The position numbers were made by a program, and so were the translations under genes. The notes below the pieces were generated by a model, which was not told the DNA's origin, searched no databases, and saw nothing but the letters and a program-made list of their open reading frames with translations. Below are positions 1 to 64,000 of a stretch of DNA of 64,000 nt, in pieces. Every line of letters starts with the position of its first letter. Within the stretch, counting starts at the first letter, position 1. This stretch comes from Cinnamomum chago (taxonomy: Eukaryota > Streptophyta > Magnoliopsida > Laurales > Lauraceae). The DNA is taken from positions 3,936,501 through 4,000,500 of the forward strand of contig CP142453.1 in the NCBI GenBank assembly GCA_038049695.1, read 5' to 3'.

Positions 1-100
1 ATACGAGAGTTAATGTGTATTTGTGTTTAAAATGGTATTATACATGTTTTAACACACTTGTTTTTAGTAAAATTCCCATTTTTTTTCCTTTTCTTTGGGA

Positions 101-116
101 TGGTCGATATTGACCA
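101..116. repeat. Isolated copy of the TGGTCGATAT(C/T)GACCA palindrome
   Basis: The bases TGGTCGATATTGACCA differ at one position from the perfect palindrome that forms an array about 1.1 kb downstream. The copy lies just upstream of the proline-rich exon-like block. Function is unknown. Confidence 0.6.
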
Positions 117-185
117 TTAACCATCATGCTAAGCCTCCTGCAGATGAACGCCAAAGGGTAGATCAAAGATGGTAGCAGAAGGGAA

Positions 186-655
186 ATGATAAATCTTCAT
201 CTCTTCATCCAATCCCCTTTCCCCCAAATCCCCTCTCGCTTCATCTCCATAGACCCTAATTTCTCTCTCCGTGACTCCCTCTCCCTCTCGATCCCTTCCC
301 CTCCCCTCCAAAACCCTAGAATCCCTTTTCTCCTTCAATGGCTCCCCCCTCCCCAACTCCTCCGCACCACTCCATTCCATGCTCCCCACCACCACCCCCC
401 CCCCCAGCCCCACCCTCCTCCTCCGCCTCCTCGGCGGCGGCGGAGATGGGGGCGCCACCGGTGCCGAGTCCTACGACTGATACCTCAACATGTATGCCGA
501 GAAGAAGCCCGACAAGGTCGACCCTAATGAGACTAGCCTTTCCAAATGGGGCTCCTGCATGGGCCCATCCTCTATTTTATCATTACAGCCACTCTTGTGT
601 GACTGGCAACTGTCCTCCATCACTGCGTGCCACATTTAATCAATACGACCAATGA
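186..655 (+). other. Proline-rich 5'-exon-like block, unrecognised (possible gene fragment)
   Basis: A pyrimidine-rich leader (about 190-340) contains a telo-box-like AAACCCTAG at 311-319, a motif common in plant 5' untranslated regions. An ATG at 338 opens a 105-codon frame to 655 that begins MAPPSPTPPHHS and is proline- and serine-rich across a C-rich tract (380-425). A second forward frame crosses the same tract and, after a TGA at 478, reads NMYAEKKPDKVDPNE, which looks more like real protein than the proline-rich frame. This could be a first exon, or the remnant of one whose frame shifted in the C run. No family is recognised. After 655 no continuation is evident. I infer a gene fragment rather than a working gene. 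Confidence 0.3.
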
Positions 656-659
656 TGAC

Positions 660-1170
660 CTTGGATCATGATCTCCCTGAAATCAGTCCTTGCTTGAATC
701 CAAGCCATGGAAGGATCTGGATTCTCTACACCTCTACCCGCCACACAAGATGATGACAGTAACGAGTTCAAGATTGGCTGAATTAAGTTTAACATTATAT
801 TATATATGATGCCGAATTTTTAAAGTAGGCTTGTATATTGGTTAATATAATTAGAACTAAACAACCCTACAAGGGTGAAAATGAGACAAGTTTGTTCCGA
901 TCCGTTGCTACCTAGATCATTAAAAGGAACTGCATTGTCCTGTTACTGTACTTGCAAAAGGTAACTGCTCTAAGTTAAATGAGCAAGAGGGATGAAAGTA
1001 GAGAAGGGAAAGACCTCTAAGATCTTCTGTTACAGTACATATGTACATCATACTAAACTAATCTGAATGATACTTTGCCCAGAATGAATCCAAAACCTCT
1101 AGAACTCCAATTATAGCACCTCGTCGAGGCCCTCCTCGCCAAAGCCCTCCCATGCGAATTTGCCCTTGAA
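660..1170. other. Intergenic, nothing recognised
   Basis: AT-rich sequence with no convincing coding frame, RNA gene or repeat boundary. Confidence 0.5.
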
Positions 1171-1174
1171 AGCA

Positions 1175-1560
1175 TTGGTCGATATCGACCAATTTTTTTG
1201 TCAGATTTCCTCTAACCTATAACTTCCTTAGTTGTTGAACATGACAGAATGGTCGATATCGACCAATTTTTCTGTCAGATTTCCTCCAACCTATAACTGC
1301 CTTAGTTGTTGAACATGACAGAATGGTCGATATCGACCGTCACAGTTTAGTCATGATGGTCGATATTGACTAATTTGTCAATCAGATTTCCTCCAACCTA
1401 TAACTGCCTTAGTTACTGAACATGATTGATTGGTCAATATCGACCATATCACAAAAAAATAAAGACTAAAAAGCAACAAGAGGACCCCTCCCTTGTCCAT
1501 TGTCCTAATAGTCGATATCAACAATAATAATGGTCGATATCGACCATATTGTAAAACAAC
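1175..1560. repeat. Array of GGTCGATATCGACC palindromes with a 74-bp period
   Basis: The core TGGTCGATATCGACCA begins at 1176, 1250 and 1324 (74-bp steps). Variants begin at 1357, 1431 (again 74 bp apart), 1510 and 1531. The copy at 1175-1192 is an 18-bp perfect palindrome, TTGGTCGATATCGACCAA. The spacer (TCAGATTTCCT..CAACCTATAACT..CTTAGTT..TGAACATGA) is also repeated. The later part holds a second repeat unit of about 100 bp containing GAGGACCCCTCCC. A TATA-like CTATAAAAT follows at about 1671-1679, so the array could be a promoter-proximal or LTR U3-type enhancer array. That role is inference; the repeats are directly visible. Confidence 0.8.
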
Positions 1561-1699
1561 GAAAAGAAAAGAAAAGAAAATGCCCATATGAGGACCCCTC
1601 CCGTATCCGACATGGAACTGGGTCATGCTGGGACGTATGCGATCCTATGGGATTTACCCCATAAATTCCTCTATAAAATGTAGAATTACATTTATTTAC

Positions 1700-2368
1700 A
1701 TGCATTCATAATAATGAATTCAATTTAATAAATTTATATATGCAAAAAAGTACTACAATAAGGAAAATAAAAGGAAAAATATTAGATATTACATAATTTT
1801 TTAGTCCAAATATTAAATTTAAAGATCAAATATAAGTTTCAAATTACATTTCAATCACCATTTTTTACTAATTGACTCTAAACCTTATGCATAATTACAT
1901 ATAAATAAACTTAATTGTTTAAAATTAAATCTATCTATTAAAAGTTTCGAAATGCAAATAACTTATTAAAATGAGAAGGCTCAGCCGAATTTCCTCTATT
2001 TTTAACTAGGTTCTTTGTCAAAATATGATGACTTGGGAGAGTCAAGAGTCAACTCTCGAGCCTCCAACCAAAATCTTAAGGGCTAGATTGGCACTTTACT
2101 AATATAGTAAAAGTCAAGTAAAGCCTTCATGTTTCAGACAAGATGTCATATAAAAAGCACTTTCATTCAAAACTCCCTCCATATTTTTCAAAAAATATCA
2201 AAAAGCAACTACCTTTATAAACTAAAATACCTTTATAAAAAACTCTACTTTTCCATAAAAAAATCAAAATTTTTTATGACAAACAACTAAAAATAAAATA
2301 CCATCATAAAACACTTAAATTTTATTCTTTTTCCAAAATCGCCAAACTGCCCTGGGGCCCAACGATCA
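1700..2368. other. AT-rich intergenic stretch before the hAT element
   Basis: Low-complexity AT-rich DNA with no coding frame. It ends at the 8-bp target site AGGTAAAT (2368-2375). Confidence 0.5.
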
Positions 2369-2975
2369 GGTAAATATAGGGATGTCAAATGGGCCGGGCC
2401 GGGCCGAACGCCAATCAACTTGCCGTGCTGGGCCTGTTGGCCCGACTGGCACGTGGGCTGGTGCTTCTAGCCAGCCAGCCCGCTGGGATAGGCCTGCTAG
2501 CCTACCAGCCCACCTAACGGCTGGCTCGCCCAACGTCCATATCCTTTTTTTTTTTTTTTAAAGTTCATTTTACCCCCCCCAACATCTATAAAACGGTCAT
2601 ATAAGGGGTATTTTGTGTCATTTTTCATTTTACAAAGTCTATAAATACCCTAACCCTCCCATTCTCATTCCTTACCAATTTACACAAATCTCTCATTCTT
2701 TTTACATTCTCTAGCTCTCTCTCAAAGCATTCAACTCTTTCAGTCTCTCTAAGAAGTTTTTGGAGTGCCAAAGATCAAGTCATCAAGAGACAAGATTAAA
2801 GGAGCCTTCAAAGATTTAGAGGTATTTATATTATTTAAATTTGAGATTCCATATATATAAATTTATATTATATTATATTAACTCTCATTTTCTCCCTTTT
2901 CTTATATTAATTATCACAAAAGAAGGCTATTAGAGCCTATTACTGTTATTATTTATAAATTTTATTTTTTAAAAT

Positions 2976-3548
2976 ATGGCTAGAAGATTTCCCATAGAAT
3001 CTTCTTCAGTTAATTTAGGGGAAGAAGAAAATTTTATTGAATTACAAGGTGAAGTATGTGATTTACTACCCCCCTTTCCTCAGAGTTCCCGTGGCCGTAA
3101 ACCAACCAAGAGGAGTAAAACTTCAGTAGTTTGGGATGTATTTACAAGGTTTGAGGTTATTGAAAATGGAAAAACAATTGAAAAGGCAAAATGCAAATTT
3201 TGTAGTAAGATTTATGGTGCCGAGTCAAAAATGGGTACCGGCCATTTGACCAGACATAGGCAAAAATGTTTAGCCTTACATAAGCTGGTGCATGTAGGGA
3301 CAGGGAGGCTTGGTTCACAGACCCAAATTTCTAGTACTAGTGGTGGTAGTAGTAGTAGCAGTTTGTGTCTTTTTTCTTTTAATGTACTAAGTGCTAGACA
3401 AAATCTTGTTAAAATGATTGTGTTATTCGAATTACCATTTTGTTTTGTTGAAAATGAGTTTTTTGATGAATGGGTCCAGAAATATTGTCAACCACAATTT
3501 CACAGTATTTCAAGAAATACAGCAAGGAATGATGTTATTAGACTCTAG
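2976..3548 (+). pseudogene. hAT transposase, N-terminal part with BED zinc finger
   Basis: An open frame of 190 codons. Residues about 48-100 match a BED zinc finger: VVWDVFTRFEV leads into CKFC (first Cys pair) and HLTRHRQKC (His/Cys pair), the DNA-binding domain of plant hAT transposases. A serine-rich linker follows, then QKYCQPQFHSISRNTARND, which aligns in character with the start of the hAT core. The frame ends at a TAG (3546-3548) where family members continue. The same frame resumes downstream, so this stop is an inactivating change, not the natural end. Confidence 0.85.
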
Positions 3549-4091
3549 CAGGAAGAGAAAATAAATATAAAAAATTACCATGCAGAAATTCCTAGTAGAA
3601 TAACCATAACCCCAGATATGTAGACATCTAAAGGGGGTGATAGTTTTCTATGTGTTACTGCACATAATATAGATGCAAAATTGATTATTAATAAACGTAT
3701 AATTAGTTTTAGCTGTCTTGAATGGCCACACAATGGCACTAGAATAAGTACATTTATTTTGGAAAAACTAGATGAATATAATATTAAAGAAAAAGTTTTA
3801 TCTATAACTTTAGATAATGCCAGTAATAATACAGTGGCTATTGAATTAATGAAATGCAGATATCACTTGCAACTTAGACAGATAGCTCTATCTTTCAAAG
3901 TAGATGTGTATGTCACATCTTAAATCTCATTGCAAATGTTGGTTTAAAGCATATTGTAAGTTACATAGATGCTATTAAAGACATTGCTAGATTTATTTTC
4001 TCTTCCACACATAGAAGACAATTGTATGCCTAAATATGTGAGAGGCAACGCGTATCAGCTATTAAAATGCCTAAGGAGGTAGAACATAGAT
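3549..4091 (+). pseudogene. hAT transposase, core (RNase H-fold) fragment
   Basis: In the same frame as the N-terminal piece, after a second stop near 3619, residues such as AHNIDAKLIINKRIISF and KEKVLSITLDNASNN are typical of the plant hAT catalytic core, including the TLDNASNN motif that carries one catalytic acidic residue. The frame ends at 3923. The motif CHILNLIANVGLKHI continues in another frame at about 3915-3960, so there is a frameshift. The coding trace runs into the RWNS motif (with TGA in place of the Trp codon), where the Copia-type element is inserted. Confidence 0.8.
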
Positions 4092-4096
4092 GAAAT

Positions 4097-6695
4097 TGTT
4101 AGGGATTTTGTATTTGCAATTTGATGGAGATACTTCAAGGTCTTCTTCTTAAATCTTTGTATTTTCATTTATGCATGATTTCTAGCTTTTAAAGAGATGT
4201 TTAGCAAACTCATTATCATCTTTGGAACCAAATAGTTATATCTTTGTCAAAAGTTTGACAAAAGGAGAGAATGGATTGAGGGGGAGTATAAACCTTCATA
4301 GGAAGTATTAGTTTTGATCAAATTGACCCTTGGATAGGCTTTGAACCCTTAGAGATTGCTTCCATACATGATAACCTGTTATGTATTTCATTTTCGATTT
4401 CTTATGTTAACAGGTGCTACTAAAATGTATTTTCCTTGTTTCATGTGTGTAGGTACCTTTGCAATTTAATGTCAAAGGGGGAGAGAGCATCCTAAGGGGA
4501 GATATTGTATGATCTTCTGCACGGGTAGGGAATGCATATCTTGCCAAAGGGAGAGAGAGGCATGGTCAAAGGGGGAGAGTTGAAAGAAGAAGGCTTGGGA
4601 GCTAAAGAAGATACTTGGCCATAGAGAGGAAGATGAAAAGAAAGCTTGAAGAATGATCAAGCTCCAAGCATCAAGAAGATTGAAGAAAAGAGCCCAAGAG
4701 CCCAAGCTAAGAGGAGGAGCATCCAAGAAGATTTCAAGACTTGTCCAGCTTAGGGGGAGCTGAAGACTTAGTGTATAATTTCAATGATGAGTAAGTTGCC
4801 ATCAAATTGCAAAGGGGGAGATTGTTAGGGATTTTGTATTTGCAATTTGATGGATGCATTTTCACTTTAGCATCATTTGAATTTTCACACATGCATTGTT
4901 TTAGAAAATCTTGAAATCTGGTTTTATACATGCATTGGATTTTAGACTTGTAGAATTAATGATTTATGCATGTTTTGTTTTTAAACTTGGATGCATTTGT
5001 TTTAGAATCCAAACTCTTTTGAAAACCTAATTCTTTGTGCATTACTTTTGAGAAATCAAATTGAGGATTTAGGTTTGTGCCTTGCATACATTCATTATTT
5101 TCAGAATCATTTTTGTATGCATTTAAATGTGAAAAGAGTTTTTAGAAATCAAGCAAGCCATTGGATTTAAAGTTTCGAATCAATTTAGGCCTTTTGTGTT
5201 TCATGTTTTTAAACATCTTAGTTTGATTTAAAACATGTTTCCAAGCTTGATTTATTGGCCCAAAAAGTTCCCTCAAGAAAAACTTTAAAATATGCAAAAG
5301 TTGGGAATTTTGGTCCCAGGGGGTCGACCTGCAGTGTGGTTTCCAACGGTCATTTTTCTGACCATTGGAAGGCCAGGTCAACCGGGCACAGGGCCAGGTC
5401 GACCGGGCACTCGCAGAAACCCACTTTTTGGGTATAAAACCAAGTTCTTTCCTTTTCAAAAGTTGGAGATTTTGAAGACTCTTTTGAGGAGCTTTGAGAC
5501 AAAGAAAAGGGGATGAACTAAGAGAGACCAAAGAGTCATTTTGAGAGCTAAAGCTTGGATTAATGAAGTTAAATCTCTAAGTAAGCTCTACCTCTCTTAA
5601 TCATAGTTTACATGCTTTGTTTAAGTTATTGGTAAATGATTTTGAGCATGATAACTATGATGTGATGAATCCATTCTTCTCTTAATCTTTGATCTAATTA
5701 AGATTGGATTCTTCACTTTTTTTTCATCCAAGTTGTTTTTAAATCTTCCTTAATCATGCTTAGCCTAAATCTTTGATTTCTTTTATATAGCATGATTCAT
5801 TTTCTTGGTTGAAACATTACTTGTTGTTTTCATTCATTTAAACATTAGTAAAATTAATTTGGTTTTGAAAACAACATTGCACATGCATCACATGTTCTAA
5901 GTTAGTCATTTTCATACAACTTGTTAGTCTTTGATTTTCATATCATTAACAAGTTGATTTTCATACATGTGATTTGCATTAATCTTCAATCAAATCTTTT
6001 ATGTGCATTAAACTTTGAAATGCCTTGAGCATATATTGAATGAGCATTCTTTTTAAACTTGATTGAAGTTATCACACACACACATCATGAACATACACAT
6101 TTGCATTCATTTAGTGTTTGTGTGAGTTTGTTATTCACTTTCTTATCTGTCTATTTTAGAGGCAAATACATTATGCATAAATTGTATCTCTTAGAGTGCT
6201 CTTTTGTGAAGACACCTTCTTAGATAAATTATTCTTTTGTAAAGGTTATTGCTTAGCCTAAGAAAAGCATTGTGTAAAGGTCGTTATTGCTTAGCCTAAG
6301 AAAAGCATTGTGTAAAGGTTATTGCTTAGCCTAAGAAAAGCATCTTGTAAAGGTTATTGCTTAGCCTTGAAAAGCATCTTGAGAGGTTGTTTAGCCTAGA
6401 AAAATAACTTTGTAAGGGTTATTGCTTAGCCTTTTAAAAAGCATAAATAGTGGAAATCCGGTGGGGTGATTGGATCACAAGTCGGTAGTGGACGTAGGCA
6501 TTGAGGCCGAACCACTATAACTCCTTGTGTAGTGGTGTTTGATTGTGGTGATTGTCTTCTTAGCTTCCGCATCTTGTCTGGTAAATCATCTTATGTGACT
6601 AGTTTACCTTAAAGAATTAAAATTGGTTTTAATTGGTCATATTTGTAGGTCACCCTATTCACCCCCCCTCTAGGGTTAGGATCCCAGGACTTTCA
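4097..6695 (+). mobile_element. Copia-type LTR retrotransposon remnant nested in the hAT element
   Basis: The element begins TGTTAGGGATTTTG and ends ..GGACTTTCA, flanked by a 5-bp duplication GAAAT (4092-4096 and 6696-6700). A long 3' LTR spans about 4823-6695 and is preceded by a polypurine tract AAAGGGGGAGAT (4811-4822). The first bases of this LTR recur at the element's left end. Inside the LTR are GGTCGACC-rich sequence, a TATA-like GGTATAAAA near 5431 and tandem repeats at about 6237-6440. The LTR closes with a CACCCCCCCTCTAGG motif familiar from long-LTR Copia (SIRE/Tork-type) elements. No gag or pol coding is recognisable, so it is broken and mostly lacks its interior. It is younger than the hAT element it interrupts. 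Confidence 0.9.
6237..6445 (+). repeat. Tandem repeats inside the Copia-type LTR
   Basis: About six imperfect copies of a unit of roughly 37-42 bp reading GTAAAGGTTATTGCTTAGCC..AAAAGCAT. Such arrays are common in the R/U5 part of long plant Copia LTRs. Confidence 0.8.
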
Positions 6696-6700
6696 GAAAT

Positions 6701-7381
6701 TCTATAAATGTATGATTTGTTAAACAAGGCACTTGACTGGAAAACTGTTTTGAATGAATTTTGTGCTTTTCATGCACAAGATTTGATGATTAGTGATGAA
6801 CATTGAGAGTTATGTGCCCATATAAGAGATTTATTAGAATCTTTTTATGCTTCAACATTATTTTTTTCCGGGATATATTATCCCACATCTAATGAAGTTT
6901 TAATGAAGATTTTTAAAATTACTTTACAATTCAGTAGATTTAGAGATCATATTTTACTGAGTAGCACTATTAAAAACATGGAAGAAAATTTTAATGTATA
7001 TTGGAAAGAGGCTCCAATGGCATTTTCTTTAGCTGCTGTATTTGATCCTATGTTAAAATTAAGTGGTGTACAGTTTTTTATTGATGGAATAAATAAAAAT
7101 ATGGATTATATAGATTTACATAGTTTTTCAAATATAAAAGGCAAATTCATAAGCACTTTCTCAATTTTATTGTGAGCAAATGGGTACAACTGAGCTTAGT
7201 ATTGGCCATGCAGAAGTCCAGCAAACATGTGTTGGTGAGTGAGATGTGTGGTATTCTTCCCTATCTACGAGCATGGCATCCAGCTCAAGCTCAAGTAACA
7301 TTGTGACGGAGTTATCATCGTATCTTGACGTTGGTGTAATACGGGTGCAGGATGCATCTAGTTTTGACCTTTTAGCCTGAT
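6701..7381 (+). pseudogene. hAT transposase, DUF4413-like middle region
   Basis: Coding trace resumes directly after the Copia-type insertion: YKMYDLLNKALDWKTVLNEF, then a 90-codon open frame (6903-7175) with FSRFRDHILLSSTIKNMEENF and SLAAVFDPMLKL. The stretch LAAVFDPxxKL is a strong hAT signature, found in the DUF4413 region of hAT-like transposases. Trace continues to SSFDLLA and a tryptophan-lysine pair at 7380-7386 (with a stop just before), where the second LTR is inserted. In intact relatives this is the conserved DLLxWWK motif. Confidence 0.85.
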
Positions 7382-7386
7382 GGAAG

Positions 7387-9942
7387 TGATGAGTCCTGAA
7401 AAGTGCACATTTTCATACACATTTTGGACCATTTTAAGAGCTTATTGATATTAAAGAGCTTTATTTAGTGACAAATCATGTTTTTTATGCATTTAGGGTC
7501 CATTGTAGTGCATTCATGCATAATTCGCTCAAAAATCACACTTTTTGCATAAATTCATGAAACTTGCCATTTTTGGAGATTTATTTTTGGAAAGTCGATT
7601 ATTTTCAGTGCATCAAGTAGGGTCTCATGCATGGTCCATTTAAATTGCTTGCATAAAATTATTCTTGAATCCATTTGTTTTAATTTGTATAGGAGAAATC
7701 AAGAATGGGACCTACATTGGTGAAATTTGAGAGAGATCAAGGGTATGATATCTTTCATGGTGGACCCACATATCTTGGTGTTTTTGGAGAGTTTGAAAAG
7801 TAAACAATGGAAAGCTAGATTTGTAATTTCAAGATCAAGAAAGGAAACTTCAGATTTGGTAAGATCTAATTCTTACTAAGTTTGAAAACTCAAAAATCAA
7901 GAAAAAAATTCAAGAAAGGAAAGTGTACTAAAAGAGTTGACTAATCAATCAAAGAAGTTTGGAAGCAAACCAAAGAGGGAAGGAGAGTCAAGAAACAAGG
8001 AAAGAAATATCCCAAGATGCCTTTGGATGTCCACATGGGTCCCACACATGCCATTGCACAACTATCATTCCATATGTGCACAATTATTTTCGGATTTTTC
8101 AGAGGCAGCAGTATTAAATTGGCCATAACTCTTAATCCAGCCTTCGGATTGGTGCAATCCATACACCGTTGGAAAGCTCTTTTCGAGTAAATATCTTTAG
8201 AATCCAAGATTATGTCAATCGGAGCTAAAACGAGGAAGATATGGCCTCTGGAAGTTAGTGCTATAATTTCTACTCGGAATTGCAATTTTGCACATGAAAG
8301 CACTAAAAATCTCTCACTCACCTTGCTATTTCTTTGAAGACTTGTTGGCCAAGGAAGGGACTTGAAGATTGCATGCTACAAACTTGGAGCAAAGAAGAAA
8401 CAAAGAGGGCAAAAATCTATAAATTGAAGGCATAAGCATCCCTCTCCTCTCATGAAAGAAAAGACCCCCTGATCACTAGTGTAATTCCTCCATCATTCTA
8501 CCCATCTCCTTTATCTACCATAGCTCATCTCTCTTCAAGAAGGCTTGTCCCAACTTAAAGCTTCAACTAGAGAGGTTCCTTTCATCCTAGTATGTAGTTG
8601 TTTTTTGAAATTTTATTTCTCCATCTTTTATATAAAAACATTGCATATTAGTAAAAGTGTGATTTTTTTTATTCTTTTTCTTAGGTGATTAATGCTTGAA
8701 TTGTGTTTTCTTTGTTGTTGTTCTTGGATTGACAACCCAAGATCCTAAGGACATGAAATAAGTACTTATGAACCCGATTTGAGAATAAAAAAAAGAAGAG
8801 CACACTTATCACACATTTATTTTTATTGCAATTCCCACACATTTACATTTATTGAAAAATCCACACATTTAATTTATTGCAATCTACACATTTAATGTTT
8901 TTGCACTACATACATTTAAATTCAAACACTTGTTGTTTTCTTTTCTTCTTATGCTTCTTATGCAATTATGTGAATTTTATGCATTGTTTAGGGTTGGGAT
9001 TAGAGTTCATTACATATATCTTCATATCATATGGCTAGTGCATGTTTAAGTGGCTGGAAATTGAAGCCTTCAGATCTTAAAGATAGAAATTAAAAATCAT
9101 TTTTGATGAACCTATGTTGGACAACCAAATAGCCCACTTTCTGTACAATTTTAGGAAAACTGCAGAAACAGTTTCTTTGCAAAAAGTTTGAAGTGGGTAG
9201 ACTGGTCAAACCATGATACTTTTCTGTGAAATTTGGAGAAATTAAAGTTCAGCATATGGTCTATCACATCCCAAAATTTCAGATCCTAACGATTTCAGGA
9301 GGTTTGTGAATCAGTGGCTTGAATATGGCATGTTAGGCTGTCTGCGTGCAGAATTTCTGCACAGTTTTAGTTTTTAAGGTCATATTTACGCATTTATATC
9401 TTCTTTGTTTTAAAACATCTTTCACTTCCGTTTTTTTTAGTTGATTCATGCATCATTGTAGTTCAAAACACAGCCATTAAACTTAGTTTTAGATTGCATT
9501 AGATTAGGAAAAATCATGCATAAAAACAGCCCTGCATATTAATTTTTAAGACTTAGAATTTTTCAGCATCTCATGGCATACATTGCATTACTAACTTTTT
9601 AACTTAGGTTTCTTTTGTTTCTACTTTAGTTTTTCTTAGTTTTATTTTTGGTACTTTTTATTCTTGATGTTCTAATTTGTGTGTTCTTTCGTAGCAAATT
9701 TTTTTTTTTTTAGTTTAGGATTTTTAGATTTAAGAAGTTTTCTTTTCATTGGATTGTAACTAATTTAATTTTTAGAAAGTAGGAATGATGGTTGTAATTT
9801 TCTAGATTTTAGGTAAAATTAGATTTTATTTAGGGCAGGTAAAAGTTGAAAAGGAATCTTAGTTTACATTGCTCCCTGTAAATCGACCTCGTCTCACCAA
9901 TTTATTACTACATCGCGGCTCTACACTTGGAGCTCACGATCA
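7387..9942 (+). mobile_element. Long Gypsy-type solo LTR nested in the hAT element
   Basis: The insert begins TGATGAGTCCTGAAAAG and ends CTCACGATCA, flanked by a 5-bp duplication GGAAG (7382-7386 and 9943-9947). At about 2.56 kb with no internal coding, no polypurine tract and no second LTR, it is best read as a solo LTR left by recombination. The opening TGATGAGTCCTGAAAAGTGCAC and the closing TTTACATTGCTCCCTGTAAATCGACC resemble LTRs of large plant Gypsy elements (Tat/Ogre/Athila side); the lineage is inferred by eye. A diverged relative lies at about 53424-54330. Confidence 0.88.
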
Positions 9943-9947
9943 GGAAG

Positions 9948-10208
9948 CAACAAGAAAGTGTTTATCCGGTGTTGGCCGCCATGGATCGTGATCTATTGAC
10001 TATTTCAATGTCTTTTGTAGCATCAGAACAGGCTTTTAGTGTAGGTGGACGTGTGGTAAATGACAGAAGAATAAATCTAACTGAAGAAACGGTGGAGTGT
10101 TGTGTTTGCCTACTAGACTGGGACAGACAAGAGGAAGCAAGAGTTGACATCAATGGAAAGTGGACTACGCATCTGATTTTTTACTTTTTCCTTCATTGTA
10201 ATTTTTAA
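9948..10208 (+). pseudogene. hAT transposase, C-terminal dimerisation domain
   Basis: Coding trace resumes right after the solo LTR with QQESVYPVLAAMDRDLLT, then SMSFVASEQAFSVGGRVVND and NLTEETVECCVCLLDW. These are the conserved features of the Dimer_Tnp_hAT domain (YPVLaxxARDLL, VASExAFSxGGRVV, LtxxtVExxxCLxDW). The natural stop is at 10206-10208. This part remains open and is well preserved. Confidence 0.9.
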
Positions 10209-10669
10209 ATTTATAAGTTTTTCATTCTTTTTTTATTTTTATTTTCTAAAAAGATTGTAAGGTTTTGAAGGTAATCATATTTAGAAAACTTCAAGATGTT
10301 AAGATTCAAATGGTTCTCTCTTCTCAATGGAGTAGGTCGAGTTTGACCGCACCACTTAAATATCTTTGTTAATCTCCTTGCTTATGTTCTACTTTTTTTT
10401 TAATACTAATAAAAAAAAGGGAAAAAATATGAATAGGCATGCCTCGCCCGCCTCGCCCGCTTCACGGGCCAGGCCGGGTTTGACATGCCAAGGTAAATGG
10501 CATTGCCCTGTATACGTATAAATATTTTAACGGGTGTAAAAGTCTAAAATACAATACCAAGTCCGAGTGGAAAGTAAATTGAATCTAGGGTTTCCTGTAC
10601 GGAGAGAGATAAATTGGAGGAGGTAAACAGAAGAGAAGAAGCAAGAGAAGCAGCGTAGCGAAGAGGTTC

Positions 10670-10775
10670 TCTCTCTCTGTATACAGACAGTTCTCTTTAT
10701 ATAGATCTCTCTCTCTCTCTCTCTCTCTCTGCGTGTATATAGACAGTTCTCTTTATATAAATCTCTCTCTCCCTT
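10670..10775 (+). repeat. CT-microsatellite and 56-bp tandem duplication upstream of the F-box gene
   Basis: GTATACAGACAGTTCTCTTT at about 10678 recurs at about 10734, each copy followed by CT-dinucleotide runs. CT-rich tracts like this are common in plant 5' leaders and core promoters. Confidence 0.75.
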
Positions 10776-10941
10776 TGGTTTTGGTTCTTTCAGCATCTCC
10801 TCTATCTGTTTTTTTTTTCCTAATATTTTGGAGTATTGGTCCTAGTAGCGATCGACAATGATATCCCAAGAAGATAGCAGTCCGGTCATAACTTATACCA
10901 GTTGCTATGGCTGATAATCTTTACATACTCTCAGCAATCTA

Positions 10942-11164
10942 TGTGAGTACCCCATCAAGTTTTGGTTTTTATGATGTCAGGGTCGTCTGGGGCCTTTTGT
11001 TCCCTAAAACTAGGGATCAATTTCTTATCTCTTAGCTTTTTATTGTGGCAACCTTTAATGTTCAAGTTTTTTGTTGGGTAAAATTCTGTAAATCTTGTTT
11101 TTAAATTGACATTTTAATTATGTGATTTAATTGATGATCAATTTGCTTAAATTTTGTCACTCAG
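10942..11164 (+). other. Candidate 5'-UTR intron of the F-box gene
   Basis: A good donor (TAT|GTGAGT at 10942) and acceptor (TGTCACTCAG ending about 11164) bracket a T-rich stretch just upstream of the coding start. I infer a leader intron; it is not proven. Confidence 0.35.
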
Positions 11165-11221
11165 CGGCCTGTGACACGCCTACAGAAATAATTTTAGCTG
11201 CTCTGGAATACGAGTCTAAGA

Positions 11222-12550
11222 ATGCCAATGACTGAGCAGCTCATGTTTCATCTTCTTTCTACCCATGAAGAGGGTGAAAGAGACATCATTATGCAGAGAG
11301 GACACTCCGTGATTAGAATAGATGTCATGGAACAAATATTCAGTTGCTTGAACAATCTAGCCACTAGCATGCTATTTGGTCCGCATTGGAGATGGATTGC
11401 ACAATGTTTAAAAGGTACCCATGAAGAGGGCGAAGGAGACGTCATTATTCATGGAGAAGAAGAATCTGAGCTTGGGTTTTCAAATCTAGATGTCATGGAA
11501 CAGGTATTTACTCGGTTAAATGATGTAGTCACTCGCATCCGATTCAGTGCCGTCTGTCAATCCTGGAGAAGTGTTGCACAATGCTGCTCTAGCAGGCACT
11601 ACAAGAAACCCATATGGTGGATTCTCGATTACTTTGAGTTTTATGGTACCCGGGATTTTTTCAGTTTCGCAGATGGGGTGACTTACAAACTACCCGTGAC
11701 AAAATGTGCGTGGTGGATCTGTTGTGGATCTTACGAGGGTTGGTTGATAATGCAAGCCAGATGTTGGATTGGGAATAAGGTTATGCTCGTAGAACCATTG
11801 ACTAGAGTCCAACTTCGTCTTCCAATAATGGACTTACATAACTTGCGCGCAGGTGATCAATATACTATCATATCATGTGCTTTTTTGTCGTCCCCTCCTA
11901 GATCAAATGATGGAGCCGATAACAACAACTGTTTGGTGGTAGCTGTTGATTTTCGTAAGAATCTCCACCTGTGCAGAATAGGTGACAAGTCTTGGACTCG
12001 TCATGATATGGACTGTGGCCCACTCTCAAATTTCAGTTACTGGGAGATGCTACTACTTCACCAAGGACCAACAGCTCTTGTCCCTGGGGATAGACGCAAT
12101 GAGGTCCTGGTCATGGAGTTCGATCATCATCTTAACTTGAGAGCTAAAATTCACCACTTGTCACCTTGGATTCATGGTCATTATTATCGTATGAAAAATT
12201 ATTTTGTCGAATGGCGTGGGGAGATTCTCCTGGTGGTCCACGATTTCCATCTTGGTGATGGGATATTTCATGTGTACAAGATTGGTTCAAGTTGGAATTT
12301 GGTGAAGGTGAAAAGCTTGGGCGATGGAGTTATCTTCTTGACAAATACACAAACCAGATGCTTCTCTGCTAGTGACTTTCCTACGTTGAATTTGAAAGGC
12401 AATTGCATCTGTTATTTGCCATTATATTTTTACCCTGATAAAGGAGTATATTTCTTCTATTTAGAAGACGGAAGATCGGAGTGGTGCAACCAAAACAAGC
12501 GTTTGTTTCACACGAAGCACTTCTGGTATAAACCCAATTTGCATTACTAG
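11222..12550 (+). CDS. F-box protein with DUF295 (KIB1-4 beta-propeller) domain
   Basis: A single uninterrupted frame encodes 442 residues. A canonical F-box lies at residues 89-120 (LDVMEQVFTRLNDVVTRIRF, then VCQSWRSVAQ), the Skp1-binding part of an SCF ubiquitin ligase. The C-terminal two thirds (about 140-420) has the DUF295 pattern: GSYEGWLIM, VEPLTRVQLRLP, repeated W/H-rich strands and a late YFFYLEDG. F-box/DUF295 proteins form large, fast-evolving plant families that select targets for ubiquitination; the substrate here is unknown. The N-terminus is odd. Residues 14-62 are a degenerate copy of 66-121, giving a second F-box-like helix set (IDVMEQIFSCLNNLATSM). The start at 11222 is the first ATG after an in-frame TAG at 11195. 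The frame is intact, so the gene may be active. Confidence 0.85.
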   Translation: MPMTEQLMFHLLSTHEEGERDIIMQRGHSVIRIDVMEQIFSCLNNLATSMLFGPHWRWIAQCLKGTHEEGEGDVIIHGEEESELGFSNLDVMEQVFTRLNDVVTRIRFSAVCQSWRSVAQCCSSRHYKKPIWWILDYFEFYGTRDFFSFADGVTYKLPVTKCAWWICCGSYEGWLIMQARCWIGNKVMLVEPLTRVQLRLPIMDLHNLRAGDQYTIISCAFLSSPPRSNDGADNNNCLVVAVDFRKNLHLCRIGDKSWTRHDMDCGPLSNFSYWEMLLLHQGPTALVPGDRRNEVLVMEFDHHLNLRAKIHHLSPWIHGHYYRMKNYFVEWRGEILLVVHDFHLGDGIFHVYKIGSSWNLVKVKSLGDGVIFLTNTQTRCFSASDFPTLNLKGNCICYLPLYFYPDKGVYFFYLEDGRSEWCNQNKRLFHTKHFWYKPNLHY

Positions 12551-13341
12551 TATGTTACAACTATGTTTATCTTTGTTCTCTTGCTTTCTTCAATTTGGAA
12601 TACTAAATTTTTCTGTGTTATCTTGATTTGAGTTAGTGTATAAAAGGTTATTAGATTCATCAGCTTATTGTGTGAAAATGTCTTGAAAATAAATATTTTC
12701 ACCCTTTCATCATATTAATAAGAAAACTTGAATTTCTAACTGTTGATAGTCGATTGCTATTATAGATTTCATCAGTATTGTTTTTCTCAATGGTTTTTGT
12801 AGTTTCCATTGTACACCATTTCTCATATTCCTCTAAGTCATTTTCCATTGAAGGGGAGATTGTTTCATAGTCCTTTGTAGGATTGTCAGCTTAATTACTT
12901 TCTTTAATTTTAGCCACTTTTATGAATCCTTTATTATAATTCCAAGAATTTCAGGTCTTGTACACAAAATTCCTCTTTATGCATTAGCACAGATCCACTT
13001 TGAAACTCAAAGATACAACTGCAAAACGACGTTTTGCTATTTTGTTCAGCAGGGCAAGAATAATATATAACAACATGAAAAGGCTAAGATTGTGGAGAAA
13101 ATCGGAAATTGCAAACCATAGACAGAATGTCAGGATGACAAAAGTTAATTTGCTCATTGTGGTGAGGTGCATATAGACTACATGGATTCTATTAGTTAGC
13201 AACATAATCTGTACTTTGGAGGAGGATTTTCTCCTTTAGAATCCCACACATCGTGAGTGTAAGATTTTTGGTAGATGCCTTTGACTTTATTAGAAAATGA
13301 AATATTATGTTCTATAATATTTTATCTTCTTGCATCCAAAT
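12551..13341. other. 3' flank of the F-box gene; otherwise nothing recognised
   Basis: AT-rich DNA that probably includes the F-box 3'UTR. No further coding frame is supported. Confidence 0.5.
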
Positions 13342-13344
13342 AGG

Positions 13345-13549
13345 CACTACACCAAAAATCGAAAATTGGAACGGAAAAGCGTTCCTAATCCTCCCGTTCC
13401 TAATTCGTTAAACCGTTCCAATTTCCGTTCCAATTTGGTACCAACCGTTCCTAATCCAAATTGGAACGGAAACTGGAACGGTTTAACGGATTAGGAACGG
13501 GAGGATTAGGAACGCTTTTCCGTTCCAATTTCCGATTTTTTGTGTAGTG
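13345..13549. mobile_element. CACTA-type MITE, 205 bp, near-perfect hairpin
   Basis: The ends are CACTACACCAAAAATCG and the inverted CGATTTTTTGTGTAGTG, with a 3-bp duplication AGG (13342-13344 and 13550-13552), as expected for the CACTA superfamily. Almost the whole element is an inverted repeat built from GGAACGG/CCGTTCC words (for example GCGTTCCTAATCC against GGATTAGGAACGC), so a transcript would fold into one long hairpin. Confidence 0.93.
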
Positions 13550-13609
13550 AGGCCTTAAAGATCTTGATATTTCCTTTGGAGATTTAAGAAACTGTCTTTA
13601 AACATTATA

Positions 13610-14122
13610 CTAGCAAAACATGCCCGTGTTTAGCACGGGCAATGTAATTTATAATATTAAAAAGAGTATAATTTTTAAATAATATTTAGTTTAGATTATA
13701 TTGAGATGGTAAAAATTACAATAAAAATTAAATTATATAAGAAGGCACTATGTAGCAGCCTACTTCAGTTCTGACAATCATGGTGTGGGGCCAGATTAGG
13801 TAGATCTCACTATAGATGAAGGGATGGCTTCGAATTTGAAGAAATCAATCCATAGCCGAAACTTGTAAAAAAGAAATCTCCCAATAATTCTTGCATCATC
13901 CAAACTCTTTAATCTCCTTGCCATAATTGATATTTTAAAAATTTTAATTCACCTAAAGAAGGTTAACAAAAGTGGACTTTCGATGTAAATCTTAATTGGA
14001 GTTCCAACTTTGCAATTTAAAACTGAAATAGAAATCCAATTTCTCAATCAATTGAGAAATTAGACTTCAATTTCGAAATCGATGCTTACGTCTATAATAT
14101 ATAATAATAGGCTTGTGATGAG
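13610..14122 (-). mobile_element. Helitron-like element A (minus strand)
   Basis: On the minus strand the 3' end is a hairpin (arms 13622-13628 and 13634-13640, GCCCGTG/CACGGGC) followed by CTAG next to a T (13613-13609 read leftward), matching the Helitron rule of hairpin, CTRR, host T. The 5' end is placed near 14122 by comparison with copies B and C, where TATAATATATAATA.. sequence lies close to the start. There is no coding capacity. The exact 5' base is uncertain. Confidence 0.6.
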
Positions 14123-15743
14123 GGGTACATTCCAATTATTATATATTATAGAGGTTGGATTCGATTTTCAAATTGGAGTCCGATTTCGAAATCGATTGCA
14201 GAATTGGAGTCCGATTTGAGCTCAATTTCGATTTCAATTGCGAAATTGAAACTCTAATTTCGATTTCCTTTTTTATTAGAGAGAAATTTCAAGATTTACA
14301 TCGAGAGCCTACTTTTGTTAACTTTCTTTAGGTGAATTTAAAATTTTAATATATCTAATTTGGATAGGAGATTAAAGAATCAAGATGATACAAGAGTTCC
14401 ACCTTGCTCAATCACTCTACCCAGCCAAGTTAAAATGAGTATTCTTTAGTTGAATTAAAGTTCTTAATATATCTATTATGACTAGAAAATTTTAAAAGTT
14501 CGTGATTTTAAAAGTACATCCTAGATAGTGATTTATACATATGGGCTCCATGTATAATAATTTTTTTAAGTGAACCTCATATTCTAATTTCTAAAGCGGG
14601 GCCACATGTTTTAATTTCTAAACATGGCCCTCCACCCAAATTCCTAAACATGGGTCCATGTTGGAAGTTTTAAAGTTGGCCCCATCATGTACAACAATTT
14701 CTATATCCTTTTTCTTTATATTAGATCTTGGAGAACTGATTTTTCTTTTTTCTTTTTCTCTCACGGTTTTCTATTTTTTCTCTTTTTGTGATGATATTTT
14801 ATTTATTAAATAAATAGCAAAAAATAAAAAAAAATGAGATTACTTTAAGCTATGATGTAATTTCATAAAAAAATTAATCCTACCTTTTTCCTATGCCACC
14901 AATTTCCGGTAAAGATTTTATGACTGCAATATAAAAATAATTTTATTATTAATTTTATAAGTTATTTAAAAATTATACTCATCATATTTATGGAAGATGT
15001 TCCAAAGTATAAGATTAAAAATCTCAAAATAATATCAGCATAAATAAAAAGAATAGATGTGAAAATAAAAAAAATGTAATCAAGTAGTTTTTCATATAGA
15101 AAATAATCATTTCAACATTCTCTATTATTTTTCGGAAATATGTCCTATCAATAAATCGGATTCAAACCACATTTGTGTCCTTATTCAACTTTTAGTCTAT
15201 CTATTTAGGAAATAATGAAGTTCAAATCCCTTTTGTTTAAAGGCAATTGATAAACTTTAACTTGGTTCTAGGTTATATGATTGTAGGTTATTTTCAATTA
15301 TATAAGTTTATATGATATTCTATTTTGTTAACATATGCATAATATAATTCATACATTAAAAGTAAAAAGTAGAAGTAAAACCTTTGAAATAAAAATTGCT
15401 GATGAATTTATATAGTCTTTGACATGGACTCAAGCACCCCTAGAGTTGGCTTAACTTGATTTGGGTAATACAATATTCTAACTTTTAAAAAAAATGAAAT
15501 AAAATTAGGTAAGGGGGAGAGACTAATACATGAAAAATGAGTAGGAGTGTTTGAATTAAACGGAAGAACATACCCTATTTATTAGCTAAAAGTGTCATAG
15601 ATGTTTGACAAGTGTTATCTATTCAATTGATATTAAAAAAGTTGTGACTCCAAATGTCACTAATTTAAACTTTCACACAAAAAAGACGATTACAAGTACC
15701 ATGAAAAAAATGATAGTATGATGATAGTACAAAAAAGATGTTT

Positions 15744-15866
15744 GCACCCGGAGTTCGAAAATGCACTAGGGCCACAAGGGATTTACCCGGCTCTCCCTTG
15801 ACTCGTAAGGATTATTTCGGCCCAAAGGGCTAGGACACCATCCGTTATAAAAAAAAAAAAAAAAAA
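15744..15866 (+). mobile_element. 5'-truncated SINE with poly(A) tail
   Basis: The segment from about GCACTAGGGCCACAAGGG to CCGTTATA followed by an A run matches the 3' half of the SINE at 56266-56490. The sequence AAGTACCATGAAAAAA occurs on both sides, which could be the target duplication, though the surroundings are themselves locally duplicated. Confidence 0.65.
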
Positions 15867-16344
15867 GTACCATGAAAAAACGATAGTCTAAAGATAGGAG
15901 TTAATGATTGGCAAGTGTCATTTATCAAATTTCTATAAAGGAAACTTGATTACAAATATCACCAATCTAAATCATCACTCCAAAAAGATGATAGACAAAG
16001 AAAAAAAAGTGATAATTTAAAGATAGGGAGACGGAATTGAATGTGTTAAATAGTGCATAATAGTATGTGTGCTCAACCAAAAGTTTGCTCATTCATTAAT
16101 TATGATAAAGATGTCAATCCAAATGTTTTTTAAAGTTATAAAAGTTAACTCAACATTTAATTAATAGGTCACATTCAAGTTAAATTGTTGGAAGGTCCAG
16201 GTAAAGTTGGGTCAGGAGGTCATAAGTCCTAGATTAACTTTAATCTAATCCATTGATTAATTGGGTTAGAGAAATGTTAGTTTAAACATATGAAAAAATG
16301 AACTCTAACTTTGAATTATCAAACGGATTCAACTTTCCAATTCA

Positions 16345-16471
16345 CTGGTAGCTCAGTGGTGAGGCACATCCCTTCCATAAAAACAACTAAGGATCAATTC
16401 CTTACTGTAGTGCTGTTTGTGAGGGACTTGATTGAGTGAGTGCAAGGCATATGATTATTTATATTAAATGT

Positions 16472-16503
<32 letters not shown>
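16345..16503 (+). mobile_element. tRNA-derived SINE-like element ending in a G run
   Basis: TAGCTCAGTGGTGAGGC fits the pol III A box and GGATCAATTCC fits a B box about 35 bp downstream, the arrangement of a tRNA-derived SINE head. The body runs to ATTAAATGT and then an uninterrupted run of 32 G. A functional tRNA is ruled out because no cloverleaf closes around the boxes. Confidence 0.5.
16472..16503 (+). repeat. Homopolymer (G)32
   Basis: Thirty-two consecutive G. Such a run is rare in AT-rich plant DNA and can form a G-quadruplex. It may also be a length artefact of assembly. Confidence 0.95.
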
Positions 16504-16504
<1 letters not shown>

Positions 16505-17659
16505 CAAGTTAGGTTGGTAAGTTGGGTCAAAATTTCTACTCCTATCAATTTCTTCTAAAACTTTCTCCAATTAAAGGATTATAGCTATTTTACCAACTAC
16601 CTCATGACAAAGCTCTTATTAATTATCATAAATTAAAAATTTTTAAAAAACTATCTTACTTTTGTTTCATTAGAAGGTAACTTGCACTTGATCCAGGCCT
16701 AATAGGTTTCCATCAAACTAATTTTGTTTTATATTTTTAAGTTTGTAATGACCTTGGTAGTTCTTTATTAGGTTTGGAGATTCATCATGGGCTAATCCAT
16801 TGCATATGATTCAACTGAGTTTAAAACTTGACATTTTTTTAATGTATTTATTACAATTGGATTGACCACTATGTTTTTTACCTTCAAATGAATAAATTTT
16901 TTATAATTTATTTACAAATGTGAATGTTGTGACCATTTTATTCTCAACCATTATTATATTATATATTAAAGTTGTTACCGAACCAATTTCAGCTCTAATC
17001 CTTCCAATTTCAAACTTAACCTTTAAATTTCAAATATCTTTAATCCTAGATTTTTTTAGTTGTTAAATCATTTAGGGTGATTGTAGTCATTTTTTATTTT
17101 TAAATATTATTAAGATAATTGCCTCATTTAATTTATTATCTCGCTGATCAAAATATACCTACAAGAGAGATTCTTCTTTCTCGATAAGAGAGAACGTCAT
17201 GTCATGTCCATTTCACTCGTCAATTCAAAATTATGATATTATACTCTCTACATTTATATAACTTTTCCTTCACCCAAATAATCTCACTTTATATTTTATT
17301 TTTTCTCAATTTGTAAATGGAGATTTTTTTTAGGCTTATACTTAATAAATCTCATTATATCACCCCAATTAAAATTAGACCCGTAAGATTGATCATGCTT
17401 AAAATACTTGATCATAAATAAAAGAAAAACCAAATTACTTTATGTGTAGTTAAAATTTATATTAATTTCTTACTTCTCATAAACTTTTATATTTTTTTAT
17501 TACCTTTTATTTTTTAATGTTTAAACATTGACACTAATAAAATTTAAATAATGTTTAATTCATAAAACTAATTACATCTTTAAGGTTTTGACCTTAATCA
17601 AGGCTACTATGACAAATGTCCGTGCTTTAAGCACGGGTGGTCAAGCTAGTTTGATTTAT

Positions 17660-19394
17660 GTCTCGTATACATAACTGATAATGTTCTCTATCTTACAGTA
17701 GGTCGGGGCTGACTTTATATTGGAGTAAATTTAGGCCATACCTGATACCCTATAAAAGATGATGTTCATTTATAATGGTTCAAATCTTCAATGGGTGGGT
17801 CCCACTTTGAACTATCACTTCTTTCATTTGTAGGTACTATGATCCAGACTAAGTGCATGTTTAGGAGGTCTAATTTTTCCCTCTACTTCTCTAAAATGGA
17901 TAGAGGTTTGAAAAAATAGAGTGTTTGGCACCACCTTTCAGCCTCTGCATATTTTAGAGAAGTAGAGGCAATGGCTCTACTTTCCACAACCCCTTTGATG
18001 AGGTAGTTGTTGAGAAATAGAGGGAAAAAAGAAAAGGGAGAGCTACAATGTTTATGCATAATCACGCCCAGTCTGGTTTTTTTAATTTTTTTTTCCAAAT
18101 TTGAGAGGCCCAATCAAGAACCAAACCATTGAAAATGTTCACAAGGTCAAACACGGCCATGTAACCAAATCTCAGCTGTTGAATCATCACCAATCTCGAG
18201 ATATGTGCCACAAATCGTTAGCCATTGGATATAATTTGTTATGATCTGTGGGCCCCATACGCAAGATCAAAACTGTTGGTTATGTTTAAGAGGCTGAAAA
18301 TGGCCGTGTGGTCAATTTTGATTACGTAATACCTTGTGAACATGGAGATATGTGCAAAAAAAAAAAAAAACCATTAATGTAGCATTTGTCCTTGTGCAGT
18401 AAATTGTTTCAATTTTTTTATTATAATTTAGAGGCATGTAAAATCTAAACCGTTAGGAATATTCACAATATCAAACATGAACATGATCATCGTGCAAAAA
18501 AATGTGAGCTATTTAGGTATAATTTTGTGGATTATGTGGGCCCTAAGCACAAGATCCAAACGTGAGATCTCTTTGGAAGGCTGAGCATGTTTGGAAAATC
18601 TCTCAACCAATGATATAAAAATGTCTATGAATAGACTCTTGCATTACTAAACACCTCCTTTTATTTTAGCCTCTTTTTTGTATGAATATATATTGAATGG
18701 TCTTTAAAAAGTAGACTAGTAGTCCCAAACATGACCAGAGACAGAATGCATGGCAAGGCACAACAAATGTGGTCCATGTGCATTAGGCACACCAAATCAG
18801 CTGCTTGTCATTTTTGTGTGTATGGTATGGCTCATAATAAATTAAAAGAAACTCCCACAAAAGCCTTTGCCTTACTTGGCAGGTATGCTAAATCTTGCTC
18901 CAAAATCAGAAAAAAAAAAAAAAAAAAAAAAAAGATAAATTAAGATAGTCCTTACTATAAACTTGCCCCAGCGAATCAGACATAAAGTTCAAAGTTGTGA
19001 ACTTGGTTCAGAGTCACACAGGTACATGCTTGCAAATAGGAGGGTTGGTAGGTTTCATCTTTGATTAGATATAACCCTACTTGGGCAAATCTTTGATCAT
19101 AATTAAATTACCTATTGAAAAGAGCTTTTTTTTTTAACCTGCAGTTCCTGCCAAGGGCTGGTGCACAAAATCAGATCAGTACCCCCGAATTAAAAGGCAG
19201 AGATGATTTTTTCTATTCTTACTTGGTAAGTAATGCTAGTGCCCCAGATAAATAATCACTACAACAAAGAAGCTAACATTTTTAAAAGAAACTAACACTT
19301 TCTTTTTACATTCTTCATTGGATACATTTTGAAGATACTAAGAATTTACAAGTATGACTTCCTTAAAGAGATAAGAGATTTCATTTTGATGGTC
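17660..19394. other. Intergenic, no gene seen
   Basis: Contains loosely repeated segments around 18180-18560 (phrases such as GTGGGCCC..AAGATC recur) and an A run at about 18909-18934. No coding frame is supported. Confidence 0.45.
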
Positions 19395-20771
19395 TCATGG
19401 CATGAGAGTCATTACTTCCTTCAAAACAAGAGCTGCATCATCATATCGATCCTGTGTGAGAGAGATGCTACGAATCTGCACTGCATAATCCAGCTGCAAA
19501 ACATAACAAAAATAGAATTAGACAACTAACCACAGGTCCACAGCTTTAAAACTGGACTCCCCAAGTAACTCATAACTTGGGCAAGTATGGCTGAGTTCTT
19601 GACCGAGTCGCTTGACTCTGCCTTATGAGTCAAAATTGAGTAGATTGAACTAGGATTTGAAGCCCCCCACAAACCACAATGCATACCTCTTCAATGGACT
19701 GGAACAATTTGTTGGCAAGGTCTATGAGAGGCTGCTTCTCTTCTTTGGGAGCATTGGAGATGACTTGGTTGAAATCACAGTACAAAAAGGTGGATCTGAG
19801 TCGAATATCCCTTCCCATCAGATCCCAACGATCCTCATCATCCATCAGATCCACAATTGAAAGGAAATCGAATACACATTTCTTGATCCGACAAACACTT
19901 CCCCATGACCCAATATCAATCATCCTCTCAAATTCCACCAACCAAAAACCTGCAAAAAGAGAATGGAAACCACAAACAAGAAAGCCTGAATTTCAGGTAT
20001 AACCAACAGTTTTTGTACAGAATAGGCATTATTTTAATATGGGTAGTTTGAATCATCTTTTATTCTAATACTTTCTGTTGTGGGGTGATTGAAGATCTAC
20101 AAAAGGTCAGGAAAAACGTGCTATCTATGCCACAAAAAACGAAGGAAAAAAAAAAGTATTAGTAGGACTACCACAAAGGTTAATATTTGGCAAATATCTT
20201 CCTAAATGATTCAACCCAACCCCATGATCAAAATCTACCATTCAGAAAGAAATAAAGGAATAAAAACTTGGGAAGATTGAGATCAAGAAAGGATGAAAAT
20301 ATAGAGACTTGTTTTTAAAGCGACAGAACAAAAAAATAAATAAAAATAGCAAACCATGCATGTTCCATATTCCAACACCACCAAAACAACTCACACATCA
20401 AGAAAGAGAGGGAACAAGAAAACAAGAACCCACCTCGAATTCAACAAAAACAACTAAATTTATGTTAATCTAAGGGAACCCAACAACATGCTATAATTTT
20501 ATAAATAACCATGTCCAGGAAGACCCTTCACAAACACTTGAAAAATCCAAAGAAAGTGACGAGAAATGGAAAATGAAAAAGACAAGAACAGGGTCCTCAC
20601 TTCTTCTTCTCTTGGGCTAGACGATTCCACCCTGCATGCACCTGAAAAACCTGATGGACGATGGCTATAATTAAACAGGTGAAGGGAGAGAGATGGAAAC
20701 AGCAATTTTGATCTTGTGGCTACTAAGAGCTGAGCTGTTGTAGGCCGAATTTGAAGGGGAAGTGAGTACAC
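19395..20771 (-). CDS. PsbQ-like protein (PQL3-like), chloroplast thylakoid lumen
   Basis: Two exons are firm. The middle exon (19949-19687) follows acceptor TTTTTGCAG and encodes FWLVEFERMIDIGSWGSVC, then WDLMGRDIRLRSTFLYCDFN and IDLANKLFQSIEE, ending at donor GTATGC. The last exon (19493-19395) starts after TTTGCAG with LDYAVQIRSISLTQDRYDDA and ends EVMTLMP and TGA. This four-helix pattern (GRDLRLKSTFLYCD, LANKLF, YNDAA, LQEVM) is that of PsbQ-like proteins tied to the chloroplast NDH complex. The first exon is tentative: ATG at 20771 to donor at 20642, a 43-residue Ser/Leu/Arg-rich, transit-peptide-like stretch that joins in phase to give GFW. The twin-arginine signal known in relatives is not visible, so the N-terminus may be wrong or incomplete. 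Predicted length is about 163 residues against about 190 in the family. Confidence 0.75.
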
Positions 20772-21077
20772 TTGGCTCGAGTTCGAGCCCGAGTGAGAGG
20801 TGATGCACGTTGGGACCTGGATGTGAAAAGGACTGGTGCTCGTTATTTGACAAGAGTTGGGTGAGCCATGCCCCTTGAAAAGGTTGAAACGTTTTGGAAG
20901 GGTCGAGAGTAGAGACAGGCATAGGCTAAGGCAAATTTAGGTAGACAGTTGTTATCTCATATCCTTATTCCTTTGGTTACTTCTTTATAACAAGAAGATG
21001 ATTTTTTGATATGGTCTTTTTTAAATTTTAGGGAGTGTTCGTAGCCAGGTTGAGTTGAGTTCAGAGGCATATCCAAG

Positions 21078-21730
21078 TAGGGGTGTTCATGTGCTGGGTT
21101 GGGTGAGGCTAAGGAATATTTAGGCCCGCGTCTTGGCCCCCCTTAAAGCATGTAAGCCCGAGCCCAGCCCGAGATTAAAATATAATATGAAAAAAGAGTG
21201 AAATTACACGATCTTATATGTAGCCCAGTTGGTTTGGTCTCGAGGAATCCCATAACTATAACCTTTTCTATTATTATTTTTCAATCGGGCTGGGCTTTGG
21301 GCTCTACAATTGAGTCCAAGCCCGACCATCTATTAAAAAGGCCTAACAAAGATGTCCAAGCCCGGTCCATGAACAGACCTATATCTAAGCCCGGCCAAAC
21401 TTTTTAGAAACATAAGACTATATCTGGCCTCTAATTCCTCCATGAGTTGCAAATGTTAGGCTCGAGCCCGCTCATTTAGTTAATTGAGATGGGCCGAATC
21501 AGGCAAAATCGAGTTTCACACTAGCGTGCTAACACTTGGGCCCGCCCCTGGTTTTTTGGTCCACCAAATTACATGCACTCCTTACCTAGGATGGACGGGA
21601 CTTTAGGCTGTCTATCACTTAATCCAAATGTGACCCAAATATAAAACGGGCCTAGTTTATGAATCCAAGCTTGATCCAAAGTGGTCTGTCACTGGATCGA
21701 CATTGGTTTGGCCCGGCCCATGAACACCTA
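21078..21730. mobile_element. hAT-type non-autonomous element (TIRs only)
   Basis: TAGGGGTGTTCATGTGCTGG at the left and the inverted CCGGCCCATGAACACCTA at the right form imperfect terminal repeats of the hAT TAGRG.. type, with GC-rich CCGAGCCCAGCCC-like subterminal sequence as in the larger hAT of this window. I could not see an 8-bp duplication, so the borders are tentative. Confidence 0.5.
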
Positions 21731-21739
21731 TTGAGTGTG

Positions 21740-23780
21740 ATGATTTGTATCGTTGGATGCAGTGGGCACACCATGGATATAGCCTTTGATAGGTACAATT
21801 TTTTTTTTCAAATGAACTTTCTAATTCTAGTTGTCTTGTGTTGTTTCTTTATATTATTGAAAATCTAATCCTTTATTCAAATCAATCAGTGTGGCCCACC
21901 TAGCGCTTAGAAAAGTACTATTTTGAGCGGTCTACATCAATCAGTGGCCTTCCCTTGTCATAGAATGTCATATAATAAATAGCTCAACAGAAAAAAAAAA
22001 AATTTAATGGACATAGTTTGACAATAGTGTGACAGTGTGTGTATGGATGTATAAGTACTTACTTACCTAAGAAAAAAAACCCACATGTGGCATGTCAAGT
22101 GGGCCCCCCTTCTGTCCCACGAGATAAACGGGTGATAGGGCCTAAACGGGCCTAGTTAGTCAATAGTCAAATCAAGTGAAAGTGATGAATTGAATGCTTC
22201 AACTAAATGCCTTTGATGAGTGGCTCACATTAGTTGCCTTCAATGGCTGAGGAGGTGACTCACTACAACTTAAGGCTCAACGTGCAGGGCCCACATTCCA
22301 ACATCAGCAATGTTCACCACCACTGGTTTTTTTTTTAGAATTTAGATGACCCATCCATAAAACTTTCCTTTCATTTTCATTTGATGGGGATAGCGAACCA
22401 TGACAATATTTGCAAAAATGAAAGCACACCTGTCCAGATTTACAAATACTTTTCTTTGGATGAGTATATGAATGTAATCAAATCACTGTGCTGATGGGCC
22501 AGGTCAAGGTGAGACAAAGCTTCTTCTAGTTATTGGGTCTAATTCAAGCATGGATCCAGCCCATAGGCCTGAATGATAGGCCCAGATGGAGGCAGCCAGC
22601 ATGCAAACATCCAAGCCCAGTCATTTACAATGGGCTAAAAATACAGCCAAGATCAAGCTAAAGTTTTGGTTTGAGCTAATATCGAGGGATGTCAGTATAT
22701 ATGCTCTTTACAAAACACCTGGCACTGGGCTGGATGGGTTGAAGAATTGTGGGGGCCACTTCATGCATTTGATGGGGATTTGAGATTTAGGAGGGTGGTT
22801 GCTTGATGAGGTTTGGCACAATTGGTTTTTATTTGTATGGACTGGTAAGGATATGGGGTTAAGAGGAAGTTGAATAAAAAAGTTTAACATTTAGTAATTT
22901 GATGAGAAACAAACATGGTAATTTGATAACATATGAATCCATTACATATGTGCTTCGAATGCATATATAATCAATACATATTGACATTTGCCTTTTACAC
23001 ATGGGATGAAAAAAATGGGTTTTTAAATATGTACATGTTACACATGAAACACATTACCATATTTATCAAAATCATCGTTCTCGCATGAGTAGATAGTCCA
23101 TCCAATGATAGATATAGAGTGTTGAATTGGACTAACAACTGCTTCAAGATAATACCATGTGGCTGCCCATCCGGATTGTCATATTTGGGAAACCCCATTC
23201 CTATCTGACCCTTTTTTAACACATTTCTTTCACTTGAAAAGTAAGCTTAAAGAGAATCTAACTGATCCCAAATCTTCTAAAGGTCTATTTATTTGATAGT
23301 CTTTTAAAATCACATCAAATGCCCACCAAGGGGTTGGTGGAGTTGATATCTTGTGTTTGAAACCACACATAATTACCCATGGCCTTAGGGCGATTACTCT
23401 TGCTGGGTCAAAAATCTCAAGGATTCCATCAAAAGAGTATTAAAGATTATAGAGGGGACCGGACCTTGCATCATAAACGGGACCTTGTATTATTCACACT
23501 TCACCTATTTAATTATTCTTAAGGGGAGCCTATTTGACCATAAATTCATGTGTAATCTAATATAAACAAACAATGCCCTAAAGCTTCCAATTGATGACGT
23601 CCCTTCAACCCTAACTTATTTTTTCTACTGCTTTTTCGTCTTTTGATAACTAGTAAAGAGCAATTCACTTATGCAATCTAATCACATGTTCTTTCTCACC
23701 ATTGACCACTGGAAAATCCAAGAAAATAATATAAATACTATAGTATAAAATACAACAAATAAAATGCTATCACAAGCCTT
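21740..23780. other. Intergenic, no gene seen
   Basis: AT-rich with short frames only. A SINE-like stretch (about 23323-23440) resembles the element just downstream but is too degraded to delimit. Confidence 0.4.
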
Positions 23781-23784
23781 CTTT

Positions 23785-23955
23785 TTTTTTATGCGGGTAT
23801 CTTTGATGTCTTTAACCCATTGGGACTAATCCCCCGATTGATGCCGTTAAACCCACATAAACATATCACGGGCAAATTAAATTTGGAGGAGTGGTTTTGA
23901 ACACAAGACATGGGGACAACAAACCCTCACCTTATATCACTCCATCAACTCCCTG
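23785..23955 (-). mobile_element. SINE-like retroposon, minus strand
   Basis: Read on the minus strand it starts GGGAGTTGATGGAGTGATAT, has a B-box-like TGTGTTCAAAACC, and ends in an A run (the T run at 23782-23790 on the plus strand). No target duplication was identified. Confidence 0.45.
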
Positions 23956-23959
23956 GTGG

Positions 23960-26900
23960 CTGACTAAAAAATAAAAACAAACATATAAACTGCTTACTAC
24001 CATCTGAGATATTCCCTAAACCACCAGAATTCTCTGCGTGGTGAAAACCTATAATTGAATCAGTTGCCGTTTTCATCCAAAACCTGCAAATTCAACCTAC
24101 TGTATCATGATTTGTGATCCCAAAACTTTTTAAGCTCTTCATTTCTAGCAGCAGGAAAAACCCTGACCTCGTTTTCCGGTGGAATTAAACAAGATCATGC
24201 AGACTCTTCGATTATACAGATAGAGTTAGTTGAGATATTGGGAGAATTGGGGATCATTGAAGATCCTTTTGGGACATTTGGGTTGAGATCTAACATAAGT
24301 CCACCCACTAAATTGGTTGGGTTCAGCTGGGCCTTCTAAGTGTAACTTTTGGTGGAGCTGGGTTCATGAATTTGGGTCAATTAATAAATGGGTTTGGATA
24401 TGCCGCTCCTGCCAATTGTGTAGGTTTATCTTCTCACTTTGTGAGCACTCCTTCCCACTTGTATGGGCTCTTTTAGGTCCTAAACCCTCAGTTGCAGCAA
24501 CCAAACAAGAGGAAAAGTTGGAACGCATGTGGATATATAGCACATTGCAAGTAAAAACTTTGATATAGGTACATATAAAAAAAAAAAAAACGAGTACCAC
24601 AGATGATAGGGTCCTTTTGTAGTAGTTGAGAGCTGAAAATCTCAAACAAATATGAATTTTCATTTTGATGATTCTTGAACTTCTTATGGAGTGGGCTCCA
24701 TCTAAGGGAGAGTATTGAATATTATTTATACTGCCTCTACTAATTTCTTTAGGTTTTGGTAGGAATGGTTAGCTAAATAAATTTAAGATGGTATCAAATG
24801 CAATTGGTGCTTAAAAAAAGCTTCACTCAAAGGGACTATTGAAAAATATTTATGCTACCTCTACTAAAGCTTCGGCTTTTGATAGGAATTGTTAGCTAAG
24901 AAGACTTCCCAATATGTTACATAAGAACAACAGGCCCCATATATAGTATCCGATATTAATTAATAATGGGTCTTGATTTGCATGAGCTTTCACATATTCA
25001 GCCCAACAGTAAGTTAAACCATTCTAACCCTGTACCCTCCCATATGAGTAAAGTCCAACTCCATGGGACGGGCATATTTAGGCTCACTTTTAAGTCTTTA
25101 AACATTTATCACCTTCCCATGATCGGCCAAATAATCTTAACACTCTTCTATCCCTTCCTTTCCATTGGAAAAATAACCCTAGTTCATACTGAGACCTTTC
25201 CAGCCATAGAATGTGGTCTAAGTTCCATAACGGGGACTATGAATAGCATATTGGTTATACTTGAAAGCTTCCATAAAAGTGAAGGAAAAAAAAAAAATTG
25301 TCCGAGGTACAACACAGGTGATGTGTTTGTGGGTCCACTGGTCCTTAGATGAGATGGCTGAGAGTTTTCAATAAATCTGAATTTTGATTCTCAGATCTCC
25401 TAATATGTATCAAGTAGAAATAGCAGATGGTGTGCCCTAACAACCAACAGACTCTTTTCATTGAATAAAATCTGCTAATGATTATACATTGTGTAAGCTA
25501 CTTGCGATAAATTCTAGTGGTACTGAATGATGCATGCAAATGGGTTGATTGATCACAGGTGGGACTCCTATACGAAAGCCAGCAGAGAGCTTTTATCAGA
25601 AGGAATGTTTTGCCAAAAATCTTATTTGAGTCATTTGAAGTCTTCTCAGCAATAATTGGTTAAAAAAAGATAGAAAGTATAGTTATTTTAATTTATTTTA
25701 TTTCTTACAATTTGACTATCAGTTAAGAAGGTTAAAAGAAACAAATATAGGGGGATTTTGAGGTTTTTATTTTTTTCAGCATTCCAGCTACGGAACAAAG
25801 ACAAACAACTTGCACATGTGAGTTAATAGGAACTTACACATATAAGGAGAACTAAATCGAACATGCAGAGGGAGAGGAAGGTTCGAGACATAATCACCCG
25901 CTTGATAGATGCTTATAAATGGCACTTCCAACCCCACTCAAACATGAGTGTGTTGGTCCTTCATTTTCTTTAGCAATTTTTAGTCAGTGTTCAGATGCCA
26001 TTAATCTGATGGCCTCCATAACTCAGTTGGAGTGAGGTAATTTTAGTAAAAAAAGAAAGTCAGTTTAAGCCATTTTAATTTTGGAGTGCCCCCCACTAAC
26101 GTTGGAGGAATCCGGATATCCTGAGGGTGGGGCCTTGATGATGGACCTTTGAGTGTCTTTTGAGTCCATCCTTATAATTCATCATCGGGCCCACCTTTAA
26201 GATCTGTATAGCTCAAAATCACCGTCCAATCCTTCTTTTTATCATCAACTACAAATTTTCCATCAAAACTATCAACCATCTAATTGATAGTACTTGGACT
26301 CTTTTTATTTTTAATCCTATGTTACAAGATGTGATAGACGTAATTAACTATCATGGGAGTAAACTTTTCCTCCATAATAGAACAGGATAAGACGAAGATC
26401 TGGAGCTGTTTGAATTTTAAAGGGTGAGAGATATTCTCAAACTTCCTCCTAAATAAAATCCACATCTTCAACCCCCTCAAAAATTTGAGAATCTGAAAAT
26501 TATCTCATTATCTCACTTCAAATCTGTTGAAGTTACTTAAAACTACTAAGCAGGATATAAATACATATAGTTAGAGAGATTATTGCATTTCCATTCTACA
26601 ACCCAAAAATTTAAATAGAAAGCTACCAACACTTCTCTTTCCCTGCTCTCTTCTTCTCCTCAGGACTACCAATCGTCGCCAACTCCGGCAACTTGAAGGG
26701 TGGCAACCCCATTATCACAGATCAAGTAAAATGACAAGGCGGCGCATTTTTGAATTGGAGAAATGCAGCATCTGTGAAGGAGGAGAAAGGGAGGACTACC
26801 GCTTATCCCACAATCAATTGGCAAAAATAGTTTTATTCCAAGGAATAGGGCTCGACCACAGTTATAACCGCTCATGAGCGAGGATTTCAACGGCGAACTT

Positions 26901-27451
26901 GCAAAATGCGTGTCCCGTGACTCAAATGGCATAACAATAGTTTTATGGTGAGTGCGTGGGGATCACAATTATAACCCCTCAGGAGCGAGGGTGGACGTTG
27001 ACCTCGACACATTCGATGGAAGCTTTCGAACTATATGGAGGCAGCAGTCATACGGCCAGTGAGTCTGCGTGACTGCGTGGGGAGCCAAGGCGTGGAGACG
27101 ACTACTTGTGACCTCGCTGTTAGTGTAGGTGTGGTTGGATATGAGCTATTTGGAGATAGAGTGGAGAGGAAATGAGAGGGAGCATCTGATTCTACGTAGA
27201 AGAGTTGATGAGGGAGAAGAGAAGCAAAATGTGTTCAAGGAGACCGATATGTTTCTGCAGAAACATCCAGAGGAGGCCGCAGTGAGTGGACTTCCATATA
27301 TTTCATGCTGTTCTTCTTTTCCCTTTTAACTCGTCTTCTTTTGCTAAACTAGTAGGTTTTTCATCATTAGATTATATTGTTGGAGTCTAAAGATTGAGAA
27401 AGTTGAAATAAATGGAAAGATATAGTGAAGGTGTTAAATTTGTAATGGATC
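23960..27451. other. Intergenic; one local duplication, no supported gene
   Basis: Between 26790 and 27000 the phrases GTTTTAT, CACA(G/A)TTATAACC and CTCA(T/G)GAGCGAGG occur twice about 120 bp apart, so there is a diverged tandem duplication. Short frames here, including an 88-codon minus-strand one at 26666-26932, show no recognised family. Confidence 0.4.
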
Positions 27452-27456
27452 ATGTA

Positions 27457-29995
27457 TGTAACATCCCCAAAACAAGAATTGGGAAAAACGTGAAAAATTA
27501 AATCAAATTCACAAGCTTCCAAAAGTGGACCCACAAAAATATTAACTTGTGGTGAGTCAAAATAAATTTCATTAAATGCAACGGAAATTCATTCAATTGG
27601 TATTCAAAATTCATAAATGTAACCCAACATAATAATCAGACTAAAGAAGAGTTTATCATTAAAGAAAGTTTATCCGAAGAAATTCTAAGATGACGTTCTC
27701 TCTTGTGCTGGCTCAGACGGCTCCAAAGCCATCTTCGGCATCCCACTCGGACTTATCAGTTGGCTCAAACCTCCGTCTCCTCGGTAAAGTACGGTACAAG
27801 GTTCGGTACCTATGCACCAAATATTACAAAGTAAATAGCAAGTACCCAAATAACGAGAAGAATATAGACAAGTGTGAGTGATCATATAGAAGTAAGACAT
27901 TGATAAAAAAGAACGTATAAGATTCACACGAAGACAAGTGTCCCTGTTATGGGTGGTCAGCCCTAAAATAAATCGGGAAAGCCCGTCCATAACGTTGGTG
28001 GTCATAACGATCAAATAAAAAAAAATCAGGATAACATGTTCATATTCATAGCGGATTATAAGTGATCCGGTTATATCGGTGATCAACCGTCCATATATCG
28101 ATCTACAATTATCCATAACTTACCCGCATAAACATAAACATATAACCATAATAAACCTGAATAATAAAACTCCGACACAAGAGTCCTAAGTCAAAGTAAG
28201 TGCTGATCATTCCACATTCCATAAAAATTGTCAAGCCACTTTATAGTCCATAACACACAATAAGGTATGCATCTAAAGGAGTACATATCTTAAACTAATA
28301 TCTTAAACCAACATATATATATATATATGCATGCAAAGGTTAAAACATAGATACGAATCGATCCTAAGGTCAAACATAAGGTCTTGTACCCAACAACCAC
28401 ATGAATCTCCAAGACTCAGTTAAGGATTTTCCAATAGAGATGGGTTGAACTTGAATCCATTAGGATTTCTCCGATGTCGTATAAAGTACTAATATATCGT
28501 ATGCCCGGATGGTATAAAGTACAAAAATATAATTTTAATACATTAAAAACTAAAGATATCATTTAATATTAATTTGTAAATAATAATAATCTTGGTTTAT
28601 AATTTTAGAAAACTCGGGGACCCACATAAAATATTTTTCAAATTCAATTCTTTATAAAATAAGTAAAGGGGTCTGATTTGAATTCATTAAAAGCTAAGGG
28701 TCCCTTTTTTTTTCTTTTTTTTTTCCCAATTCAAGAAACGAATGGCCAAGTGTTATGAGTCAAATTGTAACAGAGCTCATCTCTTTTTTCCTTTTTTCTT
28801 TTTTTTTATCCTAATGCCCAAGTGTTAAAGTCAAATGTCATGTTTTGTCATCTCATCCCCCACACGTCGCCATCATCCTCTTCTCCTTATCCCCACAAAA
28901 ACCCACCTTCTCTTTACACCCCCAGACCACCGAAATCCTGATCCCTTTCTTCCATCAACGCAAGCCCTGTAGCAGCGCATTTTCAGAAACAGGGTCCTCG
29001 CCTGGCATTACAGTTGTTAATATTGTGGGCTCCACTGATCAAGGACCCACGATCAGCCTCCATCCATATGGTCGCCCAAGCCTACTCTTCAAGATGTAGG
29101 GACCCGATTTAAAATTTAATGGTCCACATGGGTCCCACAGTCCCAAAAACGGAAACAACCCAAGCCCTCTTCCATACCGTCAGCCCTCTCTTTTGAGTCG
29201 TTGGATGGTGGACCAAACATGGGTCCACCATTTCTATGGTCGCCCCACCATGTCTTGCCCGATGAACGAACCAGATCTATGATCAGATCATCTAGTGGGT
29301 CCCACCATCAATACACACTAAGTAACTTTCATGATTTTGTATCCGGGGCTCTGCTACAAATTCAGTCCTGGTGGACTTGGTGGATTGGGGCGTCAACGGT
29401 GATAAGTAAATTAAGAAAATCAATTCAACCATACCCAATTATCCCCAATATCCAATCTCATCACAAAAACAATTAACATTATCAAAAGGACATCAAAGAG
29501 TCTCTATATGCACTACATTGGAATCAACGAGAAATACATATATTAAATTCACATAAATTATGTGTAGGTGGTTACCTTTTACCGGGGTTGAAAAATGCAT
29601 AAATGCTAACCAATACCCAAACTGAGATTCCTACTGCGCACGCGAAAGAAAAATGAGATAACCTAAGCATTTTACTTTTAACCCAAGAATATAGATCTAC
29701 TTTTAATGGTTTGAGGAGAGGGTTATCTGAAATAAGAAAGTGAGGAGAGATAATAAGGTGCAGTTCTTAAAAGAATGAATTAGGTTAAGAGAATATTCTA
29801 TGGGTTTGAGTCATTTGATCAAATTGCGGGTCAGGTCATCTACCCATTAAACCAACTCACTGATCCACACATCTAATCTAATATGTGCCCCACTAATCCT
29901 ACCCACTTAAATAACTAAAATACATTTAATTAAAATAATAGCAATATTTTAATTAAAATATAATAAAATATTATAAGCGGGGCCTAGATCTTACA
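27457..29995 (+). mobile_element. Long Gypsy-like solo LTR, 2.5 kb
   Basis: The segment starts TGTAACATCCCCAAAAC and ends CCTAGATCTTACA, flanked by a 5-bp duplication ATGTA (27452-27456 and 29996-30000). The opening TGTAACATCC and the following phrase AATGCAACGGAAA are typical of plant Gypsy LTRs; the chromovirus side is likely but not proven. No protein coding, primer site or second LTR is seen, so it is a solo LTR fossil. It contains an AT microsatellite at about 28314-28329. Confidence 0.85.
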
Positions 29996-30309
29996 ATGTA
30001 AGGCTTAGGTTCATGCATGAGACTTCTTTTGGTTGCTGTTGAATAACATGGAATGCGGAAATATTGTTGTACTTCTTATATTATAGTTTGGAGGAAAGTT
30101 TTTTATTTTAATTGAGAAGGCAAGAAGCTCCAGTAAACAGAGGGCCATCAAAACAATCTGAGTCGTTAAATAAAATTAGTTGTCTCTGACCAAGACAACA
30201 ACAGGTCAGTCCATCTAACCCACAGCTTTTAATTAAACACTATTGTGAATTTAGGTTCATTCAACAAAATTGGTCACTTGTTAAACAAGACAAGTAATTA
30301 TTTTTCTTA

Positions 30310-30415
30310 GGGAAAAAAGCACTATACTTACCTGGACTTTGGCCGTTTTGCAGAGTGATCCCTGAACTTTGGTATTTGTGACTAAACCTACCTGTAGTTT
30401 TAGTTGGCATGCAAA
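30310..30415 (+). repeat. MULE left terminal inverted repeat
   Basis: Pairs with 33994-34099 over about 106 bp, about 95 percent identical by eye. The presumed promoter of the GRF gene lies in or just after it. Confidence 0.93.
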
Positions 30416-30580
30416 ATGGACGGATTCTGTTAGTATTAACAGTGTAGGTCGTATAAAATCTGTTTGGTGCATACTGGCGCCAAGTTGCTCTCCCAAAAAG
30501 ACATATTTGCCCCTAAATCAGCTTATAAAACATTGGAAGTGCACCAGACATGTTCTTAGTGAATTCTTTTCTTTCCAGCC

Positions 30581-30983
30581 ATGGCTTCCTCTCAAAACTC
30601 TCAAAACTCCTGCACCCATTGTTCTCGTGGCCAATACTCTCAACTTGATGGTGAAATTCGTTACTGTCACTGCGGGCATAGGGCTGCTTTGAGAACTTCT
30701 CGAACACAGCGCAACATGGGGAGGAGGTTTCTTGGCTGTGCTCTATATGGGGTTATGCTGTCAACTATCTGATTGTTCTTCTTGATGTATGGTCAATAAT
30801 GCTATTATTAATGTTATTTTGTTTCAATTTTTTTTCCAGATCCAGCCAGCGTGTGGATTTTTTGAATGGGTTGATGGAGAAAATGATCAGGTACAAAAGC
30901 TATTGGATAAGATTGATGTGCTGGAGAAGGAAATGAAGACAATTTGTCGAAGAGAAAAATGTTACCTACGTGTATTGCTGTGA
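30581..30983 (+). CDS. GRF-type zinc-finger protein with C-terminal coiled coil
   Basis: Two exons: 30581-30751 and 30840-30983 (donor GTTATG, acceptor TTTTTTTCCAG, phase 0), giving 104 residues. The zf-GRF pattern spans the splice: CHCG at 29-32, ALRTSRTQRNMGRRFLGC at 36-53, then CGFFEW in exon 2. The three Cys/His ligand blocks and the GRR-F-GC core are present. The C-terminus (about 75-104), VQKLLDKIDVLEKEMKTI, is a short coiled coil, as is usual in small plant GRF proteins. GRF fingers bind single-stranded nucleic acid in better-known proteins; the role here is unknown. It lies inside a MULE, 166 bp from the left repeat. The frame is intact. Whether it serves the transposon or is a captured host gene is open. 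Confidence 0.82.
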
Positions 30984-31199
30984 ACTTGGGCTGGAATTGT
31001 GTTTTTTTTTTTTCATGTGCTACCTAGTTGTGGCTTGGTTCCCTGTAGATGGGTTAGAATTACCATAATCATATGTATCAGTTGGAATATTTTAATGAAA
31101 ATGGGTTGGTGAAGTTTGCTTGTCCATGAATGCTTTGTTCACTCCTTATTTTGCTCTAAACTTTAATCAACCTGCAATAAGAAAAGCATCATCATCCAA

Positions 31200-31420
31200 A
31201 CACTCAATCCAGACAATTTAAAAGGTCATCTATGCTGCTCCAATCCATCATCATCATCCTAACAGTCAATCCAAACAATAAAAAATAGTCATCTATATAT
31301 GCTGCTCCAAACAGACATCATCATTCAATATGCCAATCCAAACAATAAAAAATGGTCATTTATGCTAAACTCCAAATAGTCATCATCATCCAAACAGTTT
31401 TTTGAAACAGTAATTGACAA
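31200..31420 (+). repeat. Degenerate tandem repeat (CAATCCAAACAATAAAAAATRGTCAT) in the MULE
   Basis: Three or four imperfect units of roughly 60-70 bp based on CATCATCATCCAAAC..CAATCCAAACAAT. It lies between the two convergent transcription units. Confidence 0.65.
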
Positions 31421-31562
31421 ACTACATCAGGTTGTCTTAAAACACCATCTCCCATAAACAAATTTACAACATCATCATGACAAAGTTTTTTAAAACAGAA
31501 CCAAAATAAAATCTTACAACATCATCCAGACAAAGTTTTAAAATAGAATCAACATAACATCG

Positions 31563-31727
31563 TCAGATTGTGCTGCCTTTTCCTGCTCCAATCCTCCCTC
31601 TACCTCTGGGTGTTGATGCAGACCTCGCTTGTTGTAACTTTCCTCTATCAGTGGTACTACTTGCTGATGAAAGTGGGTCTGTAAAATAACCACCATGGTG
31701 GAATTCAATTGTAACTTCATCAAACAT
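31563..31727 (-). pseudogene. Internally deleted MULE transposase (N- and C-termini joined)
   Basis: A 54-codon frame starts MFDEVTIEFHHGGYFTDP, which resembles the N-terminal PB1-like segment of plant MULE transposases (pattern: short beta strand, HHGG, F). It then passes directly to SSASSTTDRGKLQQARSAS and PRGRGRIGAGKGSTI before TGA. The latter resembles the basic, Ser-rich RGRG tail of those transposases. The whole catalytic middle (MULE DDE domain, SWIM zinc finger) is absent. The reading as a deletion derivative is inference, but it agrees with the Mutator repeats around it. Too short to be active. Confidence 0.6.
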
Positions 31728-33507
31728 CTGCGTGTAGAACCTTATACCAGTTAAGAAAAAAACAAAATATGTAATTTCTTAATCTAACATATGCAATTTC
31801 ATAATCTTGATCCTTTCTATAGTGCTTCTGAATAATATTCTAAATAACATACAAATACAAGGTCTAGTGTGCTGTGCATTGAATATGATGTACACATAGA
31901 TCTAAGACATACAAATACAAGGTCTAGTGTGTTGTGCATTGAAAGACCCTCTTCTTTGACCTCCACCATTTTTCTTACATCAGTCTGAGTTCATTTAGAA
32001 GGGACTAGCATAAAAAGAAAGGGTGTTTTTATAGCCCTTCATATAAAAATATGTTTTTGTTGTCTATAGAGAAAGATGAGGCCAAATACAACAGAACAGA
32101 GAATCTCAGTGCACTTAATCAATTGCATAGGCCTACTCTTAAAACTAGATATCCCAATTTGAGGAAAATATTACACTACGTAAGCGACAATGATGTAACA
32201 GTGGCACAGACATTAGAAACCTCAAAAGAATAAACAGAAAGAAGTACTACTCAATGAAATCAGCAGTGGCGCGCAAAAGGAACAGAACCCACAACAACAA
32301 TATTGAGAATTGGGTTCCTCTGTAAATCATTCTATGTGCCTCATCTTTTGATACAGATTTTGTGCCTGTCTAGTGGAAGTCTAAGGGTTGTCCAAGTGTA
32401 TGGGTGCCCTCGAAGCATGGAAACAAAGTAGTAAAAAGAAACAAGGAGTTCTTGCATAAGCGAGTCTGCCTTCTTAGGTTGAATCTACCTAAATAGAATA
32501 TTAAACTTGCAGCATACAAATTCTTCTAGTTTTTGTGTTCATGCCATTTTGAGGACTAACTCCAACATACTTACATGAAATTCAAAGCTTAGAAACTTCA
32601 GAAGAATGCTTCATAGACTTTAGAATCCAATAGACACAGATATGCAGAAACTCTTTATTCCATTATTTTATTCTCATTAGTACTTAAATATATGCAATCT
32701 CACTTTCTAAAATGGAAAAGAAATAATGAAGGTAAAAGTTAAAAAGGATGTCACAATAGGCCGGATGACATTGAAAATCTGAAGACATTACCTCCAACTC
32801 AAAATGTCAGCAATGGAAGACTAACATTTAATCCTGACAATGTTCACAAGGCAAATGGTGCAAATCAGGTGCCTCATCTTCAGGCACTAGCCAATTTATG
32901 AGGTCAATAGCTCAATATCCACCCATTTTAATCATCTTCATCTTAGCCTTATCCTGTTGATTTGAGTTCGTTATAATATGTTCTATTCAAGAAAAAGATA
33001 CTATCCTATCATTCTAACAAAGTTGGACAATAGCTGTAGGTGGGTGTCAGTCCAATTATGTAAGGGACACCTAACCTGAAATGTCATTAAAGCTAAAACT
33101 TGTTTCTAGTGTGTGACCCCCTATAAGTCAATAGTCTTCTTGTACTGCAATAGACAAAAATCAAAGGCTATCAATATCTCTTGGTGCAATTACACGATGA
33201 GCCACCTATGCGCAAGCTCCTCACTATAGCACTGCAACACCAGCACTTTCTTCCAAGCACACAAACAACCAGCATTAATGCAAGCCTGGTCATGGTAGAA
33301 AGCCACAACAACTCATTTCTCTGTTGTTAGTTGCTTCATGCTCTGTTGTTAGTTTTTTTCTCCCCGTGAATAGAATCAGAACTTGCAAACAGTAATATTG
33401 GAGAAATGAATGGGCCCCACAAAATGGCATCTTTGATCTCTCTTTCCTTGTCTTCTTCTTCTTCAACCTTCAAACCCACATACAATACCTAATCATCGAG
33501 ACCCACC

Positions 33508-33960
33508 TCAAATATAATAACAGTGCAGACAAAGTCTGTCCAATAAGGGTTGACTGTGGTCCCCTCCATGTGTAACAGCCACCATGGCTAACCCACAAAA
33601 GTAGCAGACAAGTGGGGTTTCTATTCCACCAACATTCAAACAGAAACAATAAACAAAAGAAACTGATTTTTTCAAGAGGGGACCATTTTCGACAGCGAAA
33701 GGTCCTACCTCTGAAACTGTATCAGACATTCACCATATCAGACAAAGAAGTTCAAAATCCTTAACCCATGGTCATCGGCAAGGCCTAGAACCACCACATG
33801 CATCAAATATATACATGATTAAGGGTATGAGATCATACCTCTGAAACCGCCGATGGTCCTTCGGTGTGGATCTGATGCATGCAAGGAAGGAGGAGAAGAT
33901 TTCGCCTAAAATCGCCAGAACCCTAACCGCAGGTGAAAAGGGGGAAAACGAGAAAAAATC
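33508..33960 (-). other. Candidate 5' exons/leader of the MULE minus-strand transcription unit
   Basis: Reading leftward from the right repeat, a leader-like stretch (TTAGGGTTCTGGCGATTTTAG on the minus strand) is followed by an ATG at 33880. This opens a 14-codon exon (MHQIHTEGPSAVSE) ending at a good donor, GTATGA (33838-33833). A second short MSDTVSE piece at 33729-33709 ends at GTAGGA. These look like leader exons of the transposase gene. Splicing is unproven. Confidence 0.35.
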
Positions 33961-33993
33961 GCTAACAGTATTTGCATGTCACGGCAGTTAGTA

Positions 33994-34099
33994 TTTGCAT
34001 GTCAACTAAAACTACAGGTAGGTTTAGTCACAAATACTAAAGTACAGGGGTCACTCTGCAAAACGGCCAAAGTACAGGTAAGTATAGTGCTTTTTTCCC
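33994..34099 (-). repeat. MULE right terminal inverted repeat
   Basis: Inverted partner of 30310-30415, followed by the 9-bp duplication at 34100-34108. Confidence 0.93.
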
Positions 34100-34109
34100 T
34101 TTTTCTTAT

Positions 34110-35225
34110 TGGAGTCCATACATAAAATATCTAAAGCTCATGGCTATAAATCATCCATAGAGACTGCTTTAATTTGAAATTCAAACAAATCAAACTTATT
34201 ATCCACCATTTTCTATTCCCAAGCAGATCTGAACTTAAACCACAGTTATCTTCATCAAGGCAGCTAGGCGCGTAACTAATGAAACACTAGATCTTTATTA
34301 ATCTTTTCTCATTTTAATTATATAATCAAAATGTCTTTTTTTTTATATGCGTATCTTCAAGATTTTATCAATATAAATGGTGCGCACAACTTCGATTGTA
34401 GTTCAATTTTTCTTAAACAAAGTATGACTGTGACCTATGAGAAATTTGGATTCAAAACTGAACCAACCCACAAATATATTGAGCTGGACTAATGGAACAT
34501 AGAATAACCTAACATCAATAAATAAAAATAAATAAATCAAGATTTAGGTATGGACTATTATTTGCTTGAAAATCATCATTTAAGGACTTCTTAGTTTACA
34601 CAACTTATCAGCTAACATTTCCCCTTCTCTCATGGAGAAGATGACTTACCGCCGAAAACCTGAGTCTAGGAGTCTAAAATATTAAAGGTTCTTTTGTCAC
34701 AAGGTCATCAAATTCCATGGGAGTGTTTTTCCTTCTTGTATGCCTTCAAATTTCAATGATTATTAGTGAATCCCCCCTCAATTATAATGTCTTGGATTTG
34801 TGTGTTTCAGCAGAAAGTTAAACCTTGTGAACCGCCAATGAGTTCTGCTTGCAAGGCATGCAAAGCAGTGGACTGAGTGGAGTATGCTAGTATCATTCTT
34901 CTTTCATGGTTTATCACTGTATCTCCAAGGCCAGTATTGTTATTAATAGGATCATATGACCTGTCAAAGTTTAACTTGGACCATCCTTCTGGAGGTGGAT
35001 AATAGACTTAGCTAAAGCTGTTAGATAATTGATTGGTTACATTTAAAAAATATAAGAGGACTTCTAAATATAGAATACGATTATAAGCTCCATCATACAG
35101 TCCCTCTTAGAAGCACCCTAGGTCAAAAGGATATGAAAGGGGGATTAGAAGAGAACTTGCAGAGAACATTTTACTAGTAGACGGTCTATTATTTCTTTGT
35201 CATTTGGCAGAGCATATACATTCTT
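34110..35225. other. Intergenic, nothing recognised
   Basis: AT-rich with no supported coding frame. Confidence 0.45.
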
Positions 35226-35854
35226 TGCTAGAGATATTCGGTTTGGCTTATTACGTTGTCACAGATGGAATAGAGATAGAGATATTAGGAGAGATGTGTG
35301 ATGATAAACTTGAATTTAAGTTTCTCTCTTATTCTTTCTATAAATGGGGGTCATTTCCCTTCATAATGCTCCGGTAAATTTGTTTCAAATGTGTGACTTT
35401 TCAAATTATCATGATATTAGAGCTATGGTCTAGTAGCGATCTTGTGCTCCGGCCGGCCATGGTCCCGTTGTTTATGTAACTATTTTACTATCATTTTTTC
35501 CTCCTAAGTAAAAAAGCATCTCCCCTGCTCATGAATCATCCAAACCTCAGAATTTGATAATTTTTATCAAGTCACATGATGAATGCTTTTGAAAGAATCA
35601 TGACAGATTTGATCTAGGAGGCCACCGATACTATTATATTCACTGAGTGGATTGTGACAATGGTGGACTCTACCAAACGAGTGATCAATAAAGATCATGC
35701 AAATAAATAAAAAAAGAGATAAGGGTTTGTATTTTTTATGTTAACAATGAGTTATTATTTTTGTGAAATGATCATGTGATTGTGGGAGGATGTTAGAGAT
35801 AATAGATTTTTATTATGTTGTTACATAAAGAGATATTAGATAGAGATATTAGGA
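35226..35854 (+). mobile_element. Small LTR element (TRIM/SMART-like), left arm of an inverted pair
   Basis: An LTR of about 186 bp (35226-35411) opens TGCTAGAGATATTCGG and closes AAATTATCA. It is followed at once by TGATATTAGAGCTATGG, a primer-binding site resembling the initiator-Met tRNA end. A short interior runs to a second LTR start, TGTTAGAGATAATAG, at 35791. It is a fossil with no working genes. Confidence 0.65.
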
Positions 35855-36481
35855 CTCCTAATGTCTTTATATCTAACACTGTAACATACCTAATAGCTCT
35901 AACACTCTTCCGCAATCGCATGGTCCTTTCATAGAGTGGATAGTTCTTGTTACCATAAAACAATATAAACCTTTGTGTCTCTTTAAATTCTCATGATCAT
36001 TATCTTTGCTGGTGATAGCCGTCTATCTAGCAGGGTCGGTCCATCACCGTCTTAATCCACTCGTTTTGAGCATGTCGGTGATGATGACCTAATAGCTAGA
36101 TCGGATCTGTCATGATTCTTGTAGAAGTGTTCATCATGTGGCTTGATAAGGATGATGAGATCGTGTGGTCCGGATGATGAACAGACAAGAGAAGATTCTT
36201 TGTATTTAGGTGAGAAAAATGACAGTGATTGATATTGTTGCAAAAATCTTACAGACATCATCATGGCTGGCCGGATCACAAGATCGCTATCGGACCAAAG
36301 CTCTAATACAGTGATAACTTTGAAAGCTGTTGCATTTAAGTTAAATTCAGTGTCCCTTTATTAAGGGAAAGGATCTCCATTGGAAAGAAACATAAAATTC
36401 AAACTTTATCCTCACATTTCTCTCCTAATATCTCTATCCTATCCCTAGCATTGTAACAAATCAAACCTAATATCTCTAACA
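35855..36481 (-). mobile_element. Small LTR element (TRIM/SMART-like), right arm of an inverted pair
   Basis: The mirror image of the left arm. On the minus strand an LTR (36481-36312) opens TGTTAGAGATATTAGG and closes AGTTATCA. Then comes CTGTATTAGAGCTTTGGTCC (primer site) and an interior resembling the start of a Copia gag region, followed by a second LTR start at 35904. Broken. Confidence 0.65.
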
Positions 36482-36939
36482 TTCTTGAGAAGTATTCAGG
36501 TGCAATTATGCAGTGGTCCCATAGTGCTGTAACTCAGGTTCATGTAAATTTGGTTGATTTCAATTTTCCTATAGGTTGAAATTTGAATTATATACCTCTG
36601 TGACAAAGAAATTTGTAATTCTCCTTCTATTTTATAGTCCAATTTCTGTCTTTCAGATGGAACATGTATCTTTAACATCTAAACTAGATAACGACGTTTT
36701 ATTGGTTTTATTGCCTACAGAATTCACCTCCAACACAATGTCCCTTTCCGTCTACAGATTCCAGATATATGGTTGAAACCAAACAGTGACAATTATCATC
36801 AATGCATTACTAGACCCATAAATAGAATAAGTATGTGAAGAAGTCCATTTTTTGTGATTATTGTGTTATATGCCCGACTTATTATGTTTTCCACTCAACA
36901 GAAACATAGACTGAGTATTCTTTCTATGTTTTCTTTCAA

Positions 36940-39773
36940 GTCCTAAAATGGGTACAAATGTTTATATTTTAGTTCATGCTAATGGTGGACTGAACCAGAT
37001 GAGAACAGGAGTTTGTGCCGAACTTCTTTTGTTAGTCATGATGGCCGTGTATAATTAGTTCAAAAGTCCTAGACTTGAATTCACCATGTTTTTAGTGGCT
37101 CGTTTAAAAAACCTGAAAACATTGTGATAGTGTGCATTTTTGTAGTGATTTTACACTAACATTGTATTTTCGTAGTTGAGCTCTAAGTCAGCTGGAGTTC
37201 TCGAAATGGTTTTGATACTACTATTTAGCAGAAAGGATTCAAAATTTAGAGGAGTTTTATGGTTTTGGTTCTTCAATGGATGACTGTATGCTTATATAAA
37301 TTTTTCTAAAAGTGGGGCACCTCTTCTTTTTTTTTTTTTTCCTCTGTGATCTTGACATAACTGATGGGCTGCATGTGGATGTGTGGTGCCTCAGATATAC
37401 TTTCCTTAGTGGAATTTGCCTCACAAATTGCCGACTGAGAAAAGAAGCAATGATGAAATGATAGAGATTAATGCAAGATTCTGTACTCAAATGTACTTTA
37501 GTTATCCCTTATTCACAGGGTTTTTCCTTAGGCTCAATGGTCTGGATGATGAGGGGGGCGGGGGGGCATTCGGGGTCTGCTCATTGTGGAACTACTAATC
37601 TGATAATGTTCATGTGAATTGAACCATAGATATGTGATATGGTTGCGTGGCAAAAATAATGAATGCAACACTAGTTCTTCCTTCCCTAGATCACGTAACC
37701 TTTTGGATAGATCCAACGTATGGGCAAGATCTTATATTGGTTTTGCATAGAACAGAAAATGCGTGATATTCGGCCTTGATGTTTTAAAATTGATATTACA
37801 GTGAATTCAAAGATATTTTTGACTGGCAACACTTCATATATGTCTTGAAAGATGAAGTTGAGACAGTTGACTCTTTGCCACCTGATTATGCAGCAATTGA
37901 GCCTTTTGTGAAGGCACCTGTTTCATTGTCCGAGGTCTGCATATCAACATCCTTCAAAATAGATGCAAATGAAAAATGTTTACAGAACAGTTTATTTTTT
38001 GTTCTCTATTTTTAAATGTGGATAACTATTTTTGTAGGACATCTACTATAGAGAGGATGTGCTTGAGTTATTGAAGCAACACAAAGTGTTGAAGCTGACA
38101 CATAGTGATTCTAGACTAGCACACACCGACCTAGCTAATTGGATTCAGAGGCTTAGGTGTCAATCAAATTATGTAGCGCTCCGGTATACAAAGGAAATAG
38201 AAGAGCTTTGCAGGGAAATGGTTGCTAGGTTTGAGAAATAATGGCAGCCCTTATATTGCTCTTTATTTAAGGTATCCTTGTCATCTAGGTGCTCATGCAA
38301 AAGCTCCATCTTGACAAGATTTGATGTGTTTATAGGTACGACAAATCTCAAGTAGTTTGCATATTTTGATGCATAGATGATTATCATTTTCATAATCTAT
38401 AGAACAATTACTTGCCATCATTAATTTTTTGATATTGGTTTGGGGTAGAAAAGCCATAAAACAGTATTATCCAACTTCTTTTACCAATAGCCATTCATTT
38501 CTTCTGAATTACTGAATGTTTTTGGTGTACTTTTGATGTTTAGATTGAAAGATTGTTCTGATTCATTCTCAATTGAATTGCAGATATGAAAAGGATATAC
38601 TTGTATTTACTGGTTGCACTCACAACCTTACCGCTGAAGAGGCAGAGGATCTGCGAGTCATGCATTACAATGTCAAGCACTGGAAGGAGAAAGATATAAA
38701 TAGCGAGGAGAGGAGAGTCAGTGGAGGTTGTCCAATGACTCCCCGAGAAGCGGTGCTTTTTCTAAAAGCCATGGGGTATTCTTCTTCGACAAAGATCTAC
38801 ATTGTTGCAGGGGAGATATACAGGAGCAATAGCATGTCTGCACTCCTGTCTGAATACCCATATATCTTTATGCACTTTAATCTAGCAACAGAGGAGGGAT
38901 TGTGGAGCCTTTGAAACTCTATCATAACTGATTAGCAGCCTTGGATTACATTGTAGCCCTTGAGAGCAATTTTTTTGTTTATACATATGATGGTAACATG
39001 GCTAAAGCTGTACAAGGTCACAGGAAGTTCAAAGATTTTCGGAAGACCATCGACCCCGGCATGTATACAAATAACAATATCTCAATTTTCTCTCTACTGT
39101 GTTTGGATATTTTGGCAAGATTAGATGCTTTACCACCTAAGAAATCAAACTAAATGCAACAAATTTCATTGTTTTTTTTTTTTTTTTTTTTGCAACTTTA
39201 TATCAATGAGTGATCATAGTAAATGATTTGGTGTGTGAACTTTGAAAGGCATAATTAACCATATCCCATTCCCATCTAATATCGCTTTGTGATTTCCACC
39301 CAACAATAACACCCTGGAATGAACAACTATCCGCATTTACAAAATTTAATGTCAGTCAAATTAGTTAACATGTATATGTTTCGATGCAACAACCCGATGT
39401 TATTTGTAAGTTGTAACAAGCAGTTGATGGGTTGGACTAGTCTGTGACAAAATCGCTAAAAACTCAAAAGCAGCTGTTTTGGTTACATTCATATGCATAA
39501 TTGTTATCAATTGCTATGTAAAAACTCAAAAAAGAAAACCAGTTCTGTCTTGATTCCAGGAAGTTTTTTGTGAAACTGATAAATCATATGGACAATGGTG
39601 AACTGTCATGGGAGCAGTTCTCATCAGAAGTGAAGCGATTACATGCTAATCAGCTTGGAGGACCATACCGGAGGATACCTAGAAAGGCCCCGACACTCGA
39701 AGAGAACTTCTATGCAAATCCTTTCCCGGGCTGTATTTGTGAGAAGTCATCCAAGTTGATAGATTGGGCTTGA
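36940..39773 (+). pseudogene. O-fucosyltransferase-like (plant GT106/DUF246-type) pseudogene
   Basis: At least six exon traces in order: about 36940-37010 (ILVHANGGLNQMRTG); 37629-37719 ([17 protein letters not shown]); 37802-37934 ([19 protein letters not shown]); 38038-38271 (DIYYREDVLELLKQHKVLKL, HSDSRLA); 38584-39062 ([47 protein letters not shown]); and 39560-39773 ([28 protein letters not shown], stop). The order and motifs match the plant O-fucosyltransferase family, Golgi type II glycosyltransferases. Damage: a frameshift near 37640 (VAVAK lost), one near 38243 before the HLRYEKD segment, one near 38895, and a TGA at about 38930 for the Arg in NRLAALDY. The N-terminal membrane anchor exons are not found. 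Introns are retained, so it is a decayed gene copy, not a retrocopy. Confidence 0.85.
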
Positions 39774-39779
39774 ATTCCT

Positions 39780-41580
39780 TCAGCGATTGTTTGATGCCCT
39801 CTTCCTCTCAAATAACATCTCCCATTAGATGGTAGGATTATAATGAAAATTTGTATTGGATATATGCCTATTCCTTTTATACCTATTTCTAACTTACCCT
39901 GCTTACCGGTTTTCCTTTTGTAACAATGAGGCAAAATGAGATCAAATGAGCTTTTGAGCAAGGAAGTAAAATGATATAAAATGAGCTTTTGTGTGTGAGA
40001 TCAGTTTGTTTGAGGACATTGTGCGAGATGAATTTAATTGATTCTTGTGGATTTGTTTTTATCCTTATTAGCATACATCTTCAGATCCAAACATTTTCCT
40101 ATGCTTTTTGATGGACATGAAGTTATTTCATAAGGCTTTGGCTATCTTCCTAAATCCTAAACATGAGAACTAGAAGAACAGTCCTTTCACTAGTTGATGT
40201 TGTCATTTCCAGTAGTGCATGTGACATACTATAATAAAAGAAGATTTACTCCTAGATCATCCTTATCTCCAATGATAACGTGAGATGTTCGTTACTTAAT
40301 TTAAATGCTACTTGTGTGTCTCTGTAGAGAATGAGTCCAAGAAATGAGATGCATGGGCCATTCACAGAACCATAAAATACCAATTGTGTATCCAAGAAAT
40401 GAGATGCATGGCCATTCACAGAATCATAAAATGCTAATTGTGTGGTTACTAGGGCAGTGATGTGCCATATATCCACACCATTCACTATTCTATGTATTGA
40501 AAAAGGCCAAACCCATGTCTTAAATTAAATAATAGATCCAAGGTGGGCCATCCCAATCAACACAAAATCTTGCATATCATCTACCTGTACATACCCTTGT
40601 TTCAGAGTCTCAGCAAAAGAGTGGGTTGTCTCTCCTAGAACAAATGGGTTCACTCCAGTCCCAATAAGCCAACTAAGACGTTGGCACCATCCTAAGACTA
40701 ACATCCATCATTATTAATCATATCAGCACTCGCAAACGCCCATAGCAGACTACCCCACATTTTGGATAGCACGTAGCCATGTGTCTAGGGGACACAACCC
40801 ACGGTACGTGGGTCTCCCTATGCCTGTGTTGTGGTTTGCTTTTTGTCTCAATCACCATCTCTCCCAGATAGTGCTAATATGAATAATTTGTTAGCTCCAT
40901 GGAAAGTGTGAAAAAAAAAAAACAGTAACACAATTTCCTATTGTGAGAAACTTTACTAAGGCGTCCATTTGGTTGAAGAATTAGAATGGAATGAAATGTA
41001 ACTGTCTCACATTGTGAGAAACTTATAAAGTTTCTCAATAGATTTCTTTCCATGGCCATTCTATTTTTTAAATCACTGCTTCCATGAATGTGAAGTTTTG
41101 AAGTTTCTCTAATGCCAACCCGTTGGTAGCAAAATGGAAGGGGCGGCACAACCAATACTGGTCCATGATATGCCCGTTGGATAGTGTGTGTGAGTATTTA
41201 ATGAAGAAAAACAAGAAGATATAAAAAGCAAGGAAAATCCTTTTTTTTTTTTTTTTGGGATAGATGAAATTTTGGGTATCTTTTTGTTTTTTTTTTTTGC
41301 TAGGTCAGTCTAATGTCTAAGAGTGATATTACCAACATGAAAACTCATGGAGTGATCCTTGGACATGTATGTAGTACTGAAGTGCCGACACCACTCAACC
41401 ATAATTGCCTTTGGCAAAATCCTAGGAATTTCATTGTGTCAACTTAAAATAGAATTATGATATGAAAATATTCACATGATCAATAAGAAATCCCAATTCA
41501 TCTTCACATGGATTGATTTCATTATACTTTTGTCAACTAAAAACAAAATGATCTTGAGGAACAAGAGAGAGGTATTGTTT
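39780..41580. other. Intergenic; a 55-bp tandem duplication at about 40337-40445
   Basis: CCAAGAAATGAGATGCATGG..CCATTCACAGAA.CATAAAAT occurs twice in tandem (from about 40337 and 40392). No gene is supported. Confidence 0.55.
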
Positions 41581-41599
41581 ATGTTCTTAAAGTAATAGG

Positions 41600-41892
41600 C
41601 ATCAAAGATTCTAATGAAGCGGAGATGATAGCTATATTGGAAGCTCTAAGGATCTATGTCTCAAATAATTTTCACAGCATAGTGGTGGAAAGCGATTTCT
41701 TAAATGTGATTTTTTTGATGTCTTGTTTGGATAAGGGTCCATGGAAATTTCAATTTCTTTTCAATGAAATCAAGACTTGGTTATCATCTTTGAATGTTGA
41801 GTTTCATCATGTGCTTTGATCGGGAAATTGCATGGTGGATGCTTTGGCTAAGTTGGAGGCTAAAAGAGATGTTGTTTTATTTGCTCCTTTGT
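41600..41892 (+). mobile_element. LINE remnant: RNase H (RVT_3-type) domain
   Basis: The frame reads NEAEMIAILEALRIYV, then IVVESDFLNVIF and, after one TGA at 41817-41819, SGNCMVDALAKLEA. These match the RNase H catalytic blocks (E in the AEMIAILEAL helix, ESD strand, late VDALAK) found at the 3' end of plant L1-type LINEs, and in related host-like RNase H proteins. The stop replaces the Arg usual before SGN. No reverse transcriptase is seen upstream, so it is a truncated copy. Confidence 0.75.
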
Positions 41893-41899
41893 AATTTAT

Positions 41900-44800
41900 T
41901 GTTTTGTGTTGGTATTTAGCTCTAATAGCTACCCAGGTTTTTTCTTTCCATCTTTTTTATTTTACCTTTCTTTAAGTCTTTAATATATTTTATCGGTATG
42001 GAAAAATCTAACCAGCACAGTACCCCAAGTTAGCTAGGCATGTGCGGTGTGCCCCATAAAAATTATCTTAGATGGAAAATGACTTGGGTTGGTGAACATT
42101 CAACATTTAAATGACTTGAGCATAGCTGCCAATTTGAAGCTGGCAGGGTCTGGACCACCTGTCCCGGTTGATGGTTATGGGTCCTATGGCTTGAAACATC
42201 GAATCTTCATGGGCCCAACAATGAAGGTTTTGATGTTTCCAACTTGAAATATCTTTAAAAATGTCGGTTTGAATGGAACAGACAAATGAATAAATAAGAT
42301 GAAGATCCCCACTAGAAGAAGAGAGGAATAGAATTGTCAATCTCTCATCATTAAATCAGGATTTCTACAGCTAAAAAGGCAATAAACACCAACTAGAGAG
42401 ATGTCTTTCGATTGGGATTTTGTCTGATCAGAGGAACTAAACATGATAAAGCAATTGAAAAGTAATCCTCCTACCTAAAAGTGCATTGATTGAGATATGA
42501 CTCTAAGAAGTGAAGAAAATGGGCATTGTAAACACCGCAAGGAAGTGAAGAAAATTAATGCCACTTGAAAGATTGGTGCTCCACATTACCAATTATCCAA
42601 TCAAATATCAAGATGGCTCATCTTCTGGAGGGTTGGGGCAAGTTTCAAACCCCCCCACCTTCCAATGAAAAGAGTCTGATTTTAAAAAACTCAAAGATCA
42701 ATGGTTTTTAATCCATTAGTTTTTCAACATCTTAAATCAAAGCCCTTGGAATACATGATGAGATGAAACTTGAATAATCATATACACTATTTATAGATTC
42801 CTCTACCCACCCAACCCACATCTTTTATGGGTCATCCAAGATGGCCTTCCTTCACCTTTGTTGCTTCACTTTACTTGCTAGTGATCCCATACAACACATA
42901 TGCAGCATCTTAATTATAAGGACTTGTATTGTACTCTAGCCTAAAATCAAATTTGAAAATTTGACACAAACTTTAAATTACAATTGGTGGGGCCTACTTT
43001 GAACACGGGCCCTTTGGAGTTTCAGACCTGATCTAGCATACTTGGGCCTCCAACAATTTGTTTAGGGTGCAATCAGATTCAGATTCTACCTTCCATGTTG
43101 GACGCAGGCTTGAATTAAAGCCCATACAGCCTTTATTAAGCTCAGATCAGGCCCATATTATATAGCCTGGCCCGAATCCGGCTCATTGATAGCAGTTGCA
43201 AAATTATTTTGGTATGAGGTGGATGTGTGGGGCCACCCTACTTCTCTTATCTCCCTTTCATTAAATCTAACATTGAGATTTGGATGTTCAAATCTTTATT
43301 GCATTTGGATGAACAGGGCAGGGCCTCTGCAGCGTGCATGCAACTTCCTTGAAAACCTGATCATTCCATAATTTTCGAAGTTCATTGAAATAAAAGGGAA
43401 ATGATATATTTACACACTCTTACCTTATGATTAGGTCAAGTCAATCTATGAATGGATTGGGGAAAAAAATATTGAAGTCTATGCATATTGGACCCATTTT
43501 TAACCTTGACAAATTTCTGATCAACCTACATGTGTAATGGGTGATGAGCTTGAAAACCACCAATAAAAGAGTGCTAATCATAGACCATACCTCCAAGGTT
43601 TGTTGCTTTCCTTGGTGGGCCCATTCTACTGATTTGCTAGACCTAATAATCAGTCCTAATAGGGAAAAGAAAAGTTAAGAAAAGGGCTTTACAATTAACA
43701 AATGAAAAAAAAAAAAAAAATTTCAAGTCTTGCTAGATATCATTAAAAAAAAAAGATTCTAATCAAGTCTTTAAATGACAATATAAAAGAGGGAGTGGGT
43801 GTAGCAGTGTATATGCAATATGCAATTGAGAAGGCCCATGTATTAGTTTTTTGAAGTGGTCCTGTGGTGGTCATTTATTTACTATCTTTCCTGTAGCTTA
43901 GTCACTTCTTCTAAGATAGCTATTCTCTTCATTACTGTCACATGATGAAGACCAGCTGGATTGAATACATGACTTTGAATCCTTTTTATATTAGTGAAAT
44001 CTCTTGTTAGATCCTAATGGTGTGTTTATGTTAGAAAAGTGAAGGGAACTTCAACAAGATGCTTAGATTAGGGTCCCACACAATATCTTTTAGTTTGTCT
44101 TTGGGAAACTAGACAAAAGACCTAGGAGAACTCACTGCTTTGTAGTAATCTGAAGATCCTCCTGATTTTGGATTGGCATGCCGACGTGTGTCAGTCATGA
44201 CTAACTGTTAAGTCTCTCTAATCTTTCCACTATCATTAGTTTTATGTCAAATCAACCATATTTATCCCTAGAGAAAGGCATCATCAAACACAAAAAGTAA
44301 TTAGTGTTATGTGTGAATGGGTCAAAGTCGACAGGAATGGTCTTTGAAAATATGCTTCGTTGGTCTCTATATAATTTGTTTCTATGCTAATAGTTTGACC
44401 ACAGTTTTGCTATCTGATCTTTATTTTGTTTATGTAAGTAGCTCTACCTAAGTTTGCTACCTGCTACCTGATCTTTCATTTATTGGGTCTTATGTACATG
44501 GTCCGATTGTTAGATTGCCAGGACCCTTTGACATGCATATTATCCTATCGTTGATTCACAACTCAAGTTTTCCTTGTTTTGGTTATCAACATGGTATGTA
44601 TGGTCGTTTGGCGTATTTCTCTCCATGTGCGGAGCCCTACACACGACGGAGGTTGTTAGGATCCTTCCTTATATAATGTTATTCTTCCGTTCATTAATAT
44701 AGCTCGAGCTTTTAGTAATTCTGATTATTACCCGATATGGTGGGTCCTACATTTGCCCTGAAATGACTTAAGAGAGCATTGCTTTTGTCTAGTGGGGCCC

Positions 44801-46400
44801 ATTTAGAAGCGACTTTGGGTGGGAAAATCGAGCCGATGTACGTTCACTTCCAAGTCAGGATAAAAGAGGATAGTGTCGTAATGACAATTATAGTAAAACT
44901 TTTCTCACATGTACAAAATGAATTCTAAGGTGAATTTTTTTTTCATCTGGCTGATCCAACATCATTGGAATAAGGTTTTGATGGTGGTGGTGATTCTCAT
45001 GATTTGGGTGGACAGCTTGCATCTTTCATCCAGTGAGTCCCACAAAGATTGGTGCATGGGTTTTGGCGATGGTTAGGAACTTCCATCTAGTAGAGTCCTT
45101 GTAAACAGGTACATGGTATGATGAGTGGAATGATCTCTCTGTAGCAAGGAATCCATAGAGATGAGTGGATGGGACAGATTTAGGTGGTAAAATGTGGGTC
45201 AATGTCTAATGCAGCTGATATTTTTTAACATAAAATCTTTAACTTCTACTTTGATGTTTTTTAAGCCATTGGGCGACACCAGATATGGACATGGTCCACC
45301 AAAATGGGCCCACTACAGTCCTACTTGGACTTTTCTTTAGGCCAGTGGGTGACATGACCTAATATGGCCCACCAAGATGGGCCCACTACACGCATGTCAC
45401 ATGTAGGCAACTGCATGCAAGAGTGGTAACTATCATACTCCAGCAGAGCATCACAAATGATTCTCATGTCTGGATTTGGGCCCATAGGATTCGAGATCAA
45501 TCAGGCCAGAAAATTGTCACCAATGTCTCCATAAATACAGCAGCAAGACAGTGGAAGTGCAATGCAAGCTATTACGTGATCCAGCTCCGCACACCTCTTT
45601 GTAGCTTTTTGAACGTAGTTGCCTAGTATTTCTCTTCAATTGCTTCTGTTATCTGGTCATATATATTTTATCTTTCTTGGATGCTTTTGAGATAGAAACA
45701 AAAGCACATTGGCCTCGTAGGGCCTGTATGAAAGAGAGAGATAGAGAGAGATCTTTGGTCATGTATGGTATAAACAGAGCGTATCAACAGAACAGAGATG
45801 ACATATGGGAATGGCAGTCGGGATCACATGGGCATCTTTTCTACGTCATGTTTTTCTTCTTTTGTGCTATTAATGCTTTCCTTTCACACAATCTTGCAGA
45901 AGCTCATCTGGGTTCTTCACTCTTTTCTTCAGTTAGGCCCCCTTATGCTGAGTGGAACAACCAATGGTTCTTTTGTAGTTTGTTGAAGGAGTTCATTTGA
46001 TTTGATAGAGGGTTTTCATTTTCGATATATTTTTTGCTTTGCTGATATCAATAAGCACATTTAGAGATGTTTCTTCATTGATTTGTTCTTAATAGAGTGC
46101 AATATCCTAGGCTGCTGTTGTTATCCTGGGGTTTTGATTTGAGTAGTTTTTAAATCTATTTCCTTCTTTCAGTCCTGCAACTCTAATGTCACCTTACCTT
46201 AATTAATGAGTTGCTTGTCTTTCTCTGTTATAAAATGCTTTTGATGCATACCAGATCACACCAACCTCGTTAAAAACATACATGAAAACATAGCTTATTA
46301 GTTTGGTGGGTCTCTCAGTTTTAAAAATCTTTTCCTTCTTTTTTCTCAGTACCCACTTCAAAGAAATCTTCTCTTGGTGTCGTCTCTGTTTCTTCTTCAC
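41900..46400. other. Intergenic, no gene seen
   Basis: Several short frames (for example 45677-46000, 107 codons) have no recognised motifs. The last few hundred bases are presumably the promoter region of the cytokinin dehydrogenase gene. No clear TATA box could be fixed. Confidence 0.4.
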
Positions 46401-46479
46401 ACAGAGAAAAAAATAGACATAGAAACCACTCTGAGATTGAAAACCATATCTAGGTTCAGTTCTCTCCACTTCCCTTGAC

Positions 46480-49400
46480 ATGGAGTTCGTTTTCTTTTGC
46501 ACTAGATTTAGTGTCCTTGTTCTCCTTCTAACAGTTTCCTCTCCCTGCAAGTTCATTCAAAGCCCAATGGATTTTGGGCCTTTGAAATTGCTTCAGTCCA
46601 CCACCTCAGCATCTCTTGATTTTGGAAGGATTTTCTTCAATTCCCCTTCTGCAGTTCTTAGGCCTCAATCCCCCAGAGAAATCTCTCAGCTCCTAAACTT
46701 CCTTCAAACTTCTTCCTTAAGCAAAGTTACTGTTGCTGCCAGAGGAGCTGGACACTCCATCCATGGTCAAGCTCAAGCCCTCAATGGCATTGTTGTTGAG
46801 ATGGATTCTCTTCCTACTTCCATAAAAATCCACAAGAAAGGAGATGGGGAGTCTGGATTCTCATATGCAGATGTAAGTGGGGGGACTCTTTGGGTTGAAC
46901 TCTTGATGGAGAGCTTGAAAGAGGACCTTGCTCCAAGATCATGGACCGATTACCTATATTTAACCATTGGTGGGACACTCTCCAATGCTGGAATCAGTGG
47001 ACAGACTTTCAAATATGGTCCTCAGATCAGTAATGTCCTTCAATTAGACGTCATAACAGGTAGGGACATGCAATTGCCTCTCTCCACCTTCCTTTCTGGT
47101 TCATTTTGGATATCTTGGTACATACATGGGTTACTTGTATATGCTTTTATTGGATGGATTCATGGGTGGGTTTTTGTAGGAAAAGGAGAGCTTGTGACCT
47201 GTTCGCCCACCCAAAGCTCAGAGCTCTTTTATGCAGTTTTAGGTGGTCTTGGTCAGTTTGGTATAATAATGAGTGCTAGGATCCTGCTCCAAGATGCTCC
47301 ACAGAGGGTAGACCTCTTTTTTCTTAATGCATAGTATATTTCAAATTTTCAGTTTCTAGTTTGATTAATATATATATATATATATATATATATGCATCTT
47401 TTGTACGTTTCTTATCCTTTTGTTCAGTTGAGTGGCTTTTACTCTTCCTTTCTAATCTCAGGAATGTAATTTTCACATCTTAGGTGAGATGGGTCAGAGC
47501 CTTCTATGATGATTTTCAGAAATTCATCAAGGACCAAGAGCTGCTGATTTCAATGGCAGACATGGTGGACTACGTTGAAGGGTTCATGGTACTGAATGAG
47601 CAATCTCTACATAGCTCCTCCACTGCATTCCCTTCCCAACTGGGTTTCATACAACAATTACAGTCAGGCAGTTCAGATGTTTACTACTGCATTGAATTTG
47701 CAGTTCACTATTCTTCTGAAAAGGAATCCAATGTAGATCATGTAACTTACTTTCCATCATCTTACATTCCTGTCCACTTGCATGGTTTATTTAAGCACTG
47801 TTTACTTCTACCCACTAAAATTTACGCACCTACTCTCACGAGGGTAATTTGGAGACAAGAATTACCTAATTACCCATGTGATCAAATAACCCATTTGGGT
47901 CAGTCCATATGATTCTGGCCGTTCAACCTTTTTCTTGTCCTTCTTTCCCCATTAGGTTTTGATGACTAATAGATTTTGAATCTTTTCAGGTGCTTGAGGA
48001 GATATCAAAGAAATTGAACTTCATGCCCAACTTTATTTACAGTGTTCAAGTCTCATACTTGGATTTCCTTAATAGAGTTAGAGCGGAAGAGATGAGTTTA
48101 AGGAGAAGAGGGTTATGGGATGTCTCCCATCCATGGCTAAACATGTTTGTACCAAGGTCAGGAATCATTCAATTCAGAGATCTGCTGTTGGAGAACATCT
48201 CTCCTAGTACATTTGAGGGTCCAATACTCATATATCCAATCCTCAGAGACAAGTAAGTACCCGTATCTTTCCACTTAATATTAGGGCATGTTTGTGTAGT
48301 GGCTGCATAAATCAAAGTCCGAAGTCACGTGGAAATATTTTCTCCTATCCTTGCCCATAGGAAACACTTTGCAGAATTGTTACACTGCTTTTTATGCCTT
48401 TTCTTGTGGAAAAGAGCACACCAAAAGAAATAAGTTTTTTTTGCTTAAAAACATCCCACTTTTCCTCTCTGTTTCTATGAAAAAACGGTTACACAAATAT
48501 ACCCTTAGCATTTAATAATTAAGAGACTACTCGTCCCTTAGCTTCATCTTCTTCTTTTTTCTTCTGATTGGCCTTCCATGTTATATTAAACCTTACTTCC
48601 CCCATGGGTTTCAATTAACAGTTGGATTTAGAAGAGTTTCTCGTCCCTATCATATTAAATTTTCGCAATTAACCATTCCTACCAAAACCTCGAGACATTA
48701 GTATTTTCAATACTCCTTTTAGAGTGGAGCCCACTCCTCAACAAGTTTATGGTCATTAGAGTGGAGCCCACTTCTTCATTTTGGGCCTTTTGGCTCATTT
48801 GACGTGGAAAGTAGGGCCCATGGTTTAAGGGCCAGGATCTCTCTCTCCGTTTTGACTGACGATGACAAATCAGGTCACTTTCATTTCATTCTTTAAACAA
48901 AGGTAAGCCTTTGCCAAAGTCCTAATGCTTGCAATCTCGGTTTAAAAGTAAAATTTGGCTGTCTTGCTTTCTTCCCACACCTTTTCTGTTCTTCTAAAAG
49001 GACAGCACAGATACGATTTATGTGGTGTCTGCTCTCTGCAAAACCAAATTCCTAAGTTGTTTTGTTCTGTCTTTCTCTATGTATGTGGTGTCTTTTTCTT
49101 TAATAAATCATACCTTCCCACAAAATGCACAAGTGGCCCAACTTTTCATAAATCTTAAACGCCACAATTAACATCAAATGGAATTTTAGATCAATGTTGT
49201 GGGTCTAACTGGTACATTGATCACATATCTTATACATTATGAGCTTCATATATACCATGTAATACATATGATCAATCCAACTATATATAGATTTCATACG
49301 CATGAATTTAGTGGACGGGCTACACTTTAAGCGGTGTTGGGCCCTTCCAAGATACATGTTACAGCTATTTTGATGTTACTGTGAACAGAATGTAGGGCTC

Positions 49401-49974
49401 ATTTGGATCTCCATAAACTAAAGTGCTGGTAATTTGCTTTATAACATGTCTAAATGTCACTTCATATATGTGAACTGATCACAGCCTATTCTCATAGTAG
49501 AATCATTTTCAATACAACCCATTTTCTGAATAGAAACATGAGCAACCTTGGAATGATGTCAAATGGGCCCTAAATTGCTTTAATGTTAGTTTTTCTCATT
49601 TTCTGATGTATTCATGCAGGTGGAATTCGAATACGTCGGCCGTCCTGCCTAAGTCAAGCCCAGCAGGAGAAAATGTCCTCTACATAGTGGGGATGCTCCA
49701 ATCCGCCAATCCAAACACTTGTTCCTCAAAATGCCTCCAAGGACTGCTGCAAAAAAACCGCCGTGTGGTGGAGGGCGCGACCCACCCGCAAATTGGTGCG
49801 AAGCAATACCTGCCACACTACACCCAGGAAGCCCAATGGAGGGACCATTTTGGTAGCAGATGGGACCGATTTTTGGTGCGGAAATCTGAGTTCGATCCAC
49901 TCAGCATCCTCGCACCCGGTCAGGCCATCTTCAACAGGAAATACCAAGATTCAGTAAACAATTATGTGATCTGA
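46480..49974 (+). CDS. CKX: Cytokinin dehydrogenase (cytokinin oxidase)
   Basis: Five exons: 46480-47059, 47180-47307, 47484-47741, 47990-48252 and 49620-49974, all with GT-AG introns and consistent phase, giving 527 residues, normal for the family. It oxidatively cleaves the side chain of isoprenoid cytokinins using FAD. Residues 1-22 are a hydrophobic secretion signal. The FAD domain has VAARGAGHSIHGQAQA, with His92 as the expected covalent FAD site, then YADVSGGTLW, SWTDYLYLTIGGTLSNAGIS and ELFYAVLGGLGQFGII. The C-terminal substrate domain has VDYVEGFMVLNEQ, HPWLNMFVPRS, GPILIYP, KQYLPHYT, HFGSRWDRF and FDPLSILAPGQAIF. All are canonical and the frame is open, so this looks functional. The last intron is long (1.37 kb); intron 2 has a TA microsatellite. 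The paralogue number cannot be fixed by eye. Confidence 0.95.
47370..47393 (+). repeat. (TA)n microsatellite in CKX intron 2
   Basis: About 12 TA units between exon 2 and exon 3. Confidence 0.85.
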
Positions 49975-49979
49975 TTAGT

Positions 49980-52735
49980 CTTGGCCCTTCATGTTGGGTC
50001 TCAATCTTGAGAAAAATACTCAAATTTGAAGAAAACCAAGTAGTCAGGTTTGGAACAGCGCTCATTATGTCCGAGAGTATAATATATAGAATATGTGATG
50101 GTAACTAGTGAATGGTTCAACATTTTTGCCTTTGATTCAATGGACAACTTGGTCTTTCATGCATAGTGATCTACTGAACTCTATTTTTGGCTTTAGATGA
50201 GTGTTATAAAAGCCCTCTAGATCAGATATCTAACTAACAACATCCTATGGAAGTGATGGCCTTTTTTATCTTTTCAAATGGCTAGATCTAATTGGATCTC
50301 AAAGCCCAGTGCAATCCACAAACTCAGCACCACGCGCAACTTTATAAATGAGCCAAAAGCCTGGTGAGGAGCATGGCAATGGGTTAGATTAAACAAGTGA
50401 CCTCCCCTTACCCGCAACTATTAGAAGCGGAGTTCTTTTTTTCGAGTTTGGGCCTTTTGGCTCTTTTGTCTCACTTATAGTTATTTTAGATATTTTCTAA
50501 TTAGTTCTAACATACATATCCTTTACTTCAATGGGCAAAGGAGGACAGGAAAATTTTGAACCAAGGGTTTGTAAGTTTAAATCCTCCATATGATGGGAAA
50601 GTATTTATTTAATTATAATATTTTAGATCTGATTTATATCAATTCGAGAGCAGATTTAGTATCACAAATTATAAATTTCATGACATATTATGTCAAGTAA
50701 GGCTAGACAGGTGTCCATTTTGACTGAAGCGGTCTAGCGTCGAGGATCAACTTGTCTTTTTCTTCAAGATTTTGTAGGAGGATTTTAACCAATAGGATCT
50801 GAGAGCAGCTCTTCTCTTCCTTACTTAGGGCAGAGGGCAGAGGGCTTTAGTTGTCCAATTCCCCATCTTAGCCATGCCTGACCTCCTAGTTTGGCCCCTA
50901 CCTATGCCTTGACTGAATGTTAAAAATAGTGATCTCTTGCATGGAGGCCCTGGGTTTGGACTTTGAGCCCTTTTTCTTCCAACCAACAACCTTTTTTTTT
51001 TTTTTCCTAAATATCACCTACCAAAATTTCCTCATACTGCAAGAATGACTTGTGTTAAAACCAATTTTTGCCCATGATTTCAGGATGAGTCTCCTTATAT
51101 GAAAGATGAAGACATTTTCATGAAAGAAGTTCCCTTGACCATCCGCAAGATGAAATCCATTATATCACCTATTCTTCATGATGTATAAAAAAGAGATTAT
51201 ATATATAATTATGGGCCACCCTCTCATGAGCACTCCTCCTGGGGCTCACCAAGGTCCATTCCAATCATGAAGGAGATGAGGGATTGAAAGATTTGATTTG
51301 AGGTATACAAAATATCAATCACATTAGATCATTGTAACCCTTCTATCTATGGTCCTCAAGTTAATGGTTTTAAAGGGCATCTTTTTTAATCTAATAAAGA
51401 TTTAAAAATTAGATGAGTGCCAAATTTGGACTTGAGGCAATTCATTGGAGAAAGTGAATATAAGGGGAGTGTTTGCAGGATTGTCGCCATCTACATCAGT
51501 GGTATAATAACAATCGCAATTTTAATGGAGCTACATACAGCGGTAATCTTGCAAACGGGACTTTTTATTTATTTATTATCTCACTTTCTCCCCCAGGTCT
51601 GATCTAGTGATCCGGGTCAGGTCCTCGGGTTGGGTCCTCAGACTTTTGGTGTTATATGTATCATAGGATATTTAGTGATAAGAAAACGGGCGAGGGAAAA
51701 TAAATGTTGGCCTTTTATTGACATGGTAACATAAATGAGTTTTCCTCCCTCTCTAGTCTAGTTGGTATAGGAGACACAAAAGAGATTGGAGTTCTCATGG
51801 TCTACAACCAGTGGGTCTAACATGGGTCAACTTGCATTAAGTGGATTGTGAGCTGACCCTTCTAAAATTTAGGCTGAATCTAGTTGAAGGAAATTGGGTT
51901 TTGTCCTTCTAGGATTTGAGTCTACTTTAGTTTACCCGGAAACCCAACACAAGCCACCCAAGTGGCACCCCTAGTTTTTGGTATCTACATTGCAAAATTA
52001 TATATCTTTAAGAAGTGGTGCCAAACAAGCCCTTATGTGACCTCAAATCCCACCAATTGTTAAGGTAGGCCAAACCATGACATGTTATTATATATTCTCC
52101 ACATAAGGAAGCCCAGATGGGACAAAAAGACACCCAATCCATAAAGTAAGCCCAGCCAAAGCCTTGAAAACAGATTTAAATCCCCACCCATGTAGTAAAA
52201 AGAGGCTCGCTTATTATACTAAACCCAACTGTTGGTTAAACCCCCAACAAGTTTGAAAAAAAGTAACACACCTGCCGTCCATGAAACGTTTCATTGGCTA
52301 CATGACTTACATCTCTTCTTCAGGAAACACTATATGAAATGAATTTTGCTCTTCTTCAAATAAATACTCAACTTTTGAGGAACATACTTTCATATTCATC
52401 AACGCCTGCATTTCCTTTGTCCTATCATCTATGCCAAGGTGCATGCTTTCCCTGCTCCTCTCCCCTCTCCAATTTCCAATTTCCAATTTCCAGACCTTAG
52501 GCTCTCAGTACGTTTCTAAAACTCCCGATCTCAATTTCAAATTTTGCTATTATTACCTTAGAATAGATCTGCCTTTCCACTTCTCCCTCTCGAACAACGC
52601 ATAGCCACTAGCTGCCTTGTCTTTATAGGTGAAACTTTTGTTCTAGAAATTTTAAATGGATTGAATAAATCTAATAACCTTTTCATTAATCAATAATTAA
52701 TTTGAATATTAACTTGTAATAATTATTCGATTTTC
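49980..52735. other. Intergenic, no gene seen
   Basis: AT-rich. A weak SINE-like patch (about 50520-50630) has a B-box-like stretch but no clear borders. Confidence 0.4.
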
Positions 52736-52744
52736 ATGAGTTAA

Positions 52745-52773
52745 CCTGTGCATGGCACGGGATCGAACGCTAG
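52745..52773 (+). mobile_element. Helitron-like 3' end (plus strand)
   Basis: A hairpin (CCTGTGC..GCACGGG, 52745-52761) is followed by CTAG at 52770-52773 and a host T, as at 17649. The body would lie to the left; its 5' end was not found. Confidence 0.55.
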
Positions 52774-53423
52774 TCTTTCTTAAAAGAAGAGACTAAACTC
52801 AGCCACCGGTCTTTGTTAAAAGAAGAAATCATTGTTTGGTTGTTATTCGGTGCACACGAGGCTAAACACAACCCTTGATGCAGGGCCCACTAAGGGATGC
52901 GACTGGATGGGGAAATCTTAATCTAGTTGGGACCTACTCGTTACAAAAAACGGCCCCCATGTAATCATCCTAATCCCTTTTATCAATGGCTAATAAGTTT
53001 CAGCCTTTAAAAAAAAAAATGAACTCGTCGATCAAATGGTGCAGACCATTAAGATTGTTGTAAAAAACGGTATTGGCCTAATTCAGGGGTGTACTCTATG
53101 TGTTGTACATTCAGATTAGTCATTCACTAGGCCCCACTATGATTAAGTGTGCGTGCTGTGCAAAAAGAAAATGCTCAGGGTAAGTGCCCCACATCCCCAT
53201 AAGTAAAAAAAAATGGGAAAAATAGCATTGGAAACGGAGTGGGATCAGTCTGCAGGTTTTCCGCCTATCTAAGCAGCAGTAAAGCTGCATTTGCAACTTT
53301 TCCTCCCCTCTAAGTGAAGGAAAATTTGCTTTTGCAACTTTACCGCCGTTTTAAGTAGCGATAAAGATGCACATTTTCATTTTTTTTCGCCTCTAGGCCT
53401 AGGTTGAATCTTTTGCAGGGCCT

Positions 53424-54330
53424 ATATGAAAAATGCAAGATTTCTATTTAAATCCACTGTAAGGCCCATTTAGGTCATCATTTAATGAGTATTTGTGGAT
53501 TTAAATTGCTTAGAATTATACTTAGTTTCATGATTTCATGTATTTTGGGTTATTTTTGGAGCCTAAGATTAGCTTTTTGGTCAAGATAAGTAAAGATTCA
53601 TCACATTGCATGACATTTGTGAAATTAGATTTTTTTTTTCATCTCATTCATCGCCCAAAATTACTTTTTGGCTTCATCAATGCATACTTGCTATTTTTGG
53701 CACTATGTGCTATTTTTGAAAAGTTTGTCATTTCGGTATATCATTAGGCATGTAGGGTCTCATGCATTATTCATGTTTATTTTCTTAAATGTGATTAATC
53801 TTAAATTTATTTCTTTCAATTTATAGGTGAAATCAACAACATAGGACCCACATTGATGAAATTTGAGAAGAGAAGTCAAAGAAAGTAAACTAAGCAAGCA
53901 AAGAAAGAGTCAAAGTATGCCTTTGACGTCCAACATGGGTCCCAAACACCCATTGTACATCTTGACTTAGAAGCTTCCATTTGTGCACAATTATTTCCGA
54001 ATTTTTCAGGGGCAGAATGGCCATAACTCTCGTACCGAGTGTCAGATCAGCGCAATCTACCACCGTTTGAAAAATCTTTTTAAGTAGATTTTCATGGAAT
54101 CCAAGATTTCATCTATCGGAGTGTCGGATCAGAATGGCCATAACTCTCGTACCAAGTGTCGGATCAGCGCTATCTACCACCGTTTAAAAGATCTTTTCAA
54201 GTAGATTTTCATAGAGTCCAAGATTTCGTCAATCGAGCTGAAATTTGGGAGATATTACCTGGAAGAGTTGGCTGCTACAATTTTAGGCAGGAATTGAAGC
54301 AAATTTTGGACATCCATCAAACACACAAAT
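53424..54330 (+). mobile_element. Diverged Gypsy-type LTR fragment related to 7387-9942
   Basis: It shares GGGTCTCATGCAT.., the block AAATTTGAGA..GTCAA, the block CCAACATGGGTCCC, GTGCACAATTATTTCCGA and GGCCATAACTCT with the solo LTR nested in the hAT, in the same order. It contains its own 117-bp internal duplication (from 54015 and 54132). Borders and duplication were not found, so it is a fragment of an older copy. Confidence 0.75.
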
Positions 54331-54339
54331 GATGGCTTG

Positions 54340-55480
54340 AGACAACTGGTTGTGTATGAGGTGGCCTATATTCTACAATTGGGGTCCATTGACAACCCTT
54401 GGACTCAAGTAGTGTATTTACACTTGGACCAGACACAAAGGTCTAACGTATTGTGTCCAACCTTAAGTCCAATGAACTCAATTAGACCTGACTTTCATTC
54501 CGAGCCTGACTCAAATGCTCATTGTGCCGCACGCGGAAACAGCTCAATGGCACAATGCCTATCTCACCGGAATCTTCAACCATGTTTTGTCATATGCACT
54601 TTTTTTTTTTTGCTAGTAGTTTTGTCAGATGTCTTGATCTTTTAATTTTTTCACTAAAATTTAGTCATGGTTGAAGGTCTACATGGCAACCCTCTTTATA
54701 CACAATATGGGAGTGCTTTGGTGTACATGCAAGGAATGAAAAGGTATGTGGTGGTATGGTATTAGTTTTGAAATTTCACGGAAATGATGCTCGTATAAAG
54801 TTTTTCAAGCCTGTTTGATAATCTCACTAGTAAAGTGAATGGTCAAATTAAGAGGCAATGAAAGAAGAGGAGTTGAATAAAAAAGTGATGGCCTTTACAG
54901 TAAAATGAAAATGTATGGTGTTTTTTTTTTTTTTTCTTTCAGAGAAGGAGATGACCTTTGTCATGTAGTAGCATGGGAAAGTACTTTTGACTTTTTTTTA
55001 TATAAAAAGTGGAAGTAATTTTTGAATTATGGTACTTTTTTTTTTTTGGACCCATTTTCTTTTATTGTCTCTTGAGATGATTCTTCATCTTACATTACTA
55101 GTAAAGTGAAGTGAATTTACCAAACACACATACAATATAAAATATTTAAGATTGAGTTGGCCTTAAGGTCATTGAGGATTGTTAGGTCAAGCTTAAGCTT
55201 AGTTCAACTCAACGTCTCAACTTTATTTCTACTCTAGCCTGAGTTCAAGCTCAAGCTCAATTTATGTATGTTTGGCTCCGCTCAGTTTGGCTTTTTTTAG
55301 TGGTCAAGAGCAAGCTCAAGCTATGTAAAGCATGGCTCCTTTGCATCCCTAAATAAGACTAGGGCTCGGCCAGCCCTAGCCTCATCAAGCCTGGGTTGAA
55401 TGTGCTGGACTTGGCTCTACATAAAATCGCTAACTGACCTGAAAAATTCGACACAATTGATGTAATATGTATGTATTGCA
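54340..55480. other. Intergenic, no gene seen
   Basis: The 102-codon frame at 54337-54645 has no recognised motifs. Sequence at about 55190-55340 is rich in AGCTCAAGCTCAAGC-type words, as in decayed hAT MITEs, but no ends were found. Confidence 0.4.
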
Positions 55481-55495
55481 AATGTGGTGGGCCTT

Positions 55496-55594
55496 AGTAC
55501 CTGACCCGTGGCTCAGCTAGTTAGGAAAATGAATGTGTGTGATTTAGAGTTTCAAATGTAGCAAAAAAAAAAAAAAAAACCTGGAAAGAAAGAA
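55496..55594 (+). mobile_element. Short tRNA-derived SINE with 15-bp target duplication
   Basis: CCGTGGCTCAGCTAGTTAGG (A-box-like) and AGAGTTTCAAATGT (B-box-like) precede a run of about 17 A. AATGTGGTGGGCCTT (55481-55495) and AATGTGGTGGGCTTT (55595-55609) flank it. Confidence 0.65.
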
Positions 55595-56265
55595 AATGTG
55601 GTGGGCTTTGGCCTGACTCTCAGACCCATAACTTGGATTTGAATTTTAGACCTGATAACTAAAGGCCCATATGTGTATTTGTATAAGTTTATCAACCCAG
55701 TGGTTCTAATTTCCTGGGCCCATCCTAATATGTGCTTTGCCTTGGGTGCGCCTATCTGGAACGCATCTAATTCATGTTTTAGGCCACTAAAGTTTTAGGC
55801 CAAAGCATGGGATACATCCTTTGTTCAAGCCCAACGCGAATGCGTTCCTTTCATTCCCCTCCCATGATTATCATGCATCTAAGTGAGCTCCATATCCAAG
55901 ATAAACCCAATTTTGATATGAACAGTGCAGATTGGATGGTTGTCTTATATGTGTTTGCGGATCAGTTTCTGTCCCCCACTTTCTCATAATAGCTAAATGA
56001 GCTTTGATTCCATCTCTCTCACAGTCACTGCCCCTTGTTTACCACCAAATCAATTTGACACACATATGAACAATTTTCACCATTGGATAACCCACAAAAC
56101 TATTTGCTCCTTGATGTTGGGGAAAATGTTTTTAGATCTAAGTTTAATGAGTCCCTCTTTAAATATAGTCGTTCTTGATTTCCCATGTCTCACCTCCTCC
56201 TCAAAGGTGAGACAACTCTTTCTTAGACTATGATCTTGACAAACTTAATCTTCGAGCTGAGTAAC

Positions 56266-56490
56266 TCCAAGGGGTTGGCCGAGTGGTCAGGACCACGGTT
56301 CCTCCATCTTCCGGTGCTATAGGTCTTGGTATCGACTTCCGATTCCCCCCTCTTCAGAAACCGAAGGTTGAGTTTACTTGTGTTATTACTTAGGGGCCAC
56401 ACAAGGGTTTTACCCGACTTCTCCTTGGGCTCGGAGGGAATAGTCCAGCCCAAAAAGTTGGGAACTTCCGTTATAAAAAAAAAAAAGAAA
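56266..56490 (+). mobile_element. tRNA-derived SINE, near full length
   Basis: GGTTGGCCGAGTGGTCAGG fits an A box and GGTATCGACTTCC a B box. The body ends CCGTTATA plus an A-rich tail. The 3' half matches the copy at 15744-15866, so this is a family in this genome. Confidence 0.75.
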
Positions 56491-56499
56491 AGAGCTAGC

Positions 56500-57540
56500 T
56501 CAGACCAATTTGTATGGGCCAAATCTTGTATGAATAAAGTACATTAAAAACAAGATATAAGAAGCAGTTTCGTTTTAAATTATGTAAGAAGAACAAGAAA
56601 AGCTGTAGGGTGGCAACTGGCAACTGGCCCTCTGGGAGTAATCAAATCAACCCCACCTGTTTTGTTTGGGATGAATCCTACCCATATTATATCAAATCGA
56701 ATAAAATCACCTAACTTTCTATGAATGATGAAAGATGATTACATTAAGTCCACAGCACATGTACCAACTCACATACTCATATTCTTCTATTACTACTAAC
56801 AAAGGCCCGTGCCAAACATAAATATATATATATATATATTTTTAAATACTATTAAGAGAGAAATAAATAAAAAAAGGTACAAATATATTTTTTTATCATT
56901 CTTAAAATCTAACCTATGTTCAAAATATAAAGAAGAACAAATGAAAGTAGGCTTACAAAATGTGACGACATGCATGTTGAATTTATAGGCATAAACTTAT
57001 AAACGTATAAATGATATATTTAAATGTTCAGTTGTACATTGCTCGCATGATTTTAAATTCTTACTGCTTTTACTTTTTTTTCAAAATTTTGATATATAGC
57101 AAAATGATAGATCGATCTTTTTCCAGTAGTAACAAAAATATAGCATTATTTATAAGATTTTTTAATCAATATTATGATTTATTATTTGAAGTTCGGAATT
57201 GAATGGATATACCCCATCGTAAATACATTTGTTCTCCTAATGGTTTAAATTTCGGCCGTGCAAGCTTAATGTGTCAATGACCATGTCTGTTTGCTTTTCT
57301 TATTTTGAGGGATAGAGTAGAGCTTAAGTTTGGTCAACCCTTATATAATACTATCCAATTTGGAAAGCAATATTCTTGAACATCTTATTGTGTTACTCTA
57401 TTGTTTTTGAATAATTACACATGTGATTTTGAAAGAGAAAAAAAAGACTAAATAGTGAAGAGGCCGTGTGTACATGTTCATCCCTCCTATGGTTTCAGAA
57501 GCCCACCTTCTTATTCTACAATACTTTGGTGATCTCTTTC
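56500..57540. other. AT-rich intergenic stretch
   Basis: No gene is seen. At 56795-56813 there is a single arm of a Helitron-like end (AGGCCCGTGCC) without a full hairpin, and a TA microsatellite at about 56822-56840. Confidence 0.4.
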
Positions 57541-57544
57541 AACT

Positions 57545-57790
57545 TCTTTTTTTTTTTTTTTTTTTTTTTTGCTAAAAATAAAAGAAGGATTACAAGCTGC
57601 AGAGGGAACATTAGGGACAATAGAGACGCAATGAAACATGAAAATGGAGAAAGACGGTCACATAGAACAGTAAAAGGTAAAGGAAACAACAATAACATCA
57701 AAACCAGCAGCTTCATATGAAAAGATGGAGGGTTATTGCCGAAGGCTGCATCCTTATACTTGTACCAAAAGCCGCCCGGCCACAACGTGT
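57545..57790 (-). mobile_element. Possible poly(A)-tailed retroposon, minus strand
   Basis: A T run of about 25 (57547-57571) read on the minus strand is a poly(A) tail following CTGCAGCTTGTAATCCTTC. An 89-codon minus-strand frame upstream (57785-57516) has no firm domain. A LINE 3' end is the best guess. Confidence 0.3.
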
Positions 57791-57887
57791 GATCGATCCT
57801 AATTCCCCTTTTATTGTGTAGATGAAGAAGAAATAGTCGAAAATGATGGTTTTGAAAAGAAAATTAAGCATGATAAAAAAATTATTT

Positions 57888-58165
57888 GTAAGAAGTTTAT
57901 AAGAGATATTTTTTTTGTCCCTAATTTATAGGGGATTTGAAGAGGAAACATTATATGGAAGAGGGAACGTGCATGTGGAGTTAAGACATTCAATCCCTAA
58001 TTTATAGAAGATTATTGGTAAGAAGTTAATAGGAGATTTTTTTGTGTCCCTAATTTATAGGGTATTTGTTACACCCCAAACCGATTTGGGACCGGGATGT
58101 GATAGTATTTGAAGAGGAAACGTTAATTTTGATTAGGATTTGAAGAGGGACATGCTTGTGGAGTT
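57888..58165 (+). repeat. 130-bp tandem duplication carrying a 38-bp LTR-like insert
   Basis: GTAAGAAGTT..CCCTAATTTATAGGG..ATTTGAAGAGGAAAC begins at 57888 and again at 58018. Only the second copy carries an insert at 58067-58104. Confidence 0.75.
58067..58104 (+). mobile_element. Minute LTR-retrotransposon relic (38 bp)
   Basis: The segment opens TGTTACACCCCAAACCG and closes GGGATGTGATA, flanked by GTATT (58062-58066 and 58105-58109), while the unfilled site survives in the neighbouring tandem copy. TGTTACACCCC is a common start of plant Gypsy-type LTRs. It is a broken fossil. Confidence 0.5.
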
Positions 58166-58456
58166 AAGTTAAGAAGTTACTGAAGTGAAAAGAAATAAAT
58201 GCTTGATGAGTTACAACATTGAAGAAACTTTTAGAGGGAGGAGTGTGTAAATTGTTTAAAGGGGTCAAAATAAAATTGGAATGGTCAAAATAAAATTGGT
58301 CGCAATCTTTGATTTCTACAATTAGAAACAGTGGGTTTCATATATAATATAATAATGGCACAAAACCAGGCCACTCCAACCATGCCTTCTCTTTTAATTG
58401 AAAGGCCAAAAGGAAAAATGACAGTCAGCCAAAGCATTGTCTTTCCAACTCTAAAG

Positions 58457-58849
58457 TAAGGATGTAAATGGGTGCTCAATTCTTTGATTAGCCGAAAGTT
58501 CTGATCCGTTAAAAACCGAATCTTGATATTTATTTAGGCTCTGATCAGTCAATAGGTCTTGGTCCGGTTCCACATTGGTTCAGACCCATGGACCTCGAGA
58601 CCGATATATTACCTCAATTTTTGAAAATGTCTCGTAAAAATCATGTTGTTTTAATATCATTCTCTGCTTAGACCTGGACCAGAATCCAGACTCGTCCAAT
58701 ATATGGTTCTGGTTTCGGTTCTAGAGCCAAGAAATCAGTAAGAAATCAATTCCGAGTCAGAATTTGGTTCCCCCTTCCCTTTAACGGTTCCGGTTTCAGT
58801 TCCAATTCCACCATGGATACGGACGGAAACCGATCCATTTACAACCCTA
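58457..58849. mobile_element. hAT-type MITE, 393 bp, with 8-bp target duplication
   Basis: TAAGGATGTAAATGG at the left and the inverted CCATTTACAACCCTA at the right form the terminal repeats. CTCTAAAG flanks both sides (58449-58456 and 58850-58857). There is no coding. The interior has repeated GGTTCCGGTTTC-like words. Confidence 0.88.
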
Positions 58850-59269
58850 CTCTAAAGTAGGCAATCTAACTCTTAACAATCAGAAAAAAGAAAAAAAGAA
58901 AAAATGGTTTGTGCACCTCCTAACGTGTAAAAGACTTAACAGCATGGTTAACATGATTATTTATTTATTGGATGCAATAGGTCCACCGATCCCACCTATC
59001 AGGTGAATTGGTATTTGGTGCTCACTGCAGATCGACAATGATCCAATCATTTTTCTCTTCGAATAGAATCCTGACTAGAAGAATTGCAGTACAATATCAC
59101 CAAGGGCTGTTCGTCTACTTAGAATACATACCAATTCATAGTCAGAAGAGCTAATCTTTAAAAAGTATTTTTCCTCGTTTTTGCAAGTTAAGTCTCCGCT
59201 ACTGGGGATTGATCGCAAACTAGGGGAACTCCACTACCACGGATACACTTTGTGAGGTTCTGGTAGCTT

Positions 59270-59610
59270 TCAAGCCCCTACCTTCACGTATGTATGATAT
59301 TGTCCGCTTTGGCCCACGGGCCTCACGATTTTGGTTCTGATGGGTATCAACCCATCAAAAGGCCTCATACAAGGTAGGGGGCGTCACAATTCACCATCCT
59401 TGGCCTGTCCACGGGAGACCCACCCGCTTGCACTAGACCAAGGGCAGGGGACCCACACTCGAACTAGTCGAGAGTCGGCTCTAATATCATTTGTAACGCC
59501 CCACCCTTCACGCATGCATGATATCGTCCGCTTTAGCCCAAGGGCCTCATGATTTTGCTTCCGATGAACATCAACCCATCAAAAGGCCTCATGCAAGGTA
59601 AGGGGCATCA
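59270..59610 (-). mobile_element. TRIM (terminal-repeat retrotransposon in miniature)
   Basis: Two direct repeats of about 117-119 bp (59270-59386 and 59492-59610) bracket a 105-bp interior. Read on the minus strand, each LTR opens TGA(T/C)GCCCC and the first closes GGGGCGTTACA. Right after it comes TGATATTAGAGCCGAC, a primer site close to the initiator-Met tRNA consensus TGGTATCAGAGC. The LTRs are roughly 80-85 percent identical by eye, so it is old. It carries no genes, as is normal for TRIMs. Confidence 0.8.
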
Positions 59611-59702
59611 GACATTTTTCTCTTTAAATTGAATCCTAACTAGAAAAATTGCATAATACATACCAATTCATGGTTAGATCATGAGCTTATTTTTAAAAGT
59701 TA

Positions 59703-61130
59703 CTAGCAAAGCAAGCCCACGCTAAGCCCAAGCCCAGGAAAAAAAAAAAAAAAAAGGTCAAATTTGTGGCTATTTTATGAGATATTAATTAATGAGAAAA
59801 TAAATATAAAACAAAAATATATACCATTTATTACGGTTCGAAGCATGGCCCGGCCCGACATTTATACAAAGTAAATATTACTTTTTACATAAATGAGTAT
59901 GAAACTTCAAGTTTGATGTAAATTAACATCAATGTTTATGTATTTATTTTAGCAATTTCAACTTAATTTCAAGCTGAAAACCCTAAAAGCCCATCAAGTC
60001 TCTTTTAATTTATATAAGCAAATTTAAAAATAAAAGAATAGGATGGGCATGTGGGCCAGCTCGTGGGTGGCATTGGCTAGCCTAATTGGGGTACAGTACG
60101 GCTGGGCTGGGCCAATCTGAAACTGGGGCATGCTTCTTTGATATATCTCTATTTTTTAGATGAAGATAAAATAAAGTCAATATTAAAATTGAAATCAAAC
60201 AATTAATTGTAAAATTGCATATGGCCCCGTCTTTAGGAATTAGAATATGAGGCCCACTTTTAAAAAATTTATTGTATGTGGAGCCCATATGTATAAATTT
60301 ACTATAGTATATAGCAATTTACTATCTAATCCTCGTTTCACTAAAGGAGACTTGTTCGATGCAATTCAAATCACTATGAAAAATGACTAAAATCTCTCTG
60401 GCTTCTCTCTCTAGCATGGAAAGTAGAGTTAGCATGTGGGCCAGCTCGTGGAGGGCACTGGCTGACCTAATTGGGGTACAGTTCAGCACGGCTGGGTCAT
60501 GCTTCTTTAATAAAAGCTCAAATCTTATCTTTATTTGATAATGAATATCATTATAAGATAAATCCTAACGGATAAGATATATCTCTATTTTTTAGAAAGA
60601 AGATAAAATAAAGTTAATATTAAAATCGAAATCAAACAATTAATTGCAAAATTGCATGTGGCCTCGTCTTTAGGAATTAGAATATGAGGCCCACTTTAAA
60701 AAAGTTTATTGTATGTGGAGCCCATATGTATAAATCACTATCAATAATCTACTTTTAAAAATCACAAACATTAAGGAATTTCTAACTATAATAGATATAT
60801 AAAAATTATAAATCCACCTAAAGAAGACTCATTTTAACTTGGTTGGATAGAGTTATTGAACAAGATGGATTTTTATATCTGCACTCTTTAATCACCTATC
60901 CATAATAGATATATATTAAAATTTGAATTCACATAAAGAAGCTTAACAAAAGTGGACTCTGAATTGATTGATAGAGTTTATCTCTTGAAATTGATTTGAG
61001 ATACAAATTCTCAAATTGATTTGAGATTATAGTCTAATTTCACAATCGATTGCGAAATTAGAGTCCAATTTCGAAATCGATGCCTACGTCTATAATATAT
61101 ATTAATTGAAGAGGTGAGGGGTGTAGAATA
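59703..61130 (-). mobile_element. Helitron-like element C, same family as A and B
   Basis: The minus-strand 3' end is marked by CTAG next to T (59706-59702 read leftward) and a degenerate hairpin. The right end (61090-61130) carries TCTATAATATATATTAATT and GAGGTGAGGGG, matching element A near 14091-14117. The stretch ATTTCGAAATCGATGC(T/C)TACG is shared. Borders are approximate. Confidence 0.5.
60047..60745. repeat. Tandem duplication with a period of about 385 bp inside Helitron-like C
   Basis: GCATGTGGGCCAGCTCGTGG starts at 60047 and again at 60432. Both copies run through CTCTATTTTTTAGA..AAGATAAAATAAAGT and GAATTAGAATATGAGGCCC to GGAGCCCATATGTATAAAT. The second copy has an extra segment of about 70 bp. 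The same GGAGCCCATATGT block also occurs inverted in element B (about 14537-14610). Confidence 0.8.
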
Positions 61131-61139
61131 TAACATGAG

Positions 61140-62330
61140 AATCGAGATCCTCTGAGTGGCCGTAAGTGGACCACTCAGGGTCCGCCACATCACCGCTAAC
61201 AGCTCATGTCCGAATGCATGGCAGGCTGCCCGCAGTGACATGGCATACAGTGAACGGTTCACATATGGTCACCGTGAGATTTTACCTCACTAAATTCGGG
61301 CTCAATAAGATAGTAGTGTAGATGGGACATTTACTTTTCTAGAATTTAAGTTAATTGATATGATGATAATAGTTGTGTATTTATTTTCCATTTTCCCTTA
61401 ATTATATTACCATAAAAGGCAAAAGTTATTTGATGCTCATTTGTAATATTCACTTGTCGTCTTCATTTTCAACCACTTAAGGCATGGATTCCTATTTATC
61501 ATATGTAAACAAACATCTCCTAAACTTTGATGCCATGGAGTTGAGGGCTACAATGATTTGATTAAATTGTTATTTGGTCAAGCTCGGAATAAGTTATACT
61601 CTCATCTTCTCTATACTCTTATGATGTTCGAATAGAGTATGGATACAACAGAGACACACCATATCCACAATATAAAACTATGAATTTTAAATATAAAAGT
61701 AAAATATCAGATATGATACGACAGTATAATTTGTCCATTTCGTGCATCCTGGTTATCCTCCAAATGACATTGACCTAGGTGGGGTGAACATAAGGGCACT
61801 TTGTTATGTTATTTTGAAAAGAAAAATGCTACGCCCAGCTGAGGCCAAAAAGCTTTGTTGGATGTATGACAAACAAAGGATACAAAATTATCATAAGGTT
61901 AAATGTGGTTAAAGCATACATGGAACATTATGGGTGTCCACTCTTTGGTTTCATGTCCTTAAACATCTAATGTTATACATAATACACTATACAAGATTAA
62001 TACAGTAAAACTAAAATATGACCAGAGGTTAAATTATAGTCATTATAAAATCTAATGAGATAAATTCATGGCTTAGGATTAACACACATATCTAATTCAA
62101 TTCCAATAGTATGATGGTTTAGTAATTTTGTGCCAAGTCATGGGCAAAGTTGACTTTGACCCACATCAAATGTGGGTTGTGTAAACTGACCTGTTTTTTC
62201 AATAAAAAAAAAAGGGTGGGTTGAATAGAGGTTGACCCTTAACTTAGGACAACCCAAGTTAACCCAACCCATTTGCCACTCTAAGGTCGACTAACCCATA
62301 TCTTGGTGGCAGATCGGATCGTATCTTCTT
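61140..62330. other. Intergenic, nothing recognised
   Basis: AT-rich with no supported gene. Confidence 0.4.
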
Positions 62331-62334
62331 TCTC

Positions 62335-62919
62335 ATGGAGAAGTACACGTGGCATGAATATGATCCTCCAAAAAGTGGGACAGATCTGCATCGAACGGCT
62401 GTTATGTCTCGGTCGGGTCATGAAATCCCCGCGAATCTCTCGAAATTCGGCCTCGATTTAGTACGGACGGAGGATTGGACGTTGAAAACGGCCGTTTGGA
62501 GAGCCCCATTGAAAAAGCTCTGGAACGACATTGACGCCGTCAGTTACACGTCACCGACCCTTAAATGGTGCCAAAAAGGTTTTAGACTTTTAGGGCTTCT
62601 TGCTCCCAAAAGTTCCAAAAATGCTTCTATAAGAGAAGTCGTCATTCTGAAACTGAGAGATTCTTACTTGTTTGTGTGTCTATGTATTTCTGCAGTGCTG
62701 CATGATTTCCTCGAACTGGACAATGATGTGTTGTTGTTATTGTGGCAGAAAGGAATCCTTTTAAAGGCAATCCATATGAAATCAACTTTGAAATTTGCTC
62801 CCTTCAACTTGTTTTTAGTATTTAGGCAAAATTTACTTCAATTTGATTATATTTTACTTATATATGAATTATGTGATTTAAGTCTTATTTTAATTTTAAT
62901 GATGTGTGTTAAAGAGTAA
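62335..62919 (+). other. Unrecognised 194-codon ORF
   Basis: The longest unexplained open frame outside the genes. The first 90 codons are GC-richer than the surroundings (EYDPPKSGTDLHRTAVMSRS, LKKLWNDIDAVSYTSPTLKW). The rest is AT-rich and hydrophobic, ending near 62919. A TATA-like CTTCTATAAGAG lies inside it at about 62624-62635. The frame may therefore be a chance one across a retrotransposon promoter/LTR rather than a gene. I recognise no domain. Confidence 0.2.
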
Positions 62920-62924
62920 GATTG

Positions 62925-63318
62925 GACTTTTGTTCTTAGCCCTTATATGGGATTTTAAATGTGATACATTTTTACAAAAAGGGGTTACCTACTTGATTGG
63001 CAATTCCCATTGCACACAGTTCACTCCTTGGATCTGCCACTTTTTTCAACCATTGCGAGATCTCTTTTAAAGGGTGTTGGGCCGCTTCTTTGAAGTAAAA
63101 AAAGTGATACGTCTCTTCTTCCCATTGATTAGTGATCTTTGTCATCCATAGCTTTAAATGGTCCAAATCATCTGATTGTTTGCTAAAATAGGACAAGAAA
63201 TATAGTTATTATGAATGTATATCCCATTAGATTTAAGAGATCTTTAGAGTCTTATAAATCTTTGAGAAATAAATACATTAAATGGTAATGGAATGAAAAA
63301 AAGATGTGGTTTCTTAAT
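62925..63318. other. Intergenic, nothing recognised
   Basis: No supported coding frame or repeat boundary. Confidence 0.4.
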
Positions 63319-63331
63319 GATAAAACAAGAT

Positions 63332-63545
63332 AACCCCGATGGGCAGCGCAGTTGGATGTGACTATGTCTTACGGATTGGAGGTTATAGTTTTAAACTTGT
63401 GTTCTATTCTTGTAGCCACTTGTCTGAGCTAAAGCTTGACTTATCGGGTGTGTGAGGGAGGTGAAGACTTCACATCACATTTATGGGAAATAGCCGATTC
63501 TTTTGAAGAAGCGGGAAACTCTCATCAGAATAAAATAAAATAAAA
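63332..63545 (+). mobile_element. tRNA-derived SINE with 12-bp target duplication
   Basis: GGGCAGCGCAGTTGGATG (A-box-like) and GGTTATAGTTTTAAAC (B-box-like) head the element. It ends ACTCTCATCAG followed by AATAAAATAAAATAAAA. ATAAAACAAGAT flanks it at 63320-63331 and 63546-63557. Confidence 0.85.
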
Positions 63546-63757
63546 ATAAAACAAGATGAAGCTAGTGAATTAAAGCAATTTGCTTTTCACTTGCAGGTTT
63601 GCTTGGGGAATGTACCCCCATCAATTCTTTTGAAGATTCTATTTATTTTCCAGATTGACCGACCCAAGAAATCCCTCTTTATATAATGTTCTCATAGGCA
63701 AATTTTCATGTTCCAGCATTGGTTCCACCACAGAATTTCATATGCTTTTGTTATTTA

Positions 63758-63790
63758 CTAGTGGAGCCCTGCACGTGCAATGCACGTGCA
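63758..63790 (-). mobile_element. Helitron-like 3' end (minus strand)
   Basis: On the minus strand a hairpin GCACGTGC..GCACGTGC (63771-63789) is followed by about nine bases, then CTAG (63761-63758) and a host T. The body would extend rightward beyond the window. Confidence 0.55.
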
Positions 63791-64000
63791 AGGAACACAA
63801 TCTTTCAGTATGATAATTTGGAAAAATAAAGTCATTAAAAAACTCAATATTAACAATCCCAATGGAGAATGACCAGTTTACATATAGCTCATTTTTTTGG
63901 CAAATTAAGCAATTTACAATCATTAATTGTTCTTATGAAATTCAGTAGAAGTTTCAATAGAAAAAAGTAAGAAGAAGATGGAATAACAAGATATATACAA

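Follow-up and report, generated by a model that had tools for sequence, protein, structure and literature searches.

In maize MuDR, the genes mudrA and mudrB point towards each other from the two long inverted repeats, and the element is flanked by a 9-bp duplication. Other plant MULEs carry additional genes, as do Hiun of Arabidopsis, a VANDAL21 element with vanB and vanC, and Abermu of barley with ORF1, ORF2 and ORFR, or a further domain in antisense orientation to it, as do those bearing a plant mobile domain (PMD). According to Table 1 of PMC6446971, a PMD antisense to the transposase occurs in most MUDR-group elements, and Jittery-group elements from both dicots and monocots have one ORF. 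The available text of the same paper describes mudrB as of unknown function and, together with that of PMC9168764, places ORFR of Abermu opposite in orientation to the transposase; the available part of PMC9569675 gives mudrB-like sequence as absent from Jittery and TED. The term 'GRF' does not occur in the main text of the Hiun and Abermu papers (PMC6446971 and PMC9168764), and in the titles, abstract openings and passages that the literature search covered, with Repbase and most subscription papers outside it, no description of a GRF gene paired with a MULE was found. GRF zinc fingers are present in NEIL3, where they bind single-stranded DNA, and also in APE2.

The element described here lies in a window of 64,000 nucleotides, this being the whole stretch analyzed, from Cinnamomum chago, the one genome searched for all counts given below. 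It shares with MuDR the two convergent genes, the 9-bp duplication and, in its relatives, MuDR-type transposase domains; unlike in MuDR, the second gene of the family encodes a GRF zinc-finger protein with a hydrophobic tail, and the likeness to mudrB noted here is one of layout. The same difference separates it from PMD-bearing MULEs, where the antisense domain is a PMD. The FAR1-type MULEs of this genome resemble Jittery in the FAR1, MULE and SWIM domains of their transposase (copy L073) but differ by an added convergent GRF gene. The finger is alignable to those of NEIL3 and retains conserved motifs, whereas here it occurs singly, in a small independent protein whose C-terminus bears a hydrophobic segment.

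Layout of the element in the window

The original prediction had described 106-bp inverted repeats with a perfect 9-bp duplication, a spliced GRF gene running inward from the left repeat, and a minus-strand unit with transposase-like N- and C-terminal pieces, all of which were recovered (Table 1). The inverted-repeat search returned 107 nt at 95%, with one base per arm falling outside the element. The coding part of exon 2 comprises 30840-30980 and is followed by the stop codon at 30981-30983, yielding a product of 104 aa: the GRF gene had been thought intact in frame, splice sites and zinc ligands, which holds for the conserved cysteine positions and the splice sites, but the frame meets a stop at codon 105, ahead of the tail. 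The transposase remnant is a 60-aa piece whose two parts match the transposase of the relatives L069-L071, and a Pfam scan of this piece gave no match. Fragments of a 1.1-kb part of the stretch between remnant and right repeat recur close to a few other members of the family, and the stretch is therefore probably a native leader; an origin of this 1.1-kb middle as captured host DNA was considered and set aside, as the fragments lie near transposase starts of other family members. Taken alone, the window copy would resemble a Pack-MULE.

Table 1. Positions of the element and its parts in the window
Feature	Position	Strand	Remarks
Whole MULE element	30310-34099		Internally deleted, non-autonomous member of a MULE family with two genes
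Target-site duplication, left copy, 9 bp, TTTTTCTTA	30301-30309		Perfect match to right copy
Left terminal inverted repeat, 106 bp	30310-30415	+	Inverted-repeat search and 40 scored genome matches
GRF gene, exon 1	30581-30751	+	Start codon, C-x-C-G, third conserved finger cysteine
GRF gene, intron (GT-AG)	30752-30839	+	GT and AG present in 46/46 extracted copies
GRF gene, exon 2	30840-30983	+	Last conserved cysteine and linker; early stop before hydrophobic tail
67-bp tandem repeat, 3.3 copies	31187-31398		Between the 3' ends of both genes
Transposase remnant	31563-31745	-	N-terminal and C-terminal parts joined by internal deletion
Stretch between transposase remnant and right repeat	32259-33549	-	Probable native leader; 1.1-kb part recurs in pieces near a few family members
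Right terminal inverted repeat, 106 bp	33994-34099	-	Inverted-repeat search
Target-site duplication, right copy, 9 bp, TTTTTCTTA	34100-34108		Perfect match to left copy

Copies of the family and pairing of GRF genes with transposases

The inverted-repeat query yielded 40 scored genome matches at 98-100% identity among the matches listed, and GRF exon 1 has at least 126 matches in the host genome, of which 27, the window included, are identical over 57 aa; the element is therefore beyond chance, and the possibility that this copy alone carries a GRF gene falls away. Among the matches listed, a GRF gene lies on the same strand 262-275 bp into the element at 27 of the 40 repeats (at exactly 271 bp in 18 cases), and the other 13 are without it. 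The host genome also contains full-length relatives of 6.1-6.3 kb, in which the GRF gene converges on a MuDR-type transposase of 937-949 aa; three of them, L069, L070 and L071, have both genes and both inverted repeats in the convergent layout. Copies with full transposase thus also carry the GRF gene, in the same position and orientation, in line with the original inference. The MULE transposase domain PF10551 was found in L069 (4.6e-15) and L070 (9.2e-15), the two transposases scanned, both of which also contain DBD_Tnp_Mut and SWIM domains. A perfect 9-bp target-site duplication flanks L070; L069 sits in poly-A, where a duplication cannot be read, and none was seen at the flanks of L071. 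Long inverted repeats, a duplication of about 9 bp and the MULE transposase domain in the family place the element in the MULE superfamily, and a transposase and a second gene converging from one inverted repeat each make the family MuDR-like; with the GRF gene recurring in full elements with transposase, it is not a Pack-MULE family.

The frame stays open into the hydrophobic tail in 31 of 46 extracted GRF copies of the window's family (family A), and 12 of the 46 are truncated or frameshifted, including the window copy and the three siblings that share its deletion. These four internal-deletion copies have the fusion of N- and C-terminal transposase parts in common; the GRF protein of the window copy ends before the tail and those of the siblings inside the finger, which means that this lineage of deleted copies spread or persisted although its GRF genes were broken.

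Among the matches listed, 78 of 126 family A GRF matches have a MuDR-type transposase match within 10 kb, all 78 convergent; in family C, a second MuDR-type family, 16/16 transposase and 16/18 GRF matches are paired, again all convergent; and 81 of 125 FAR1-type transposase matches have a GRF match within 10 kb, 79 of them convergent, as against a mean of 0.5 and a maximum of 3 for randomly placed GRF positions (200 trials). Since the copies of one family are related, the convergent counts do not represent independent events. Without a GRF gene among the matches listed are 44 of the 125 FAR1-type transposases and 14 of 85 family-A-like transposases at 38% identity or more; such GRF-less transposase and repeat matches may be search misses, right-hand ends or real losses. 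The control MULE group consisted of transposase matches ranked 101-150 with 34-37% identity (40 matches, one removed for its proximity to a family A GRF gene): a convergent GRF gene was found at 0 of 39 and any listed GRF gene nearby at 2 of 39, and the control copy L116, read over 7.2 kb, encodes a transposase of 724 aa but lacks a GRF gene. No long inverted repeats were found at the ends of L117, the FAR1-type copy read. L073 was considered as a same-strand pair of GRF gene and transposase; this reading was dropped, as another GRF match, at C9:5548319 (-), converges on that transposase, and the GRF gene of L073 probably belongs to a neighbouring copy.

The GRF protein and selection on its gene

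The GRF proteins of family A, family C and the FAR1-type elements follow a common plan of N-terminal finger, linker and C-terminal hydrophobic segment. PF06839 scores 38.8 bits (1e-9) in the window protein, 48.7 bits in the FAR1-type L092 and 32.9 bits in the family C copy L072, with a curated cut-off of 25.9; in the Pfam scan of the GRF proteins this finger alone was matched and no enzyme domain was found. A hydrophobic segment near the C-terminus is present in all eight family proteins or tails tested and was matched by 0-16 of 500 shuffles. The finger aligns to the solved NEIL3 GRF fingers 7jl5 and 7omk at 7e-8 to 2e-7, with retention of the N-x-GR-F and C-x-F-x-W motifs. The structure prediction of a family C protein (10 close sequences; mean pLDDT 52.7) is too poor to judge the fold; at this low confidence, residues 61-97 come out as a long helix at the C-terminus, along with two short strands.

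In the FAR1-type lineage, pN/pS of the GRF gene amounts to 0.20 in the finger, 0.69 in the linker and 0.75 in the tail, and all 15 representative pairs have a dN/dS below 1 (median 0.37; the value of 0.82 in one of them is weakly supported), as do 64 of 66 pairs among 12 copies; purifying selection acts on the finger in these elements. Between family A and an older six-copy subgroup, finger codons 26-71 have 0 nonsynonymous and 3 synonymous fixed differences, and the family A singletons (45 nonsynonymous, 15 synonymous, 5 stop) look neutral. Family C has a median dN/dS of 0.75, below 1 in 77 of 90 defined pairs, and values of 0.45-1.13 in five pairs that include more diverged copies. The dN/dS evidence from families A and C is weak because their copies are too alike; the dN/dS comparison suggested with the original prediction was thus informative on the FAR1-type finger and nearly uninformative on the window's own, too uniform family.

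Probable accessory role, likely origin and possible function

Because the GRF gene accompanies transposases both in two MuDR-type families and in FAR1-type elements, and because the FAR1-type finger is conserved by selection, we regard it with high confidence as a conserved, lineage-borne accessory gene and not a passenger: the proposal that it is no random host fragment agrees with its recurrence alongside full transposases, in three lineages, and with the purifying selection on the finger. A Pack-MULE-like course, in which a host GRF copy was taken up once and carried passively by the amplifying element, would suit the window copy, which is without a working transposase and has a truncated GRF gene, and an origin by capture is made likely by the candidate host genes L120 and L121, which have tandem fingers, and by a candidate splice site of L120 at the matching place. 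Passive carriage is nevertheless highly improbable in view of the same convergent pairing in all three lineages, the selection on the FAR1-type finger and the retention of the hydrophobic tail despite a diverging linker, and a one-off event is contradicted by the number of GRF exon 1 matches and the pairing counts. Most likely, the accessory gene would descend from host GRF genes captured long ago with their intron and then retained by selection. The chances are even that such captures occurred separately in the MuDR-type and FAR1-type lineages and not in one ancestral pairing: the fingers of the two types are 33-59% identical, about their distance to the candidate host fingers (31-59%), and family C is intronless, whereas the family A and FAR1-type genes read have an intron of identical place and phase; this common intron, the identical layout and the shared protein plan speak against separate captures, and the comparison and tree built from the fingers alone, with 27-44 residues per pair and at most 44 alignment columns, are too short to settle one or several origins.

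With respect to function, the evidence points to the GRF-tail protein as a previously unrecognised helper of these MULEs. Full members carry a MuDR-type transposase gene that runs inward from one repeat and the small GRF gene, convergent with it, from the other; by analogy with NEIL3, the finger would bind single-stranded DNA or RNA, the hydrophobic tail would tether the protein to a membrane, either of the ER or the nuclear envelope, and the tethered protein would aid transposition or shield nucleic acid of the element, much as MURB might act in maize. We put this specific mechanism forward tentatively and with low confidence. Alternatively, the protein could act outside the transposition reaction, countering host silencing or regulating the element in the manner of vanC or a repressor: vanC of Hiun (available text of PMC6446971) is a known case of an additional MULE gene that acts against silencing, and the lineage specificity, with a control group without convergent GRF genes, would fit. 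As the GRF finger is the one Pfam match in the protein, and as a hydrophobic tail would be unexpected for a chromatin factor, we consider such self-protection rather unlikely. It also appears rather unlikely that GRF-tail proteins serve plant MULEs in general as an accessory factor, equivalent in function to MURB across MuDR- and FAR1-type elements, that would hold single-stranded transposition intermediates or transposon RNA at a membrane; if this were true, many annotated small GRF zinc-finger genes of plants would be transposon genes.

A GRF finger joined to a hydrophobic tail, together with a GRF-less control lineage, offers a testable handle on the roles of MULE accessory genes. Plant annotations may include small GRF genes that are carried by transposons, and the entry list of an Asteraceae comparison, in the available part of which GRF-type fingers appear alongside PMZ- and SWIM-type ones and transposon domains (PMC10359422), would fit this.

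Architecture and recurrence of the GRF-bearing MULE

The complete MULE of the original prediction, with its inverted repeats, its flanking duplication (TTTTTCTTA at both flanks), a two-exon GRF gene on the plus strand and a transposase remnant on the minus strand, was re-found throughout (see table). The protein of the GRF gene is 104 aa long and contains a GRF zinc finger (Pfam PF06839, 1e-9). The 60-aa transposase piece reads as an internally deleted transposase, because its residues 1-28 and ~21-60 match two places ~3 kb apart in the relatives.

Features of the MULE and of other loci in the window
Feature	Position	Strand	Remarks
MULE insertion, complete	30310-34099		106-bp inverted repeats and flanking duplication
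GRF gene exon 1	30581-30751	+	starts 271 bp in from the element's left end
GRF gene intron	30752-30839	+	GT-AG
GRF gene exon 2	from 30840, stop 30981-30983	+	
Transposase piece	31563-31745	-	60 aa
450-aa frame	11198-12547	+	KIB1-4 beta-propeller, weak F-box match
Cytokinin dehydrogenase gene exons	46441-49971	+	FAD_binding_4 and Cytokin-bind domains

We searched the host genome (1.06 Gb, 14 contigs) for further copies of this family, termed family A. Among the best 40 of 563 candidate matches to the left repeat, all at 98-100% identity, 27 carry the GRF exon 262-275 bp inward on the same strand as in the window (18 at exactly 271 bp), and 13 are without a GRF exon among the matches listed; recurrence at a fixed place and strand, which the original prediction proposed as a check, was thus borne out. 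The GRF exon itself gave at least 126 matches (best 150 of 229 candidates scored), 27 of them identical across 57 aa. The gene is also present in copies with a full transposase frame: The relatives L069, L070 and L071 are elements of ~6.1-6.3 kb with both repeats, open transposase frames of 945, 949 and 937 aa, respectively, and a convergent GRF gene on the opposite strand. MULE, DBD_Tnp_Mut and SWIM domains were found in both transposases scanned with Pfam. A perfect 9-bp duplication flanks L070, L069 is inserted in poly-A, and inspection of the L071 flanks revealed no duplication. The GRF gene is open into the C-terminal hydrophobic segment (the tail) in L069 and damaged in L070 (altered tail frame) and L071 (frameshift in exon 1). 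Elsewhere, C9:6651373-6661839 contains two mutually inverted family-A repeat and GRF matches; GRF lies towards the outside in each, and their outer ends are ~10.5 kb apart.

In the window lies a defective and non-autonomous copy of the family. With three deletion siblings (C1:93927401, C8:2942122, C9:5880817) it shares the fused transposase piece as well as ~2.9 kb of sequence at 97-98% identity; the GRF genes of these siblings stop at codon 59, ahead of the last conserved cysteine. Across 46 distinct family-A GRF copies, window included, GT and AG are present in all; the frame is open into the tail in 31, the tail frame is altered in three, and 12, among them the window, are truncated or frameshifted ahead of the tail. 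The claim of an intact gene consequently holds for the splice sites and cysteine positions and fails for the whole protein, since the window frame stops at codon 105 and lacks the tail.

Pairing of GRF and transposase genes by MULE lineage

We counted a GRF and a transposase match as paired when they lie at most 10 kb apart, using the best 150 of 1252 candidate MuDR-type transposases. In family A, 78 of the 126 listed GRF matches are paired, all 78 convergently and with a median of 1.8 kb between starts, and 48 are without a transposase among these best 150 of 1252. Seen from the transposase, 71 of the 85 listed family-A-like matches (at least 38% identity) have a family-A GRF within 10 kb; 14 have no GRF match from any list. 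A second MuDR-type family, family C, has a transposase 29-41% identical to that of family A and inverted repeats of 198 bp (93%). A convergent GRF gene accompanies all 16 listed transposases (66-100% identity), and 16 of 18 GRF matches lie near a transposase. Its representative L072 (flanks L118/L119) sits in a TA-repeat with a ATATATATA-like duplication read by eye, reminiscent of the MULEs described as targeting TA microsatellites (MuTAnT).

The third lineage has FAR1-type transposases with FAR1, MULE and SWIM domains (Pfam). Here, GRF lies within 10 kb at 81 of the 125 transposases listed (of 1623 candidates), 79 convergent; conversely, 82 of 213 GRF matches lie near a listed transposase (80 convergent, one divergent, one same strand). 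In 200 trials with random GRF placement, the mean was 0.5 and the highest count 3. In the FAR1-type copy L117, GRF is on the plus and a 754-aa transposase frame on the minus strand, and examination of its ends revealed no long inverted repeat. Between both genes (L117:1529-4141) lie large repeat arrays with ~189-bp steps in inverted arrangement. Among the FAR1-type transposases at ~83-88% identity, many copies have two TGA codons in frame within the query stretch, which may reflect an intron common to them or a long-dead lineage that still amplified. The proteins of another GRF group (L074, L075) have a strongly hydrophobic C-terminus, and on the strand opposite to GRF, L075 contains remnants of a transposase, including a SWIM domain.

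As control, we took 40 transposases from positions 101-150 of the list, 34-37% identical to family C and regarded as a single other MULE group, and dropped one near a family-A GRF: Two of the remaining 39 lie near any listed GRF, none convergently. For the control copy L116, 7.2 kb of sequence show a 724-aa transposase containing MULE domains and no match to GRF. Five of the 46 listed matches at 34-37%, all those below family C, lie near a family-A GRF; identity alone therefore separates the groups imperfectly. We conclude that GRF goes with certain MULE lineages; given the relatedness of the copies in each family, the counts characterise lineages and should not be read as independent events.

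Extra genes are known from MuDR, Hiun, Mutyl, Abermu and PMD-antisense elements, according to PMC6446971 and PMC9168764, whose main texts do not mention GRF. Among the papers listed in literature searches and in passages of PMC8774480, PMC4334395, PMC11734081 and PMC10359422, no description of a GRF-MULE pairing was found.

Origin, putative function and selection

Two candidate host GRF genes, L120 and L121, have tandem fingers and no listed transposase within 20 kb. Their fingers share 31-59% identity with those of the transposons, and in L120 a GT site stands at the place matching the transposon GRF intron. The likely origin is therefore that host GRF genes were captured together with their intron, in one event or several.

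The finger matches the solved NEIL3 GRF fingers (7jl5, 7omk). A hydrophobic C-terminal segment occurs in all eight GRF proteins or tails tested (families A and C, FAR1-type, L074 group), with a best 17-residue hydropathy of 1.95-3.04 that 0-16 of 500 shuffled sequences reach; the window's truncated protein is without it (1.06; 109 of 500). From hydropathy alone, the tail would be a membrane anchor. We infer a putative accessory protein whose finger would bind single-stranded nucleic acid, whose tail would hold it in a membrane, and which would help transposition; the main rival assigns it an anti-silencing or regulatory role instead.

The FAR1-type GRF genes are spliced at the same place. For 12 of 13 copies (excluding L094, whose exon 2 contains a stop; the fetched stretch may end before some of the tails do), dN/dS is below 1 in 64 of 66 pairs. 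Among six representatives this holds for 15 of 15 pairs (median 0.37); dN stays below dS in at least 96.8% of defined resamples in 14 of these pairs, and in 370 of 500 codon resamples in the weakest one. The finger has a pN/pS of 0.20, against 0.69 for the linker and 0.75 for the tail. In family C the signal, computed over 14 of 16 copies (the other two are frameshifted) with stop codons ignored, is weak because the family is young (median 0.75; below 1 in 77 of 90 defined pairs). The family-A transposases gave dN 0.022 and dS 0.045 (L069-L070), 0.023 and 0.043 (L069-L071), and 0.007 and 0.006 (L070-L071). Family-A GRF genes have 45 N, 15 S and 5 stop singletons, a distribution near the neutral expectation of 0.67/0.28/0.05. 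Fixed differences relative to an older subgroup of six copies amount to 27 N, 15 S and one formal stop overall, and to 0 N and 3 S within finger codons 26-71.
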